DNA from: Natrinema salifodinae
GTDB lineage: Archaea; Halobacteriota; Halobacteria; Halobacteriales; Natrialbaceae
Reading direction: 5' to 3'
DNA length: 64,000 nt
Assembly (NCBI RefSeq): GCF_900110455.1
Contig: NZ_FOIS01000005.1
Location: 62,001-126,000 of the forward strand
In this document: positions 1 to 64,000 of the stretch, in pieces
Numbering within the stretch: position 1 is the stretch's first letter
Layout of the letters: each line of letters starts with the position of its first letter
Made by a program: the position numbers and the translations under genes
Notes under the pieces: model-generated
The model's input: the letters and a program-made list of their open reading frames with translations, nothing else
Databases searched by the model: none
What the model was told of the DNA's origin: nothing

Positions 1-1143
1 GAAGATCGAATCCGGACGACGCATATCGGAAGCCTTCCGCGACCCCCCGAACTCCTCGACCTCCTCACGAAGCGCCAGAACGGTGCGACGGTCGACGAGA
101 CGGAGTGGGAAACCGCCGTCGCGGACGCCACGCGGAACGTCGTCGAGCGCCAGGCCGACGTCGGCCTCGACATCGCCAACAACGGCGAACAGCCCCGCGT
201 CTCGTTCAACTGGTACGTCGCCGACCGGCTAACGGGAATCGGCGGCGAGCGCGAACAGGAACTCTGGGCCGATCTGGCGGAGTACCCCCACTACGCAGAG
301 GAGACGTTTTCGACGGACGTCATCGATCTCGCGACGCAGCCGGCCGTCACCGGACCGATCGAGTACGACGGTCGCGACGCGGCCGAAGCGGAGGCCGCTG
401 CGTTCTTCGATGCGCTGGACGACGCCGACGCGGATTTCGAGGAGACGTTCCTCACAACGGCGTCGCCGAGCATCGTGGCGACCACGCACGTAAACGAGTA
501 CTACGACTCCCACGAGGCGTTCCTCTTCGCCATCGCGGACGCGATGCGCGAGGAATACGAACTGCTCGCGGAGACGGGTGCGACCCTGCAGATCGACGCG
601 CCCGAACTCCTCACCATCGGCCAGACGGCGGCCTACGCGGACGAATCCCTCGAGGATATCAAGAACGCCACGCGCCTCCACGTCGAAGCGCTCAACGAGG
701 CCCTCGAGAACGTCCCCGCCGAGCAAGTCCGCCTCCACACCTGCTGGGGCAGCTACGAGGGGCCCCATCACCTCGATACTGACCTCGTCGACCTCCTCCC
801 GGAGATCTACGAGGCCGACATCACGGGGCTGAGTATCGAACAGGCCAACCCCCGCCACCAGCACGAGTACCGCGCGTTCGCGGAACACCCGCTGCCGGAC
901 GACTGGACGCTGATGCCTGGCGTCGTCGACGTGAAGACGAACATCATCGACCACCCGGAGACGATCGCGGACCGTTTAGAGCGCGTCGCCGACGCGGTCG
1001 ACGACTCGACGCCGCTCGTTGCCGCTCCCGACTGTGGCTTCGGTACGCAGGCCGGCCTCGGGATGGTCGACCCCGAAATCGCGTGGGCAAAACTCGACGC
1101 GCTCGCCGAGGGTGCCGAGATCGCGACCGACCGCGTCTGCTGA
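1..1143 (+). CDS. MetE-like cobalamin-independent methionine synthase family protein (5' end cut off)
   Basis: The reading frame is open from base 1, so the start lies outside the window; about 380 residues are visible. It opens with THIGSLPRP, typical of the N-terminus of the short MetE/YxjG-type proteins, so only a few residues are missing. Zinc-site signatures are visible: HTCWGS in the middle and PDCGFGT near the C-terminus, matching the His/Cys and Cys ligands of the MetE C-terminal domain. The family transfers a methyl group to a thiol such as homocysteine. It lacks the duplicated N-terminal half of full MetE, so the methyl donor may differ. The exact substrate cannot be told from sequence. 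Confidence 0.85.
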   Translation, partial: EDRIRTTHIGSLPRPPELLDLLTKRQNGATVDETEWETAVADATRNVVERQADVGLDIANNGEQPRVSFNWYVADRLTGIGGEREQELWADLAEYPHYAEETFSTDVIDLATQPAVTGPIEYDGRDAAEAEAAAFFDALDDADADFEETFLTTASPSIVATTHVNEYYDSHEAFLFAIADAMREEYELLAETGATLQIDAPELLTIGQTAAYADESLEDIKNATRLHVEALNEALENVPAEQVRLHTCWGSYEGPHHLDTDLVDLLPEIYEADITGLSIEQANPRHQHEYRAFAEHPLPDDWTLMPGVVDVKTNIIDHPETIADRLERVADAVDDSTPLVAAPDCGFGTQAGLGMVDPEIAWAKLDALAEGAEIATDRVC

Positions 1144-1299
1144 CGCTCCGTCGATCCCGTCCGTTCCGGACGCGGAACGCAGACGGTTCGCCGAGAGCGA
1201 GACGGCAGCGCGCACAAAAAGACGATAAACGGATGCAGCTTGTGATCGATCCGACACTCCAGTCTGTCGGCCAGTTCGGTCCCAGCGGACGCGGTGCCG

Positions 1300-1593
1300 T
1301 TACTCCGAGTCCGAGAGTTCTTCGCCGACGTACTGGTCTTCCCACTCCCGTCGGGCTTCGAGCTCGCGCCGGCCGCGAGCCGTGATCGAGTAGTAGTTCG
1401 TCCGCTGATCGAGTTCTCCCTTCTCGACGAGCCCCTTGTTGACGACTTCGTCGAGATTCGGGTAGAGTCGCCCGTGATGGATCTCCTTCTCGTAGTAGCC
1501 TTCGAGTTCCTCTTTGATCGCGAGCCCGTGTGGCTGGTCCTGGCCGGCAATCACGTACAAGAGATCGCGCTGGAAACCGGTCAAATCGTACAT
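1300..1593 (-). CDS. PadR-family winged-helix regulator
   Basis: About 97 residues with the PadR layout: TGFQRDLLYVIAG, then HGLAIKEELEGYY, the recognition segment HHGRLYPNLDEVVNKG, and YYSITARGRRELEAR in the wing. PadR proteins bind DNA as dimers through this winged helix. I start at the Met before YDLTGF (1593), because family members normally begin there; a Met 7 codons upstream (1614) is possible. It faces the MetE-like gene tail to tail, so it probably does not share that promoter. Ligand and targets are unknown. Confidence 0.85.
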   Translation of the reverse strand: MYDLTGFQRDLLYVIAGQDQPHGLAIKEELEGYYEKEIHHGRLYPNLDEVVNKGLVEKGELDQRTNYYSITARGRRELEARREWEDQYVGEELSDSE

Positions 1594-1824
1594 ATCGGTA
1601 CTGTGTTCTATCACGGTATAAGGATAGCGAGACTGGATTCAATTCTGGCTATCTCCACTGGAGAAAACCATCGACAGTTTTCGATCCTTATTTGCCGCTC
1701 TACTTTCCTGCCGTTCCGCCCCGACCGCGATTCGTCTCCGAATGCTCCCCCGAGCCGCGGGCCGAGTCACGGTGAATGCTTAGTATTTTGGTAACAAATA
1801 ACGTATCTGGTCGTGGGATCAGCT

Positions 1825-2331
1825 ATGTCCGACAGTAGCCTCCGAGAAGAGCAGCAATCGATGAAAGAAGCGTACGAGGAAGACCCCGAGAAGGCACAGA
1901 TCAGCCTGTCGGCGAAAGGGGAAGAGCAGTCCGACGTTCGCTCCTGTCGCGTCGATATCGGTCGAGCGATTTACGAGGCCGAGCTCCACGAGGGGGCGGC
2001 CGGCCCCGGCACGGGCGCGTGTTCGGGCGACCTCTTACTCGGGGCCCTGGCGGCCTGCTCGCAACTCACGGCACAGGCGGTCGCGGACACGATGGAGATC
2101 GATGCGGAGATCACGACCGAAGTACACGGCGACCTCGACCTCCGCGGGACGCTTGGGATCGACGACGACGTGCCCGTCGGCTTCCAGAACGTTCGCCTCG
2201 AGGTCGCCGTAGACGGCGACGTCGATGCCGAGACCGCGGCCGCCCTTCAGGAGTACGCGGAGCGATACTGCGTCGTCCTCCAGACGATATCGGACCCGCC
2301 GGGGATCGAAACGGAGTGGTCGTTCGACTAG
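1825..2331 (+). CDS. OsmC/Ohr-family peroxide-related protein
   Basis: About 168 residues. The OsmC core is visible: CSGDLLLGALAACSQLTA carries the first redox Cys region and RYCVVLQTIS the second. Members reduce organic hydroperoxides or act as redox-responsive thiol proteins in the cytoplasm. The N-terminal 40 residues are charged and acidic and are longer than in bacterial OsmC. I prefer the Met of MSDSSLRE (1825) to the upstream Met at 1813, because the acidic tail then starts at once. A stand-alone gene; no partner is evident nearby. Confidence 0.85.
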   Translation: MSDSSLREEQQSMKEAYEEDPEKAQISLSAKGEEQSDVRSCRVDIGRAIYEAELHEGAAGPGTGACSGDLLLGALAACSQLTAQAVADTMEIDAEITTEVHGDLDLRGTLGIDDDVPVGFQNVRLEVAVDGDVDAETAAALQEYAERYCVVLQTISDPPGIETEWSFD

Positions 2332-2378
2332 GTCGACCGGCGCGTCCGCCAGGCGGACGAGGTCACTCCCGCCTCGAT

Positions 2379-3236
2379 TCAATCTGACGCGACCGGCGTG
2401 TCCTCGGCAACGCCCTCGAGTCTGACCCACGATTCGGCGTTCGATTCGGGGACGGCCACTTCTCCGAGGAAGGCGTCGCACGCTCGGCAGGTCGACCAGA
2501 CGGTGACGTGCGGCGGTTGGCAGCACGGATCGACCCGGTCGGAGCGCCGCTCGGCCGGTCCGCCGCAGTCCGGACATCGGTCGCTCGACAGCCGAACTCG
2601 CAGCAGCACGTCCAGTCGAGCGTCGCGGTCGAGCCCCGCCCAGCCGTCGAGCCGATCGTGGAGTATCGACGCGGCCGCCACGTCGGCAACGAGCGCGGCG
2701 TCCGACTCCCACCGGAGGAGCTTGTTTCCGTCGACCGAAAACGCTCGCTCTCCCCGTTCGTCGATCTCCGTCGCGTCGACGATCGCCGCGACGTCGTCGG
2801 CCGCGGGAGCCGTCTCCGCGTATCGGTCCGTTTCCCGCCGGAGTGCCCTCCGAAAGCCGTCGGCGAGGCGTACGTTCTCGGTCGCCGTTCGCTCGACGAC
2901 GCCGGCGGCGGTCAGCATTCCCCACGGATCGTCCTCGAACCCGTCCTCGCGAGACCGCTCCGAAACCGGCTCCTTTCCGAACAGTTCGAGCACCGATCGG
3001 GGCAGATACCGCTCGGTGAGTCGCGGCGTGCCGGGGACCAGGTATCCCCGAACGTAGATGATCGCGAGCGATCCGAGGAAGACGACCGTCCCGATCCGAA
3101 CGGAGGCGAGGACGCTGACGGCGGTCGCCAGAACGACCGCGATACCGACGTTCACGACCGTACACGGCAGACAGCGGTTTTCACCCGTGTACTCCGACCG
3201 TCGAACGGACGACAACCCCTCGAGGCGCAGTCGCAT
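2379..3236 (-). CDS. Two-helix membrane protein with C-terminal zinc ribbon, function unknown
   Basis: About 285 residues starting MRLRLEGL (3236); an upstream Met at 3260 is less likely. Two hydrophobic helices lie close to the N-terminus (roughly residues 35-75), with a CLPC pair just before them. The long cytoplasmic part is acidic and ends in Cys clusters: CPDCGG, then CC, then CRAC, which look like a zinc ribbon. I recognise the general type as haloarchaeal but cannot name a function. Convergent with the OsmC gene. Confidence 0.7.
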   Translation of the reverse strand: MRLRLEGLSSVRRSEYTGENRCLPCTVVNVGIAVVLATAVSVLASVRIGTVVFLGSLAIIYVRGYLVPGTPRLTERYLPRSVLELFGKEPVSERSREDGFEDDPWGMLTAAGVVERTATENVRLADGFRRALRRETDRYAETAPAADDVAAIVDATEIDERGERAFSVDGNKLLRWESDAALVADVAAASILHDRLDGWAGLDRDARLDVLLRVRLSSDRCPDCGGPAERRSDRVDPCCQPPHVTVWSTCRACDAFLGEVAVPESNAESWVRLEGVAEDTPVASD

Positions 3237-3454
3237 AGCTGAACTGCCAACAGGTACCACACTCGCCTGTAAAAACCTTCGTCCGCGACTTCGACGCCAC
3301 TCACGTCATAAATCGGCGGCAAATGCAACGATGTTCGTGATCAACCGAGAGCGGCGAGTTGCGATTACCGAGGTCCGAACGCTACGGACAGATCGGAACC
3401 GTTCGGCTCGTTCACCCGATTGCAAAACCGCCGCCCTGACCACCCCACACCATC

Positions 3455-3619
3455 ATGACATCGAACGACCCCCTCGTCGACAAGTGCCCGGTCTGTAACA
3501 CGTATTTCCTCGCCGGTTCAAGCGCCGACCTGCAGCGACGACTCAACGCGCACGAACTCGACCAGCACGGCAAGGTGCGACCGACCAGAGTCGATCACGA
3601 CGCGACGAATTACCGGTAA
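3455..3619 (+). CDS. 54-residue zinc-finger protein
   Basis: Short ORF with ATG at 3455 and TAA at 3617-3619. The protein contains C11-x2-C14 and then H33-x4-H38, a C2H2-like arrangement (CPVC then HELDQH). Very small CxxC proteins like this are common in haloarchaea and some are regulators, but their targets are mostly unknown. Codon use (GC-rich third positions) matches neighbouring genes, which supports it being real. Confidence 0.65.
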   Translation: MTSNDPLVDKCPVCNTYFLAGSSADLQRRLNAHELDQHGKVRPTRVDHDATNYR

Positions 3620-3890
3620 CGGTGTGGTAGTGCGGTTCGTTCGGAACGAGCAGTAGACCGACGTCGCCAGTCGCTTGCGCCCGACTATCTCTCGTTCGAG
3701 GTCGTCATTGTTGTGTCAAACGGTATTAAAGACTGTCGACCTTCCCGTCGTCATCACAAATCGCCGGCCGCGTCAGATGGAGCGAGACTCAGGCCATCGC
3801 CGCGGAACAGTTGCTGCGATCGCCACCCCGCGCAAATCGTTGCCACCTGTAGCCGCTATCGGCATAGAGCAATCTGTCGATGCAATCGAT

Positions 3891-4394
3891 TCAGAGCTTG
3901 TCGATGCTATCTTCGAGCAGGGACTCGAGCGTTCGAATTCGCTCTTTGAGAAACTCGACGTCGGCCGCCGGTCCCGTGCCGTCTTCAGCGTGCACTGCCT
4001 GGGTGACGATATCGTCGAACGCCGATTCCATCTCTTGGAGTTCGATAGCCATCTGTAGCCCGTCTCGAACGAACTCGCTTCGCGTCTGCCCCTGGCGTTC
4101 GGCAGCAGCGTCGGCGCTTTCGATTAATGCACGGGGAACGCGTACGGTGATTTTCCGCGTCTCTTGGAGGTCGTAATCGGTCGCGACGTCCGATTCCTGA
4201 AACCGAGCGCCGCTCAGAATAGCCGCGACTTGGTAATGCGTCGGACAGAGTCCGATTGTTGTACTGTCACGTGACGACTGCGCGATCGAATAGGTTGAGA
4301 GCGAATCCGTCGTCCCACAGATCGCACATTCCGTTATGACGACGTCGGACTCCCGCTCGGAAGATTGAGTGTCGGATGATCGTTCTGGTGGCAT
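3891..4394 (-). CDS. Zinc-finger ribbon-helix-helix (CopG-type) protein
   Basis: About 167 residues from MPPERSSD. Residues 23-53 have a C23-x2-C26 ... C50-x2-H53 zinc knuckle (CAICG and LCPTH). Residues 80-120 form a ribbon-helix-helix domain (RKITVRVPRALIESAD, then TRSEFVRDGL), which binds DNA as a dimer. A C-terminal helix (residues 145-165) looks able to form a coiled coil. The start codon lies 11 nt from the end of an IS6 remnant, and the frame stays open into that remnant, so either the original 5' end was lost or expression now depends on element sequence. Confidence 0.75.
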   Translation of the reverse strand: MPPERSSDTQSSERESDVVITECAICGTTDSLSTYSIAQSSRDSTTIGLCPTHYQVAAILSGARFQESDVATDYDLQETRKITVRVPRALIESADAAAERQGQTRSEFVRDGLQMAIELQEMESAFDDIVTQAVHAEDGTGPAADVEFLKERIRTLESLLEDSIDKL

Positions 4395-4405
4395 TTGGGT
4401 TTCTC

Positions 4406-4825
4406 GGCACTGTCTAGTTCTGCACCTCCTCGACCGGCGTCTTTCCACCGAGAGCTTGATGCGGTCTCTGACGGTTGTAGTAATGCACGAATCGTTCAAG
4501 ACGTCCTCGGACGCTCGACCGACTGCCCACCCATGAATTATGGAAGTGGTGAATTCGAATTTTGAGGGTTTGAAGCCACTTTCAGTGCGGTTTTGGTCGA
4601 TATAGTTGACCTGACCGCCCAGTCCGACTCGGGAGAGGGCAGTCCGATAGCCAAATTGATCGACGAGAAACTCAAACATGGATAGATCCTGTTTCTCGCG
4701 GAGTTTCTGTAGAAACGCAGCTACCGGATCAGTGACGTGTCGACGAAACAACGCAATGTCAAGAATCACCTTTGTTTCGATGTATATTGCAGAACACAGG
4801 CAAGACCAGGCATACCTAAGCGAGA
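4406..4825 (-). mobile_element. IS6-family insertion sequence remnant
   Basis: The sequence at 4406-4419 is the same 14-base inverted repeat (GGCACTGTCTAGTT) that bounds the larger element at 55059-55800. Reading the minus strand from about 4815 gives the C-terminal half of the same transposase: YIETKVILDIALF, then LVDQFGYRTALSRVGL, followed by a frameshift in the part that should carry the catalytic Glu (LIEKWF in the other copy). The 5' half of the transposase and the other repeat are absent, so it cannot move on its own. Confidence 0.85.
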
Positions 4826-4919
4826 CTAACCGGGCGCGGTTCGAGTCTTCGCCGATCGGCCCGGTCGCCACATCCGTGGCAATTCGTACCCGCGGGTTTC
4901 GGAAAGAGGAGCTGTTCGA

Positions 4920-5705
4920 TTACCGTACTGTTCGTCTCACGGTTTCTACAATCTCATCGTGGACGTTCCCGTTCGACGCGACAAGACCCTCGCAACCCGG
5001 CTTCCAGGGCCCTCCTTCTATATCCGTCACTGACCCGCCGGCTCGTTCGACCATTTCGATGCCGGCGATTGTGTCCCACGGGTTTGGGTCCGGCTGCGGA
5101 GAAACCGCCGCGTCAAGCGCGCCGCAGGCGACCATACCGAGCGTCACTTGGGCGCAGCCGAAGCGCCGGAGGTCGCCGAACCGCAAGAGTAATTCTCGGA
5201 GGAGGTCGCCGAACTGCCGATCGCGTTCGGATCCGTACCGAAGGATGGGCGCGACTGTAAATCGATCGAGGTCCGTTCGAGTACTGACGGAGATCGGGTC
5301 CCCGTTCAGCGTGACGCCGTCGGAGTCCGCCGCGAACGTGTCCCCGAGCGCCGGCGCGACGGTCACTGCTGCGACGGTCTCGTGATCGCGGACGGCCGCG
5401 ACGGTCGTCGTCCACAGCTGCGTCCCGCGGACGAAGTTGGTCGTGCCGTCGATCGGGTCGATTACCCAGGCGTTCCCGTCCGCGGGAACGGACTTCAGTT
5501 CGTCTTCCTCTTCGCCGACGATAGTCGCGTCCGGGTACTCGTTGCGAATGACGTCGATAACGCGTTGCTGCGTCTCGGTGTCCGCTCTGGTGACGAAATC
5601 CATCTTCGAGTCCTTGGTCTCTACGTCCAGTTCGGTGCGGAACAGGTCGTGAGCGACCTCGGACCCTTCGACCGCCGCTTCGTATGCTACGTCGGATCGT
5701 GTCAT
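4920..5705 (-). CDS. Inositol monophosphatase/FBPase-family sugar phosphatase
   Basis: 261 residues. The metal-binding motifs of the family are all present: GEEE (first Glu), WVIDPIDGTTNFV (DPIDGT core) and NPWDTIAG (the late WD motif). Members are Mg-dependent cytoplasmic phosphatases acting on inositol-1-phosphate, fructose-1,6-bisphosphate or related sugar phosphates; the specific substrate cannot be read here. It lies 64 nt after the sugar ABC ATPase on the same strand, so it may be the last gene of that operon and act on the imported substrate after phosphorylation (inference). Confidence 0.88.
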   Translation of the reverse strand: MTRSDVAYEAAVEGSEVAHDLFRTELDVETKDSKMDFVTRADTETQQRVIDVIRNEYPDATIVGEEEDELKSVPADGNAWVIDPIDGTTNFVRGTQLWTTTVAAVRDHETVAAVTVAPALGDTFAADSDGVTLNGDPISVSTRTDLDRFTVAPILRYGSERDRQFGDLLRELLLRFGDLRRFGCAQVTLGMVACGALDAAVSPQPDPNPWDTIAGIEMVERAGGSVTDIEGGPWKPGCEGLVASNGNVHDEIVETVRRTVR

Positions 5706-5769
5706 CGTGATCGTGGTAATTCACTGCTGGTGATTTTAAGCCTTCGCCAGACGAATCCGCCGGGAGTGA

Positions 5770-6966
5770 TCAGACGATTCGCGTCCCGTCCTCCTCGAAC
5801 AGCCACGATTCCTCGGTCTGGATATCGACGTGAATCCGATCCCGCTCCTTCGAGATTTTACCCTGCGGCGTGACCGCCGACAGCGAGGTTCCGTTCGCGG
5901 AGAGGTGGACGGCGTCTCGATCGCCGAGCGGTTCGACGACGTCAAGATCAGCGACGAACTCGCCTGGATCGGTCCCGAGATTCAGGTACTCCGGCCGAAT
6001 CCCGTAGATGACTGTCTCTCCAATGTACCCTTCGACCCGGTCGACCTGCTTCTCGGTGGCCGGAATCGTGTAGAAATCGGACGCGAACGCGAGTCCGTCG
6101 GCCGTCCGCTCGACGGTGCACTCGATGAGGTTCGGTGACGGCGAGCCGATAAACCCCGCGACGAAGCGGTTCTCCGGTTCGTTGTACACTTCGTACGGAG
6201 TCCCGATCTGTTGAACGTACCCCTCGTTCATCACTACGATCTTGTCTCCGAGCGTCATCGCCTCTTCCTGATCGTGCGTGACGAAGATCATCGCCGTGTT
6301 CAACTGCCGTTGAATCTTCTTGACCTCGACGCGCATCTTGTCTCGGAGATTCGCGTCGAGGGCCGAAAACGGCTCGTCGAGCAGGAACGCCGCGGGTTCC
6401 ATTACCATCGCGCGTCCGAGCGAGACGCGCTGCTGTTGCCCGCCCGAGAGCGCTGACGGTTTCCGATCGAGCATCGCCGAGAGGCCGAGCGTGTCCGCAA
6501 CCTCCTCGACGCGCTGTCGCTTTTCCTCTTTCGAGAGGTCGGTGTTCATGTCGAGTCCGAAGCGGATGTTCTTCCGGACGCTCATATGGGGGAACAGCGC
6601 GATGCTCTGGAAGACGAACGCGAGGTTCCTGTCTTTGGATTTCAGGCCGGTGATGTCTTCTCCGTCGACGGTGATGCTGCCGCTGTCCGGCTCTTCCAGC
6701 CCGGCGATACACCGAAGCGTCGTCGTCTTGCCGCAGCCGGAGGGGCCAACGAGCACGATGAATTCGCCTTCGTCGATACCGATGTTCACGTCGTCACAGG
6801 CGACTACCGAGCCATCGTTGAACGTCTTTCGAATCCCGTCGACACGGATCTGATCTCCCGTGCCGCTTCTGTCGGCGGAGTCGTAGTTACTACTCGATTC
6901 GTCTGATCTCTCCGTTCGGTTGCCCGAACTGTTGTCTTCTGTTTGCTTCATGGGTTCTTGACTCAT
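5770..6966 (-). CDS. Sugar ABC transporter ATP-binding protein (MalK/UgpC type)
   Basis: 398 residues. The nucleotide-binding domain has Walker A GPSGCGKTT, the Q-loop (FVFQSIALFPH), the signature LSGGQQQR, Walker B (AAFLLDEPFSALD) and the switch His (FVTHDQEEA). A C-terminal regulatory OB-like extension of about 120 residues, including GIRPEYL, is typical of the CUT1 group. An acidic, Ser-rich tail of about 40 residues precedes the ATPase domain. The ATG overlaps the stop of the upstream permease (ATGA). It powers the transporter made by the next three genes. Confidence 0.92.
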   Translation of the reverse strand: MSQEPMKQTEDNSSGNRTERSDESSSNYDSADRSGTGDQIRVDGIRKTFNDGSVVACDDVNIGIDEGEFIVLVGPSGCGKTTTLRCIAGLEEPDSGSITVDGEDITGLKSKDRNLAFVFQSIALFPHMSVRKNIRFGLDMNTDLSKEEKRQRVEEVADTLGLSAMLDRKPSALSGGQQQRVSLGRAMVMEPAAFLLDEPFSALDANLRDKMRVEVKKIQRQLNTAMIFVTHDQEEAMTLGDKIVVMNEGYVQQIGTPYEVYNEPENRFVAGFIGSPSPNLIECTVERTADGLAFASDFYTIPATEKQVDRVEGYIGETVIYGIRPEYLNLGTDPGEFVADLDVVEPLGDRDAVHLSANGTSLSAVTPQGKISKERDRIHVDIQTEESWLFEEDGTRIV

Positions 6967-7796
6967 ACGTTGAACGCACTCTCCAGGTAGTTGCGAGCGA
7001 CGAGGTAGATGATCGTCGGTGGGGTGCCGATGATGATCGTCTCGGCCATCAGCTTCCCCCAGTAGACCCGTTCACCCGACCCGCCGCCGATGGTCCCGTA
7101 CAGGACCGGCACGGCCGGAACCGGTCCGGTGCCGGTAGTCAGGAGGTTGGCGAAGAGGAAGTCGTTCCATCCCGTGAGAAACGCGAGGAAGCCGACGGCG
7201 ACGATTCCGGGGGCCGCCAACGGGAGGATGACTCGAACGAACGCCGTGAACTGCGTACAGCCGTACACCTGCGCGGCCTCCTCGATGTCCGTCGGGAGAT
7301 TCTCGAAGAAGTCCCGGAGGATCCAGATGGAAAACGGGGTGACGAACACCTGGTATGCCAGGATCATCCCGAAGATGGTATTGTAGATTCCCAGCGCGGT
7401 CCACAGGTCCATGATCGGGATGACCAGGAGGATGTACGGGAACATCATCGCCGAGATGATCGCGTAGAATCCGACCGTTTTCCCGTAGAACTCCTTTCGG
7501 GCGAACGCGTAGGCGCCCGGGATGGTGATGGCGAGCGCCAGCAACGCGGTGCCCGTCCCGATCAGGAAGCTGTTGACGAGGTTCCCTCGCAGATCCTCGA
7601 ACCCGCTCGTCCACGCTTCCAGCGTCGGGTCGTACGGGACGAGGTGCGGATCGGTGAAGAACTCGCTCGGCGGCATGAACGACACCGAAAGGATGAACAG
7701 GAGCGGAACGAGGTTCGCGAGCACGAGAAATGCGACGACGCCGTACGCGGTCGCCTTCAGCGTCACGCCCGTCGCGTCGTAGCCGGTCGCGCTCAT
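6963..7796 (-). CDS. Sugar ABC transporter permease, MalG type
   Basis: About 277 residues with six predicted membrane helices, the first near residues 12-35. The coupling motif that docks onto the ATPase is visible (EEAAQVYGCTQFTAFVRVILPLAAPG), the MalG-class EAA loop. I start at MSATGYD (7796), which overlaps the end of the other permease by 4 nt (ATGA). The longer upstream open frame is a shadow of that gene. Partner of the MalF-type permease in the heterodimeric channel. Confidence 0.92.
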   Translation of the reverse strand: MSATGYDATGVTLKATAYGVVAFLVLANLVPLLFILSVSFMPPSEFFTDPHLVPYDPTLEAWTSGFEDLRGNLVNSFLIGTGTALLALAITIPGAYAFARKEFYGKTVGFYAIISAMMFPYILLVIPIMDLWTALGIYNTIFGMILAYQVFVTPFSIWILRDFFENLPTDIEEAAQVYGCTQFTAFVRVILPLAAPGIVAVGFLAFLTGWNDFLFANLLTTGTGPVPAVPVLYGTIGGGSGERVYWGKLMAETIIIGTPPTIIYLVARNYLESAFNV

Positions 7797-8722
7797 GCTC
7801 CCGCCCCCTCGCTCGCGCGCTCGAACTCGCGAATGAACACGGCGACGAAGCCGAGGGTCATCACGAGCAAGATGATTCCGATGGCGTACGCGATGCCCAT
7901 CTGACCGCGCTCGTAGGCGAACTGGTACAGTAACACGGCCAGGATGGACGTATCGTATCCCGGTCCGCCGTTCGTGATCTGGAGCACCTGCGAGATCTTC
8001 GTCATGTTCCAGATGATTCGGATGCTCAGCGCGACCAGAATGGCGCTTTTCAGCTGCGGTAGCGTCACGCGCAGGAACGTCTGGAGCGGCCCCGCGCCGT
8101 ACATGCGAGCGCTCTCGTACAGTTCTTCCGGGATGCTCTCGAGGCTGGCCGAGATGATGAGGAACATGAACGGCCAAAACGTCCACGTCGTCACGAACAT
8201 CACGACGGCGAGCGATAGTGGCCCGCTGCTACCCCAATAGATCGTCTCTTCGAGGACGCTCCACTCGGTGAGGTAGCCGAAGACGGGACCGAAGTCGGGC
8301 TCGAGCAGGTACGCCCAGATGGTCCCGATCACCAGCGGTGGCATCGTATACGAGAGCAGAAATGCCGCGCTGACGAGACTCTTCCCGCGGCGGAGTTCCC
8401 GCACGGCGAGCGCCGCCGCGAGCGCGACGACCAACTGTAACACCGTCGTCAGCGAGAAGATCACGGTCGCCTTCAAGGACGTGTAGAACGGCTCCCACTG
8501 CAGCAGGAACTCGTAATTCGTCAGGCCGATCCACGTTGGCTCGCCGCCGAAGGGCCACTCGTTGAAACTCATATAGACGCCCTGCAGGAAGGGGAGCCAC
8601 ATGAGCGCGACCAGAAACAGCAACACCGGCATGATCAACAGATAAGCGAACCAGTTCTCGGAGAGCACCGTCCGGTAGCGCTCGGTTCTGCCGCCGACGT
8701 CGAATAAGTTCCGTGTCGACAT
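7793..8722 (-). CDS. Sugar ABC transporter permease, MalF type
   Basis: 309 residues with an N-terminal cytoplasmic stretch, a first helix at about residues 24-46 (FAYLLIMPVLLFLVALMWL) and five further helices. The EAA-type coupling loop reads YESARMYGAGPLQTFLRVTLPQL. It begins 1 nt after the binding-protein stop, in the usual CUT1 order of binding protein, MalF-like, MalG-like, ATPase. Confidence 0.92.
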   Translation of the reverse strand: MSTRNLFDVGGRTERYRTVLSENWFAYLLIMPVLLFLVALMWLPFLQGVYMSFNEWPFGGEPTWIGLTNYEFLLQWEPFYTSLKATVIFSLTTVLQLVVALAAALAVRELRRGKSLVSAAFLLSYTMPPLVIGTIWAYLLEPDFGPVFGYLTEWSVLEETIYWGSSGPLSLAVVMFVTTWTFWPFMFLIISASLESIPEELYESARMYGAGPLQTFLRVTLPQLKSAILVALSIRIIWNMTKISQVLQITNGGPGYDTSILAVLLYQFAYERGQMGIAYAIGIILLVMTLGFVAVFIREFERASEGAGA

Positions 8723-8723
8723 A

Positions 8724-10109
8724 TTAGATGTCCACCTGATTGCGTATTTCTTCGGCGGTCCGGGTACAGGCCTCTTCGGGGCTGATCTTGCCGCGGACGG
8801 CTTCCTGGAACCGCGGTCCGGCGATGTTGTACTGGATCGCGTTCATCTCCGGGTGGCTCGACCACCCGTGTTCCATGCCCTCGACGGTCGTCTCGAGCGT
8901 CGAGATGTAATTACTCCGGGAGAGCGCCTCGTCGTCTTCGAGCTCCGGCCACACGTCCCGCCGAACCGGAAGCGTCGCGAGCGACTTCGGCACCTCCCGC
9001 TGGAAGTCCGCCGAAAGCAGTTTGTTGATCCATTGGATCGCCATCTCCTCGCGGTCCCGCCAGGCGTCCTCCGAGACGCCGTCGGGCTTTCGCATGAGTG
9101 CGACGCACTGCGTGAAGAAGTCGCCGCGATTGCCCGCGTCGCCCTCCCAGGGTGGCCCGAACACGATGGTTCCGTCTCTGATCATGTCTTCCGCGCGGCT
9201 CATGAACTGGCCAAAGCCCTTCGTGCTTCCCTGATACATACTCACCTCCCCTTGAATGAGCATCTGGGCGGCACCTTCGTTAGACGCCGTCGCCGCCTTG
9301 GCGGAGGAGAGCCCGTGTTCGCGGTAGAGGTCGACGTACTGTCTGGTCGCCTCCTTCCAGATCTCGTTGTCGTAGTTAACGTCCGACCAGTCCTCATCGA
9401 GGTACATCCCGTCGTACCCACCCTTCGAGGCGGTCCACGTGACGAGCGCCTCGTCGGTGACGTCTCCATGCTCGCCGTATATTTGAAACCCGTACTCGCC
9501 CGGGCCGTCCTCCTGAAGCTGCGTCGCCAGCTGGATGAGATGCTCGTAATCCTCGGGCGGAAAGTCGTCTTCGATCGAGAGGCCGGCCGCTTCGAAGTGA
9601 TCCGCCCGCGCGATAAAGGGCGCGCCGACCTCGAGACCGACGGGAATCTCGTACAGTTCCTCGTCGAATCCTCGATAACAGCTCTGGCCCATCTCCAGCG
9701 CCCACTCGACGTTCTCGAGTGCCTCGTCGTCGAGTCTGTCCTTGTACTCGCTGACGGGCTTGACCCAGCCGGGTTCGATGAACTGGCCGGTGAGCGAGTT
9801 CGTCGAGTCGTAGAGGAGTGGCCGATTCCCGTTCTGAATGTTATTTTTCCACTTGCCACCGTTGATGTCGTCCCAGTTCGACCAGTTCATTTCCAGCTGA
9901 ACGTCGTGCTCGTCTTGGAACTCCGCTACGGAGGTCTGCATCAACTCCGCCGCGACTTCGGACTGGGAGTGAAAGTATTCCCAGTACTCGTTGGTACTAC
10001 TAGCTCCGTTCGATCTGTCGATAACACCGCTCAGGCAGCCCGCAGCCCCTGCCATTCCGGCGGTCCCAGCAGCTACTATATACTGGCGTCTTGGCATCTG
10101 GCTTGCCAT
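8724..10109 (-). CDS. Extracellular sugar-binding lipoprotein (CUT1 family)
   Basis: 461 residues. The N-terminus has a twin-arginine signal (MPRRQYIVAAG) followed by a lipobox with Cys25 (GAAGCLSG), so the protein is probably exported folded by Tat and lipid-anchored outside the membrane. The body is a family-1 solute-binding protein, rich in acidic and aromatic residues (WEYFHSQSEVAAEL, then FEAAGLSIEDDFPPEDYEHL). The substrate is probably a sugar or glycoside; nothing in the sequence fixes which. First gene of the operon, with a box A about 26 nt before the ATG. Confidence 0.9.
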   Translation of the reverse strand: MASQMPRRQYIVAAGTAGMAGAAGCLSGVIDRSNGASSTNEYWEYFHSQSEVAAELMQTSVAEFQDEHDVQLEMNWSNWDDINGGKWKNNIQNGNRPLLYDSTNSLTGQFIEPGWVKPVSEYKDRLDDEALENVEWALEMGQSCYRGFDEELYEIPVGLEVGAPFIARADHFEAAGLSIEDDFPPEDYEHLIQLATQLQEDGPGEYGFQIYGEHGDVTDEALVTWTASKGGYDGMYLDEDWSDVNYDNEIWKEATRQYVDLYREHGLSSAKAATASNEGAAQMLIQGEVSMYQGSTKGFGQFMSRAEDMIRDGTIVFGPPWEGDAGNRGDFFTQCVALMRKPDGVSEDAWRDREEMAIQWINKLLSADFQREVPKSLATLPVRRDVWPELEDDEALSRSNYISTLETTVEGMEHGWSSHPEMNAIQYNIAGPRFQEAVRGKISPEEACTRTAEEIRNQVDI

Positions 10110-10131
10110 ACCGACACATGTCTATCTTCCC

Positions 10132-10138
10132 TAATAAA
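10132..10138 (-). promoter_or_regulatory. Box A (TATA) of the sugar ABC operon
   Basis: The minus strand reads TTTATTA here, centred about 26 nt before the ATG at 10109. That spacing places the transcript start at or next to the start codon, so a leaderless mRNA is likely. Confidence 0.5.
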
Positions 10139-10283
10139 CATTCGGGTGGGATAATAAAAAACTATAGAATACAAAACAGCAGACAGCTAGTGCCGCTTTA
10201 GAAGGTTTAATAACCTAATTGCGATTTCATTAGGGCACTGTCACGGGAGTGGTAGCGTTCACCCCCGTCGGCGGAGCCTACCC

Positions 10284-11249
10284 ATGAGCAACGATACACC
10301 GGACGTTCTCGTCCTACGCTCGGACACGCACGGATTGCCAGCGCGCGAGTACGCAGACCTACTCGACGACCGACTACCGACCCACGACGTCGAACTCGCC
10401 CAGACACCGGCCGAGGAACGCGAGCTCATCGAACACGCTACCGTCGTCTCGGGCGTCGACATCGACGAGGAATTGTTGGACCAGGCGGAGGACCTTGAGC
10501 TATTCGCGGGGATCGCTGCGGGGTATAATCACCTGCCCCTCGAGACCATGCGAGAGATGGACGTTGCCGTAACTAACGCCTCCGGGATCCACGCACCGAA
10601 CATCGCGGAGCAAGTCGTCGGATACGTCTTGACCTTCTCGCGCCGGCTGCAGGAAGGCTTGAGACGAAAGAACCGTCGCGAGTGGCGTCACTACCAAGGC
10701 GGCGAACTGAAGGGGAGTACGGTCACCATCGTCGGTCTCGGCGCGATTGGCACGGCCGTCGTCGAACGACTCTCTGGATTCGACGTCGAGACGATCGGGA
10801 TCAGGTACACGCCCGAGAAGGGAGGACCGACGGACGAGGTCGTGGGATTCGAACGCGAGGCCGTACACGACGCGCTCGCACGGACCGAGTACCTCGTTAT
10901 CGCCGCGCCGCTGACGGAGACGACGCGAGGACTGCTTTCCGGTTCCGAATTCGAGACGCTTCCTCCGAACGCGAAGGTGATCAACGTGGGTCGAGGGAAG
11001 ATCATCGATACCGACGCACTCGTATCCGCTATTCAAACGAACCAGATTGATGGTGCGGCGCTCGACGTGACTGACCCCGAACCGCTCCCCGCAGATCATC
11101 CGTTATGGCAGTTTGAGAACGTCATTATTACCCCGCACAACGCCGGCCACAGCCCGAAACACTGGGACCGATTAGCCGAGATCGTTGCCGACAACGTCAC
11201 AGATCTGTCCGAAACGGGCGACGCCGCTGGACTCACTAATCTCGTCTGA
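10284..11249 (+). CDS. D-2-hydroxyacid dehydrogenase (NAD(P)-dependent)
   Basis: 321 residues. The NAD-binding domain has VGLGAIGTAVVERL (GxGxxG). The catalytic Arg sits in NVGRGKIIDTDAL, the Glu in LDVTDPEPLP and the His in ITPHNAGHS, as in the D-2-hydroxyacid dehydrogenase family. It reduces a 2-keto acid or oxidises a 2-hydroxyacid in the cytoplasm. An AT-rich stretch near 10206-10213 (TTTAATAA) could be its promoter, giving a leader of about 45 nt. It faces the sugar ABC operon head to head and precedes an IclR regulator, which suggests a role in sugar acid metabolism (inference). Confidence 0.88.
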   Translation: MSNDTPDVLVLRSDTHGLPAREYADLLDDRLPTHDVELAQTPAEERELIEHATVVSGVDIDEELLDQAEDLELFAGIAAGYNHLPLETMREMDVAVTNASGIHAPNIAEQVVGYVLTFSRRLQEGLRRKNRREWRHYQGGELKGSTVTIVGLGAIGTAVVERLSGFDVETIGIRYTPEKGGPTDEVVGFEREAVHDALARTEYLVIAAPLTETTRGLLSGSEFETLPPNAKVINVGRGKIIDTDALVSAIQTNQIDGAALDVTDPEPLPADHPLWQFENVIITPHNAGHSPKHWDRLAEIVADNVTDLSETGDAAGLTNLV

Positions 11250-11446
11250 TCGGAGATCAAGAGTATCCCCATCGATCGCCCGGCTCACCTTCGCCTGTGG
11301 CTCGATCGTTGGGATGAAGACCGGCGCAGCAGGGTCACTTTGTGCGAGTACTGCTTCCGGTCGCATTGCTTCCGCGCGCGCGGCGTCGAGTTAGGCGATT
11401 GCTGTGGAGAGATATAGTTAAAGGAGTACGAATCAATGAGACGTAC

Positions 11447-12229
11447 ATGTTCGATCGCTCATCGGGCCACGAGGCGAACGATACGCTCGGATCAGTCGAG
11501 AAGGCCTTTATTGTTCTCGAAGAGCTCAGACAAATGCGGAAAGCCGGCGTCTCAGAACTGGCGGAGCAACTGGACTTCCCTAAAAGCACTGTTCATATCT
11601 ATCTCCAGACGTTACGGGAACAGGGCTTTGTGGTACAGGATGGCGACGAATACGCGCTGAGTTACCGGTTTCTGGAATACGGTGGCGATTACAGAAACCA
11701 GTCGCGATTATACCGGGTTGCGAAAACGGAGGTTGACAAGCTCGCGTCCGAAACGGATGAGGTCGCAAATCTCGGTATCGAAGAAAACGGACTTCGGGTT
11801 CTCCTCTACAAATCGGAAGGGCCGGACGCCGTCCACGACAACGCCCCGATCGGAGAGTACGCGCATATGCACTGGACGGCGCTTGGGAAGGCGATGTTAG
11901 CGCACTACCCGATGAGTCGCGTCGAGTCAATCATCAACACTCATGGGTTGCCTCGGGCGAACGAGCACACGATAACGGATGATGACAACCTTTTCACAGA
12001 ACTTGAGTATATCCGCGAGCGTGGGTATTCCGTTGAGGACCAAGATAGAAGAGAAGGTGTTCTCACTATCGGCGCACCGATCGTGGACCGAAGTACGAAC
12101 GAGGTCATTAGCGCCGTATCGGTTTCCGGCCCGAAGAACCACCTAGACGAGCAAGAACGATTCGAAGAACTCGTTGCTGCGGTCAAGAAGACGGCAAACG
12201 TTATTGAACTTCGCTACTCTCACTACTGA
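11447..12229 (+). CDS. IclR-family regulator
   Basis: About 260 residues from MFDRSSGH. The N-terminal winged helix reads SVEKAFIVLEELRQM and DFPKSTVHIYLQTL; the C-terminal ligand-binding domain has YKSEGPDAVHD, HWTALGKAMLAH and VSVSGPKNHLDE, typical of IclR. These proteins usually control catabolic genes in response to a metabolite. The start at 11447 is preferred over an upstream in-frame Met because a TATA-like ATATAGTTAAA at 11411-11421 would place transcription close to it. It closely resembles the regulator at 12849-13622. Confidence 0.88.
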   Translation: MFDRSSGHEANDTLGSVEKAFIVLEELRQMRKAGVSELAEQLDFPKSTVHIYLQTLREQGFVVQDGDEYALSYRFLEYGGDYRNQSRLYRVAKTEVDKLASETDEVANLGIEENGLRVLLYKSEGPDAVHDNAPIGEYAHMHWTALGKAMLAHYPMSRVESIINTHGLPRANEHTITDDDNLFTELEYIRERGYSVEDQDRREGVLTIGAPIVDRSTNEVISAVSVSGPKNHLDEQERFEELVAAVKKTANVIELRYSHY

Positions 12230-12848
12230 GATCAAACTCTCTGCCATTCGGATGATCGAACCAATGCGGTCCATTCAACGTCATTGAACGAGTCCTTTGC
12301 TTCTCATCGACCAGTTGCCGCATCGAACAGATACGGCGCGAATATTTTACAACCATATGGATGTATTCCCTGCCTGTAATAATGGTATGGTTTTTCATAT
12401 AGTAATATATTGAATGCTAATTTGTTTTAATTACTCCTCTGAGGACAATGAATTATTAGTGTTATTACTACAACTCATGTAGCATTCGACATCCTTGAAC
12501 TCAGACCTCTGCCAGCCTTAGTTCACTGAAACGATGATTCGAGTTTCCAATATCATAATAGTAATTCTATATACATGAATTTACAACCATATGTGCGTAA
12601 TACAGTTGGGCTGCGACATAGACGTCATGAACAGGAGCGTGTTTAGAGGGCAGATCTATCGAAAACGCGTTCAGATCACTGCCTCTCATCATCGGATTTG
12701 CGGCATTTGCGCTGGGAGTTAATGCTGCTGGGTAGAGTTAACGAACTCCGCACAGCGTGCAATCATACTAGACGAAGTGCTCTCATATTCTCGATTTAGT
12801 GGGTTTATTAACCAGATGGTGAGCCAAGGATCGCTCGTGCTAGTTCGC
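12230..12848. other. AT-rich spacer between convergent IclR genes
   Basis: About 620 bases with no convincing gene. The stretch is clearly more AT-rich than its flanks and every frame is broken by stops. A run near 12350-12480 is the most AT-rich part. The two regulators end towards it, so it may hold terminators; I see no strong hairpin. Confidence 0.5.
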
Positions 12849-13622
12849 TTAGTAATGCTGGTGCTTTATTTCAATTACGTTCACTGAGTTTTGAAGTTCG
12901 TCAACCAACACCGATTTAATTAGATCATCATCGAATTTACTTTTGGGACCAGTCAAGGAAATCGACCCGAGGATAGACCCATCCTCTGACCGTATCGGGG
13001 CACCGATCGACCGCATTCCAGTACGCCGCTCCTCGTCTTCGATTGAATGGTTCTGGTTTCGGATTATTTCGAGTTCCTCTAGTAGTTCACTTCGTGTCGT
13101 GATCGTTTTCTCCGTGAGTTTAGGCAGACCGTGCTTCTCAATGATGCTGTCAACACGTTCAGGCGGGAGGAACGCCAGAATAGCCTTTCCGAGTGCCGTC
13201 CAGTGCAAATTAGTCCTTTCTCCGGTTGGGATCTTGTCGTAGATCGCATCCGCTCCCTCAGATTTGTAGAGGAGTACTCGCTGTCCGTTTTCTTCAACGC
13301 CCAGACTTGCAACTTCCCCGGTTCGCTCAGAGAGTGCTTCTACTTCCTCTTTTGCAATCTGAAAGAGGTTCTGTTTTTGCCGTATTCGTCCACCGAACTC
13401 CAGAAAACGGAGGCTCAGCCTGTACGTTCCCTCGTCGTTCGTAACAAACCCGGTCTTAGAAAGCGTTTTTAGGTAGATATATGCTGTACTCTTCGGTATG
13501 TCTTCTTTCTCAGCTAGTTCTGATGCACCAATCCCATCGTTCTCGTCTATGAGTTCAAGTATATTGAACGCCCTTCGAACGGAACTCAGTTGCCCTGTTT
13601 CGTTCGCGTCAGTCTGTACCAT
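12849..13622 (-). CDS. IclR-family regulator (second paralogue)
   Basis: About 257 residues from MVQTDANE (13622). Winged helix SVRRAFNILELIDEN and DIPKSTAYIYLKTL; effector domain with YKSEGADAIYDKIPTGE, HWTALGKAILAF and ISLTGPKSKFDD. It shares long motifs with the regulator at 11447-12229, so one probably arose by duplication. It points away from the SDR gene and lies 412 bp from it, which makes it a candidate regulator of the sugar-acid genes that follow. In-frame Met codons at 13646 and 13706 are possible longer starts. Confidence 0.88.
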   Translation of the reverse strand: MVQTDANETGQLSSVRRAFNILELIDENDGIGASELAEKEDIPKSTAYIYLKTLSKTGFVTNDEGTYRLSLRFLEFGGRIRQKQNLFQIAKEEVEALSERTGEVASLGVEENGQRVLLYKSEGADAIYDKIPTGERTNLHWTALGKAILAFLPPERVDSIIEKHGLPKLTEKTITTRSELLEELEIIRNQNHSIEDEERRTGMRSIGAPIRSEDGSILGSISLTGPKSKFDDDLIKSVLVDELQNSVNVIEIKHQHY

Positions 13623-14034
13623 ATCTCTCGCTTTGATACCACCCATTATATGACTACTGGATGCTTTTGAGTACAATCTCATATTCAGAACGGGTCTCAT
13701 ATACATTGAAGAAATAATATAATCGCTGCCCGAATTACCGAATTCATCTCTCTATTAGATTTGTATTTAAACCGTTCGGGTACCTGATTGGTTGGTGACT
13801 ACAGAATGATTTCTCTACAGTCTTCAATCGATATTGGGATTGCACTTGGGTACAGCAACATGTTCGTTGGCAGAGAGTGTGCGATTACAAGCCGACGACG
13901 AAGCTCCAACAGCAGGTCACCAGCACGTGCAATATAATTAGAATCGTCTCATTCGGAGAGGAGGGGTCGCCTTCCCAAACGAGCATAGATCGGTGAGCAA
14001 AGAACACATATAGAGTGGATCTGAATGATGGATT
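13623..14034. other. Divergent promoter region between IclR and SDR genes
   Basis: About 410 bases without a gene. It separates the minus-strand IclR gene from the plus-strand SDR gene and so should hold promoters and probable operators for both. A candidate box A, CATATA at 14006-14011, lies about 26 nt before the SDR GTG. No clear operator repeat was found by eye. Confidence 0.55.
14006..14011 (+). promoter_or_regulatory. Box A of the SDR gene
   Basis: CATATA centred at about 14009 lies 26 nt before the GTG at 14035. This spacing supports a leaderless transcript and favours the GTG start over the ATG at 14059. Confidence 0.4.
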
Positions 14035-14805
14035 GTGAACCAGGATAGTTATCCGCAGATGACGGTTGCCGGAAAGACGGCGGTCGTTATCGGGGGTACG
14101 AGCGGTATCGGACGTGCGATCGCACTCGGGCTAGCTGAAGACGGCGCCGACGTCATCGCGAGTAGCCGAGACCGAATGTCAGTTGAGGAGATAGCGACGG
14201 AACTCCGCGAGCGAGGCACTGCCACCGCAGAAGTCGTATGTGATGTAACGGATCGCGACTCGATCGAGAATCTCGCGGAGACCGCAGTAGAGAAATTCGG
14301 GGGCGTCGATATCCTGGTCAATTCGGCCGGGTCTGTCGCAAAGTCCCCAATCACAACTATGTCCGAAGATGACTGGGAACGAGATATTGAGGTCAACCTA
14401 ACTGGCGTATTCCGCGCCTGTCAGGTGTTTGCGAACGTGATGGAGGAGGGAAGCATCATTAATATCTCCTCGATGTCGTCCGGGCAAGCACGAGAAAACC
14501 GGCCCGCATACTGCGCCTCGAAAAGTGGCGTCGACGGACTGACCCGTGCAGCTGCCGCCGATCTTGGTCCATCGATCCGCGTCAACGCGATCGCGCCTGG
14601 GTTCGTTAAAACGCCGCTCGCGGGTGATGCGTTCGATGAGGAGACCGAACTTCGCGCCGAGATCGACCAACGGACGCCGATGGAGCGGGTCGCGACGCCC
14701 GACGAGATTGCCGGTCTCGCTCTCTATCTTGCCAGCGATGCCGCCTCATTCACGACCGGCGAAGTCATCCGCGTCGATGGCGGTTACGACAACAGCGCAC
14801 AGTAA
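14035..14805 (+). CDS. Short-chain dehydrogenase/reductase (SDR)
   Basis: 256 residues starting with GTG. Classical SDR motifs: GGTSGIGRAIA (cofactor), NSAG, catalytic Ser in ISSMSSG, catalytic YCASK, and the C-terminal GEVIRVDGGY. Such enzymes interconvert hydroxyl and keto groups with NAD(P). Lying between an IclR gene and a zinc alcohol dehydrogenase, and near mannonate dehydratase, it could be a keto-sugar-acid (for example fructuronate/mannonate) oxidoreductase. That role is inference from context only. Confidence 0.88.
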   Translation: MNQDSYPQMTVAGKTAVVIGGTSGIGRAIALGLAEDGADVIASSRDRMSVEEIATELRERGTATAEVVCDVTDRDSIENLAETAVEKFGGVDILVNSAGSVAKSPITTMSEDDWERDIEVNLTGVFRACQVFANVMEEGSIINISSMSSGQARENRPAYCASKSGVDGLTRAAAADLGPSIRVNAIAPGFVKTPLAGDAFDEETELRAEIDQRTPMERVATPDEIAGLALYLASDAASFTTGEVIRVDGGYDNSAQ

Positions 14806-14908
14806 CCGACACGATCTGTAGTAACTAATCGGATTCCTATTTGATCCGTCTTCAAGCGACAGGCTCACATAAAGTATTAACTGATAGCCGAGTGAGATCC
14901 AACCCGAA

Positions 14909-14977
14909 ATGAAATTAGTACTCACTGACGACGAATGGGTGCCTCAAACGACTGATCTCGCCGGACAGAGACAATGA
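14909..14977 (+). CDS. 22-residue ORF overlapping the alcohol dehydrogenase start
   Basis: A short frame starting MKLVLTDDEW at 14909 ends with a TGA that overlaps the next ATG (ATGA at 14974-14977). It could be a short leader that couples translation, the remnant of a larger gene, or chance. Nothing in its 22 residues identifies a family. Confidence 0.25.
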   Translation: MKLVLTDDEWVPQTTDLAGQRQ

Positions 14978-16008
14978 CTGGTATGGACGTTGCAGAACTC
15001 ATCGGTCCGGGTGAATTCGAACTCCGGAACCGCGATCGTCCGAAACCCGATGCTGACGAGGTCTTAGTCGCCGTCTCGCGTGTCGGAATCTGCGGTTCGG
15101 ATCTTCACTGGTACGAGCACGGACAGATGGGTGACCGAGTCGTTGACGACTCGTTAATACTCGGTCACGAGAGTGCCGGGGAGATCGCTGATGTCGGGGC
15201 AAACGTTTCGGAACTTTCAGTCGGTGACCGCGTCGCAATCGAACCCGGGATTCCGTGCGGCAAGTGCCAAGCCTGTCGTGACGGCGACTACAATCTCTGT
15301 CCTAATGTCGAATTCATGTCGACCCCCGGGACGGACGGCGCTCTCGCCGAGTATGTCGCCTGGCCTGCGAAGTTCGTTCACCCTCTCCCAGAGGGGATGA
15401 CGGTGACAGAAGGGGCGCTATGTGAACCATTGAGTGTTGGTCTCCAGGCGATCCAGCGCGGTGATGTCGGTGTCGGCGACACCGTCTTGATCATGGGTGC
15501 AGGTCCCATTGGTCGTACGGCTCTAGAGTGTGCAACTGCCGCAGGGGCCGCCGAGATCGTCGTCGTTGATATCGTTGACGAGAAACTCGACCAGGCGGTC
15601 GACCAAGGCGCAGATCTGGCAATCAACTCGAATACCCAAAACGTGCTGAAAGTCCTCGAGACGGCGATACCGACTGGTGTCGACGTCGCAATCGAGGCAA
15701 CTGGCGCCCCTCCGGCGATAGAGACCGTCCCAGATACCGTCGGCCGCGGTGGAACCGTCGTACTCGTCGGTCTCGCTGCAGACCAGGCCGTGCCCTTCGA
15801 CACCTACCGTCTCGTTCGCAACCAGATCAATGTCTGTGGAAGCTATAGGTTCGCGAACACTTACTCAACGGCTATCGAGTTAATTGCAGACGGTTCCGTC
15901 GACGTTGAGAGCATGGTCGATTTCCATGCACCGCTCTCGGAGGTCTCAGACGCGTTCGAATGCGCTACCGAATCCGATGTCGTCAAAGGGGTGATCGATG
16001 TCGTATAG
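14974..16008 (+). CDS. Zinc-dependent alcohol/polyol dehydrogenase (MDR family)
   Basis: 344 residues. Catalytic zinc region GICGSDLHWYEHG and GHESAGEI; structural-zinc Cys cluster CGKCQACRDGDYNLC; cofactor loop MGAGPIGRTAL. The order of motifs matches sorbitol, xylitol and L-idonate dehydrogenases, which oxidise a secondary hydroxyl on a sugar alcohol or sugar acid with NAD(P). Its position beside mannonate dehydratase and a TRAP system suggests a sugar-acid substrate such as a hexonate (inference). Confidence 0.9.
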   Translation: MTGMDVAELIGPGEFELRNRDRPKPDADEVLVAVSRVGICGSDLHWYEHGQMGDRVVDDSLILGHESAGEIADVGANVSELSVGDRVAIEPGIPCGKCQACRDGDYNLCPNVEFMSTPGTDGALAEYVAWPAKFVHPLPEGMTVTEGALCEPLSVGLQAIQRGDVGVGDTVLIMGAGPIGRTALECATAAGAAEIVVVDIVDEKLDQAVDQGADLAINSNTQNVLKVLETAIPTGVDVAIEATGAPPAIETVPDTVGRGGTVVLVGLAADQAVPFDTYRLVRNQINVCGSYRFANTYSTAIELIADGSVDVESMVDFHAPLSEVSDAFECATESDVVKGVIDVV

Positions 16009-16070
16009 CTAGTTACAGTAAGACGACAGACCCCCACGAAGGACGACCAACGAAATACCGCGTCAGAACA

Positions 16071-17030
16071 TCACGAGGTTGCAGTCTGTTCGAGAAGTCC
16101 TTTCATATACCCGATAGCGAATAACCGGCCCATATCTGTATATCCCGCCTGTGTTTCCGCTCGGTCGTCTTCACCGACCATCTTGGGGACGTGATCGGGG
16201 CGAATCGGTCCATCGAAGCCGACCTCGCGGTATGCTTCCATCGCCGCCAGCATGTCTGTCGGTCCGTCGTCATGCCACGTCTCCACAAAAGAACGGGCGG
16301 ACCCCTCGATGTCCCGGAAATGAACGTAGTGAATACGGTTGCCGAGGCGCCGGATCGCCGATTGAACGTCAGTGTCCATCGCAGCGAAGTTTCCTTGACA
16401 GAACGTTACTCCGTGATTCGGGCTATCGTACAGATCGAGGACGCGCTCGTAGTTTTCGACCGACGTGATAAGTCGCGGGACGCCACGAACAGGTGATAGA
16501 GGCGGGTCGTCAGGATGAAGTGCCATTTTGACGCCAACCTCTTCGGCGACAGGGACGACTTCATCGAGGAAGTACTCGAGATTTTCCCAGAGTTCGCGTT
16601 CGCTGATGTCCGCTTCGGGATGATCAACGGCGCGTTCCGTCCACGTATGGTCGTATCCCGACTGTAACGAGCCGCCGCGATCCGGTATCGCGTCTGCAGT
16701 TCGGAGAACACCGACTGGATTCTCCGTCCACACCCAACAGTAGATGTCGATATCGAGGCGGCCCATGTTCCTAATTAGTTGCTTGACTGTCTCTATCTCC
16801 TCATCACGACCATCTTTACCGAGAACAGTACGTTCCATCGGCGGCCGGTCCTCAACCACATCTAACGACAGTCCGTGGTCAGCGAATCGATTCCGTGTCC
16901 GAACTAGTGTATCGTATTCCCACCAGTCGTCCATTCCCCAAAAACGGACGACGCCGCTTTCGATACCAAGTTGTTTCGCGAGTGTCCATCGTCTATCCTG
17001 GACTGGTGGTACCATCACCGCTGGGTCCAT
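16071..17030 (-). CDS. uxuA: D-mannonate dehydratase
   Basis: About 319 residues from MDPAVMVP. TIM-barrel enzyme with UxuA hallmarks: MALHPDDPPLSPVRGVPR, CQGNFAAM and HYVHFRDIEGSARSFVETWHDD split across the metal site, whose His and Cys residues bind the divalent metal. UxuA converts D-mannonate to 2-keto-3-deoxy-D-gluconate in the hexuronate pathway. I prefer the start at 17030 over the Met at 17069 because a box A at 17056-17063 lies about 30 nt upstream and would otherwise fall inside the gene. It is divergent from dctP, so the pair probably shares a control region. Confidence 0.9.
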   Translation of the reverse strand: MDPAVMVPPVQDRRWTLAKQLGIESGVVRFWGMDDWWEYDTLVRTRNRFADHGLSLDVVEDRPPMERTVLGKDGRDEEIETVKQLIRNMGRLDIDIYCWVWTENPVGVLRTADAIPDRGGSLQSGYDHTWTERAVDHPEADISERELWENLEYFLDEVVPVAEEVGVKMALHPDDPPLSPVRGVPRLITSVENYERVLDLYDSPNHGVTFCQGNFAAMDTDVQSAIRRLGNRIHYVHFRDIEGSARSFVETWHDDGPTDMLAAMEAYREVGFDGPIRPDHVPKMVGEDDRAETQAGYTDMGRLFAIGYMKGLLEQTATS

Positions 17031-17055
17031 ACTCTGGATTGACCCATCACTACAT

Positions 17056-17063
17056 ATATAAAT
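17056..17063 (-). promoter_or_regulatory. Box A of uxuA
   Basis: The minus strand reads TTTATATA, centred about 29-30 nt before the ATG at 17030. It supports a nearly leaderless transcript and the shorter uxuA start. Confidence 0.5.
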
Positions 17064-17112
17064 TTGCAAAGCAGGGATAACTATCGGAAAACACTATAAA
17101 TAGGGATAATTA

Positions 17113-17118
17113 TTTATA
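17113..17118 (+). promoter_or_regulatory. Box A of the TRAP operon
   Basis: TTTATA centred about 28 nt before the dctP ATG at 17144. A second AT-rich box (CTATAAAT, about 17094-17101) lies just upstream and could serve as an alternative. Confidence 0.45.
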
Positions 17119-17143
17119 CTGGGATACTACACATCCAAGCGAG

Positions 17144-18169
17144 ATGGTAGACCCAAGCAAGCGGGATGGCTTGACTAATAGGCGTAGCTTCATCGAAAAG
17201 CTGGGTGTCCTCGGCGGAACTGGTGCAGTCAGCAGTCTTGCAGGTTGCGCCAGTCTCAGCACCGGCAGTGATGGACAGACCCTGCTTTTCGGCAGTGTCT
17301 ATCCGAGCGGACATGTCATCAACGAAATGGCAATCGACTGGGCCGACTCGATCCGTGAGGAGACCGACGGCCGCGTCGATATCACGATTGACGAAGGGTT
17401 CGGCGGTGAGCGAGAGGTGATGGAACAGACATCGATCGGCGCGATCGAGGGAACGCTCATCGGTGCTACGTGGGTCCTCCAACAGGCGCCGTCCCGTTAC
17501 TGGGTGGAATCCCCATTCGTCTTCGACAGTTGGGAACAGCAGCGACGAGCGTACATGAGCGACTATCTCGACGAGGCACGAGAAAATCTCAAATCCGAGG
17601 CAAACCAGCGAGTCGTCGGTCCGCCAGTCTACCGCGGATTCCGTCACACGACTGGTAATCAAGGGTTCCAGACGCCAAGCGACATCGAGGGAGTAAACAT
17701 CCGAATTCCCGAAGTGGATCCCTGGCTTAACGTGTGGGAGGGGATCGGAGCAGCCCCGACTACTATCTCTTTCGACGAACTGTATAGTTCTCTGCAGCAA
17801 GGCGTCGTCGATGCTCAAGAGAATCCCGCCGAAACGGTCAACTCGTACTCACTCTATGAGGTACAGAGCCACATTACGAAGACATCTCATCTAGCATCGA
17901 CCGGCTGGTTTACGTTCAGCGAAGACGCTTGGTCGTCGATGAGTGACGACGATCGGGAACTCGTCGAAGAGACGCTGACTGATTCTATTGAAGAACTGAG
18001 TGCAGACATTGAGCAAAGTGAGTCCGAAGCACTTGATGAACTTGAAGACGGGGGTATGGAGGTCGTTGAACCTGATCGGGATGCCTGGCTCTCGGCTGCC
18101 GAACCGGTTCTTGAAGAACTATTCGAAAACCAGTGGGAGCCGTCCTTAGACGAGGTTAGGAATATTTAA
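17144..18169 (+). CDS. dctP: TRAP transporter substrate-binding protein
   Basis: 341 residues. Twin-arginine signal (NRRSFIEKLGVLGG) and lipobox with Cys35 (LAGCAS) predict a Tat-exported lipoprotein. The body has the DctP fold: FGSVYPSGHVINEMA at the start of the mature domain, then GVNIRIPEVDPW, where the Arg normally binds a carboxylate, and DELYSSLQQGVVDAQENP. The Arg fits an organic or sugar acid ligand. It is followed by dctQ and dctM and diverges from uxuA, so a hexuronate or hexonate is the likely cargo (inference). Confidence 0.92.
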   Translation: MVDPSKRDGLTNRRSFIEKLGVLGGTGAVSSLAGCASLSTGSDGQTLLFGSVYPSGHVINEMAIDWADSIREETDGRVDITIDEGFGGEREVMEQTSIGAIEGTLIGATWVLQQAPSRYWVESPFVFDSWEQQRRAYMSDYLDEARENLKSEANQRVVGPPVYRGFRHTTGNQGFQTPSDIEGVNIRIPEVDPWLNVWEGIGAAPTTISFDELYSSLQQGVVDAQENPAETVNSYSLYEVQSHITKTSHLASTGWFTFSEDAWSSMSDDDRELVEETLTDSIEELSADIEQSESEALDELEDGGMEVVEPDRDAWLSAAEPVLEELFENQWEPSLDEVRNI

Positions 18170-18194
18170 TAGCGTGGTTATATAGCACAGGACA

Positions 18195-18725
18195 ATGCTC
18201 GGTAAATATCAATTTAAGGCGAAACAAGCTAACCGACTTTTGACAGCAATTACGCTGGGTATCTTCACCGTCATGATTGCTGTCGTCGGATTACAGATGC
18301 TTGCACGGTGGGTGATCGGACCGCTGTTCGGTATTTACCTTCCGTGGACGTCGAGCCTGTCGCGTCTATTGTTGATTTGCCTCACATTCGTTGGCGCTGC
18401 GATTGCGAGCCGTGAGCGGGAACACGTAACAGTCAACCTTCTGATGAAATACTTGTCTCCACGGGCCGCAAGAGCACTCGCCATCGCCCAATCACTCCTC
18501 GTTATCGGATTCCTCGTCGTCTTACTGCACGGTGCCGTGGCAATGTATGACCTTACGGTAGATCGAACGTTCGGTGCCCTGCCAACGTACCCCATGTTAA
18601 CAAATGAGTGGCTGTACGTCTATGTGATTATCGGCGGGATCTTGATGCTCATATACGTACTTCGTGACATCGTTTCCGCCCTCGTCGGCAACGAAGCCCT
18701 ACTACACTCAGAAACTAAAAGATGA
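18195..18725 (+). CDS. dctQ: TRAP transporter small permease
   Basis: 176 residues with four predicted membrane helices (first about residues 16-38, last about 139-160). LLLICLTFVGAAIASREREHV is the conserved DctQ segment ahead of helix 3. Starts 25 nt after dctP. It forms the membrane complex with DctM. Confidence 0.9.
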   Translation: MLGKYQFKAKQANRLLTAITLGIFTVMIAVVGLQMLARWVIGPLFGIYLPWTSSLSRLLLICLTFVGAAIASREREHVTVNLLMKYLSPRAARALAIAQSLLVIGFLVVLLHGAVAMYDLTVDRTFGALPTYPMLTNEWLYVYVIIGGILMLIYVLRDIVSALVGNEALLHSETKR

Positions 18726-18836
18726 AATACGATAATTCGCAGTCATCAGCGAGTCAGCCAACGTCCACAACACAGACACGTTGTTACAGTAACAATACCA
18801 TGGAAAACGTTCGACGGACGCACGTGGTGATCTAAC

Positions 18837-20132
18837 ATGGACGTGGTCTTGATAGCGCTATTCATTCTCGTGTTACTCGCACTCTACCTCATCGGGGTCC
18901 CCGTCGCATTCGCACTCGGGTTGACAAGTCTCATCCTCATGCTGACGCCGATGGTTTCATACAGCCCAGAGCTCGTTGCCCAGACTCTCGTCAGCGGGGC
19001 CGATTCGTTCGTGCTGCTCGCAATTCCGCTCTTCCTGCTAACCGGCCTCTATATGAACAGTTTCGGCCTTACCAGTATCATCTTCGACTTCGCCGAGGAG
19101 ATGATCGGTCCGATCCGCGGCGGCATTGCTCACGTCAATATCCTTGCTAGCATTCTGTTTTCGGGGATGACTGGAACCGCCGCCGCGGACGCAGCGGGAC
19201 TCGGCGCTATCGAGTACGAAGCTATGCAGGATGCGGGGTACGAGAAGGGGTACAGCGCTGCCGTAACTGGTTCATCTGCGATTATCGGGCCGATTATTCC
19301 TCCGAGCGTCCCGCTTATCATGTACGGGATTCTCGCTCAAGTTTCGATTGGAGTCTTGTTCATCGCCGGAATCGTGCCCGGCCTCATCATGGGAGCAACA
19401 CTCCTGATGCTTTGTACGTATTATGCTCATTCGCACGGCTACGAGCGTGGGACGTGGTGGTCGCTCCCCGACATCTGGGAGAGTTTCAAGACGGCAGCCC
19501 CAGCGTTAGGCACCCCCGTCCTGATAATCGGTGGGCTGCTCGGTGGCTTCTTTACTGCGACTGAAGCCGGCGCCGTAGCACTATTCTATACACTCTTCGT
19601 CGGGTATGTCTTCTACGGTGGTGTCGAGAATGGCGACTTTGTCGAGACGACGTACGAAGGCGTCGTCACGACGGCTGCACTAACGTTCATCGTCGCATCC
19701 GCGACACTATACGGCTTCCTCGTCCGTCGTGCCCAGTTACCAGACGCACTCGCCGAGGCGGTGATTGGAGTAACCGGTGACCCCACTCTGCTGCTACTGA
19801 TGATCGTTGGCGTGTTGCTTATCGTTGGACTCATGATGGAGACGATCGCGGCGATCACGATCTTAACGCCCGTCTTTCTGCCCGTGATTGACGTTGCCGG
19901 GATTGATCCCATCCACTTCGGCATCGTGATGATCCTCACGCTCATGATCGGACTCCTCACACCGCCGTTCGGGATCATCCTATTTATCTTGGAGAAAGTT
20001 ACGGACGTCGGGTTAGAACGTATCATGCGAAGTATGGTTCCGTTCTACATTCCGCTTCTAATTATTCTCCTGCTCGTAGTCGTATTGCCCGGACTTACTC
20101 TCTGGCTCCCAAAGTTCGTTGGTCTCATCTGA
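18837..20132 (+). CDS. dctM: TRAP transporter large permease
   Basis: 431 residues with about a dozen hydrophobic segments. Recognisable DctM motifs include SGMTGTAAADAAGLG, GSSAIIGPIIPPSVPLIMYG and GLLTPPFGIILF. It forms the sodium- or proton-coupled channel that takes substrate from DctP. An 111 nt gap follows dctQ, longer than usual, but no gene fits in it. Confidence 0.92.
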   Translation: MDVVLIALFILVLLALYLIGVPVAFALGLTSLILMLTPMVSYSPELVAQTLVSGADSFVLLAIPLFLLTGLYMNSFGLTSIIFDFAEEMIGPIRGGIAHVNILASILFSGMTGTAAADAAGLGAIEYEAMQDAGYEKGYSAAVTGSSAIIGPIIPPSVPLIMYGILAQVSIGVLFIAGIVPGLIMGATLLMLCTYYAHSHGYERGTWWSLPDIWESFKTAAPALGTPVLIIGGLLGGFFTATEAGAVALFYTLFVGYVFYGGVENGDFVETTYEGVVTTAALTFIVASATLYGFLVRRAQLPDALAEAVIGVTGDPTLLLLMIVGVLLIVGLMMETIAAITILTPVFLPVIDVAGIDPIHFGIVMILTLMIGLLTPPFGIILFILEKVTDVGLERIMRSMVPFYIPLLIILLLVVVLPGLTLWLPKFVGLI

Positions 20133-20891
20133 AGTATTTCTCTCTCAGATCACGCTATGAGATTTGATCCTATTGTGGTTTATTAGCCGAGAAGCCCTCA
20201 ACGAGGTTCAGGAGCAGGAAACTTCAGCCAGATTATGGTGAAGCGACTCCCGTAGTGTGCCGTCTCTACAGCAATTCTGATTACGCATCATGATGAAATC
20301 AATCCGGTGGTAGTAGATGAACTTGAACAGAGGCCGATGACACATGATTAAAAATAGTCGGACTCGTCATGTCTGGAGCGGTCATTACATGGGTGATCAG
20401 GTCGTTTGTTGAAATACCGTCTATCTTACCGGCATTGGAGGAGTTACAATGCCATCATCTCCCTCAGTTGGCACAATCACTTCTGACGATCTTACAGCTG
20501 TTAGTTGGATATATTTCATTATCAATACGATTCCTCTCCTTCTGAGTATTATGAAATAGAATAGATCATTAGGTCATATTATAGTAGGAGTTACATACCC
20601 AATTCCATTTGAAATGTTCGAGATTTGATATATTGGTGAAATTTTGCTATTACTCGACTCACTATTATGAACAGTCTTCTGAACTCCTTTAGCAATGCTG
20701 ATTGTCATACTGTCCATTATTCTGGTATTTGGCCTACTCTCGGCGCTAACGTCCTTTACTCCCGCGTTTTCTCTTCCCTTTCTTATAGGAGTTGGCCTTT
20801 TCCCCCTTCAATATGTCTTTTGTCTACCTTTCTTTTGATTAGGTCAACTAACGATCTCTGAGGTGACACCATTTAGATTTGTTATGATGAT
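20133..20891. other. AT-rich gene-poor region
   Basis: About 760 bases with no convincing coding frame. Composition becomes very AT-rich from about 20500 to 20900, unlike the flanks. It follows the TRAP operon and leads into a set of broken genes, so it looks like non-functional or foreign sequence. No inverted repeat or RNA gene was recognised. Confidence 0.55.
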
Positions 20892-21065
20892 ATGCGAGCA
20901 TACAGTCATATCAATTTCATGTATTTCGTACCGATTTATGGATATCAGAATGAAGAATATCTTCTTAGAAGAGATGTTATTGACATCCTTCACGATGGTC
21001 CGAATCCGCGCCTTACAGTTATCGACGTGAAAGGCAAATGGCCGGTCAAACTCCGTTTTGATTAG
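20892..21065 (+). pseudogene. Possible C-terminal fragment of an unidentified protein
   Basis: A 57-codon frame from ATG 20892 to TAG 21065 reads smoothly (FVPIYGYQNEEYLLRRDVID, then LTVIDVKGKWPVKLRFD) and looks more protein-like than its surroundings. I do not recognise the family. The overlapping minus frame (20844-21137) looks less natural. Either could be chance in AT-rich DNA. Confidence 0.3.
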
Positions 21066-21104
21066 GTAAACTATGCCATCGCAGCGGTCGCAAGTCCGTG
21101 GTGA

Positions 21105-21356
21105 ACGGCAGTTGTCGGATTCATCGCCGGCGACCAAGTCCCGTTAGTATTCGAACTCCTTGAGCGCGTCGGCATCGACGACGTCTGCGCGGTCTTCCCG
21201 GTCTACGGCTCCGCCAGCGTCCTCAGCGCGCTTGCCTACCCCTTCGTCGTCATGACCTCAGCGTTCTCGGTCTCACAACTCGGCATTCTGGTTGTCGGTA
21301 TTGACATTCTAGCTAGGTGGATGGCCGTAATAACTGCCTCATCTATGGGGTGCTGA
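21105..21356 (+). pseudogene. Membrane-protein fragment
   Basis: An open stretch with no start codon, beginning just after an in-frame TGA at 21102, encodes hydrophobic helices (GFIAGDQVPLVFELLERVGI, then SALAYPFVVMTSAFSVSQLG). GC-rich codons resume here, in contrast to the AT-rich DNA upstream. It ends at TGA 21354-21356. The parent family is not identified; it appears to be the decayed end of a multi-helix protein. Confidence 0.5.
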
Positions 21357-21374
21357 GGCCTTAATTGAGTTCGA

Positions 21375-21617
21375 ATGACCGGTGAAGCGTCGACACGGTC
21401 TGGTCGCCCGTGCGGTCGAGCGTCGCCGTCCGAAGTTCGGCGAGATTCTCGAAGGCGCGCTCTCGTACCCGCGTCGTGCCGATCGCCGCTGACTTCGGCG
21501 TTCTCGTGCTTACTCTGGCGCTCGTCGCTTCAACGGATCGGATTCGTTACGAGCGTCGCGATCGGGTACGGCTTCCTCACGAGCGTGCTCGTGTTGCCGA
21601 GTCTCCTCGCAGTATAG
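21375..21617 (+). pseudogene. C-terminal fragment of an RND/MMPL-type exporter
   Basis: The end of the frame reads GFVTSVAIGYGFLTSVLVLPSLLAV, typical of the last helix of haloarchaeal MMPL/RND proteins. The preceding helix (ADFGVLVLTLALVAS) is in another frame, so at least one frameshift separates them. Only about 80 codons of a normally 800-1000 residue protein remain. Confidence 0.6.
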
Positions 21618-21714
21618 GTCTGGTGCATCGCCTACTCGGCGATTGATTCCGAGGCAATCGCTTGACTGTGACCTTCGGTGATCTTAAGAAGGGTTCGATC
21701 AGCGAACAGAAGAT

Positions 21715-22074
21715 CTACCATAGTGCTCTTCCACCGAACGATACCAGAAGTTGGTCGGTCGTTGGTTGCCTCTCGCGGTAGTCGCGATTCTCTACGAACT
21801 GTCCGTCGAATTCGGCGAGGGCAGCCCGAACTGCCGGCGCTTCGTGTCCGAGTACGACGATGGTAGCGAGGCCGGCGTCCAGAATTGTTCGGGTTGCGTG
21901 CCGAATCAGCGGTTCGCCGTCGAGTTCGGCGAGTAGCTTGTTCTCCGTCCCGAACCGCGAACTCGTCCCGCTGGCGAGAACAACACCGGCAACTGCTGGA
22001 ACGCCGAAATCGTCCTTCCCGAGCGCGCTGGCGATCGCGTCGGGCCCGTGGCGAGGGAGGATCTCGGTGGTCAT
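21715..22074 (-). pseudogene. Truncated MobA-like nucleotidyltransferase
   Basis: 119 residues. The N-terminal nucleotide-binding motif is intact (GVVLASGTSSRFGTENKLLAELDGEPL, reported here in two parts: GVVLASGTSSRFG and NKLLAELDGEPLIRH), followed by TIVVLGHEA. The domain then breaks off after ENRDYRE, and the usual 190-210 residue length is not reached. Such proteins transfer CMP or GMP to molybdopterin to make the cofactor of Mo hydroxylases. It lies upstream of and divergent from the cox operon, where a functional copy would be expected. Confidence 0.7.
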
Positions 22075-22657
22075 TCAATCACGTCGTAGGGACTCCCGTC
22101 GCTCGCTCGCCTGGGACCAGGCGACGGGCGATCGGCCATACTCCTCGTACGAGGATCGAATGCGTGTATATTGGCGACGAACCACGTGAGTTCGGCGGTC
22201 GCCGATCCAAAGCGACCGTTCGCGATAAAATGACACCTAAGAGTATCGCTGTCGGTCGCGAGGTCGCGGGAATGCATCGACGTCCTCTCCGGTGCTGGGA
22301 ACGTCGTTATGGGATACGGCGGAAAAGGCGGCGAGGGGCTGTCAGCCGCGCCGATATCTGCACTCTCGCTTTAGTCGGTTCCGCAGCCGTCGACAATACT
22401 GAAGACCGGCAGGGGGAACTCTATCGCCGACGTCGCGCTCGGCACTGACGGAACGGTTCCCGTCATCGTATTTTCGGATGTAGATGTTAGGAAGGGGTCT
22501 CGCTCAGCCCAGGAATTCCTCAAATCAGTTACGCCTTCCTCCGTACGTAACTGTTAGTGGTTTCAAAATCGGCACAAAACTGCTTAGATGCAAAGTACTA
22601 TGGTTATGAGTGTTGGGGTACCGCCCCACACTCTGGCACACGCCAGTGGGTACCACT
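22075..22657. other. Non-coding region before the cox operon
   Basis: About 580 bases with only broken frames. A minus-strand frame ends at 22071 overlapping the MobA-like start (ATGA), so an upstream partner gene may once have been here, but nothing in it is recognisable. The cox promoter should lie in the last 100 bases; I could not pick a convincing box A. Confidence 0.45.
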
Positions 22658-23314
22658 ATGGAATTCAACGGAACGTTCGAACTCGAGGACACGACCGTCG
22701 ACGAGGTGTGGCTCGCCCTCTCGGATCCGGCGTTGATCGAGCAGTTGTTACCGGGGTGTCAGTTTCTGATGCGTGTCGACGAGACCGACGTCGACTTCGA
22801 CGAGTTGCGCGAGGAAGCGGCCGATCGGGAGGTCGAACCGACCGCCGATCCGGACGTCATCGCTCGGCGCGCGTTCGAGGAAGGCGAACACTACGCGGCG
22901 CTGATGCAGATCAGCGTCGGGCCGGTGAACCCGACGTTCGAGACGGTGGTAACGATCGACGATCGCGAGTACCCGGAAATGTCCGCCGTCGGCAAGGGGG
23001 CCTCGAGCAACAGTTCGTTCGAGATGGCTTCGGGAATGACCCTCTCGGAGAACGAGGACGGCGTCGCCGTGGAGTGGGAGACTGAAGCCGACGTGTTCGG
23101 GAAGGTCGCCCAGATGGGCCAGCGCGTCGTCAACCCGGTCGCGAACCGGGTGGTCAAACGGTTCTTCTCGTCGGTACAGGATCAACTCCACGAGCGACAG
23201 CTCGCCGACGTCGAAGCGGACGCATCGGCTGACGAATCGGACCCGACCGACAGCGGCCGCGGCCTGGTCGACAGGGTGCTCGGTCGGTCGGGAAGCGACG
23301 CGAGCGACTCGTAA
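22658..23314 (+). CDS. coxG: CoxG-like SRPBCC protein
   Basis: About 218 residues from MEFNGTFELED (22658). The START/SRPBCC-type fold of CoxG is visible: DTTVDEVWLALSDPALIEQLLPG near the N-terminus and a central beta region (given in parts: DTTVDEVWLALSDP, LIEQLLPGCQ). CoxG proteins assist assembly or membrane recruitment of aerobic CO dehydrogenase-type enzymes. The C-terminal 35 residues are a low-complexity acidic tail. First gene of the operon; an upstream Met at 22610 is less likely because the family starts at MEF(N/S)G. Confidence 0.85.
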   Translation: MEFNGTFELEDTTVDEVWLALSDPALIEQLLPGCQFLMRVDETDVDFDELREEAADREVEPTADPDVIARRAFEEGEHYAALMQISVGPVNPTFETVVTIDDREYPEMSAVGKGASSNSSFEMASGMTLSENEDGVAVEWETEADVFGKVAQMGQRVVNPVANRVVKRFFSSVQDQLHERQLADVEADASADESDPTDSGRGLVDRVLGRSGSDASDS

Positions 23315-23318
23315 CGAT

Positions 23319-23906
23319 ATGACAAATTACGACATGAAGCTGACAGTTAACGGAACGGAGCACGAACTCGCGGTCGAGCCGCGGACGCTCCTGGTTCACG
23401 CGCTCCGAGACGAACTCGGCTACACCGGGACGAACGTCGGCTGCGAGAGCAGCCTGTGTGGCGCGTGTACGGTCCGCCTCGACGGCGACGCGGTCAAGGC
23501 CTGTACCGTCCTGGCCGTGCAGGCCGACGGCGCGACGATCGAGACGGTCGAAGGGCTGGCCGAGGACGGCGAATTCCACCCCATCCAGTCCGGGTTTCAG
23601 GAGGAACACGGACTCCAGTGTGGCTACTGCACCCCTGGGATGATGATGGCGGCGACCGATCTTCTCGCGGAGAACCCCGATCCCAGTCGCGAGGAGATCC
23701 GCGAGGGACTCGAGGGGAACCTCTGTCGGTGTACGGGCTACCAAAACATCGTCAACGCGGTCGAGAACGCGGCCGAAGAACTGCACGGCGGCGCCGTCGC
23801 CGACGGCGGTTGCAGCGCCGATTGTGCCGCGGGACGACCGGAGTCGGGGTGCGACTCCGGTGGCGGCAACGTACGCTGGCCTGGCGACGGGGGTGACGCC
23901 GAATGA
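23319..23906 (+). CDS. coxS: Mo hydroxylase small subunit, two 2Fe-2S clusters
   Basis: 195 residues. Plant-type cluster ligands: [15 protein letters not shown] and the following CT; second cluster: [10 protein letters not shown] and [10 protein letters not shown]. It passes electrons from the Mo site to the FAD subunit. The tail is odd: after the normal end near residue 160 it continues with a Cys- and Gly-rich extension holding several extra Cys ([19 protein letters not shown]). Overlaps the large-subunit start by 4 nt. Confidence 0.93.
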
Positions 23907-26371
23907 GCATCGAATCGATCGATCCCGAAGAGGTCGACGCCGCCGACATCCTCGGCTCGGCCATCGAACGACGGGAGGATCCCGCGCTCCTCACCGGCGA
24001 CGCCGAGTACATCGACGACATTCAACTGCAGGAGATGATCCACGTGGCGATCGTCCGCAGCCAGCACGGCCACGCGAAACTCGAGGGCGTCGAGACGAGC
24101 GAGGCGGCGGCGATGGACGGCGTCGTCGGCGTCTACACGCACGACGATCTCCACCGCGAGGACACCCCCGGCGGCGGCTCGTACTCGCTACCCGTCGGCT
24201 GGCTCCTCGACAGCCTTCGACAGGTCGATCATCCGATACTGGCCGACGACCGCGTTCGGTACCAGGGCGACGCGATCGCGGTCGTCGTCGCCGAGGACCG
24301 CTATACCGCCCACGACGCGGCCGACGCGGTCGCCGTCGACTACGAGCGACTCGACGCCGTAACCGACCCAGCCGAGGCGCTCGAGGGAGACGCGGCGCTT
24401 CACGACGACGCCGACGGGAACGTCGCGTTCGACTGGGAGATCGGCGACGCCGACCGGACCAAGGAAGCGTTCGAATCGGCCGCCCACACCGCGAGCATCG
24501 AACTGGAAAACCAGTTGCTCATTCCGAACGCGATGGAGCCCCGTGCCGCGGTCGCCGACTACAATCCCGGGACGAACGAACTCGACGTGTTCATGACCTC
24601 CCAAAACCCCCACTTGCACCGGCTGCTCATGTCGGGGGTCATCGGCCATCCGGAGCACAAACTGCGGATAAAAGCCCCGGAGGTTGGCGGCGGGTTCGGA
24701 AGCAAAATCCACCACTACGCGGACGAAGCGCTCGTCGCGTGGGTCGCCAAACACGTAGAGCGGCCGGTCAAGTGGACCGCGACCCGCACGGAGACGTACA
24801 AGACCGACGCCCAGGGCCGGGGACACGTGACGGAAGCCGACCTCGCGATGGACGAGGACGGCGACATCATCGGCCTCCGCGTCGACACGACGGCGAACCT
24901 CGGCGCGTATCTCTCGACGTTCGCACCCGCCGTCCCGACGTACCTCTACGGAACGCTGCTCTCGGGACAATACGACATTCCGGCGATCCACTGCTCGGTG
25001 ACCGGCGCGTTCACGAACGTGCCTCCGGTCGACGCCTACCGCGGCGCCGGCCGACCGGAGGCGTCGTTCGTCATCGAGCGCCTGGCGAAACCCGGCGCGG
25101 AGGAGATGGGGATGGACCCCGCGGAGTTCCGGCGACGGAACTTCGTCCCCGAAGATGCGTTCCCCTACGAAACCCAGGTCGCGGTCGTCTACGACAGCGG
25201 CGACTACGAGAAGACGCTGGACGAGGCCCTCGAGATGGTCGACTACGAGGCCTTCCGCGAGCGACAGGAGCAGGCCCGCGCGGAGGGACGGTATCTCGGC
25301 ATCGGCTTCTCGTGTTACATCGAGGCCTGCGGACTGGCGCCCTCCGAGCTGGCCGGCCAGCTCGGTGCCCAGGCCGGGCTCTGGGAGTCCAGTCTCGTCC
25401 GATTCCATCCCTCCGGAACGGTCACGGCCTACTGCGGGACGTCCGGTCACGGGCAGGGCCACGCGACAACGTACGCGCAGATCGTCGCGAACGAACTCGG
25501 CGTCCCCTACGAGGACGTCGAGGTCGTCGAGGGTGACACCGACGAGATCCCCCACGGGATGGGGACGTACGGCTCCCGGTCGGCCGCGGTCGGCGGGAGT
25601 TCGCTGGTCAAGAGCGCCGAGAAGGTCGTCGAAAAAGCCCGCGAGATCGCAGCGCACCAACTCGAGGCCGACCCCGCCGACGTCGAGTTCGAGGGCGGCG
25701 AGTTTCGGGTCGCGGGCGCGCCCGACCGATCGATCGGGATCACGGCGGTCGCTCAGCAGTCCTATCTCGCTCACGACATCCCCGACGACATGGAGCCCGG
25801 CCTCGAGGCTACGTCGTTCTACGACCCGGACAACTTCGTGTTCCCGTTCGGGACCCACGTCGCGGTCGTGGAGGTCGACCCGGACTCGGGGGAGATCGAA
25901 TTCGACCAGTACGTCGCCGTCGACGACGTGGGCAACCAGATCAATCCCAAGATCGTCGAGGGGCAGGTCCACGGCGGCGTCGCCCAAGGTATCGGCCAGG
26001 CGCTCTACGAGAGCGCGGAGTACGACTCGAACGCACAGCTCGTGACGGGATCGATGCAGGACTACGCCGTTCCGAAGGCGATGCACGTTCCGGAGATGGA
26101 CACCGGATCGACCGTCACCGAAAGCCCGCACAATCCGCTCGGCGTGAAAGGCGTCGGCGAGGCGGGCACGATCGCAGCGCCTCAGGCCGTCGTCAACGCC
26201 GTTACGGACGCGCTCGAGCCCTTCGGGGTCGACCGGATCGAGATGCCGATAACGGCCGAGCGGGTCTGGAACGCCGCCGATGGACGGACCGCCGCGGACG
26301 GCGGGACGGACGCTTCCGAACCCGATCCCGACCCGGATACCGCCGGCGACGGCAACGGAGGTGAGTCGTGA
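23903..26371 (+). CDS. coxL: Mo hydroxylase large subunit, form II CoxL-like
   Basis: 822 residues, the usual size for the molybdopterin subunit. The active-site loop reads AYRGAGR (residues 378-384). True form I CO dehydrogenases carry AYxCSFR there, so this belongs to the form II-like branch, whose substrates are mostly unproven. The catalytic Glu lies in GVGEAGT (about residue 753). Also visible: EVGGGFGSK and GHGQGHATTYAQI for the cofactor. The C-terminal 35 residues are an acidic, low-complexity tail. The substrate may be CO, a purine, an aldehyde or another heterocycle. Confidence 0.92.
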   Translation: MSIESIDPEEVDAADILGSAIERREDPALLTGDAEYIDDIQLQEMIHVAIVRSQHGHAKLEGVETSEAAAMDGVVGVYTHDDLHREDTPGGGSYSLPVGWLLDSLRQVDHPILADDRVRYQGDAIAVVVAEDRYTAHDAADAVAVDYERLDAVTDPAEALEGDAALHDDADGNVAFDWEIGDADRTKEAFESAAHTASIELENQLLIPNAMEPRAAVADYNPGTNELDVFMTSQNPHLHRLLMSGVIGHPEHKLRIKAPEVGGGFGSKIHHYADEALVAWVAKHVERPVKWTATRTETYKTDAQGRGHVTEADLAMDEDGDIIGLRVDTTANLGAYLSTFAPAVPTYLYGTLLSGQYDIPAIHCSVTGAFTNVPPVDAYRGAGRPEASFVIERLAKPGAEEMGMDPAEFRRRNFVPEDAFPYETQVAVVYDSGDYEKTLDEALEMVDYEAFRERQEQARAEGRYLGIGFSCYIEACGLAPSELAGQLGAQAGLWESSLVRFHPSGTVTAYCGTSGHGQGHATTYAQIVANELGVPYEDVEVVEGDTDEIPHGMGTYGSRSAAVGGSSLVKSAEKVVEKAREIAAHQLEADPADVEFEGGEFRVAGAPDRSIGITAVAQQSYLAHDIPDDMEPGLEATSFYDPDNFVFPFGTHVAVVEVDPDSGEIEFDQYVAVDDVGNQINPKIVEGQVHGGVAQGIGQALYESAEYDSNAQLVTGSMQDYAVPKAMHVPEMDTGSTVTESPHNPLGVKGVGEAGTIAAPQAVVNAVTDALEPFGVDRIEMPITAERVWNAADGRTAADGGTDASEPDPDPDTAGDGNGGES

Positions 26372-27261
26372 TGTACCCGGACGAGTTCGACTACTACGAG
26401 GCTGAGACGGTCGACGAGGCGATCGAGTTGCTCGAGGAGCACGCGATGGAAGAGACGGAACTGCTGGCGGGCGGGCACAGCCTGCTTCCGGCGATGAAGA
26501 CCGGGCTTTCGAGCCCGGACGTCCTGATCGACATCGGCGGGGTCGACGCCCTCCACGGCGTCGCCGTCGACGGCGACGCGCTCACGGTCGGCGCGATGAG
26601 CCGCTACAGCGATCTTCTCGAGTCCGACGATGCTCACGAGCACGCGCCGGCGATGACCGCGGCGGTCGAGCGGGTGGGCGATCGCCAAGTCCGTAATCGA
26701 GGGACGATCGGCGGAAATCTCGCGCACGCGGACCCGGCCTCGGATCTGCCCGCCGCCGCGCTCGTTTCCGACGCGACGCTGGTCGTCCAGGGACCGGACG
26801 GCGAGCGAACGATTCCGGCGGCGGAGTTCTACTACGGGATGTACGCGACGGCCCTCGGCCCGGCCGAGATCCTCACCCGGATCGAAGTGCCCTCGGCGAC
26901 CGACGCCGTCGGCACCTACGCGAAGAAGCCGAGCCCGTCGTCGGGATACGCGATGGTCGGCGTCGCGACCCTGCTGACGGTCGACGACGGGACCGTCACG
27001 TCGGCCCGAATCGGCGCGAACGGCGCGATGGATCACGGAGTGCGCCTCGAGCCGGTCGAGGACGCCCTGACCGGCGAGGCGCTCGACGAGGAGACGATCG
27101 CGGCGGCCGCCGAGCGCGCGACCGACGACCTCGATACGGCACTCATGATGGACGACTTGCAGGCGTCCGGCGAGTTCCGCGCCCAACTCCTGGAGGTGTA
27201 CACCGAGCGGGCGCTCACAGCGGCGATCGATCGGGTCTCCGCGCCCGCGGTCGCGGACTGA
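26371..27261 (+). CDS. coxM: Mo hydroxylase FAD-binding subunit
   Basis: About 296 residues. FAD-binding motifs AGGHSLLPAMK and TIGGNLAHADPASDLP are intact, and the C-terminal CO-dehydrogenase-flavoprotein domain follows. It passes electrons on to an acceptor. The ATG at 26371 overlaps the coxL stop by one base (TGATG); a GTG one codon earlier is possible. The order G-S-L-M differs from the M-S-L order of classical coxMSL. Confidence 0.93.
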   Translation: MYPDEFDYYEAETVDEAIELLEEHAMEETELLAGGHSLLPAMKTGLSSPDVLIDIGGVDALHGVAVDGDALTVGAMSRYSDLLESDDAHEHAPAMTAAVERVGDRQVRNRGTIGGNLAHADPASDLPAAALVSDATLVVQGPDGERTIPAAEFYYGMYATALGPAEILTRIEVPSATDAVGTYAKKPSPSSGYAMVGVATLLTVDDGTVTSARIGANGAMDHGVRLEPVEDALTGEALDEETIAAAAERATDDLDTALMMDDLQASGEFRAQLLEVYTERALTAAIDRVSAPAVAD

Positions 27262-27295
27262 AACGGCGAGCGGATCGCCGAATCCACACCTACAC

Positions 27296-28210
27296 ATGGA
27301 CGACGAACCGACCACGACGTTCGCGGACCTGACGGAGTCGGAGATCCGCGCAGCGTTCGAGGCGGAAGATTACGTCGCCGAGGATGAGATCGTGACCACC
27401 GTCCTCCTGGCGTTGCGGCTGGGCAAGCCGCTGCTGGTCGAGGGAGAACCAGGAACCGGGAAGACGGAACTCGCCAAGGTGCTGGCCTCGAGTCTCGGGA
27501 GCGAACTGATACGCCTACAGTGCTACGAGGGATTGACCGCCGAGCACGCCCTTTACGAGTGGAACTACACGAAACAGTTGCTCGCGGTACAGAGCGGGGA
27601 GGACCCCGAATCGTCGGTGTTCTCCGAAGAATTCCTGTTGGAGCGGCCCCTGCTACGGGCGCTTCGCAGCGACGCCGATCGGCCGCCCGTCTTGCTCATC
27701 GACGAGATCGACCGCGCCGACGACGAGTTCGAAGCGCTGCTGTTGGAGGTGCTCTCGGACTTTCAGGTATCGATCCCGGAGCTCGGAACCGCCGCGGCGG
27801 ATCGGCCGCCGATCGCGATCGTCACGTCCAACCGGACGCGGGCGTTGAGCGACGCGCTCAAGCGACGCTGTCTCTACCTGTACGTCCGGCCGCCGTCCGT
27901 CGAGAAGGAGACCGCCATTCTCCGGCGGCGAGTGCCCCGCTTGGACGATGTCGTCGCGACGGAACTCTGTGCGATGGTCGCTCGACTCCGCGAGGAACCG
28001 CTGCGAAAACCCCCCGGCGCGGCGGAAACGGTCGACTGGGCTCGAGCGGTCGCCTCGCTGCGCGAAGACGGAAACGGAACGCTCACACGCGAAACGATCC
28101 GAAATACGCTTGGCTGCCTGCTGAAGGAAGGCGAGGACGTCGACCGAGTCGACGAGGAACTGCTGACCGACCTCCTCGACGCCGCCGAGCGGGCGAGAGG
28201 TGAGCCGTGA
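27296..28210 (+). CDS. coxD: MoxR-type AAA ATPase (CoxD-like)
   Basis: 304 residues. Walker A GEPGTGKTEL, Walker B PPVLLIDEIDRADDE, sensor 1 IAIVTSNRTR and the Arg finger region LKRRCLYLYV. CoxD remodels or matures the Mo site in CO-dehydrogenase operons together with the VWA protein CoxE. It overlaps the coxE start by 4 nt. CoxE, its usual partner, is truncated here, which raises the question of whether maturation still works. Confidence 0.9.
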   Translation: MDDEPTTTFADLTESEIRAAFEAEDYVAEDEIVTTVLLALRLGKPLLVEGEPGTGKTELAKVLASSLGSELIRLQCYEGLTAEHALYEWNYTKQLLAVQSGEDPESSVFSEEFLLERPLLRALRSDADRPPVLLIDEIDRADDEFEALLLEVLSDFQVSIPELGTAAADRPPIAIVTSNRTRALSDALKRRCLYLYVRPPSVEKETAILRRRVPRLDDVVATELCAMVARLREEPLRKPPGAAETVDWARAVASLREDGNGTLTRETIRNTLGCLLKEGEDVDRVDEELLTDLLDAAERARGEP

Positions 28211-28815
28211 GCGAGCGCGCCGACGGCGTCCACGACCACGTCCGGACGGAACTCGTTCGATTCGTCCGCGCGCTCCGCCGCGGCGGCGCGTCGGTCCCGG
28301 CCAACGCCGGGACGACCGCCGCCGAAGCCATCGCCGAGATCGGACTCGGGGACCGCGCCCGCGCCCGAACGGCGCTGCGAGCCTCCCTCCACACCGATAG
28401 CGACGATTTCGAGGCGTTCGACCATCTGTTCGAGGCGTTCTGGCGTCGTCTCACGACGGACCTCGAAAACGAACGACTGGGGTCTTCGATCGACGGCGGG
28501 CTCGAGGAGGGGCTCGCGTCGCTCGGTGATCCGGCCGTGAGCGAAGACGCCGCGGAAGCGCCGGACGATCGTCAGGCCGTCGATCGCATCACCGACCGTT
28601 CGCTCGCCGAGTCGTTCGCGTCGGCGGTCTCCGAAGCGGACGACGGCGATAGCGACGGTTCCGGGGCGACGGCCGCGGCGTACAGCCCCGCTGGCTCGGC
28701 CACCACGGTCGACGGACGCCTCCCGATCGGTGCGAGCGGGCTCGTGACGCCGTTTCGCGACTGGCCGCCGACGTACTGGCCGACGACGGCCCCCGCGTCG
28801 AGACGTGGGATCTGA
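28207..28815 (+). pseudogene. coxE: Truncated CoxE (VWA protein), N-terminal part only
   Basis: 202 codons. The first 150 or so residues look like the N-terminal helical part of CoxE (VRFVRALRRGGASVP, then FEAFDHLFEAFWRRL). CoxE is normally about 400 residues and ends in a von Willebrand A domain with a DxSxS metal motif; none is present. After about residue 175 the frame runs out of step over sequence belonging to xdhC and stops. The ATG overlaps coxD. Interpretation: an internal deletion removed the VWA half and fused the stub to xdhC. Confidence 0.7.
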
Positions 28816-29696
28816 CCGGCGATGACGACGTCTGGGGCCTCGGAATCGGCTGCAACGGCGTGATAACGGTCCTGTTGGAACCGCTCGACGAGTCGTACCG
28901 ACCGGTCGTCGACGCCCGACGGGCTGACGACGCGATCGGCGTCGCGACCGTCGTTCGAATCGAGACCGACGTCGACACGTCCGTCGGCGACCGCGCGTAC
29001 TACCTGCCGGACGGCGGTTTTGCCGGCGACGCCGACCTTCCCGCGCAGGCGATCGATGAACTCGCGGATCCGATGGCGACGCTCGCGGCGATCGGCGAGA
29101 GCGAGACGCTGACCGTCGAAACGGACGAGGGATGCATCGACGTCTTCGTCGACGGGGTGCGGCCGCCGCCGGAACTCGTCGTGTTCGGCTCCGGCCACGA
29201 CGTCGGACCGGTCGTCGAACTCGCGACCCGCGTCGACTTTCGCACGACGGTCGTCACGTTCCGCGGCGGACGTGCCGACGACGACCGGTTCCCGCGGGCG
29301 GATGCGGTGATTTCGGCGTCGCCGCGGGAGCTCTCGACCCTTCGGGAGTGGGATGCGGAGACCTACGCGGTGGTGATGACCCACAACTTCCTCGACGACC
29401 GCCTGGCGCTGGACCAGTTGCTGGAAACACCGATCGAGTACATCGGACTGATGGGGCCGGAAAAGCGGTTCGAGGAGATGCGCGAGGATTTCGCCGAGGA
29501 GGGTCGAACGGTCACCGATGCGGACCTCGAGCGAATCTATACGCCGATCGGGTTGAGCCTCGAGGGAGACGCACCCTATCAGATCGCGTTTAGCATCGTC
29601 GCGGAGCTACTCGCGGTCGCTCACGACCGAACGCCGCGCCATCTCAGTCGGCGAACGGGACCGATCCACGACCGGACGACCCTCACGGAGAACTGA
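28746..29696 (+). pseudogene. xdhC: XdhC/CoxF-type maturation factor lacking its N-terminus
   Basis: In a different frame from coxE, sequence from about 28746 reads LAADVLADDGPRVETWDL, then DDVWGLGIGCNGVITVLLEP, the middle of XdhC. The Rossmann domain follows with VVFGSGHDVGPVVELA, and the end has GLMGPEKRFEEM and TPIGLSL. About 100 N-terminal residues, including the conserved GCLE-type loop, are missing. A GTG at 28860 could still start a 278-residue protein. XdhC inserts sulfurated Mo cofactor into the large subunit. Confidence 0.75.
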
Positions 29697-29930
29697 ATGG
29701 ATCGAACCGACGAATCCGAAGACGCTCCCGAGTCGGACGCCGAAGCGGGGACGATGCTCGCCCGAACGTGGACCATCGCCGCGAACTTTCGGACGCCCGC
29801 CGACTACGACATCCCGACCGTGCCGATAGTCCCCGCGGAACGCAGTGCCGACGGCACGCTGATAGTCCGCAGCCCAGACGACTCGACGCCGGTGATGACG
29901 GTCGAAAATCCGGTTTTGGTACGGCGATAG
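29697..29930 (+). CDS. Small acidic protein of unknown function
   Basis: 77 residues starting directly after the xdhC stop (TGAATG), so probably the last gene of the cox operon. The first 20 residues are acidic; the rest reads TWTIAANFRTPADYDIPTVP and ends with TVENPVLVRR. No metal or cofactor motif is seen. I do not recognise a family. Confidence 0.5.
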   Translation: MDRTDESEDAPESDAEAGTMLARTWTIAANFRTPADYDIPTVPIVPAERSADGTLIVRSPDDSTPVMTVENPVLVRR

Positions 29931-29957
29931 AGCACGCGAATCCGAGTCACTCGCTGG

Positions 29958-30251
29958 ATGATCGAGGTCCCAGAACGATCCTGGGACGACGCATCGCGGA
30001 ACGCACACCGGCCAAGACCTGCTGCGTTTCGAATCCTTTCCGTCGACATCCCGGACGACTGTCCACTCCTGTTAGAAGACGGCGAACCGGTGTATCGAGT
30101 CGACCGCCTCGCCGCCTGGTTCATAGCGCAGTCGCCGGAGATGGACGAACGACTTCGGTTGCACGCGTGTGACGATGACCGCGACTGGTTTCTCAGATCG
30201 GGAATGGAAATACGATGTCATTTATGGGCACCGCACCGAATAATTCGGTAA
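29958..30251 (+). CDS. Hypothetical protein, doubtful
   Basis: 97-codon frame. The middle (DIPDDCPLLLEDGEPVYRVD, then DRLAAWFIAQSPEMDERLRL) has plausible composition, but the ends do not, and no family is recognised. It may be the remains of a larger gene. Confidence 0.28.
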   Translation: MIEVPERSWDDASRNAHRPRPAAFRILSVDIPDDCPLLLEDGEPVYRVDRLAAWFIAQSPEMDERLRLHACDDDRDWFLRSGMEIRCHLWAPHRIIR

Positions 30252-30268
30252 TGGCGATACCTAATTGA

Positions 30269-30622
30269 ACCTGGCCAGAAAGCAGCCACGGGAGTAACGA
30301 ACCGCCGCAACCTCGTGAATCGCTCGACCCTTCCGAGATCGAGAACGCGACGAGCGTATTCGAAATATTATCGAATACGACTCGACTGGAAATTCTCGCT
30401 ATACTCTCCGAGGAGTCCAATCCGATTTCCTACACAAAACTGCGAGAATCGACGTCAGTTGATGATAAGGGCAAATTCAACTACCACCTCCGCAAAATGG
30501 AACACCTCCTTTGGAACCAAGATGGAGACTATACGCTGACGGAACGCGGCGAAGCGCTCATACAGCGGATTCTATCCGACAATTTGGTGCTCGACTACGA
30601 GCACGGACAAGTACAGCGGTAA
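30269..30622 (+). pseudogene. Winged-helix (ArsR-like) protein missing its start
   Basis: The frame is open from the TGA at 30266 to TAA at 30622 with no ATG, GTG or TTG before the conserved part. It encodes a clear winged helix: FEILSNTTRLEILAILSEES, then FNYHLRKMEHLLW and YTLTERGEAL, the type common in haloarchaeal ArsR-like regulators. The first residues are lost or sit behind a frameshift. If translation cannot start, the protein is not made. Confidence 0.6.
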
Positions 30623-30729
30623 GGAGAAATCGAATTCTCCGAAATTTTAGGTGGATCTCGGTCCCACCTGTGGTATACCTGTGTTAGTTTCAACGAATGA
30701 CCAGCGGAGTCTATCAGGGAGCCAAATAG

Positions 30730-31467
30730 ATGAGTACTGAACCGAGTGATCCAACACAGCACTCGGAGAACCCGGACGAGATCTCCGTGGAATTTTCGGT
30801 CAGCGGTGTGCGAGACGGTTTCGTTGAGTGTGTGCCCATCGCGCTCGGCGTGGCTGGATACGGTGTCGTCTTCGGAGTCCTCGCCCGCCAGGCCGGACTC
30901 AGTGTGGCCGAAGCAGCGTTCATGAGCGCAACCGTTCTCGCGGGAGCAGCGCAGTTAATCGCGGTCGAATTGTGGGAAACTCCGGTCCCGATAGTCGCGG
31001 TCATCGGCACGACGTTCATCATCAACCTTCGCTACGTTCTGATGGGCGCAGCACTCCGTCCCTGGTTCAGTCGACTCCCCCCGCTGAAAGCGTATGGAAG
31101 CGTCTTCTTCACGGCAGACGAGAATTGGGCCCTCACCATGGGAAAGCTCAAGTCCGGGAACCGACAAGGTGCGTATCTCCTCGGGAGCGGGCTCGCCATC
31201 TGGACGTTCTGGATCGTTGCAACAGTTATCGGCGCGATAGCTGGTGATGTGATCGGTGAACCATCACGGTACGGGCTCGACTTCGTTCTCACAGCCGTCT
31301 TCATCGCGATTGCTGTCGATCTCTGGGACGGGAAAGCAAGTCTGCTACCGTGGATTACAGCTCTCGGTATTGCCATTCTCGGTGCGCAGTTGCTACCCGG
31401 ACGGTGGTACATCCTCCTCGGCGGAATCTCCGGGAGTCTCGTCGAGGTGATTCGATTTGATGGGTAG
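30730..31467 (+). CDS. azlC: AzlC-family branched-chain amino acid exporter, large subunit
   Basis: 245 residues with several membrane helices. AzlC motifs: ECVPIALGVAGYGVVFG, SATVLAGAAQLIAVELW, INLRYVLMGAAL and FFTADENWAL. With AzlD it exports branched-chain amino acids or analogues. An acidic 30-residue N-terminus precedes the first helix. Overlaps azlD by 8 nt. Confidence 0.9.
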   Translation: MSTEPSDPTQHSENPDEISVEFSVSGVRDGFVECVPIALGVAGYGVVFGVLARQAGLSVAEAAFMSATVLAGAAQLIAVELWETPVPIVAVIGTTFIINLRYVLMGAALRPWFSRLPPLKAYGSVFFTADENWALTMGKLKSGNRQGAYLLGSGLAIWTFWIVATVIGAIAGDVIGEPSRYGLDFVLTAVFIAIAVDLWDGKASLLPWITALGIAILGAQLLPGRWYILLGGISGSLVEVIRFDG

Positions 31468-31771
31468 TCTCCAACTCGATCCGTTCGTCGTCGCTGTTAT
31501 CATCGGAATGAGCGTCGCGACGTATGCGACGAAGGCGGGCGGACTGTGGCTTCTGGGTCGCGTTAGCGTCTCAGACCGGACTGAAGCGGGACTCGGGATG
31601 TTACCAGGTGCGATTATCATGGCGATACTCGGCCCGGAGTTGATCAGCGTCGGCCCCGCAGGATGGGGTGTTGCTGTTGTCGTTCTTCTACTTATGTGGC
31701 GAACCGAGAACGTACTTCTCGCACTTCTCTGTGGTGTTGCAGCCGTGCTACTATGCAGAAATTTACTCTAG
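31460..31771 (+). CDS. azlD: AzlD-family small subunit
   Basis: About 103 residues, three to four membrane helices, with ATYATKAGGLWLLGR near the start and GMLPGAIIMAILGPEL, both typical of AzlD. The ATG at 31460 lies inside the azlC end, so the two are translated together. A TTG one codon upstream is also possible. Confidence 0.88.
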   Translation: MGSLQLDPFVVAVIIGMSVATYATKAGGLWLLGRVSVSDRTEAGLGMLPGAIIMAILGPELISVGPAGWGVAVVVLLLMWRTENVLLALLCGVAAVLLCRNLL

Positions 31772-32047
31772 CAGTAGTTGGTAATACGGTTTCTTTGTTC
31801 AGAGTGGGCAGTGAAGCTCGCGTTCAGTAGAGGGCAAGCAGTTCCCGAAACGGCTCTCGATCTATCCGAAATATACCAAGGGTCACCTGCTGAATATAGG
31901 AATGAGTTCAGCGTGGTGACGTCGTTTGTTTCACTTGATAGCCAATGAACCAGTCACTCGGTATAATTTGTGGACATACCGCTGAGTTACCTCGTCAACA
32001 ATACCTACACCCGAGTGTTTATGCTGTGTTAAACGCGCATAGTCCAC

Positions 32048-32539
32048 ATGACCGGGAGTGGCACTGTTGAACGGATTTTTATCGCACCTGAGGCCGAAGC
32101 GGAGATGGAAGAACAGACCGACGTTGAAGCAGTTGCCGGAAAGGGACTCCGAGGTGATCGCTACTTTAGCGAGATTGAAACGGGAACCTTCGTCGAGTGG
32201 GAGCCAGATGAGGAACGCCACGATGGGTACGACCTCACGTTGATCGAGCAAGAGGCTGTAACAGCAATCGAACGTGAAGCGGGAATCGAACTCGCTCCGG
32301 GAGAACACCGACGAAACATCGAAACTCATGATGTCGCACTCAATCATCTCGTTGGACAACGATTCCGAGTCGGTGACGCCATCTGTCGAGGGGATCGACT
32401 GTGTGAACCGTGTAATCATCTTCAGCGCATCGCTCAGGACGGCGTATTGCAGGCACTCACTCACCGAGGTGGGCTCCGAGCGGACATCCTCGAAGATGGG
32501 ATGATTCGCCCCGGAGACGTAATCGAACCGCTCGAATAA
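32048..32539 (+). CDS. MOSC-domain protein
   Basis: 163 residues. The MOSC core is visible: GLRGDRYF, HRRNIETHDVALNHLVGQ and CRGDRLCEPCNHL, which carries the Cys usual in the sulfur-handling site. Stand-alone MOSC proteins are linked to Mo cofactor sulfur chemistry or to reduction of N-hydroxylated compounds. It may relate to the Mo hydroxylase operon at 22.7-29.7 kb, but the two are not in one operon. Confidence 0.85.
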   Translation: MTGSGTVERIFIAPEAEAEMEEQTDVEAVAGKGLRGDRYFSEIETGTFVEWEPDEERHDGYDLTLIEQEAVTAIEREAGIELAPGEHRRNIETHDVALNHLVGQRFRVGDAICRGDRLCEPCNHLQRIAQDGVLQALTHRGGLRADILEDGMIRPGDVIEPLE

Positions 32540-32652
32540 TCTGCACTCTCTCGTTTAGAAACAATTTGTATTCCCGCTTGCGGCTGCCATATCTGCTGGA
32601 CAATCGACCCGCTTGTGGATCGGGACGGCTGGGAGGAAAGAGGAACGTGCGC

Positions 32653-33837
32653 CTACGGTAGCGCCGTCTGAAGGTCCCCGCAGAGGTCATCAGCGTCTTC
32701 AAGGCCAACGGATACTCGGACCAACGTCTCGGGAATCTTCGCTGAATCCTCACTACGACTGAACTCGTCGGGGATCATTAGTGACGGTACCTCAACAAGG
32801 CTCTCGACCCCACCGAGACTAGCTCCCGGCGTGAATACCTCAAGTCCCTCGATGAACGCCTCAAGTTCGATGAGCGTGCCATCGAACTCGAAGGACAGCA
32901 TTCCGCTGTATCCCGACATCTGCTCATTCGCAAGATCGTGTTGCGGGTGGCTCTCAAGACCCGGATAGTGGACACGAGCGACCCGATTGTGGCTTTCGAG
33001 GAACCGGGCAACTGCCATCGCGTTCTTCTCGTGATATTCCATTCGCGCGGGCAGCGTCTTGATGCCTCGCGCAACAAGGTAGCAGTCGAACGGCGAAAGC
33101 ATATTCCCAAGCCCAACCCGCTGCGCGAACGCTAATTGCTCGAAAACCCCACCATCGTCGGTGATAACGGCACCGCTAATCGAGTCGGAGTGCCCGTTGA
33201 GGTACTTGGTGGTGCTATGAACGACGATGTCAGCACCCAGTTCGAGTGGGGCTTGGTAGTACGGACTCGCAAAGGTACTGTCCACGGCGAACAGAGCATC
33301 ACGGCCATCGGCGATGTCGGCTATCGTTTGGATGTCGCACAACCTAATCAAGGGGTTCGACGGCGTTTCTGCCCAGATCAAGTCAGTGTCCGCGTTGACT
33401 GCATCGGCGACGTTGTCGGGGTCACGGGCGTCAACAAAGTCGATGTCAACGCCTAGATGTCCGGCCATGTGCTTGGTGAGCAGTTTTTCGGTTCCGCTAT
33501 AGATGGTGTCCGAGGAGACGACGTGGCCTCCCGGGGGGACCAGCGACAGCATCGTCGTCGATGTGGCGGCCATTCCGGAGGCGAACGCCAACCCATACTC
33601 GCCGCCTTCGAGGCGGGCTAATTGCTCTTCAAGGGCCGCCCGCGTCGGATTGCTCTCGCGCGAATAGTCGTGTTCATTGGCGTCCTCCCCGCTGGCCCAC
33701 TCGAACGTAGTCGAAAGGTGGATCGGCGGGACGACATCATTTGTTCCATCTCTGTGTGGATGTGTTTCGGTTTCAGCTGCGCCGACTGCGATGGTTGCGA
33801 ATCGATTCCCGTCGGACTGGCTATTGTGTCGTGTCAT
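32653..33837 (-). CDS. PLP-dependent transsulfuration enzyme (cystathionine synthase/lyase family)
   Basis: 394 residues. Family motifs: YSRESNPTRAALEEQLARLEGG (in parts, YSRESNPTR and QLARLEGG), FASGMAATS, the phosphate and ring contacts WAETPSNPL and AVDSTFASPY, and the PLP lysine in HSTTKYLNGHSD. The C-terminal SLGGVESLVEVPS is typical of Met/Cys gamma-family enzymes. It could be cystathionine gamma-synthase, gamma-lyase or O-acetylhomoserine sulfhydrylase; sequence alone does not decide. Convergent with the MOSC gene. Confidence 0.9.
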   Translation of the reverse strand: MTRHNSQSDGNRFATIAVGAAETETHPHRDGTNDVVPPIHLSTTFEWASGEDANEHDYSRESNPTRAALEEQLARLEGGEYGLAFASGMAATSTTMLSLVPPGGHVVSSDTIYSGTEKLLTKHMAGHLGVDIDFVDARDPDNVADAVNADTDLIWAETPSNPLIRLCDIQTIADIADGRDALFAVDSTFASPYYQAPLELGADIVVHSTTKYLNGHSDSISGAVITDDGGVFEQLAFAQRVGLGNMLSPFDCYLVARGIKTLPARMEYHEKNAMAVARFLESHNRVARVHYPGLESHPQHDLANEQMSGYSGMLSFEFDGTLIELEAFIEGLEVFTPGASLGGVESLVEVPSLMIPDEFSRSEDSAKIPETLVRVSVGLEDADDLCGDLQTALP

Positions 33838-34046
33838 CAGATACTCACCACGAGACCTACTCGGACCCGATTTAGAGGGGTGTTCATAGGAAGGTTTTCA
33901 ATTGCGAAGGATAGGCGTGAAGTTCCCGGCGAGGGCGGTCAGAACCCCAAACCCGACATGGGCGTGGGTCAGCGAGTCGTCGGTTGCGACCCGTTGTATG
34001 CTCCGAGGGATAGCGTTTTGTTCGCGTGGACGAGTGAATAGTCCCG

Positions 34047-34367
34047 ATGTATTTGGTAATATTCCGTCTCGCTCCGGGTGAGTACGATGCGGAGTTTCAC
34101 GAGTTGAATGACGCGATACAAGCGGCTGCCGAGGACACGGAGGGATATCTAGGCAAGCGGACATGGCATGCACCGGATAGTGAGGAGGTCCTTGTCGTCT
34201 ACTACTGGGTGTCGTTGGACGCACTCGAGTCGTTTGGAGCGGATGCAGACCACAAACGCGCGAAACAGCGGTGGACGGAGTGGTACGATGCGTATGAGGT
34301 CACCGTTACGGAAGTCGTTGAGACATATGGGAGTGAGTTCGGTGACGATGCGAGCCCATTCGCATAG
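34047..34367 (+). CDS. ABM-like ferredoxin-fold protein
   Basis: 106 residues with an antibiotic-biosynthesis-monooxygenase-like pattern: IFRLAPGEYDAEFHELND, then GYLGKRTWHAPDSEEVLVVYYW and FGADADHKRAKQRW. Such dimeric alpha-beta barrels include heme-degrading enzymes and small oxygenases, but many are uncharacterised. Stand-alone; nothing nearby points to a substrate. Confidence 0.7.
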   Translation: MYLVIFRLAPGEYDAEFHELNDAIQAAAEDTEGYLGKRTWHAPDSEEVLVVYYWVSLDALESFGADADHKRAKQRWTEWYDAYEVTVTEVVETYGSEFGDDASPFA

Positions 34368-34891
34368 GTGGTCATCTGACTAGTTTGGTTAGTGCAGTCC
34401 GTAAGCGAATAATGAGTGCCTCCCTGTATCGACCAATTCAGCGGCCCCGATCAACCCTTCCTGTTCCTGCAAGATGCGCACCCTGTATTCAGTACGACGC
34501 TACGAACCTCATTCAAACCTGATAGAACGCTTGCTGGTCAATAAGCATACGCACTTATCGAACCGCCCGACTCAGTTTCAGGTAGAATTCTGAATAAAGA
34601 AATCGCGCTACTATCTACTGATAGAGCTTTCAAAATCTCATCGGTAGACGATCAGTAAGCTTGCGAGCGACCGTCGGATCTGAATACGAGTGTTTCAGTA
34701 ACGGCGCACGGACGTCGAACCAATCGTCGATCCACGATCCACGGATCGACCGCGCCCGTGATCGCCGCGCGACCCATTAACTGTGCAAACGAATCGACCA
34801 CCTCGAAATCGCTGACGGGCGTCGTCCGGTTGGACGGAGCGTCTCGGAGCGGGGATATCCTTATACAGAGGTGGGTGGTGTGGTAACATGA
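34368..34891. other. Intergenic region upstream of the HTH-NMT1 operon
   Basis: About 520 bases without a convincing gene. The final part holds the box A for the following gene. Frames on the minus strand here are antisense shadows of that gene's upstream region. Nothing else was recognised. Confidence 0.5.
34861..34866 (+). promoter_or_regulatory. Box A of the HTH-NMT1 operon
   Basis: TTATAC lies about 27-28 nt before the ATG at 34892, so the transcript is probably leaderless. A second ATG at 34888 in another frame gives an unlikely Arg-rich product. Confidence 0.45.
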
Positions 34892-36154
34892 ATGCATCCG
34901 CGAACGTTCTGGGTACTCGACGACGACGATCGGGACGTCGTCGACGACCTCGCCGTCGGACTCGGACGGACGGCCGCGCGGGTACTCGCGTACCTCCTGC
35001 GACGAGCCGAGCGGGAGGACGAGCCGGCGACCGCCGTGCAGATGCAGATCGGCACGGAACTGAGCCGGTCGCCGATCAGCGATGCGGTCTCCCGGCTCGA
35101 GGAGGACGGACTGATCGACCGGTCGACGCTCCCCGACGACACCCAGGGGCGACCACCGTCCGCCTGGCGCCCCAGCGGTGATCTCGCCGAAAGTCGCCGT
35201 CGCGCGTACGAACAGCATGCGCGGGCGTTGCTCGACCGGACGGAAGCGCTGTTCGTCGATCGGCCGTCAGACTCAGAACCGGAGACCGGTTCCGAAACCG
35301 ACCTCACGGTCGCGTTGAACTGGCGGCCTAACGGGCTGCACGTTCCGATCTATGCGGCGTCGGAGGCGGCGTGGTACGACGAGTACGGCGCCGACGTCGA
35401 CATCGAGCACCACGAGGGCTCGTCGCGCGCGGTCGATCGAGTTCGCCAGGCCGAGGCGGACGTCGCGGTCGCCGGCGCTGCGACGGTGCTCCGAGCCAGG
35501 GCGGCGGGGGTGCCCCTCGTTCCGATCGCGGTTCTCTACCAGCGCGCGATGACGGTGCTGTACACTGCTCGCGAGGCGTTCGGCGAAGAGCTTCGGAGCG
35601 TCAGTCAGTTACAGGGACGCCGGATCGGCATGGTGCCTCGCTCCGAGACGGGGGTGCTCGGGCGCTTATTCATCTCACAGACGGCGCTCGAGGACGATAT
35701 CGAGATCGTCGAAACGACCGGCGAAGAACGGGCGGCGTTGTCGACCGGACGCGCGGACGTCGTGACCGGATCGATGACCGATCCGCGACAGCTAGAGCGT
35801 CGCGGGAAGACGGTCGACGCGTTACAGGTCACCGATCACTTTCCCATCTACGGGCCGACGATCGCCGTTCACGAACGGCTGCTCCGGACGCGGCGGTCGG
35901 CGCTCGCCGCATTTCTCGCCGGAACGGCGGGCGGCTGGGCGGACGCGAAAAGTGACCCTGGGCCGGCGGTGGATCGGATCGCCGCGATCGGCGACGACGA
36001 ACCGGACGACGTCCGGGCGACGTTCGAGCGGGCGGTCGACGACTTCGGCGACAGCGAGGCCACCCGGGAACGCGGCTGGGGGTGGCAGCGCGAGCGAACG
36101 TGGGACCGGCTTCGAACGGCGCTCGATCAGGGGGAGCTGCTCACCGCCGCATGA
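34892..36154 (+). CDS. Winged-helix / NMT1-THI5-type ligand-binding fusion regulator
   Basis: 420 residues, no signal peptide and no lipobox. Residues 20-95 form a winged helix (LGRTAARVLAYLLRRAE, SPISDAVSRLEEDGLIDRS, GRPPSAWRPS). After a linker, residues 137-360 form an NMT1/THI5-type periplasmic-binding fold: LNWRPNGLHVPIYAASEAAWYDE at its start (in parts, LNWRPNGLHVPIYAA and WYDEYGADV), AEADVAVAGAATVLRARAAG, then RIGMVPRSETGVLGR. That start is clearly similar to the exported binding protein at 38548-39603 (LNWNLSGLHAPYVAA). It probably senses the transported compound in the cytoplasm and controls the operon (inference). The stop overlaps the ATPase start. Confidence 0.85.
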   Translation: MHPRTFWVLDDDDRDVVDDLAVGLGRTAARVLAYLLRRAEREDEPATAVQMQIGTELSRSPISDAVSRLEEDGLIDRSTLPDDTQGRPPSAWRPSGDLAESRRRAYEQHARALLDRTEALFVDRPSDSEPETGSETDLTVALNWRPNGLHVPIYAASEAAWYDEYGADVDIEHHEGSSRAVDRVRQAEADVAVAGAATVLRARAAGVPLVPIAVLYQRAMTVLYTAREAFGEELRSVSQLQGRRIGMVPRSETGVLGRLFISQTALEDDIEIVETTGEERAALSTGRADVVTGSMTDPRQLERRGKTVDALQVTDHFPIYGPTIAVHERLLRTRRSALAAFLAGTAGGWADAKSDPGPAVDRIAAIGDDEPDDVRATFERAVDDFGDSEATRERGWGWQRERTWDRLRTALDQGELLTAA

Positions 36155-36894
36155 TCGAACTCGAGGACCTCACGGTCGCGTTCGACGACGTCACCGCGGT
36201 CGCGGACGTCGACCTGCGAATCGATCGCGGCGAGTTCGTCACCGTCGTCGGGCCGTCCGGCTGCGGGAAGACGACCCTGTTGCGCGCGATCGGTGGTCTC
36301 CAGACGCCGACGAGCGGCGGCGTCCGCATCGACGAGCGATCGCCGTCGATCGCCCAGGACGCGGGCGATATCGGGTTCGTGTTTCAACAACACACGCTGC
36401 TGCCGTGGAAGAGCGCGCTCGAGAACGTCACGTTCCTGCGGGAGATGGCGGGCGAGTCGCCGGACCGGGAGGACGCCCGCGCGTTGCTCGACTCGATGGG
36501 ACTCGAGGGGTTCGAGGACGCCCGTCCGCGCGCGCTCTCGGGCGGGATGAAACAGCGGGTCGCGATCGCGCGGGCGCTGCACCTCGGTGCGGACGTGCTG
36601 CTGATGGACGAGCCGTTCGGCGAACTCGACGAGCTCACCCGCGACGAACTGGGCGTCGAGCTGCGGTCGCTCTGGCGACGCGAACGGAAGACGGTCGTCT
36701 TCGTCACGCACAGCGTCCCCGAGGCGGTCTTCCTCGGCGATCGGTGCGTGGTGATGGGCGATCGTCCGGGCCGGATCGAAGCGGTGTTCGACGTCGAGTT
36801 ACCCGAACCGCGGGACGCGGCGGTGTTCGGCTCCCGGCCGTTCCAGGAACGTGTCGCGGCGGTTCGCCGAACGCTCCACGAGAACCATGACTGA
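36151..36894 (+). CDS. ABC ATPase of SsuB/ThiZ type
   Basis: 247 residues from MIELEDLTVAF. Walker A GPSGCGKTTLLRAIGG, Q-loop FVFQQHTLLPWKSALEN (FQQ..LLPW is typical of the nitrate/taurine/THI5 group), signature LSGGMKQRVAIARAL, Walker B VLLMDEPFGELDELTR, switch His VTHSVPEA. It is the only ATPase in this 5 kb cluster, so it may serve both permeases. Overlaps the genes on both sides (ATGA at its start). Confidence 0.92.
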   Translation: MIELEDLTVAFDDVTAVADVDLRIDRGEFVTVVGPSGCGKTTLLRAIGGLQTPTSGGVRIDERSPSIAQDAGDIGFVFQQHTLLPWKSALENVTFLREMAGESPDREDARALLDSMGLEGFEDARPRALSGGMKQRVAIARALHLGADVLLMDEPFGELDELTRDELGVELRSLWRRERKTVVFVTHSVPEAVFLGDRCVVMGDRPGRIEAVFDVELPEPRDAAVFGSRPFQERVAAVRRTLHENHD

Positions 36895-37669
36895 CCGGGT
36901 CCGCGTGGACGCCGTCGACGCGGTCTATCCGACGGGCGCGCTCTGCGCCGTCGTCGCTCTCTGGTGGACGATCACGCTGGTCGCCGACGTTCCGCCGTTC
37001 GTACTCCCGCCGCCCGACGCCGTCGCCGCGCGGTTGCTCGGCAACCCGGCTCTCTACCTCGCCAACGCCTGGTACACGCTCGAGAAGGTCGCGTACGGCG
37101 GGACCATCGGGGTCGCCTCCGGGACCGTCCTCGCGGTGTTCGTCGCCTACGTGCCGTGGTTTCGGCGGGCCGTGTACCCGTATCTCGTGACGGTGCGGGT
37201 GCTGCCCAAACTCGCGGTCGCACCCCTGTTGCTCATCTACGTCGGGACGGGGATGGCGACCGCAATCGTGTTCATCGCGCTCATCACGTTCTTCCCGCTC
37301 GTGTTGAACGTCGCGGCCGGACTCGACCGGGCGCCGCCGGCGCACCGCGACCTGCTTCGATCGGTGAACGCCGGCTCCATAGAGCGGTTCCTGTACGTCG
37401 ACGTCCCCTACGCGATCCCCGACTTCTTCGCGGGACTCAAACAGTCGGTGACGCTTGCGGTCGTCGGCGCGGTCGTCGCGGAGTGGGTAGTCGCGGACGG
37501 CGGACTCGGCTTTCTCGTTCAAATGGGTTCGGAGAACGTCCGCCCGGACGTCGTGCTCGCCGCCCTCGTCGTCCTGCTGCTCGAGGGACTCTTGTTGTAC
37601 GGCCTGGTCGTCGTCGCACAGCGCGGTATCGACGCACGGTTCGACCTCGGAACCGCCGGTTCCGACTAA
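36887..37669 (+). CDS. ABC permease of SsuC/ThiX type (first of two)
   Basis: 260 residues from MTDRVRVDA. Five to six membrane helices; PPFVLPPPDAVAARLL and the coupling loop LLRSVNAGSIERFLYVDVPYAIPDF match the SsuC family. Overlaps the ATPase end by 8 nt. Ends 1 nt before the end of the convergent second permease gene. Confidence 0.9.
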   Translation: MTDRVRVDAVDAVYPTGALCAVVALWWTITLVADVPPFVLPPPDAVAARLLGNPALYLANAWYTLEKVAYGGTIGVASGTVLAVFVAYVPWFRRAVYPYLVTVRVLPKLAVAPLLLIYVGTGMATAIVFIALITFFPLVLNVAAGLDRAPPAHRDLLRSVNAGSIERFLYVDVPYAIPDFFAGLKQSVTLAVVGAVVAEWVVADGGLGFLVQMGSENVRPDVVLAALVVLLLEGLLLYGLVVVAQRGIDARFDLGTAGSD

Positions 37670-37670
37670 C

Positions 37671-38537
37671 TCAAGGATTCCAAACGATCCGCTCGATCGC
37701 GACCGGGACGAGGTAAAACCCGATCCCCAGCAAGGAGAGCACGACGAGCGCGGCGTAGGTCTCGGCCGTTCGGAGGTACGCCGCCGTCTCGAATACCCGG
37801 TACCCGATCCCGGCGGTGAGCGTGACGAACTCGGCGACGATCGCCCCGACGACGCTCAACGTGGCCGCGATTTTGAGCCCGGCGAAGACGCTCGGCGCGG
37901 CCGCGGGGACGCGCACGTGGACGAACGCGGCGGTCTTCGAGGCGCCGACCGTCTCCAGCAACTCGAGGTGCGATCGTGGCGTCTTCCGGAGCCCGTCGAG
38001 GGTCGCGACCGTGATCGGAAAGACGGTCAGCGTCGCGACCACGAGGGCGCGCGCCGGAACGCCGCGCCCGAACCAGAGAAACAGCAGCGGCGCGATCGCG
38101 ACCAGCGGCGCGATCCGGAGCGCGACGACCACCGGAAGGATCGTGTTCGTCGCCGTTCGCGAGTGTATCATCGCGAACGCGAGGGCGGCGCCGACCACGC
38201 ACCCGACGGCGAGTCCGATACCGGCGGTCGCGCCCGTAACGGCGGCGTCGCGCAGCAACATCGGAGACGCGTCGACGAGCGCCGTTCCAACCTCGACCGG
38301 CGACGGAAGGATCACCGACGGCAGGTCGTAGTAGACGACGGCGCCCTGCCAGGCCGCGAGTAGCCCCGCGAACACGACCGTCGGCGGAAGCACCCGCCTG
38401 GCGAGCGTGCGGGCGACGGCGGCGGACCCGTCGATGGCGTCGCGGCCGCGTGACGGGCTCCCGAACCGTCGCCCATCGCGTCGTCTGTCGTGCTGTCCGT
38501 CGCTTCGGTCGAGCGGCGGTCGTTCGGATCGGGACAC
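37671..38537 (-). CDS. ABC permease of SsuC/ThiX type (second)
   Basis: 288 residues. A charged Arg-rich N-terminus of about 45 residues precedes the first helix; then LPSVILPSPVEVGTALVD and the coupling loop LLETVGASKTAAFVHVRVPAAAPS. It is a paralogue of the permease at 36887-37669 and lies tail to tail with it. The gap to the binding-protein gene upstream is 10 nt, so those two are one operon. The two permeases may form a heterodimer (inference). Confidence 0.88.
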   Translation of the reverse strand: MSRSERPPLDRSDGQHDRRRDGRRFGSPSRGRDAIDGSAAVARTLARRVLPPTVVFAGLLAAWQGAVVYYDLPSVILPSPVEVGTALVDASPMLLRDAAVTGATAGIGLAVGCVVGAALAFAMIHSRTATNTILPVVVALRIAPLVAIAPLLFLWFGRGVPARALVVATLTVFPITVATLDGLRKTPRSHLELLETVGASKTAAFVHVRVPAAAPSVFAGLKIAATLSVVGAIVAEFVTLTAGIGYRVFETAAYLRTAETYAALVVLSLLGIGFYLVPVAIERIVWNP

Positions 38538-38547
38538 GGAATCGTCC

Positions 38548-39603
38548 TCACTCGCCGGTCAGGTCGGCGTAGTCGGCGATGTACTCGGAGTCGCTATCGA
38601 GGTACTCGTTCGTCCAGACGTCGGCCGGATCGACCTCTCCCTCGAAGAAATCGGCGGCGGCGAGCGTCTCGTACGTCTCGGTCCACGGGCCCGAGTCGCT
38701 CGTCCCCCAGCCGTCCGTCTCCACTGTCTCGGAGCGCATGTACCCGGCGTGCATCGCCGCCCACTTCTCGTACTGGTTCGCCCGCGTTTCGTCGAGTTCC
38801 GGCTGCGAATCCACGAGAAGGTCGATCGCCTGGTCCGGGTTCCGGGCCGCCCAGACGGCCCCTCTGGCAGTCGCTCGGAGGAACGACCGGACGGTGTCGG
38901 GGTTCTCCTCGGCGAAGGCTTCGTTCGTCGCGATCAGGTGTCCGTAGGAGGGGACGACGTCGTGAACCTCGAGCGTCTCGATCTCTCCGCCCTGTTGTTC
39001 CGCGTCGACGACGTCCCCGAACACGCCGCCGGCGACGTCGATGTCCCCGGTGAGCAGCTGTTGAATGGTGTCGAATCCGGTGTCGACGTAGTCGACGCCG
39101 TCCAGCACGCCGTGGTGGGCGAGGTAGGCCTCCGTCATCGTCCGCACCATGCCGGGCCCGCTGCCGATCGTGGCCCCCTCGAGTTGCGCCGGCTCCGCGA
39201 GTTCGCCGAAGCGCTCCCGATCGGCGAAGACGACGTTCGGATTCCGCTGCATGACGATGCCGACGGCGATCGGTGAGAGCTCGTTCGCGTTGGCGGCGAG
39301 GAGCTGATCGCTACTCGTGATCGCGAACTCGACGTTGCCGAGCCCGGCCTGGTTCGCCGCGAAGTCGGAGCCGTCGCCGCTCTCAAGCTCGACGTTCGTG
39401 AACCCCGCTTCGTCGTAAAACCCGTTTTCGCGGGCGGCGACGTAGGGTGCGTGGAGCCCGCTCAGGTTCCAGTTGAGCAGTAGCGTCACGTCGTCCGTCC
39501 CCGCGCCCGGAGAATCGCTCCCGATACTTCCGATACACCCCGAGACGGCGATCCCACCTCCGACGGCGAGGATCGCTCGCCGCGAGGGATGTGAATAGCT
39601 CAC
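38548..39603 (-). CDS. NMT1/THI5-type substrate-binding lipoprotein
   Basis: 351 residues starting with GTG. Twin-arginine region SRRAILAVGGGIAV and lipobox Cys23 (SGCIGS) predict a Tat-exported lipoprotein. The mature protein begins with TLLLNWNLSGLHAPYVAARE and contains GSDFAANQAG and GIVMQRNPNVVFADR, as in proteins that bind pyrimidine precursors of thiamine, riboflavin, taurine or nitrate-like ligands. The ligand cannot be fixed from sequence. It has no ATPase in its own operon and presumably uses the one at 36151-36894. Confidence 0.88.
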   Translation of the reverse strand: MSYSHPSRRAILAVGGGIAVSGCIGSIGSDSPGAGTDDVTLLLNWNLSGLHAPYVAARENGFYDEAGFTNVELESGDGSDFAANQAGLGNVEFAITSSDQLLAANANELSPIAVGIVMQRNPNVVFADRERFGELAEPAQLEGATIGSGPGMVRTMTEAYLAHHGVLDGVDYVDTGFDTIQQLLTGDIDVAGGVFGDVVDAEQQGGEIETLEVHDVVPSYGHLIATNEAFAEENPDTVRSFLRATARGAVWAARNPDQAIDLLVDSQPELDETRANQYEKWAAMHAGYMRSETVETDGWGTSDSGPWTETYETLAAADFFEGEVDPADVWTNEYLDSDSEYIADYADLTGE

Positions 39604-39961
39604 ACAATCACCATGATCGGCGTTCCACGAAGGGACTCATAAAGTATTCGTATTAATACTTATGTATGGGAACGGAACACGAGAGCTCGAGCTCGAAAAA
39701 CCGCTCACTCGATGATTTCGGGAAAACGATTGGACGATCACATTTCGGCCGTACGGGGCAGTAAACAGTGTTTTACCGCCACACCGACGCGCACGATACG
39801 TACTGTTATCCGCGATGGCTCCGGTGTGTCTATCTGGTAACGAGATAACATATCATTTCACCCAGTACATATCGAATTAATATGATAAATTCTATACAGA
39901 GGTGCGTTGGGGCCACATATGGAGTGGCAGAAGAGAACAATTGCCACACAGAGGATTACGC
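39604..39961. other. Divergent promoter region
   Basis: About 360 bases between the binding-protein gene and the unknown protein at 39962. It is AT-rich with several TATA-like stretches (around 39645-39665 and 39870-39895). No gene is seen. It should hold promoters for both neighbours; I cannot assign each box. Confidence 0.5.
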
Positions 39962-40864
39962 ATGACAACCACACAAATCACGGACGAAGCCCAGCGCCAA
40001 CTCGTCCGCACGCTCGGCGTCGAGCGGGCGAACGACGGCAATCAGCTGACGGTCAAACGCTTACGTGAGGCGATCGACGCGGAGACCGATCCCGCGTTCG
40101 CCTCCATGGGGGAATCGATACGAAGCGACCTCTCGGGAAAATTGGACATCGAGGTACTCGAGGACGGATTGGAGGAACTATCGGCTCAGATCGAACGGCT
40201 CCCGGACGTTCGCGAACAGGGGATTCCCGACGGCGAGACGGAGCCGGAAGTCTTGTACCGCGAACTCGTCGACCCCGGGTGGCAGGTCTACGATCACCTC
40301 GTGGACGTCGACTTCTTCGAGAGCCTCGAAGCGAACCTACCGCGGTTCACGCCGGAGCACATCGAGACGACGACTCACGAACTGATCGGTTCGGACGCGC
40401 TGACCGAGGAACTCGCCGCATTGGGCTTCGACGAGCGCGAGCGGATCGCGCTCGTCACGGACGTCGTCAATAACAACACGCGTCTCGCCCGCTGGGTTCC
40501 GACGAAGGAGATCCCGACGGACGTCGAGTTCGGCGTCGAACACGTCCCGCCGCTCCACCAGCGGGCGACGGGCGGCGCCTTGCTGTGGATCAACGCGCTC
40601 GACGTCCACCTGTGGCAAAACCGCGTTCTCGTCACCGACGAGATGCTGGACGACGGCTACTGGGACGTCAAGGCGCTGCTCGGCGGACTGTACCTGATGG
40701 CGAAAGCGGCGCTCGAGGTCGCACGCGGCGACGAACTGACCGACTCCCAGTTGACAGCCGCGATCACCGCGAGCGCGGCGATCACGATCGTCAACCAGGA
40801 AGAGATCTGCAAGAACGTATTCTGGATCACGGAAGAAATGCGCGCACCACCGAAAGCGAGGTAA
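39962..40864 (+). CDS. Unrecognised 300-residue protein paired with the quinoprotein
   Basis: About 300 residues from MTTTQITDEA. Acidic, mostly helical in appearance, no signal peptide and no clear membrane helix. Notable stretches: VLYRELVDPGWQVYDHLVDV, WVPTKEIPTDVEFGVEHVPP and NQEEICKNVFWITEEMR, with a single Cys there. Only 6 nt separate it from the quinoprotein, so they are co-transcribed. I do not recognise a family; it could be a subunit, chaperone or electron acceptor of the dehydrogenase. A Met 20 codons upstream (39902) is possible but gives a poor N-terminus. Confidence 0.75.
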   Translation: MTTTQITDEAQRQLVRTLGVERANDGNQLTVKRLREAIDAETDPAFASMGESIRSDLSGKLDIEVLEDGLEELSAQIERLPDVREQGIPDGETEPEVLYRELVDPGWQVYDHLVDVDFFESLEANLPRFTPEHIETTTHELIGSDALTEELAALGFDERERIALVTDVVNNNTRLARWVPTKEIPTDVEFGVEHVPPLHQRATGGALLWINALDVHLWQNRVLVTDEMLDDGYWDVKALLGGLYLMAKAALEVARGDELTDSQLTAAITASAAITIVNQEEICKNVFWITEEMRAPPKAR

Positions 40865-40870
40865 TTCACA

Positions 40871-42589
40871 ATGTCACTCGAAGAAGATAGGGCCGTACAG
40901 GCCGCGAAAGACACGATCGTCAGAGAAACGGACCAGGGTTTCCGCGTCCTCGGCTCGCCCGAGAAATCGGTCACGCACCAACACGACATCGACCGCATCG
41001 AGGAGTTCGACGTCACCGACGAGATGATCATGGAGTCGGGCGAGAATCCCGACGCCTGGCTCACCTACGGCGGGAACTACGAGCAACACCGCCGGACGAC
41101 GGCCGACGTCATCACGCCTGAGAACGTCGAGAATCTCGAGGTCGAGTACATCCTCGACGTCGGGGCCGGGTCGAGCATGGAGGGGACGCCGCTGATCGTC
41201 CCCGGCGATCCGCCGGTCATGTATCAATCGAACGGGCCAAACCACGTCAAGGCCATCGACGCCCGCGAAGGCGAGATCCTCTGGAGCTACACGTACGCCG
41301 TCCCCTCGGACGTCGTGCTCTGTTGTGACGATAACAACCGGGGCGTCGCCGTCCGCAACGACAAAGTCTTCATGACGACGCTCGACTCGGGCGTCGTCGC
41401 CCTCGACCGCTACACGGGCGAAGAGGTGTGGTACACGTCCACCGCCGACCACGAAGAGGGGTACTCGGCGACCTGGGCACCCGTCGTCTACGACGGAATG
41501 CTCTTTACCGGGAGCGCCGGCGGCGAATACGGCGTTCGCGGGTTCCACAAGGCGCTCGACACCGAGACCGGCGAGGAGCTGTGGCACACCTGGACCTCCT
41601 CGGAGGACGAGTGGGTCGGCGACAGTATCAACCAGTCCTGTGCGACGAACTGGATGAACGCGACGATCGACGTCGAGAACCGGCAACTGCACCTGCCGAT
41701 CGGCAACCCCGGTCCCGACTTCGACGGCTCCGTCCGTCCGGGTCCGAACCGGAACAGCTGCGGGACGCTGACCCTCGATATGGACACCGGCGAACGGGTG
41801 TGGTCCCACCAGGAAGTCGCCCACGACGTCTGGGACTACGACTCCGCGGCGCCGCGGATCCTCATCCGGGACTTCGAGATCGAACACCGCGACACGACGA
41901 CCGACGTCGTCGTCTCCGCGGGCAAAACGGGGTGGGTCTACACCATGGACGCCGACACCGGCGAGCTCATCGAACGGAGCGAACCGGGCGTCCAACAGCT
42001 GAACATGTACCGGATGATCCCGCACATCGACGAGGGTCGACGGATGCCGTTCATGCCCGGCGCGATGGGCGGCAACGACTGGCAGCCGCCCGCCTACAAC
42101 CCCGAGACCGGGCTCGCGTACATGAAGATGAACAACTCGCCCCAGGAGGCCTGGTGGCGCTTCGAAGAGTACGAGGAGGGCAAGAAGTACTGGGGCGGCA
42201 TCTTGGAGGACCAGACCGAGGCGGTCCCGGACGAGTACAACGAGAAGATCAGCGCCATCGTCGCGATCGACCCCGAGACGGGCCAGCGCGTCTGGCGCGA
42301 TTGGATCGAGAGCGACGCCTACATCTGGGGCGGCCTGGTGACCACCGAAACCGGCGTGGTCTTCACCGGCACCCAGAACGGGGACTTCATCGCCTACGAC
42401 GGCGAAACCGGCGACCGGCTCTGGGAGTACGACCTCGGCGAGGCGTCGATCGCCGGGAGCCCGATGAGTTGGTACGACCCGGCGACCGAGAAGCAGTACG
42501 TCGCCATTCAGGTCGGCGGCAGCGGCTGGCTCCGACGGGGCGCCGGCGGCCGCGACACCCGCCTGGCCGTCTTCTCGCTGCAGGGGTAG
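40871..42589 (+). CDS. PQQ-dependent methanol/alcohol dehydrogenase-like quinoprotein
   Basis: 572 residues, about the size of the large subunit of methanol dehydrogenase. An eight-bladed propeller is suggested by repeated DxxTGExxW motifs. Visible hallmarks: adjacent Cys151-Cys152 (VVLCCDDNNRG), which form the vicinal disulfide over PQQ; Glu219 (GSAGGEYGVRG); Asn279 (GNPGPDF); catalytic Asp322 in WDYD, with a second Asp324 two residues on, the position used by lanthanide-type enzymes; Lys352 (GKTGWVYTMD). It oxidises an alcohol with PQQ. Odd: no Sec or Tat signal, and an unusual charged N-terminus of about 50 residues. Confidence 0.88.
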   Translation: MSLEEDRAVQAAKDTIVRETDQGFRVLGSPEKSVTHQHDIDRIEEFDVTDEMIMESGENPDAWLTYGGNYEQHRRTTADVITPENVENLEVEYILDVGAGSSMEGTPLIVPGDPPVMYQSNGPNHVKAIDAREGEILWSYTYAVPSDVVLCCDDNNRGVAVRNDKVFMTTLDSGVVALDRYTGEEVWYTSTADHEEGYSATWAPVVYDGMLFTGSAGGEYGVRGFHKALDTETGEELWHTWTSSEDEWVGDSINQSCATNWMNATIDVENRQLHLPIGNPGPDFDGSVRPGPNRNSCGTLTLDMDTGERVWSHQEVAHDVWDYDSAAPRILIRDFEIEHRDTTTDVVVSAGKTGWVYTMDADTGELIERSEPGVQQLNMYRMIPHIDEGRRMPFMPGAMGGNDWQPPAYNPETGLAYMKMNNSPQEAWWRFEEYEEGKKYWGGILEDQTEAVPDEYNEKISAIVAIDPETGQRVWRDWIESDAYIWGGLVTTETGVVFTGTQNGDFIAYDGETGDRLWEYDLGEASIAGSPMSWYDPATEKQYVAIQVGGSGWLRRGAGGRDTRLAVFSLQG

Positions 42590-42974
42590 TCGGACCCCTG
42601 CCGCGATCGTCGCAATTTTTCGTTTTTGGCGGAGCGTTGAGACGAGACGGGACGGTTCGCCAGTCGTGAACGGCGGTGCGCTTGATCGACGGCTCGACGA
42701 GCGCGCGACGGCACTGAGGTGGATCGGCCTCGCCTGGTCGCTCGAGTTGCTCGAGCGGCTCGCCGGCCCAGATTTCGAAATTTACGCTAGCGCCCTGGTA
42801 CGTCCAGACGAAACCAAGCGGGAATTACTTCGCCGTCGATCCTCCGTCCGATTCGGTGGGCGGATCGAGCGACGCAGGGACTCGCGACGCCGTCCGGGTA
42901 ATCATACAATTCTCGAGGACTCGCCGCGAAAAATTCACTAAAGATATTTACACGTCTATGTTGAGTGTGACCGT
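42590..42974. other. Intergenic region after the quinoprotein
   Basis: About 385 bases. A GTG frame at 42666-42941 has an ordinary first half but a strongly Arg-rich second half, so I do not call it a gene. The last 40 bases are AT-rich (AAAGATATTTACACG) and probably hold the promoter of the next gene. Confidence 0.45.
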
Positions 42975-43562
42975 ATGCCAGTGTGTGATCACTGCGGCGA
43001 GGAGCACTCGTTGCCCGGGTCGTACATGAGTCACGTTCTCACGTGCGCCGGCGGTAACGGGACCGCGCCCCCGAAAGAGTCCGTCGAGGTCGCGGAACCG
43101 ACGCCCGACGGAGACGCGAACGGATCGACGGTACCGACGGCCGAGTTAGACGCCGAAGACGCGGCGGCGCCGACGCTCGACGGGCACGTCCAACGGGTGG
43201 TTTCGGAGCAGTTGTCCGCCGTCGAATCCGAGATCGAACGCGTCTCGGCGGACCTCGAGGAACTCGAGAAGTTCGCGACGATCAGCCTCGGGGAGCGACG
43301 GCTCAGCCAGACCGAGGAAAACCTGTCCGAGTTCTCGACGTCGCTCACGGAACTCTCCGAACGGACCCTCGAGAAGGTTACCGACCTCGAGGCCCGACTC
43401 GAACTGCAGGAGATCGTCCTCGCGACCGTCCTCGAAGCGCTCGCCGAGGCCGACGTCGAGGCCGACGTTTCGGCGATTCGGGACTACCAGCGGGACCACG
43501 TCGTCACCGAACAGTCGTCGTCCGAACGGCTCGAGACGGCGATCGACGCGGTCGAGTCCTGA
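42975..43562 (+). CDS. Zinc-finger protein with long coiled coil
   Basis: 195 residues. The N-terminus has C4-x2-C7 ... H20-x3-C24 (CDHCGEEH, then SHVLTC), a small zinc finger. Residues 30-70 are acidic and Pro/Ala-rich. Residues 75-165 are heptad-rich (VSEQLSAVESEIERVSADLEE region), predicting a coiled coil. It is probably a structural or DNA-associated dimer; function unknown. Confidence 0.65.
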   Translation: MPVCDHCGEEHSLPGSYMSHVLTCAGGNGTAPPKESVEVAEPTPDGDANGSTVPTAELDAEDAAAPTLDGHVQRVVSEQLSAVESEIERVSADLEELEKFATISLGERRLSQTEENLSEFSTSLTELSERTLEKVTDLEARLELQEIVLATVLEALAEADVEADVSAIRDYQRDHVVTEQSSSERLETAIDAVES

Positions 43563-43688
43563 GCCCGATCGACGACCGGTCCCACCGAATCGGTCGAGGC
43601 CCTCGAATCCTCAGCCCCCTCGCATCGCGATCGTCGGCGGTCGCCGCGGCGGATTCGACGGATCGTTCCGGTCGGTCCGGTTCAGCGG

Positions 43689-44171
43689 CTACACTTCTCG
43701 GACGCCGATGACCCGATCCTGCAGGTACTCCAGGTGCATCGCGTTATAGACGAGTTTCACCTCGTCGCTCGCCGGGACCGCCTGGCAGGTGAGGACGATC
43801 CCTCGCTCCTCAACCTCGTCCTCGGTGAGGATGAGATCCATGTCCATCGAGAGATCGCCCTCGTACACGATCCCGGCGCAGTTCGCACACGAGGCCGCGC
43901 GACACTCGAACGGCCAGTCGAAGCCCTGATCTTCGGCCGCGTCGAGGACGTACCGTCGCCCGCGGACTTCGATCGTCCCGTGATCGGCGTCGTCGAGGTC
44001 GGCGTCGGCGGCTTTCTCGAAGAGGTCCTCGTCCTCTATCTCCCAGCCGTGTTCGTCGAGTACCTCGTAGTTGAGGTATTCGACGGTTCGAACGGGGCCG
44101 TCGGTACCGTCGCTGCCGTCACGTTGCTCGGCGTCCTCGCCGAGGCGGACGTTGGGGAGATCGAGTGACAT
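43689..44171 (-). CDS. Halobacterial-type 2Fe-2S ferredoxin
   Basis: 160 residues. Cluster ligands C-x4-C-x2-C in [12 protein letters not shown] and the distant Cys in VLTCQAVP. The acidic insertion [21 protein letters not shown] and the C-terminal [17 protein letters not shown] are typical of halophilic ferredoxins. The family transfers electrons in 2-oxoacid oxidation and other reactions. It has about 28 extra residues at the N-terminus compared with the usual protein. Faces the zinc-finger gene tail to tail. Confidence 0.92.
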
Positions 44172-44240
44172 GCGATACCGATCAACACGATATTACTTAG
44201 TTTCGCGGGTGCTTCTCGCCGGTCGCTCGACTCGCTCGGA

Positions 44241-46484
44241 TCACTCCCGGCCGCGTTCACCGCCGTCGAACGGATCGATCGGCTCGCCGCGTCGAGCACT
44301 CTCGCCTGGCGACGTCCCGTCGGCCGCTTCGAGGGCCCGTTCGAAGTGCTCGTTCGTTAATTCGAGTTCCCGCACGTCGGTCCGCCTGTCTCGCCCGTCG
44401 GTCTCTCCCTCGACGTACTCGCGGACGGCGGCCGTCGCCGCCCGACGACAGAGCCCGTCGATGTCGGCGCCGACGAATCCGTCCGTTCGAGCGGCCAGCG
44501 CGTCGAGCTCGACGTCGGACGCGAGCGGTCGGTCGCGGAGGTGGATCTCGAAGATGTCCCGGCGCGCCGCCTGGTCGGGAGCGCCGACGGAGACCTCTCG
44601 CTCGAACCGTCCCGTCCGGAGCAACGCGTCGTCAAGGCGGTCCGGCCGGTTGGTCGTCCCGATGACCACGACGTCCTCGAACTCTTCGAGTCCGTCGAGT
44701 TCGGTGAGTAACTGCGACACCACGCGCTCCCCGACGTCGGACTCCCCGGATCCGCCGCGCGCGCCGGCGATCGCGTCGATTTCGTCGAACACCAGGACGG
44801 CGGGCGCGTTCTCTCGGGCCTTCCCGAAGATCTCGCGGACGGCCTTCTCGGACTCGCCGACGTACTTGTCGACGAGTTCGGGCCCCTTTATCGAGATGAA
44901 ATTCGACTGCGCCTCGGTGGCGACCGCTCTGGTCAGCAGCGTCTTCCCGGTCCCCGGCGGGCCCGAGAGAAGAATCCCCGTCGTCGGCCGCAGCGAGACT
45001 CGCTCGAAGGCGTCGGGATACTCGAGGGGCCACTGCACGGCCTCTCGGAGCGTCCGTTTCGCCTCGGAGAGGCCGCCGACGTCCGCCCAGCCGACGTCGG
45101 GACCCTCGACGACCACCTCCCGCATCGCGGAGGGTTCGATCCCGTGCAGCGCCGTTTCGACGTCGGCGTCGACGATCTCGACGGCCTCCGGGCGGTCGAT
45201 CGAGAGCTCGGTATCGGCATCGCCAGGCGAGGATGACCGCACCCGCCGCAGCGCGCACATCGCGCTCTCCCTGACCAGATTCTCGAGGTCCGCGCCGACG
45301 AAGCCGTGCGTGGACTCGGCGTACCGCTCGAGGTCGACGTCGTCGCTCAACGGGACGCCTCGCGCGTGAATTTGAAGGATATCCGCCCGCTCGTCGGCGT
45401 CGGGAACGCCGACCTCGATCTCGCGGTCGAACCGCCCCGGTCGGCGGAGCGCGGGGTCGACCGCGTCGACACGGTTCGTCGTTCCTACGACGACGACCTG
45501 CCCCCTGTCGTCCGCGCCGTCGAGCAGCGAGAGCAACTGGGCGACGATCCGGCGCTCGACGTCCCCGCCGACGTCCTCGCGCTTCGGCGCGATCGCGTCG
45601 ATTTCGTCGACGAAGACGATGGCGGGCGCATTCGCCGCGGCCTCCTCGAAGACCTGCCGAAGTCGCTCCTCGCTCTCGCCGTAGTACTTCGAGACGATCT
45701 CCGGCCCGGAGAGCGTCTGGAAGTGCGCGCCGACCTCGTTCGCCATCGCCCGAGCGAGCAGCGTCTTGCCAGTCCCCGGCGGTCCGTAGAGGAGGACACC
45801 CGTTGGGGGATCGACTCCGAGCCGATCGAAGAGATCGGGGTGGCGCATCGGTAGCTCGATGACTTCGCGAACCCGCTCGAGTTCGTCGTCGAGGCCGCCG
45901 ATCTCGTCGTACGTTACGCCCGTGTTCGCCGACGCGGTCCGTTCGGGGTCGTCGACGGTCGACGGCGACGCCGGCTCCGGAGCGACGACGATCGAGGTCC
46001 ACTCCTCGACGCAGACGTAGGCGGACGGTTCGACGTCGACGATTTCGATCGGAACGCGCCGAGACGGCGCACTCGAACCGGGCTCGGCGGCGACCGACAC
46101 CGTCGTCGTCTGGCCGCTCGAGAGCACCCGGCCGACCAACGCGTCCCGCTGCGAGAGCGCGAGCGCCTGGTCGGGATCGACGTCGTCGGGCAGCGCGATC
46201 TCGACCCGTTCGGCCGATCCGACGTCGGCCGGTTCGACGGAGACCGTCTCGCCGGCGGTGACGCCGAGCGTCTCGGCGAGTTCGGGCGCGAGCCGGATCG
46301 TCCGCTCGTCGGCCTCCTCCGACGGCCGTGCCGTCACCTCGGCGACAGCGGACTCGTCGGCCGGCCCCTTCAGGACGACGTAGTCGCCCGACTCCAGGCC
46401 GAGGTCGGCCATCGCGTCCCGTTCGACGACGGCCGTCGGCTCGCCTGGTCGATTCGCGACGAGTGGTTTGACCGTGAGTTTCAT
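44241..46484 (-). CDS. CDC48/VCP-type AAA+ ATPase
   Basis: 747 residues: an N-terminal double-psi-barrel region (residues 1-185), then two AAA+ modules with Walker A GPPGTGKTLLARAMANEVG near residue 231 (in part: GPPGTGKTLLARAM) and GPPGTGKTLLTRAVA near residue 505, Walker B VFVDEIDAIAPKRE and LVFDEIDAIAGARGG, and paired Arg fingers. It unfolds proteins for degradation or remodels complexes, as a hexamer in the cytoplasm. Haloarchaea often have several paralogues; this may be an accessory copy. Confidence 0.92.
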   Translation of the reverse strand: MKLTVKPLVANRPGEPTAVVERDAMADLGLESGDYVVLKGPADESAVAEVTARPSEEADERTIRLAPELAETLGVTAGETVSVEPADVGSAERVEIALPDDVDPDQALALSQRDALVGRVLSSGQTTTVSVAAEPGSSAPSRRVPIEIVDVEPSAYVCVEEWTSIVVAPEPASPSTVDDPERTASANTGVTYDEIGGLDDELERVREVIELPMRHPDLFDRLGVDPPTGVLLYGPPGTGKTLLARAMANEVGAHFQTLSGPEIVSKYYGESEERLRQVFEEAAANAPAIVFVDEIDAIAPKREDVGGDVERRIVAQLLSLLDGADDRGQVVVVGTTNRVDAVDPALRRPGRFDREIEVGVPDADERADILQIHARGVPLSDDVDLERYAESTHGFVGADLENLVRESAMCALRRVRSSSPGDADTELSIDRPEAVEIVDADVETALHGIEPSAMREVVVEGPDVGWADVGGLSEAKRTLREAVQWPLEYPDAFERVSLRPTTGILLSGPPGTGKTLLTRAVATEAQSNFISIKGPELVDKYVGESEKAVREIFGKARENAPAVLVFDEIDAIAGARGGSGESDVGERVVSQLLTELDGLEEFEDVVVIGTTNRPDRLDDALLRTGRFEREVSVGAPDQAARRDIFEIHLRDRPLASDVELDALAARTDGFVGADIDGLCRRAATAAVREYVEGETDGRDRRTDVRELELTNEHFERALEAADGTSPGESARRGEPIDPFDGGERGRE

Positions 46485-46750
46485 TGAGAGCGTGCTGTTT
46501 GATATCGTGTCACGTTCGAACGCAAGAACGTTTGGGTCGGGGTCCTCGTCGACGCCGCGAATCTGCGGCGGTATCGCAGTTGCTCACTGAACTCAACCTC
46601 GCGTTCGGATGCGATCTACGCGAGTCGCCGATCGTCAGTCGTCAGAGTCCATCGCACTCGGTCTCAGTTGCGCTGATTTCGACGGCGGAACCGACACAGT
46701 CGCCAGTAATGCGATAGCCATCAGACTCAGGCTCCCTCTTCGCTCTCCGG

Positions 46751-47260
46751 TTAGTCCTCGAACGTCCGTTTAGGGCGATCCCGTGGGCCTTCGCCGAACG
46801 GCGTGCTGATGCCGGCCTCGAGTGCGGTGAGACACTCCTCTACGGAATACGTTCGCTCGCCGACTGTACAGGGGACGACGCATCGAAGCGTATCGGCTTC
46901 GTAGACGGCCAGACACACGATCGGAACTCGGATTTCCACGGCCGGTCGGCGACTCAGCAACGACGCGGTCTCGCGGCGCGTAAACGCCGGCCGGAGCGTA
47001 TACCCCTCGCGGTCGGCCCACGCCTGAAACGAATTGACCGTGAGCGTCACCGAGGGCCCCGAATCGCTGAGTTCCTCCAGCGCAGGCCGTACTGGCGACC
47101 ACGTCTTTACGCGCACCTCGTCGACCGTTCCGCCGTCCTCCAGGCGACGTGCTCGAGAAACGAGGGATCTGAGCCGTTCCACAACGGCGGGACACGTGTG
47201 CGTTTGGAGGAACACCTCGACTCGAACCGATTCCGACGACGTGGCGGACTCACCGCTCAT
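46751..47260 (-). CDS. Haloarchaeal HTH-type conserved protein, function unclear
   Basis: About 169 residues from MSGESATS. The pattern VEVFLQTHTCPAVVERLRSL, then VNSFQAWADREGYTLRPAF and VPIVCLAVYE matches a family common in haloarchaea, often annotated as HTH-domain protein. Most have no assigned role. An in-frame Met at 47413 would add an Arg-rich 51 residues and is less likely. Confidence 0.7.
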   Translation of the reverse strand: MSGESATSSESVRVEVFLQTHTCPAVVERLRSLVSRARRLEDGGTVDEVRVKTWSPVRPALEELSDSGPSVTLTVNSFQAWADREGYTLRPAFTRRETASLLSRRPAVEIRVPIVCLAVYEADTLRCVVPCTVGERTYSVEECLTALEAGISTPFGEGPRDRPKRTFED

Positions 47261-47603
47261 CGGCGTGTCCTCGGCCGCTCCGGCGTCGCCGATTCGGAGG
47301 CGGGGCGGGGAGCCCGATTCCGTCCCGTATCGAATTCGTTCGAGAGGATCGGGCCAGTGCCGGCTCTCGGAGCGATATCCGCGTCCATGACTCTCTTCCT
47401 CCCCTTCGGTCAATCAGTACATCTCTTGAGATGGCATGCCGTACTTACCCCGCCGTTGCGTGATACCCGCACCGCGAAATACCCGATTTATCAGCGTTCT
47501 CTGCGATTCGATATCCGGCAGCTCTCGCTGCGCACATCACCGAGTCGTCGGTCGCTGGGGTCTCAGACCCCTTAGTGCGAAGCAAAAACGGTTCCGCGGA
47601 CTA
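47261..47603. other. Intergenic region
   Basis: About 340 bases between the conserved HTH-type gene and the amidohydrolase stop. No coding frame or RNA gene is recognised. It should contain the promoter of the HTH-type gene on the minus strand. Confidence 0.45.
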
Positions 47604-49076
47604 CTATAACTCGCTTTCCCGGAGAATCCGCCGTCCCGACTCCACGAGTCGGCGTCGCTGCGTCCGCGCGGGCTCGTTGTACAGGACGCCGTCTCGTTTG
47701 ACGATCTCACCGTCGACGAGAACGGTATCGACGTTCGCAACCCCCGTCTGGAAGACGACCGTTTCGACCGGATCGTGCACCGGCGACGTGGCGATATCGT
47801 CCGTCCGAACGAGCGTGACGTCCGCCCGCTTGCCCGGCGTCAGCGATCCGATCTCGTCGTCCAGGCCGAGCGCCCGGGCCCCGTCGATCGTCGCGAGTTC
47901 GAGCGCGCGCCTGGCGGGCAGGGAGACCGTTTCGATCTGTTCGTTCCGCTCGACGGTCGGTTGATTGTCGAGGGCCCGCTGGGTCTGGAGCGCCAGCCGC
48001 GCCTGGGTGAACAGATCGCCGCTGACGTTGGAGACGATGTCGACGCCGACCGACGGAACCCCGCCCCCGTCGAGGGTCTCCCGGAGCGCCGGCATTCCCA
48101 TCCCCATCTGCATTTCGACCTCGGGCGTGATCGACACCGACCCGCCGGAGGCGCCGATGCGCTCGAACTCCGCCTGCGTGAGGCGGTTCGCGTGCACGTA
48201 ATTGAGGTCGTCGCCGAGGAGGCCGAGCTCGTCGAGCGTCTCCACGCCGCCAGGCCCGAGCGATCCGATGTGCATGGAGGCCGGAATACCGAGTTCGCGA
48301 GCGAGTTCGATATCGTGCGCGACGACCTCGTCCGTCGAGTAATCCGGACCACGAATCCCCATCGCCAGCGTGAGTCGCCCGTCGTCGGCGGGGAAGCGTT
48401 CGCGGTGGAGTCGACGGACGTCGTCCGGATGCGGTTCCGCGCTGTTCTCCCACCACGTCGCGCTGTCGTCGCCTGGCGGCCCGTGGGCGAACACCGCTCT
48501 GATACCGGCGTCCTCGAGCCCGTCTATCGCGCGGTCGGTGTGGTCCGGTGAGTTCGCGATATGGAACCAGTCCAGAATCGTCGTCGTCCCGGCGTTGAGC
48601 TGTTCGACGGCGCCGAAGAGGTTCCCGAGGTACGCGTCGACGGGACGATAGTGGCCGCTGATCTCTCCGAGCATCGTCTCCAGGTATTCGTCGAACGACC
48701 AGTCCCCCGCAACCCCGCGAACGCCCGCTTGCCACGTGTGGAGGTGTGAATTGACGAACCCGGGCAGGACGATCGCATCGTCGGCGTCGATGACGTCGGC
48801 GGTCGGCGCCTCGATCGACCGTTCGATTCGCTCGATCGTTCCGCCGTCGACGAGTACGTCGGCATCGCGTTGGATACCGAGTTCGGGATCGACCGTCACG
48901 ACCGTCCCGTTCCGGATGACGATCCGCTCGTTCGCGTCGCCGTCCGAATCGGCCTCCTCCGACTCGTCGGCGTCGGCGCTCCCGAGAGCAGCGACGGTCA
49001 GCGCCGTCGCACTCCCGAGTTTGAGGTAGTTCCGCCTCGATACTCCGAACGTGTGGGTACCGGTGGGTCTTCTCAT
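47604..49076 (-). CDS. Tat-exported amidohydrolase (cytosine-deaminase-like/SsnA type)
   Basis: 490 residues. A twin-arginine signal at residues 14-15 (SRRNYLKLGSATALTVAALG) suggests export; no lipobox Cys follows. Metal ligands of the amidohydrolase barrel: H111 and H113 (FVNSHLHTW), the later His in SMHIGS, the His in YVHANRL and the Asp in VGVDIVSN. The family deaminates or hydrolyses purines, triazines and similar rings, but its members are normally cytoplasmic, so the signal is unusual. An acidic linker (DESEEADSDGD) follows the signal. Confidence 0.85.
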   Translation of the reverse strand: MRRPTGTHTFGVSRRNYLKLGSATALTVAALGSADADESEEADSDGDANERIVIRNGTVVTVDPELGIQRDADVLVDGGTIERIERSIEAPTADVIDADDAIVLPGFVNSHLHTWQAGVRGVAGDWSFDEYLETMLGEISGHYRPVDAYLGNLFGAVEQLNAGTTTILDWFHIANSPDHTDRAIDGLEDAGIRAVFAHGPPGDDSATWWENSAEPHPDDVRRLHRERFPADDGRLTLAMGIRGPDYSTDEVVAHDIELARELGIPASMHIGSLGPGGVETLDELGLLGDDLNYVHANRLTQAEFERIGASGGSVSITPEVEMQMGMGMPALRETLDGGGVPSVGVDIVSNVSGDLFTQARLALQTQRALDNQPTVERNEQIETVSLPARRALELATIDGARALGLDDEIGSLTPGKRADVTLVRTDDIATSPVHDPVETVVFQTGVANVDTVLVDGEIVKRDGVLYNEPARTQRRRLVESGRRILRESEL

Positions 49077-49226
49077 GGTAGCTCCGCGAGTCCCAGTTCA
49101 GGACGGGCCGAAATAGGATTGCATTCGGAACATACCAACTCCTTTCGTCGCGCGTTCACGTTCCGACCCCGCGAGCGGCGAGTGCCGACTCCGGTCAGTC
49201 GTCGGCCCTATCAGTTGTCACCCTCG

Positions 49227-49985
49227 TCAGTCGTCGCCCGCGATATCCGGTGATCGGGAGCGATCGAGCGGTTCGTTCGAGAGGAACGTCGTCACGAGCC
49301 AGGCTTCGGCGCGCGTAATGCGGTACTGGAACGTCGAAATCGGGATCCCTTCGGCTTCGGCGATTTCTTGCAGGGAGCACCGACGGGGCGACTCGTAGTA
49401 GCCGTACTCGGCAGCGAGTTCGAGCGCCTGGCGTTGCTGGTAAGGAAGATCGGCGCCGGAGACGCGGTCGGTGTGCCACGTCGGCGAGTGATCGAGTCGC
49501 TCGAATTCGAGGTCGAGTCCGTCGCGAAGGTTGTCGCTGAGGTCGTCGTAAATCGGACTCAGGGACGCTTCGTCCTCCGCGAGGAGCCGCCACCTGTATT
49601 CATTGCCGTGTTGTTCGGCCCGGCACAAGACGCCGTCGTCGAGGTGTTTCGCCGCGAGATACGGAATCGACCGGCAGCCGTCTCCTTCGGATTGGCGAGA
49701 GTAAATGACTCGGCTCGTCGGCCCTTCGGAGAGCACTTCGTGCGTCCAGTCGAGTCGACAGCCACCCATTCCGCGTAGATTGGAGCAGCGAGAGAGGTTC
49801 TCGATCCGCCGATCGTACGCTGAGAGAGCTTCTCGGGGTCCCGTCACTTCGTCCACCCGCCACATCGTCTCGGTCGAGGCGTGACACGAAACGGTTCGCG
49901 AGTACAGCCCGGAGTGTCCGATAAAGACGTCCATCAGATCGTCCGCTCCACTCTCGTACGTGACCGTAAACGCGAACTCCTGCAT
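49227..49985 (-). CDS. Bacterio-opsin-activator-type HTH regulator
   Basis: 252 residues. The C-terminal HTH of the haloarchaeal Bat family is clear: LPYQQRQALELAAEYGYYESPR, shown in part as YQQRQALELAAEYGYY, then SLQEIAEAEGIPISTFQYR. The N-terminal 160 residues are a probable sensor with several Cys and His but no named domain. Target genes unknown; it faces away from the integrase gene and follows the amidohydrolase. Confidence 0.85.
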   Translation of the reverse strand: MQEFAFTVTYESGADDLMDVFIGHSGLYSRTVSCHASTETMWRVDEVTGPREALSAYDRRIENLSRCSNLRGMGGCRLDWTHEVLSEGPTSRVIYSRQSEGDGCRSIPYLAAKHLDDGVLCRAEQHGNEYRWRLLAEDEASLSPIYDDLSDNLRDGLDLEFERLDHSPTWHTDRVSGADLPYQQRQALELAAEYGYYESPRRCSLQEIAEAEGIPISTFQYRITRAEAWLVTTFLSNEPLDRSRSPDIAGDD

Positions 49986-50352
49986 GGAACGGCTGTTTAG
50001 TCAGTATTACCATGAAACCCACGTTAGAATATAGAACTGTGCCAGTGTATTGTTCAGGTGGATTGGTGAAATAACTCGAGACGCAGCCTAGTACGGGATA
50101 ACTACCGAACCGATCCGTTCGGTTGCTTCCGCGCCGCGCGAGCGCGGTTACTGCGGGTAACGATGCTCGGTGCGACGTCGGTACCGACCCCGAAATTTCG
50201 TATATCGTTATTTGATTCATATATTTGTGATTGCGCTATAAGGGGCGTGAGATCCCCAAAAACGAGCGATAGTGGAAATTGAGGGGACACTGTACTAAAC
50301 ACACATTTAGTGCAGTGGATTTACTAGGGCCGGTACTGTATGCCAGAGATGA
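49986..50352. other. Intergenic region before the recombinase
   Basis: About 370 bases without a gene. It is AT-rich in the middle (around 50195-50225). No tRNA or clear attachment site was found beside the recombinase start. Promoters for both flanking genes are expected here. Confidence 0.45.
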
Positions 50353-51507
50353 ATGTCCGATTTGACTGAAACGGCAGTGCCTACCCGGCGAACGCCCGTC
50401 GAGGACGCTCTCGGACGATACTTCGCGAGTCTGAACGCCGGCGGTACGATCGACACGCTCCGCTGGGTTCTCGAGAAGGGCGAGCAATCGTTTCTCACCT
50501 ATCTCCGCGAACGTGGCGTCGAATACATCGACCAGATCGACGTCAAATGCTGCCGAGACTGGGGGATGGAACTGCGAACGCGGTACATCGACGACGACCT
50601 GAAAGCCTCGACGGCCCACAACTACTTTCGGTATACTCGCGCGTTTCTGTCGTTTTGCGTTCGCGATCAGCTGCTCGAGCGCAACCCCGCGAAAACCGGC
50701 GCAGCCGAGGAATTCCTTCCCGAAGATACGGGGAAGCGTGACCGGCAATTCTGGCGCGCTGATGACCGTGAAGCGCTTCTTACCCACGTCTCACGGCGGG
50801 TCGACCGGTCGTTCGACGACGAGTCGATCGACACCGAACGAGCTTACCGCGACCGAGCGATCGTAACCCTGCTCGCACTGGCCGGAGTCCGCGGGGCCGA
50901 GATCTTCCGCGATCCGAACGACGAGCGTCGGAACGGGTGCATCTGGGCCGACGTCGACCTCAAAAGCGGTGAACTCGAGGTCTTCGGCAAGTCCCGCGAG
51001 TACGAGACGGTCGGCCTCCCGACGAAGGCACGAACGGCGCTCGCGCGGTATCGGAAAGCCGTGGATCCCCCGACCGAGACGTGGCCGGTGTTCCCGACGG
51101 GTCACTACAACTCGAAACGAAAGGCGCTGATCGACGCCTATGACGCAACGACCGTCGAACGATGGCTTGAGGCCGACGGTGATCGACCGAACACGGCGAT
51201 CGTCGACGACCGCTTGCGCAAAACGGAGGTTCCGCCGCCGGCGCTGTCGAAAAACGGCGGTCGACGCGTGATGCAACGCCTCTGTGACGAGGCGAACCTC
51301 GAGATCGACGGTGAGTATCTGAAACCACACGGCGGCCGTCGCGGGCTCGGCCACGAACTGTACGCCAGCGGTCGGTCGGAGTATGCACAACAGGCGCTGC
51401 GCCACCAATCGATCGAAACGACCCACGACGCCTACAGCGATATCAAAAGTGAAGACGTGGCGAATACGATCGACGAAGTTATGGATGCTACGGGAGAAGG
51501 CCAGTAA
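50353..51507 (+). CDS. Tyrosine recombinase/integrase
   Basis: 384 residues. An N-terminal SAM-like core-binding domain (residues 15-115: YFASLNAGGTIDTLRWVLEK) is followed by the catalytic domain. The catalytic set is complete: Arg180 (LAGVRGAE), His326-x-x-Arg329 (HGGRRG), His351 (RHQSIE) and Tyr361 (HDAYSD). Such enzymes integrate elements or resolve plasmid dimers. With a partition pair at the window end and no tRNA beside it, dimer resolution is a reasonable guess. Confidence 0.9.
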   Translation: MSDLTETAVPTRRTPVEDALGRYFASLNAGGTIDTLRWVLEKGEQSFLTYLRERGVEYIDQIDVKCCRDWGMELRTRYIDDDLKASTAHNYFRYTRAFLSFCVRDQLLERNPAKTGAAEEFLPEDTGKRDRQFWRADDREALLTHVSRRVDRSFDDESIDTERAYRDRAIVTLLALAGVRGAEIFRDPNDERRNGCIWADVDLKSGELEVFGKSREYETVGLPTKARTALARYRKAVDPPTETWPVFPTGHYNSKRKALIDAYDATTVERWLEADGDRPNTAIVDDRLRKTEVPPPALSKNGGRRVMQRLCDEANLEIDGEYLKPHGGRRGLGHELYASGRSEYAQQALRHQSIETTHDAYSDIKSEDVANTIDEVMDATGEGQ

Positions 51508-51803
51508 TCCTCGAATTCGGTCGAATCCGGTACAATGTACCCTGCTGACCGGAAGCGGAAAATGGCACTCCGAAGTACTGGTGTTTGTCCATTTGACGGA
51601 TGTGGGCGTGAGCAGTTAGCGGCGGGCTCGATGAACCGGGGGCAGCGTGCGAAAACAGATGTGGTGAGCCGTCCGCATTCATAAATTAATAAGGGCTATA
51701 CACAATCCGCCCCCCTGCGGGAACTGCTCGGCTCCGAACGATCGATTCGGGAGTCGCCGGAGAGATCGAAGTCTCTTAGTCGAAATCGCCGGTAGCCGTG
51801 TGC

Positions 51804-52501
51804 ATGCACCTCGAGACGAGTTCCTGGTCGGAACTGGAGGAGGCAGCACCGACGGCGGCGCTCGTCCCCGTCGGCAGCACGGACCTCACGCGCCGGTCGG
51901 GACCGACACGATCATCGCTCGAGCGATCGCCGCTGACGCCGACCGAGAGTGGGACGGCGACTCAGTCGTGCTCCCGGCGCTGCCGGTGGGTATCGCGCCG
52001 TACCACGGACGGTTCCCCGGGACCCTGTCGGTTTCGCCGGAAACGCTTCGCGGGTACGCCCGCGACATCGTGGAGTCGCTATCGGATTCGAGTTCGAGTA
52101 TCGAAACCGTCGTGTTCGTCAACGGGCACGGCGGCAACGGCGAGACGCTGTCGCACCTGGGCCGCGAACTGACCGAGTCGACGTCGGTCGATCCCGACGT
52201 GTACCGCTGGGAGTGGATGCGCGCCGTCGACGACCACGTCGGTCACGCGGGCGAACTCGAGACGTCGGTCTTGCTTTACCTGTGCCCCGACGACGTCGGT
52301 GAACCGGTCGACGGCGACGCGACGGCGTGGGAAAATACGGTCGACGGCGGAGTCGTACACCAGTTCACCGACGAATTCAACGAGAACGGCGCTGTCGGCG
52401 ACGCGACCGATGCGTCGGCACAAGTAGGCGACCGGACGTTCTCGACGGCGGTCGACGCGCTCGTGTCGTTTCTCGACCGGGTCGATAGCCCAGCACGGTA
52501 G
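51804..52501 (+). pseudogene. Frameshifted creatininase-family hydrolase
   Basis: The start reads MHLETSSWSELEE ... VPVGST in one frame and continues as QHGPHAPVGTD in another. Creatininase-family proteins read VPVGSTEQHGPHAP here, so about 10 bases are missing, including the codon of the first zinc ligand (Glu of TEQHG). The remainder is intact: NGHGGNGE, the later Glu (GELETS) and the C-terminus. The family opens cyclic amides such as creatinine or the formamide in archaeal riboflavin synthesis. As written the gene is broken. Confidence 0.78.
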
Positions 52502-52701
52502 TCGGCATTGTCCTCATCGGTTCCGATGCGGCGCCGCGACGCCGCTGAGCGTCGCGCCTGTTCCACCTAATAACGGCTGGTTTCCCCCGAATACGGTACG
52601 TGCTGCTTCGTGTTGTCGGTCTCGCAGGTTTCTCCTGCAAGCATTCGCTGGATTGTCCTCAAAAGACGGTGAAACCTGTTAGATCGACAATTATCCAACA
52701 A

Positions 52702-53877
52702 CTAATATGTCCGTGGTGGCCGCTCGAGAATCTCAAAGATCTCTCGCGCACGATATTCCCGGTTCCGTTCCTTTCCAGTCGTCTCCTCAAGCACTCCTTC
52801 TTCCTCCAGTTGGTCGATCGCTCGATAGGCCGTTGGTCCCGTTACGTCGAGCAGTTCCTGAACAACGTTAGCAGTGAGATATGGCTGCTCGAAGAGTTTA
52901 CACGCTAGTTCTGCATAGGCAGCAGAGGTGTCGCCGTACGTCGCTTCGTAGTCCTGCTGCAAGGAGTGAAGTTCCTGAGAACGGAGTAGGGATTCTTCTG
53001 CCTGGTGGCGGATACCCGTCACGAAGAACTCTACCCATGCTTCCCACTCGCCGTACTTCCGGACGGCGTTCATACGATCGACATACGTCTCTTTGTATCG
53101 ATTGAAGTACTCGCTCAGGTAGAGCGTTGGTTGCTCGAGGTAGTCTTGATCAGACAGTTGTAATGTGATGAGGAGACGTCCGAGCCGACCGTTACCGTCC
53201 CCGTAGGGGTGAATCGTCTCGAACTGATAGTGTGTGAGCGCAATATCGATGAGCGGGTGGTAGCTTCCACCGGTCCGGATATACGTCATTAGCGCAGCCA
53301 TCAGTCCGTCGACGGCGCTTGGAACGGGAGGGACGAATTCACCCAGGTGATTCGGGACGGTCTTGAATGCCCCAATGGTATCCGTTTCTCGGCGATCTCC
53401 AGGCACGTCGGTCAAGAGTGTCTTATGGAGAGTATGCAGAAGGTCGATGGAGATCCCATCACCGTGATCGAGAGCGTTGATCCCGCTTTTTAGAGCACGC
53501 TCATAGTTGAGCACTTCTTGGACGTCTTTAGTTTCGTCTATAGCTGCTGCTTGCTCAGCAACTGCATCGGATCGGTCCAACGATCGGGTCTCAAAACTAT
53601 AGAGCGCATTGTAATCGATATCTGCACCCTCGATTTCAGATGATTCCATTGCTTCTTTCCGAAGCAACGACGTGTATAACACGGGTGCGAAATCGGTCGT
53701 CAGTCCGAACCCGCTGAGTTTTCCGAGCCAAAACGTCGCCTCCGAAAGCAGCTCATAGAACTCTTTCCCGAATTGTAACTCGCTATCTGGCGGAAGGGGA
53801 TCTGGGTTATAGTATGGACGCCGATCGTATGGAACAAGGCGTCCCGGGGCGTCGTCAGGTAACTCCTGAAGAGCCAT
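52702..53877 (-). CDS. Fic-domain protein with N-terminal inhibitory motif and winged helix
   Basis: 391 residues. The active-site loop reads HPYGDGNGRLGRLL (His223, Arg231, Arg234), matching the functional HPFxxGNGRxxR pattern. An inhibitory helix motif SSEIEG lies at residues 79-84, upstream of the Fic fold, as in class II Fic proteins. The C-terminus (residues 330-391) looks like a winged helix (LTANVVQELLDVTGPTAYRA). Fic proteins usually transfer AMP to protein hydroxyls. No antitoxin gene is beside it. Confidence 0.9.
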   Translation of the reverse strand: MALQELPDDAPGRLVPYDRRPYYNPDPLPPDSELQFGKEFYELLSEATFWLGKLSGFGLTTDFAPVLYTSLLRKEAMESSEIEGADIDYNALYSFETRSLDRSDAVAEQAAAIDETKDVQEVLNYERALKSGINALDHGDGISIDLLHTLHKTLLTDVPGDRRETDTIGAFKTVPNHLGEFVPPVPSAVDGLMAALMTYIRTGGSYHPLIDIALTHYQFETIHPYGDGNGRLGRLLITLQLSDQDYLEQPTLYLSEYFNRYKETYVDRMNAVRKYGEWEAWVEFFVTGIRHQAEESLLRSQELHSLQQDYEATYGDTSAAYAELACKLFEQPYLTANVVQELLDVTGPTAYRAIDQLEEEGVLEETTGKERNREYRAREIFEILERPPRTY

Positions 53878-54499
53878 TTGTGACTACAACACGATTGACC
53901 CTGCCGTTAGTTAAATTTGCCCCTCATGAATCTAAGTTACCTGCGGAAAAGCGGGGCATTGTCCTTACTCACGACTCAGATTGTTAAGCGGAGATCTCTT
54001 TGTCTTCAGCCTTGAGAAAGGCGAAGACAGGGTTTCAACGTCCATTTTAACGAAGAGACGGTGGGTTTCAACCTGGACAAAGAAGAGAGTGGATACTCCT
54101 TGACCCCGGACTGGAATGACCGGCGTGCTACCCGGTTCTACGATCCGAAACTCCGAGTCGAAGTCCGTCCGTCGTCCGGGAACTCGCCCTCGCAGGTTGT
54201 TTAGAGAATATGTCCCCTGATCGGCATTCAGAGAGCGTTGAATTTTTGTCTACTGTGACAGCAGTATCACGCCACCTATCTTGATTCTCCAGGTAATGAC
54301 GATTATCATTGGAACGTTTATGTTTCGATAGATATAAGAAAAGAAACAATTCCCGAGTGGTGGTTTCCTCTCCGACCTTGATGGTCGGGTCATCCGCCTC
54401 GACCGCCTGTAAAACACTAACAACCGCGCTACTTCCTGTGAACCAGCCCCTTACAATCAAACCCAAATTTATTTATCTTTCAATGTCTAGTGATATCAT
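53878..54499. other. Gene-poor region with one short protein-like fragment
   Basis: About 620 bases. A stretch ending at TAG 54202-54204 reads smoothly for about 60 codons (GFNVHFNEETVGFNLDKEE, then DWNDRRATRFYDPKLRVEV) but has no start codon, so it may be the end of a lost gene. The 10-base GGGTTTCAAC occurs twice, 33 bases apart, inside it. The AT-rich end (54460-54490) probably holds the promoter of the UspA gene. Confidence 0.4.
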
Positions 54500-54928
54500 A
54501 TGACGATTGTTGCTTCAGTTGATGACGAGGAGAGATCGAAAGCAGTAGTGAAGGAAGCGGCGACGTTAGCCGATCGCTTTGACGAACCGCTTCACATCGT
54601 GTCCGTGTATGAAGAATCGGAGCACGATCATCTCATCAACGAGAAAATCGACATCGATCAGAAGGCGACGGATGAGGACAGAAAAGAAATCGCTCGAACG
54701 GTCGCCGAACGGGCTTCCGAGGGGATTTCGCGGGAGCACGAAGTGATCGGGCGGACGGGAAATCCCGCCGAAGAAATTCTGGATTATGCAACCGAGGTAG
54801 ATGCCCGATATCTCGTTCTGGGGGGACGGAAACGGTCGCCAGTTGGCAAGGCGCTATTCGGAAGCGTCACTCAATCGATCCTCCTGGACGCGGACCGACC
54901 GGTAGTCGCGGTGATGGACAGCGACTGA
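54500..54928 (+). CDS. UspA-family universal stress protein
   Basis: 142 residues. The ATP-binding type signature is present near the end: LVLGGRKRSPVGKALFGSVTQSILLDA, seen here as GGRKRSPVGKALFGS, with IVASVDDEERSKAVVKEAA at the start. Such proteins bind ATP and respond to stress; haloarchaea have many copies. Stand-alone, upstream of the IS6 element. Confidence 0.9.
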   Translation: MTIVASVDDEERSKAVVKEAATLADRFDEPLHIVSVYEESEHDHLINEKIDIDQKATDEDRKEIARTVAERASEGISREHEVIGRTGNPAEEILDYATEVDARYLVLGGRKRSPVGKALFGSVTQSILLDADRPVVAVMDSD

Positions 54929-55058
54929 TCCGCTCTGCTGTTTGATCTCCTCAGATTGTCTGTTGGCTCAACGGAAGGCATTCAGCGACTCGAACTGCTA
55001 TCGCTCGCTACACGGTAGTGATCGCGAATTCTAAAGTTTCCGTAATGTAGATATAGAT

Positions 55059-55800
55059 GGCACTGTCTAGTTGAGCCAGTTTGAGAAGTGAGCAGGTCGT
55101 AATGTTGAGTTGGTTGATGCTCGCAGACCTGCTCAGCGAGAGCTATGGGACGGATTCAGAAGGTTCTTGGGAGAACGAACGGACGGCGACGCCCGTCAGG
55201 GCGTTCGCCGTCCGCCTCCCCCAGACCGGTTATTCGCTTCGGGAGACAACAACGATTCACGCTGAATTAGGCGTTGAACGCTCTCACGGAGCAGTCTGGA
55301 ATTGGGTTCATCGGCTGGCTGACAGCGGACGCGACTCGCCGACGGCATCGCCGTCGCGGGTCGCTGTTGACGAAACCGCTGTCAAGATCAACGGTGAGTG
55401 GTCTTGGCTGTATGCTGCAATAGACATCGAGACAAAGTTGATTCTTGACGTTGCGCTGTTTAGTCGACATGGCACTGATCCGGCGGCTGCGTTTCTGCAG
55501 AAACTCCGCGAGAAATACGATCTCTCCGAAGCTGAGTTTCTCGTCGATCAATTTGGCTATCGGACTGCCCTCTCGAGTCGGACTGAGCGGTCGGGTCAAC
55601 TATACCGACCGAAACCTCATTGAAAAGTGGTTTCACACCCTCAAAATGCGTATCGACCGCTTCTATAATTCGTGGGTGGGCAGTCGGGCGAGCGTCCGCG
55701 AGTGGCTTGAACAGTTCGTGCATTACTACAACCACCAGAGACCGCATCAAGCTCTCGATGGAAGCGTGCCAGTCGAGGTGGTGCAGAACTAGACAGTGCC
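55059..55800 (+). mobile_element. IS6-family insertion sequence, 742 bp, probably inactive
   Basis: Bounded by perfect 14-base inverted repeats (GGCACTGTCTAGTT at 55059-55072 and its reverse complement at 55787-55800). It holds one transposase gene in the plus direction, broken by a frameshift. The 8 bases on either side (ATATAGAT and GGAATACC) do not match, so no target duplication remains. A second partial copy is at 4406-4825. Confidence 0.9.
55081..55792 (+). pseudogene. Frameshifted IS6 transposase
   Basis: The first frame gives the HTH region (ELGVERSHGAVWNWVHRLAD) and two catalytic Asp residues (VAVDETAVKI and FLVDQFGY), then leaves the family pattern at ALSS. The pattern resumes in another frame with VGLSGRVNYTDRNLIEKWF, which carries the catalytic Glu, to QRPHQALDG. 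The remnant at 4.4-4.8 kb reads TALSRVGL at the same place, so this copy has lost 2 bases in CTCTCGAGTCGG near 55570-55582. Confidence 0.88.
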
Positions 55801-56131
55801 GGAATACCGAATCCATATTCTATCTGATTGGGTAGTATAGATAGCCTAAGTGAATAGCCTAACTTGATGACCTAACTAATACAGCTAAAAGAAAATTCGA
55901 ACGCTCGCGCCGCCTCAGTGGGTAGTTTGAGATGGAGGCGGGCGGAGAGCCGTTGAGGGATGACGTTCGCGGATCAGTCCGGGACGTGCTGCATGGCTGG
56001 AGTTGCTGGAATCTGAGATTCTGAGGGGACGACATCCGTAAGGGTGTTAGAGTCCGACTTCATGCAACTGGTACCTTTCCGTCTGTCTTCCTCGAAAACA
56101 CGCTGAGTAGTCTCTTCTCCTCGAACGCGAT
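55801..56131. other. Intergenic region
   Basis: About 330 bases between the IS6 element and the transporter stop. No gene, RNA or repeat recognised. The left part is AT-rich. Confidence 0.45.
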
Positions 56132-57730
56132 CTAATCGTCGTCGTGTTCCCGCACCGGAGTCTCGTTCGTTTTCGCGGCCGTGATTAGTGTCTCTTCGTC
56201 CGATATCGCGAAGTTCTCTCGATAGTGTTCGCGGGCAGAAATATAACTCGCGTAGACGATCGCTAAGAGGAAGAGCGTAAACGGGAGAGCGAGCACCGGT
56301 GGAAACGCTTGCATCGCGTCGAACACGGGTAGCTCCAGCGTCATCACGCCGAGGAACGAGAGGAGAATTCCCCACCAGGCCCGATTTCGCGCGTTCGGAT
56401 CTTCATTGCCGAGAGTTATCGAAGATAAGATATAGACGGCCGAATCCAGAGACGTGACGACGTACCCTGCGATCACCAGCATGAGCAGGACTCCTAAGAG
56501 GGATCCGAACGGTGTGAGGGTAACCGCAGTTGCGACTGCGGCCGGGATGCCGCCGTCGGTCAGCGCGTTACTGACTGGGTCGATATATCCCGGTGCAAGC
56601 ACCCATCCGCCAACGATGGAGTGCTGTATCCAGAGCAACACTCCGGGAATGACTACGAGGCAAACGAAGGTTTCACGAATGGTTCGGCCCTTCGATACGC
56701 GAGCAACGAAACTGCCGACGAACAGGCCCCACGCGGCCCACCAGGCCCACCAGAAACTGGTCCATTGCTGCGGCCAGTTGGCCGCAGCCGTTGGTGCGGA
56801 ATACAAGGAGAGCCGGAACATATTATTAAGCCAGACGCCACCGGCATCGAGCCCAAGATTAATCGTGAACAGTGTTGGGCCGACTACGAGAAGAAATGCG
56901 AACGTGATCAGCATGAGAATAACCGTAATCCGAGCCGCGTTACGAATCCCCTTTCGCAGTCCTAACCAGACGTCGCCGAGGAAGACTAACCCGAGAATTC
57001 CGAACAGTCCGTACGTAAATATCGTCGCGGGGACTCCGAACACGGTATCCAAGAGGGCAGCAAATACCTGCGCAGAGAACCCAATAGCTGCTGCAACGCC
57101 GCCGATAATGGCGATCAGCGCAGCGAGATCGACAGTCCAGTAGAGGAACGTGTACCGATCCGTATCGAGGAAGACCTTCAACATCGAACTGAATTTATAC
57201 GTTTCCGTGCCGCGCGTGTAGATGATCAATCCGAACGCTAACGCGAACGGCGGATACCACATGGCGAGCCCCGGGAAAACCTCGTGGATGAACATAAACG
57301 AAAGTGCGAGCGATTCTATCGGGACTCCCGCAACTGGCTGTGGATCCGGCGGCGGATTGGCTACAATCGAGATCGGCTCGCCGACTCCCCAAATGATGAT
57401 GGATCCGCTATATCCGACCGTGAACACCATCGCGAGCCACGAAAACAGATCGAATTCCGGTTCAGCGTCTTGTCCCCCGATTCGAATGTGGCCGTACCGA
57501 GAGAAGACCATGAACGCCGAGAAAATGAATAATATAAGTCCGAGTAACATGAACCACCAACCGAAGTAAGTTAGTACCCATTCGAAGGCCCCATTGAGCG
57601 TGTTGTTGAGCCGTTGTGGACTCAGGATCCCGACGGCCGCTACTACCAACAAAACGCCACCTGTGATGAAAAAGAGCAGTTTCTCGCCGTCGTCCGCCTC
57701 TTCTAACCCGAAGACGTGCCAGAGACTCAT
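56132..57730 (-). CDS. BCCT-family transporter (betaine/choline/carnitine)
   Basis: 532 residues with about 12 membrane helices. The family core WTSFWWAWWAAWGLFVGSFVARVSKGRT (in part: WAWWAAWGLFVGSFVAR) is intact, as is the helix FTVGYSGSIIIWGVGEP, where classical members have G-x-GxxxY-GxxEP. It imports a quaternary amine, probably with sodium. Beside genes resembling choline oxidation, choline or glycine betaine are the likely cargo (inference). The last 40 residues are a charged cytoplasmic tail. Confidence 0.88.
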   Translation of the reverse strand: MSLWHVFGLEEADDGEKLLFFITGGVLLVVAAVGILSPQRLNNTLNGAFEWVLTYFGWWFMLLGLILFIFSAFMVFSRYGHIRIGGQDAEPEFDLFSWLAMVFTVGYSGSIIIWGVGEPISIVANPPPDPQPVAGVPIESLALSFMFIHEVFPGLAMWYPPFALAFGLIIYTRGTETYKFSSMLKVFLDTDRYTFLYWTVDLAALIAIIGGVAAAIGFSAQVFAALLDTVFGVPATIFTYGLFGILGLVFLGDVWLGLRKGIRNAARITVILMLITFAFLLVVGPTLFTINLGLDAGGVWLNNMFRLSLYSAPTAAANWPQQWTSFWWAWWAAWGLFVGSFVARVSKGRTIRETFVCLVVIPGVLLWIQHSIVGGWVLAPGYIDPVSNALTDGGIPAAVATAVTLTPFGSLLGVLLMLVIAGYVVTSLDSAVYILSSITLGNEDPNARNRAWWGILLSFLGVMTLELPVFDAMQAFPPVLALPFTLFLLAIVYASYISAREHYRENFAISDEETLITAAKTNETPVREHDDD

Positions 57731-58162
57731 CGTGTATCGGTAGCTGAAATTCCGGTGCCGGAACTAGCCGTCCGCCCGATTGATCCAGTATCCAACAATT
57801 GACTCATGTTATGTATTACCAGTGTATCTGATGACCCAACAGCTTAACACTTATACCTTTGGGATGACAGGTGAGAGAACCTGGAATACCCCTGGCTAGT
57901 AAGGAACGAATTATCGCTAGAAGCAACGTGAAGGACCCGTCGCCGATAGATCGATCGAATTTGGATTCCATCCGCTGAATCAGATCCGTTCGCATCGCCT
58001 GGCTTGACTCGCCTCTCGACGCCCGAAGCACCGCGGAGTGTCCACGCATATGTCGGACGGGTTCCTCCGCCGCCCGGGTGTAACGGAGGTGATGCCTCGC
58101 TACATCGCAATCTCAGTACTTCTTTCGTAGCGGCAGGGCGCTGTACTCAGTTAGCGTACTAC
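57731..58162. other. Intergenic region between BCCT and aldehyde dehydrogenase
   Basis: About 430 bases with no convincing gene. Minus-strand frames here (57816-58110) are weak and not family-like. It should contain the promoter of the transporter gene. Confidence 0.45.
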
Positions 58163-59635
58163 TCATAGCTCCGGGTCGTCGAGATTGACGTAGACGGATT
58201 TCGTCTGCTGGTAGTGGTCGAGCACTTCCGTCCCCAAATCCTTCCCGATACCCGACGCTTTGAAGCCGCCGTACGGGGCTTCCGGCAGAATCGGACCGTA
58301 CTCGTTAACATAAATGAGCCCTGCTTCGATATCCGCGGCCGCATTGTGGACGATAGACGTCCGTTCGGTAGCGATACCCGCCGCTAGACCGAATTCGGTG
58401 TCGTTCGCGAGTTCGATCGCCTCGTCGTAGCTGGAAAACGTATTGATCGTCTGAACGGGGCCGAAGATCTCCTCTCGGGCGATACGCATATCGTTCTCGA
58501 CATCGTCGAACACGGTCGGCTCCACGAACCAGCCGTTCTGGAGGTCGGTATCGTCCGGTGTTCCACCGCCCGTCAGCAACGTTGCACCCTCGCTTTCGCC
58601 GGCTTCGATGTATTCCATGACCGTCTCGTATTGGGATTCCGTGGTTAGCGGCCCCATCGTCGTTTCTTCGTCAAGCGGATCGCCGAGCGTGTAGGATTCG
58701 GCTTTTTCGATAAACCGGTCGACGAACTCTCCGTGGACGCTCTCGTGAACTATCGTTCGAGAGAATGCATCGCAGATCTCGCCTGTGCTATAAAAAATCC
58801 CGTCCGCGACGGCGTTGACCGCCTTTTCCAGGTCGGCATCAGGAAATACGATAAACGGAGATTTGCCGCCGAGTTCTAACGTGACCGGAGCGACGTTTTC
58901 GGCGGCTGCCTTCATCACTTTCTGTCCGACACTAACGCTGCCAGTGAACGAGATTTTGCGGACACGGTCGTGCTCGGTCAGTGCTCCGCCGACTTCCGAT
59001 CCAGTTCCGGTCACGACGTTAACGACGCCATCCGGGAAGATGCCCTCGGAGAGTTCGGCAATTCGAATCGTCGTCATCGGGGCCTCCGCCGACGGCTTGA
59101 GCACGGTGGTGTTCCCCGCCCCGAGCGCAGGTCCGAGTTTCCACGCAGCCGCCCAGATCGGGAAGTTCCACGGCGTTATCTGTCCGACCACACCGTACGG
59201 CTCCTTGCGCGTGTACAGGTGCAGATCTTCGGCGGTGGATATCTGTCGTCCCTCCTGGCTCTGACAGATCGAGGCGTAGTACGCTAAGGTTCCTATCGCA
59301 CCTTCGACCTCCCCACGCGCCTGCGAAATCGGTTTTCCGGTGTCTATACACTCTATTACGGACAGTTCATCGATGTGATCGCGGAGTACTTCGATCCAAT
59401 CGAACAGGAGCTGGGATCGCTCAGCAGGGGTCGTCTCCGACCACTCTTCATCGAACGCTCTCCAAGCGGCATCGACCGCCGTATCGACCTCTCTCGAATG
59501 GCATCGCGGAATCGTCGTAATTGGTTCACCGATCACGGGATCGATCGTCTCGAACGTCTTCTCCGTATCGTATCGAGACCCGTCTATCCAGGAATTGAAA
59601 TCGCTGCTGTCCCTAACCTGTTCTCTTGCTTTCAT
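58163..59635 (-). CDS. Aldehyde dehydrogenase (betaine-aldehyde-dehydrogenase-like)
   Basis: 490 residues from MKAREQVRDS. Catalytic set: Asn157 (TPWNFP), Lys180 (VLKPS), Glu254 (LELGGKSP) and Cys288 (STGEICDAFSR). The family oxidises aldehydes to acids with NAD(P). Together with the Fe-dependent dehydrogenase next door it resembles B. subtilis GbsA. An in-frame Met at 59677 could be the start. The residue after Cys288 is Asp, where Ser, Thr or Ala is common; this may affect specificity. Confidence 0.88.
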   Translation of the reverse strand: MKAREQVRDSSDFNSWIDGSRYDTEKTFETIDPVIGEPITTIPRCHSREVDTAVDAAWRAFDEEWSETTPAERSQLLFDWIEVLRDHIDELSVIECIDTGKPISQARGEVEGAIGTLAYYASICQSQEGRQISTAEDLHLYTRKEPYGVVGQITPWNFPIWAAAWKLGPALGAGNTTVLKPSAEAPMTTIRIAELSEGIFPDGVVNVVTGTGSEVGGALTEHDRVRKISFTGSVSVGQKVMKAAAENVAPVTLELGGKSPFIVFPDADLEKAVNAVADGIFYSTGEICDAFSRTIVHESVHGEFVDRFIEKAESYTLGDPLDEETTMGPLTTESQYETVMEYIEAGESEGATLLTGGGTPDDTDLQNGWFVEPTVFDDVENDMRIAREEIFGPVQTINTFSSYDEAIELANDTEFGLAAGIATERTSIVHNAAADIEAGLIYVNEYGPILPEAPYGGFKASGIGKDLGTEVLDHYQQTKSVYVNLDDPEL

Positions 59636-59911
59636 GTGGTTCTCCCGTACCTGACCGCTGAACGTCTCGGATACCATTGGCGAAATATGGTATGTTACCG
59701 CCACACATATATTTTCGGTCACACATGCCGAAGCTAGCGCTTCGAACTTTAGAACCGCTTCTTTCCGGCTCACTTCCTTGCTCTCGTCGAATCATCATCC
59801 GACGAAAAGTACAGAATCGCGTATCGGTAGGTGAGCGAAGCGGACCCAGTCGAACCACTAAGTGACTGCGGTCAGCGGTTTCGAGAGGTTGCTCTCTGCG
59901 ATTCGTGGCGA

Positions 59912-61111
59912 TCAGTAGGCATCGCGAGCGACTTTCAGGAGATCGTCGGAATCCGCGTCTCGAGGATTGTCATGGATCTCGATCGTGTCTAACGACTTCT
60001 CCGCGATCTCCGGGAGATCCTCCGCTGCGACGCCAAGATCCCGGAGGCTCGACGGAAGGTCGACCTTGTCGATGAGATCCTCTACGGCACCCACCGCATC
60101 CATAGCGGCCTCCTCATCGGATCGCCCGGATACGTCTATGCCCATCGCCTCGGCGACTTCAGCGTATCGACCGGGAACGGTTTCGATGTTGTATCGCATC
60201 ACCGCCGGCGTGTACGCAGCGATGGCCTCACCGTGTGGAATTTCGGGATACATCCCGCCGGTCGTCTCGGCCAGGGAGTGGATCGCGCCGAACCCGGCGA
60301 AGTTTTCGCAGAAACCCGCTACGTGCGAGCCGAACATCATCTGTTCACGCGCCTCCATTTCTCCATCTTCGTAGGCGGTCGGCAGGTACTCCGAAACGAG
60401 ACCCATCACGTGCTCGGTCATCGGTTTGACGATCGGAGGACAGGCGGCCGAAACGTGGTTCTCGAGGGCATGGGAGAAGGCATCGAAGCCGGTCGCGGCG
60501 GTCTGTCTCGGCGGTAGCGTCGCCGTCAAAGCCGGATCGACGAGCGATATCTCGGCGCCTAGATACGGGCCGCCAGGGTACAACGGCGACTGGCCGAGGG
60601 CCATCTTGAACTCGCGTTCCTCGTCGGTTACGACGGCCCAGTAATCGACTTCGCTCCCGGTTCCAGCAGTCGTCGGCACCGTAACCAACGGAAGGGGGTG
60701 ATTTTCGATCGGTTCTTCCATGACCTCTTCAGTCGATGTAACCTCATAATCGACGAGTTCTCCGGGATTGGTCGCCATCAACGACGCCCCTTTTCCAACG
60801 TCGATCGAGCTTCCGCCGCCAACGGAAACGATGACGTCACACTCTTCTTCCGCCACGGTTTCCGTCGCCTCGTCGACCATTTCGACCGTCGGATTGGGCT
60901 CGACTCCATCGTACGTAGTGTACGCAATTCCTGCAGCCGTGAGCGACGTTTTTATCCCGTCGACCAATCCGGCGTCGAGGACACCCCGATCCGTGACGAT
61001 CAGCGCTTTCTCCCACCCTTGCGTGTCAACGATCGGCCCGATATTCTCGCTGGCGCCGTTCCCGAACTCGACCCAGATCGGAAACGTCAGCGTATAGTCA
61101 CCGAGACTCAT
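59912..61111 (-). CDS. Iron-containing (type III) alcohol dehydrogenase, GbsB-like
   Basis: 399 residues. Cofactor motif VGGGSSIDVGKG; metal ligands Asp and His in TGFDAFSHALEN, His in AIHSLAE and His in IPHGEA. A second His usually found four residues after the third ligand (HxxxH) is Glu here. It probably oxidises an alcohol with NAD(P); by context choline to betaine aldehyde, as GbsB does in Bacillus (inference). The gap to the aldehyde dehydrogenase is 276 nt, so the genes could be separately transcribed. Confidence 0.88.
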   Translation of the reverse strand: MSLGDYTLTFPIWVEFGNGASENIGPIVDTQGWEKALIVTDRGVLDAGLVDGIKTSLTAAGIAYTTYDGVEPNPTVEMVDEATETVAEEECDVIVSVGGGSSIDVGKGASLMATNPGELVDYEVTSTEEVMEEPIENHPLPLVTVPTTAGTGSEVDYWAVVTDEEREFKMALGQSPLYPGGPYLGAEISLVDPALTATLPPRQTAATGFDAFSHALENHVSAACPPIVKPMTEHVMGLVSEYLPTAYEDGEMEAREQMMFGSHVAGFCENFAGFGAIHSLAETTGGMYPEIPHGEAIAAYTPAVMRYNIETVPGRYAEVAEAMGIDVSGRSDEEAAMDAVGAVEDLIDKVDLPSSLRDLGVAAEDLPEIAEKSLDTIEIHDNPRDADSDDLLKVARDAY

Positions 61112-61325
61112 CGGGACTCACCACGGCGATTCCGGACGAGAACGCCAGGCGGTCTCTTCGCTATGCCATCTACAGATCGCTCCCGATCTGTGTGGGTGTC
61201 TTTCTCTCTCATCCCGGGCGAGTTTTCCATATGCCAGTATATAAATTTTGCTGCCAGATAGAGCCTGTTACGTTTTGATACCGTATACGATTTTGTACAG
61301 TCGGCTGCGGATACCAGTGAAGTGA

Positions 61326-61613
61326 TTAAGTCTGCAAACCATGCTCATTTGTCTCACGGATTATAGACGAGAGTCGCTGATTCCGCAGCCCTGACGCGTG
61401 ATTCGGCCGAGCGAGCGATTCGAGATCACCCCGACGAATAGCCGTCCGAACTGATGGATTTCGAATATGGAAACGCTGCTCGTCCCACTGATCATCGAGT
61501 CGGATCCCGAGGGTGCGGCCATCTCTAAGTTCAATATGCGGTTTGATGTCGCCGCAGATTTTCGACAGCATTTCATTGTATCGTGCGACCAACCCGCGAT
61601 CGCTACGACTCAT
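61326..61613 (-). CDS. Hypothetical protein, doubtful
   Basis: 95 codons, overlapping the IclR stop by 11 nt on the same strand. The reading frame has fair composition (KPHIELRDGRTLGIRLDDQW) but no family is recognised and codon use is less GC-rich than neighbours. It may be a gene remnant. Confidence 0.25.
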   Translation of the reverse strand: MSRSDRGLVARYNEMLSKICGDIKPHIELRDGRTLGIRLDDQWDEQRFHIRNPSVRTAIRRGDLESLARPNHASGLRNQRLSSIIRETNEHGLQT

Positions 61614-62409
61614 CGGGACGATTTTTTGCCAATCGACGTTCGAACGATTCGACAGTCCGCTCGAGTTCCGGGATGATCCCCTGCTCGAGCACCTCTCCGG
61701 TCACGCGATAGCTCGGTCCCGAGACGCTCATAGCTCCGATGATCGTTCCATCCGGTCGGGTGACCGCCATACCAACGCTCCGCAACCCATCGGCGAACTC
61801 CTCATCGTCAACGGCGTATCCCCGTTCAGTGATCCGATCGAGTTCCTCGAAAAAATCGCGGCGCGCAGTGATCGTGTTGTCCGTTTTCGCCGGTAGTCCC
61901 CACCGATCGAGGATCGCTTCGACACGCGCTCGGGGAAGGGCAGCGAGAATCGCCTTGCCGGTGGCCGTGGCGTGCATGGGGTAGTACGTCCCCATCCGCG
62001 CACGGTAGCGGTTTGACTCGCCTTCTCCAGGATACTTCACCCATTTATGATATGATTCTGAGATCGTGATGATACGGCCGTGATCCTCGATCACGAAGTC
62101 GACCTCCTCATCGGTTGCGTCCGTCAATTCCCTAACGGCCTTGTCCGCGATCTGGTATCCCGGCTTTCGACTCCGAGCGTGTTCACCTAAACTGAGGAAT
62201 TTCGGACCGATGTAGTAGTAATCGTCTTCTTTCACCAAATACCCATGTTCGTAGAGGGTCATCGCGTGCTTGTACACCGTACTTTTGGCGAGCGACAGAT
62301 CGTCGGCGAGCTGTGGAAGTTTTGCGCCACCGCATTTCCGTATCTGATCTACCAGCGCCAGCGACCGGGCAGTCGTTTTCAGCATCGGATCCCTCGTTCG
62401 GTCTTTCAT
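61603..62409 (-). CDS. IclR-family regulator of the choline-like cluster
   Basis: About 268 residues from MKDRTRDPM. Winged helix KTTARSLALVDQIRK and LSLAKSTVYKHAMTL; effector domain with MHATATGKAILAALP and MSVSGPSYRVTG. It sits upstream of the alcohol and aldehyde dehydrogenase genes on the same strand and is a candidate for their control. B. subtilis uses the unrelated GbsR in this role. An upstream Met at 62442 is possible. Confidence 0.88.
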   Translation of the reverse strand: MKDRTRDPMLKTTARSLALVDQIRKCGGAKLPQLADDLSLAKSTVYKHAMTLYEHGYLVKEDDYYYIGPKFLSLGEHARSRKPGYQIADKAVRELTDATDEEVDFVIEDHGRIITISESYHKWVKYPGEGESNRYRARMGTYYPMHATATGKAILAALPRARVEAILDRWGLPAKTDNTITARRDFFEELDRITERGYAVDDEEFADGLRSVGMAVTRPDGTIIGAMSVSGPSYRVTGEVLEQGIIPELERTVESFERRLAKNRPDES

Positions 62410-63209
62410 GTGATGCGAATCCACACCATGGTAGTTAAGCATTTCTCAAATCGAAATACTGTCTCGTCTCCATTTTCGGGAAACGCTGTCGGTGAGCCGG
62501 TTACAGCTCCCATCGTTCCATCACGAATTCGCACGTTCATGGATAGTTACCGTTCACGTATTCGAAATCGCGCTCGTATCCTTCTGGCGCGGAGTGGGGC
62601 CGGTCGTTCGATCGCTATACGAGAGAACTCGCTCGAAGACGGGAGGGATACCGTTTGAACATAATGGGCGTGATCTGTACGAAGAGCATCGCAGAACCGT
62701 TGCCCGCCAACGGCTCGATCAGCAGCCAGCGACCGGAGCTTTCGACAGTACGCCGAGCGAATTGCGGCCTATCTTCGCTTCGTATTTCTTCGACGGTATC
62801 GGACAGCCGTAATCGGTTTGCCTTCGAGATGAATTACACTCCTATGCCTGTAATCTTCCATGGGAAATGAGAATCAGAGACGCACTTCGACGACGGTGAG
62901 CGTCCACCGACTGATACGAGGCGTGAGGCGTTGAACGCGGGTGCGATCGCCAGGTGAGTGCCAAATCAAGGTGGTCGTCGTGACGCGAAGGAGCCCGTCC
63001 GATTCGATACCGGTGAGGATGGCGTCCATTTCGTTTACACCCCTCGACGAACCGTGTCGGATCGTCGCTACCGAATGACCGCCCTCAGCTTTCGCATATC
63101 GAAACGGACGGGGACAGAAGACGGCAGTAGTCGTGATCCGGAGCTTCCGGTGCTATCGAGTGTTTTAAACCCAAACTCGCTATACGAAACGGGCGGCTGC
63201 CGGACCGTA
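62410..63209. other. Non-coding region next to the partition-like genes
   Basis: About 800 bases with no convincing gene; the longest frame (62492-62812, plus) has poor composition. It lies directly downstream of a partition-like pair, so a centromere-like site or replication origin could be here, but I see no clear iterons by eye. Confidence 0.4.
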
Positions 63210-63764
63210 TTAGTCCGTCGATTCGAAGCCCCAGGCTTGTAGCCGTTCAACGACCTCGTCGACGTTGTGCATTGCCGCCTCGTAGGCGGCCTCCCGGACG
63301 TCGGTCTTCGACACGTCGGTTCCGAGTTCGTCGCTGACGGCGTCGACGAACTCGTCCTCGGCCTCGACCACGTAATCCCGGAGGTAGAACTGGACCATCT
63401 CGCGGTCCTGTTTCACGTTATCGCGGACGTAGACCCAGGGCACGCCGTCGTCGTCGGCGCCGACCTGCGGCGGCGCTCCGATGACCGCCTCGTTCGAGTC
63501 GGTGTCGCCGTTGTCAGCCGCCTGGCCCGCTTCGTCTCCCTCGTTCTTGTCGTTCCCCTCGTCTCCGCCATCTCCGTCGGCGGCGGACTCCGCAGGAGTC
63601 GATTCGTCCGCACCGTCGGTCTCGTCCGACTCGACGGCGGTCTCGTCGTCGGCGTCCGGCGCTGATTCGTCCGGTTCTTCCGATTCGGCCGACCCGTCCG
63701 GTTCTGATTCGGCGGCGTCGTCTTGGACGTCCGCGAACGGATCGCTTCCGGAACCCTTCTTCAT
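63210..63764 (-). CDS. Partition-associated protein with acidic N-terminus
   Basis: About 184 residues from MKKGSGSDPF. Residues 10-95 are an extremely acidic, low-complexity stretch (Asp, Glu, Ser, Ala); the C-terminal 85 residues look folded: VPWVYVRDNVKQDREMVQF, then DELGTDVSKTDVREAAYEAA. Haloarchaeal plasmids often place such a protein after a ParA-like ATPase. The ATG overlaps the upstream stop (ATGA), so they are translated together. Confidence 0.65.
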   Translation of the reverse strand: MKKGSGSDPFADVQDDAAESEPDGSAESEEPDESAPDADDETAVESDETDGADESTPAESAADGDGGDEGNDKNEGDEAGQAADNGDTDSNEAVIGAPPQVGADDDGVPWVYVRDNVKQDREMVQFYLRDYVVEAEDEFVDAVSDELGTDVSKTDVREAAYEAAMHNVDEVVERLQAWGFESTD

Positions 63765-64000
63765 CGTTCGCTCACCTCTTCGATTTCGGTCGCCAGGCGA
63801 TCGATCTTCTCGAGTGACTCCATCTCGTGGTCGCGCTGTCGGTCGCGGTGTTCCTCGACATAGTGGCGGGGCGTGCACTGCTGGTCCCAGCAGCCTTCGA
63901 ACAGCGACGACCGCTCGCGGATCGCGACCGGTGCGGGGTAGCCGCGCTCGCGAATCTCCGAGAGGTACCGTTCCTGGTCGGACGTCCGACCGACGCCGTT
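63761..64000 (-). CDS. C-terminal part of a ParA-type ATPase (cut by window edge)
   Basis: Only the last 79 residues are visible (EIRERGYPAPVAIRERSSLF, then CTPRHYVEEHRDRQRDHEME). This resembles the end of haloarchaeal ParA/Soj proteins, which drive plasmid or chromosome partition. Walker motifs would lie beyond the window, so the call rests on the C-terminus and its neighbour. Confidence 0.55.
   Translation of the reverse strand, partial: NGVGRTSDQERYLSEIRERGYPAPVAIRERSSLFEGCWDQQCTPRHYVEEHRDRQRDHEMESLEKIDRLATEIEEVSER

Follow-up and report, generated by a model that had tools for sequence, protein, structure and literature searches.

A haloarchaeal quinoprotein alcohol dehydrogenase with a carrier-like partner protein: a putative internalisation with exchange of the electron acceptor

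In the window, that is, the whole 64,000-nucleotide stretch of Natrinema salifodinae DNA analysed here, two adjoining genes encode an all-helical protein (the partner, ORF1) and a quinoprotein that bears no signal peptide (ORF2). The explanation that we consider probable is that they specify an internalised quinoprotein alcohol dehydrogenase together with a carrier-derived partner, and that the electron acceptor was swapped from a copper protein to a ferredoxin. The novelty lies in the carrier protein, the loss of its signal and the swap of acceptor. A search of the open-access literature found no earlier description of haloarchaeal quinoproteins (subscription papers lay outside its scope).

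The gene pair and its two proteins

The two genes lie on the same strand with the spacing that an earlier note on this DNA had reported (Table 1). Across 50 haloarchaeal genomes we find 77 intact partner genes, each directly 5′ of a quinoprotein gene of the same family and on the same strand. The adjacency recurs at 53 of 53 partner loci, all of them haloarchaeal, in the GTDB genome collection, which was scanned with a 15-row partner alignment and overlaps the first genome set in part. The intergenic gap is at most 43 nt in 71 of 74 measured pairs, and the distances among partners correlate with those among enzymes with an r of 0.90, compared with a maximum of 0.18 over 1000 permutations. The pairing is far above chance. 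Furthermore, the strong matches of a separate quinoprotein search coincide with pair loci, although, with no more than four candidates scored in each genome, it may miss additional copies. The partner family is present in 51 of 292 sampled genomes of the class, and no partner was found outside haloarchaea in the genome collection (phylum sample: 7 of 393 genomes, all of the same order). One more genome (G192) holds a degraded pair, in which short fragments of the partner and quinoprotein genes stand side by side (L133, 6231–7345), as if lost jointly. The earlier note had proposed a new partner protein, a proposal that a consistent absence of the upstream gene beside homologues would have told against; the same two genes stand side by side in other haloarchaea, and the partner is obligate in both genome sets.

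Table 1. Features of the gene pair and its surroundings (positions in the 64,000-nucleotide window)
Feature	Position	Strand	Remark
Genes of NitT/TauT-type ABC transport, including two binding proteins of NMT1 type	34892..39603		comparable genes beside many pairs of the window clade and of clades B and C
Partner protein (ORF1), 300 aa, all-helical, outside any known family	39962..40864	+	N-terminus without Tat signal (MTTTQITDEAQRQLVRTLGVERANDGNQLTV), unlike relatives
Gap between partner and quinoprotein, 6 nt	40865..40870	+	
Quinoprotein alcohol dehydrogenase (ORF2, putative activity), 572 aa, eight-bladed propeller, without signal peptide	40871..42589	+	
Cys151-Cys152, vicinal cysteines of PQQ pocket	codons 41321..41326	+	kept in 49/76 relatives
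Asp322-Tyr-Asp324, catalytic Asp and extra Asp (lanthanide-binding in XoxF/PedH)	41834..41842 (Asp322 41834–41836, Asp324 41840–41842)	+	both invariant, 76/76
Coiled-coil ORF, Cys/His-rich N-terminus	42975..43562	+	at 18/19 window-clade and 2/6 sister-group loci, none elsewhere
2Fe-2S ferredoxin (PF00111, without signal), proposed electron acceptor	43689..44171	-	beside pair at 22/25 A+A2 loci, 0/52 elsewhere
CDC48-type AAA+ ATPase	44241..46484	-	beside pair at 19/19 window-clade loci

ORF1 belongs to no described family. It has no matches in Pfam and chance-level matches only in NCBIfam and the PDB, and the 77 partner homologues yield only the Tat signal and chance matches against Pfam-A, with no described domain family. 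The predicted structure (pLDDT 90) is all helical; Foldseek returns no solved fold at E ≤ 0.001, and the best VIA match (Z 6.1) is of helical-bundle background. An HGPRT-like model (NF006605), the HD protein 3b57, and acyl-CoA dehydrogenase and talin-like bundles were rejected as relatives of the partner, their matches being at chance level.

In Pfam, ORF2 is assigned to PF01011 with an E value of 1.5e-55, and among solved structures PedH (6zcv/6zcw) comes nearest to it. The AF2 model (pLDDT 89.1) forms the eight-bladed propeller of alcohol dehydrogenases and superposes on 6zcw with a VIA Z score of 45.9 and an rmsd of 1.9 Å over 507 residues at 34% identity, in agreement with the XoxF- and PedH-like quinoprotein proposed in the earlier note. 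All residues named there are found: Cys151-Cys152, Glu219, Asn279, Asp322 and Asp324 align with residues 104-105, 172, 256, 299 and 301 of XoxF (4mae). Specifically, Asp322, Asp324, Trp261, Arg157 and Lys352 are invariant in the 76 aligned quinoproteins, Asn279 is kept in 75 and Glu219 in 67; Lys352 aligns with the PQQ-contacting Arg326 of 4mae. Asp403 aligns with the Asp of the GGKD motif of 4mae, a position at which PedH has Asn. Taken together, ORF2 is best explained as the catalytic subunit of a haloarchaeal quinoprotein alcohol dehydrogenase, a putative activity.

The sequence criterion for lanthanide enzymes is an Asp two residues past the catalytic Asp (PMC11996626), and Asp324 stands at this position. 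The D-x-D motif is still present in distant clades in which Cys-Cys or Glu219 has been lost, so that its invariance is a family trait and cannot separate lanthanide users from calcium users. Lanthanide use by the window quinoprotein is putative, though plausible.

Tat signals and the direction of change

None of the quinoproteins of the 77 pairs has a signal peptide; the signal peptide of its own that characterises a lanthanide enzyme of the XoxF/PedH type is thus missing from ORF2 and its aligned relatives. The absence of a Sec or Tat signal on the window quinoprotein, as claimed in the earlier note, withstands a search for hidden starts, as the stop-to-stop frame of ORF2 reaches just two codons further upstream. 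For ORF1, an upstream GTG would add 20 residues, which hold no hydrophobic stretch.

Many partners start with a classical haloarchaeal Tat motif, for example DRREFLKALGVVAGGGVAGATL. Motif and hydrophobicity together identify a Tat signal on 34 of the 77 partner homologues, and the Tat profiles TIGR01409 and PF10518 match 32 and 26 of them, respectively (matches listed to E 1; best E 2e-4). The window partner lacks this signal, as does its whole clade of 40 rows. As for the traits of a Tat hitchhiker, a signal-less catalytic subunit encoded with a carrier is seen in 77 of 77 pairs, while the window partner lacks the Tat signal. Because the signal occurs on relatives' partners and on none of the quinoproteins, the partner has the appearance of a Tat carrier, with the quinoprotein as its hitchhiker. 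The pair of the relatives thus looks, from sequence, like a Tat hitchhiker in its anatomy, and its folded complex would be co-exported.

A precedent for a Tat hitchhiker subunit is the gamma subunit of FAD glucose dehydrogenase (PMC6719666). Like the partner of the relatives, it is small, helical, Tat-bearing and encoded with a signal-less catalytic subunit. The two differ in that the catalytic mate of the partner is a quinoprotein and not a GMC flavoprotein, and no sequence or fold match between them is detectable; the window partner, moreover, has no signal. Compared with the known hitchhiker subunits of other dehydrogenases in general, the partner gives no domain-family match and no fold match above background.

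It is improbable, in our estimate, that the partner is a dedicated maturation chaperone instead of a subunit, with the signal in the Tat-bearing clades acting as a membrane anchor and not in export. There is no obvious cleavage site after the Tat-like region (DRREFLKALGVVAGGGVAGATLRDLRGE), as an anchor would have it, and the fold matches no solved structure that might point to a function, but the strict 1:1 adjacency and the co-divergence with the enzyme are what one would expect of a stoichiometric subunit, and the hitchhiker subunit of known structure remains bound to its enzyme (PMC6719666). We therefore retain the reading of the partner as a carrier-derived subunit, and in the window clade it is most likely kept as a structural or stabilising one.

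In a partner tree from which the N-terminus was left out, the Tat label needs only three changes. In the bacterial-rooted quinoprotein tree, the clades with a Tat signal on the partner (G, D, E and C) diverge earlier than the two without one, B and A, of which A is the window clade, with A2 as its sister group. Support is 100 for G, 99 for C+B+A, 94 for B+A, which is under the strong level of the program, and 100 for A+A2. A root placing the bacteria with A is rejected (p-AU 4e-9). One Methylobacterium outgroup row with an apparent misread frame, no catalytic motif and a very long branch was left out of the tree. The phylogeny that the earlier note had suggested places the haloarchaeal clade outside the bacterial sequences sampled. 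Given the rooted tree and the rejection of the A root, loss of the signal is the better-supported direction, with the Tat signal of the partner putatively ancestral and lost before the window clade.

Neighbouring genes and candidate electron acceptors

A copper protein of the plastocyanin/azurin type (PF00127) is encoded beside the pair at all 38 loci of four clades (B, 15/15; C, 6/6; E, 13/13; F, 4/4), the clade C calls being those of a custom profile alone, with no Pfam match for the single clade-C protein compared. These copper proteins usually bear their own Tat signal, and in three cases (L125, L130 and L202) the copper domain is fused to the N-terminus of the quinoprotein. Annotated records bear this out for clades E and F, with plastocyanin adjoining the pair in Natrinema thermotolerans and Natrononativus. 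In clade E, the copper protein beside the pair carries a fused glucose/sorbosone dehydrogenase domain (PF07995), which is another fold of quinoprotein type (L104, 9245–11347; L112, 2218–4665).

In the window clade and its sister group, none of the 25 loci has a copper protein beside the pair, and the ferredoxin listed in Table 1, named 'ferredoxin Fer' in annotated records, is encoded there instead. The two never occur at the same locus, either among the 77 loci or in the named GTDB set, and the 16 loci with a ferredoxin in named genomes are all without a Tat signal and without a copper protein. Within the fetched flanks, the ferredoxin is missing at three window-clade loci, and three loci of clade D and 8 of the 11 of clade G have neither carrier. 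On the tree, the exchange of copper protein for ferredoxin maps to a single event, which leaves the association with little statistical replication. The earlier note had listed no cytochrome c partner in the window; read as a lack of any electron partner, this has to be corrected, as the ferredoxin is a plausible acceptor. A second ferredoxin of the same family (L214, G000:C4:643389-643781) is 61% identical to the window copy, and the match holds one TAA stop.

The loss of the Tat signal, the disappearance of the copper protein and the gain of the ferredoxin together indicate that the window-clade enzyme most likely remains in the cytoplasm. The earlier note had proposed that the enzyme works inside the cell or leaves by an unknown route: the first part is the best reading for the window clade, whereas the route of the relatives is recognisable as the Tat signal of the partner. 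Clade B provides a caution. Its partner is also without a Tat signal, yet the adjoining gene encodes a Tat-bearing copper protein, so signal loss by the partner alone is no proof of a cytoplasmic location; the carrier role in this clade might have passed to the copper protein subunit.

By extension, the window-clade pair could still be Tat-exported on a signal-bearing protein encoded elsewhere, with the ferredoxin unrelated to its function. We regard this as unlikely. Clade B illustrates how a third subunit might take over as carrier, and three-component Tat hitchhiking is known from PaoABC (PMC4273604), but at the A+A2 loci no copper protein is present and a signal-less ferredoxin takes its place at 22 of 25.

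The other neighbours are less directly informative. Similar transporter genes recur beside other pairs (Table 1), and in the product of 34892-36154 of the window a MarR-like winged-helix domain is followed by a fused NMT1-type binding domain. No export signal is apparent, and the fusion resembles a regulator that would sense a ligand and control the adjacent ABC transporter. The vicinity of 8 of 19 clade-A loci includes genes of the AFOR family (aldehyde:ferredoxin oxidoreductase), and that of clade B and C pairs includes formate-dehydrogenase-like genes, which is consistent with stepwise alcohol oxidation; neither is found within the 64-kb window. At 23903–29696, the window contains genes for a molybdoenzyme of the xanthine dehydrogenase/CO dehydrogenase type, accompanied by a MoxR-like AAA gene and one for an XdhC protein; in Halococcus dombrowskii, a homologue with 55% identity is encoded only a few genes away from the pair. 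Near 15 of 19 window-clade and 5 of 15 clade-B loci (for example L140, 9289–10029, and L039, 10777–11550) there is a gene for a SAM-dependent methyltransferase whose hydrophobic N-terminus includes the motif FGLYHWRRR; the window itself has no such gene.

Cofactor, proposed mechanism and meaning

The earlier note had seen no PQQ synthesis genes in the window, and this extends to whole genomes at the cut-offs used. PqqC is absent from 50 of 50 pair-bearing genomes (3 of 7 bacterial control records matched), and PqqB and PqqE give nothing over the cut-off in 18 genomes (3 of 3 controls matched). The lack of pqq genes means that PQQ must be imported, unless the cofactor is a different one. In the actinobacterium-borne plasmid NZ_CP109439.1 (Streptomyces sp. 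NBC_01483; L208), a gene (71518–73023) whose quinoprotein product has a DYD motif and apparently lacks a signal adjoins pqqB (70270–71145), pqqC (69561–70220) and pqqE (68196–69227); no homologue of the haloarchaeal partner lies near it. Signal-less quinoproteins may thus occur in actinobacteria too.

These absences raise the question whether the quinoprotein is empty or differently loaded, holding no PQQ, or a cofactor other than PQQ, and serving as a scaffold or a non-redox enzyme. Further points in that direction are the TIGR03075 score (PQQ-dependent methanol/ethanol dehydrogenase) of 372.5 bits, which is under the NCBIfam cut-off of 480.05, the invariant Lys at the position of the PQQ-contacting Arg, and the loss of Cys-Cys or Glu219 in distant clades. 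Such a role is nevertheless doubtful, and we assign it a low probability: the five invariant residues, together with the nearly invariant Asn279 and the largely kept Glu219, speak for a redox enzyme, as do the redox carriers that are adjacent or fused in most clades, and PQQ is imported by many bacteria (PMC12124388). The acido-empty-quinoprotein group A (TIGR04528), which shares a related propeller and whose model name itself denotes a non-PQQ protein, scores 248.8 bits with ORF2, under its cut-off of 650.

We return to the reading of ORF2 as a cofactor-bearing enzyme. In the ancestor, a helical partner with a Tat signal would carry the folded, cofactor-loaded, signal-less quinoprotein out of the cell as a hitchhiker, and there electrons would pass to a blue-copper protein, itself exported by Tat and encoded beside the pair. 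In the window clade, the partner would have lost its Tat signal, the copper protein would have gone and the gene of a cytosolic 2Fe-2S ferredoxin would have joined the locus. The enzyme would then stay in the cytoplasm, oxidise an alcohol and pass its electrons to the ferredoxin, and the dedicated CDC48-type ATPase may possibly assemble or activate it. This fuller proposal, namely a cytoplasmic quinoprotein that reduces a 2Fe-2S ferredoxin, descends from an exported, copper-linked ancestor and relies within the cell on a quinone cofactor that is imported or as yet unnamed, perhaps together with a lanthanide, is put forward tentatively, as somewhat short of an even chance. A thermodynamic difficulty is that the potentials of ferredoxins are usually low, lower than that of PQQ; electron transfer from reduced PQQ to ferredoxin would therefore be uphill, unless the redox site is unusual or the direction of use differs.

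The closest known enzymes are PedH/ExaF, the lanthanide-dependent ethanol dehydrogenases (6zcv, 6zcw), which share with ORF2 the propeller and the aligned Cys-Cys, Glu, Asn, catalytic Asp and +2 Asp. In contrast to them, the window enzyme has no signal peptide, has Lys in place of the PQQ-contacting Arg and comes with an obligate helical partner, and its locus has an adjoining ferredoxin gene and no cytochrome c gene beside it, in a genome without pqq genes. XoxF methanol dehydrogenase (4mae, 6dam) shares the D-x-D metal motif and the Asp equivalent to Asp403, and differs in the same respects as PedH; the haloarchaeal clade is separate from it, too, in the tree. The PQQ dehydrogenases of heterotrophic marine Thaumarchaeota (PMC7300363) are likewise archaeal quinoproteins, some with DYD and with blue copper as a suggested acceptor. 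Unlike the family described here, they have signal peptides of their own in 15 of 21 families and a PQQ synthase reported in the genomes, and the passages of that paper on which this comparison draws make no mention of a partner protein.

Bacterial quinoprotein alcohol dehydrogenases are normally exported and pass their electrons to cytochrome c or quinone. The present family is their archaeal counterpart. Its dedicated putative carrier has a fold that matches none recognised, the candidate acceptor in most clades is a blue-copper protein, and one of the clades has changed both the signal and the candidate acceptor. The host also has a clade-B pair with a copper protein (contig C2, L039); as it carries both forms, their comparison is directly testable in one organism. 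If confirmed, the window clade would represent a traceable return of a respiratory enzyme to the cytoplasm, would raise the question of how haloarchaea use a quinone cofactor that they do not make, and would give a possible lanthanide enzyme an intracellular location.
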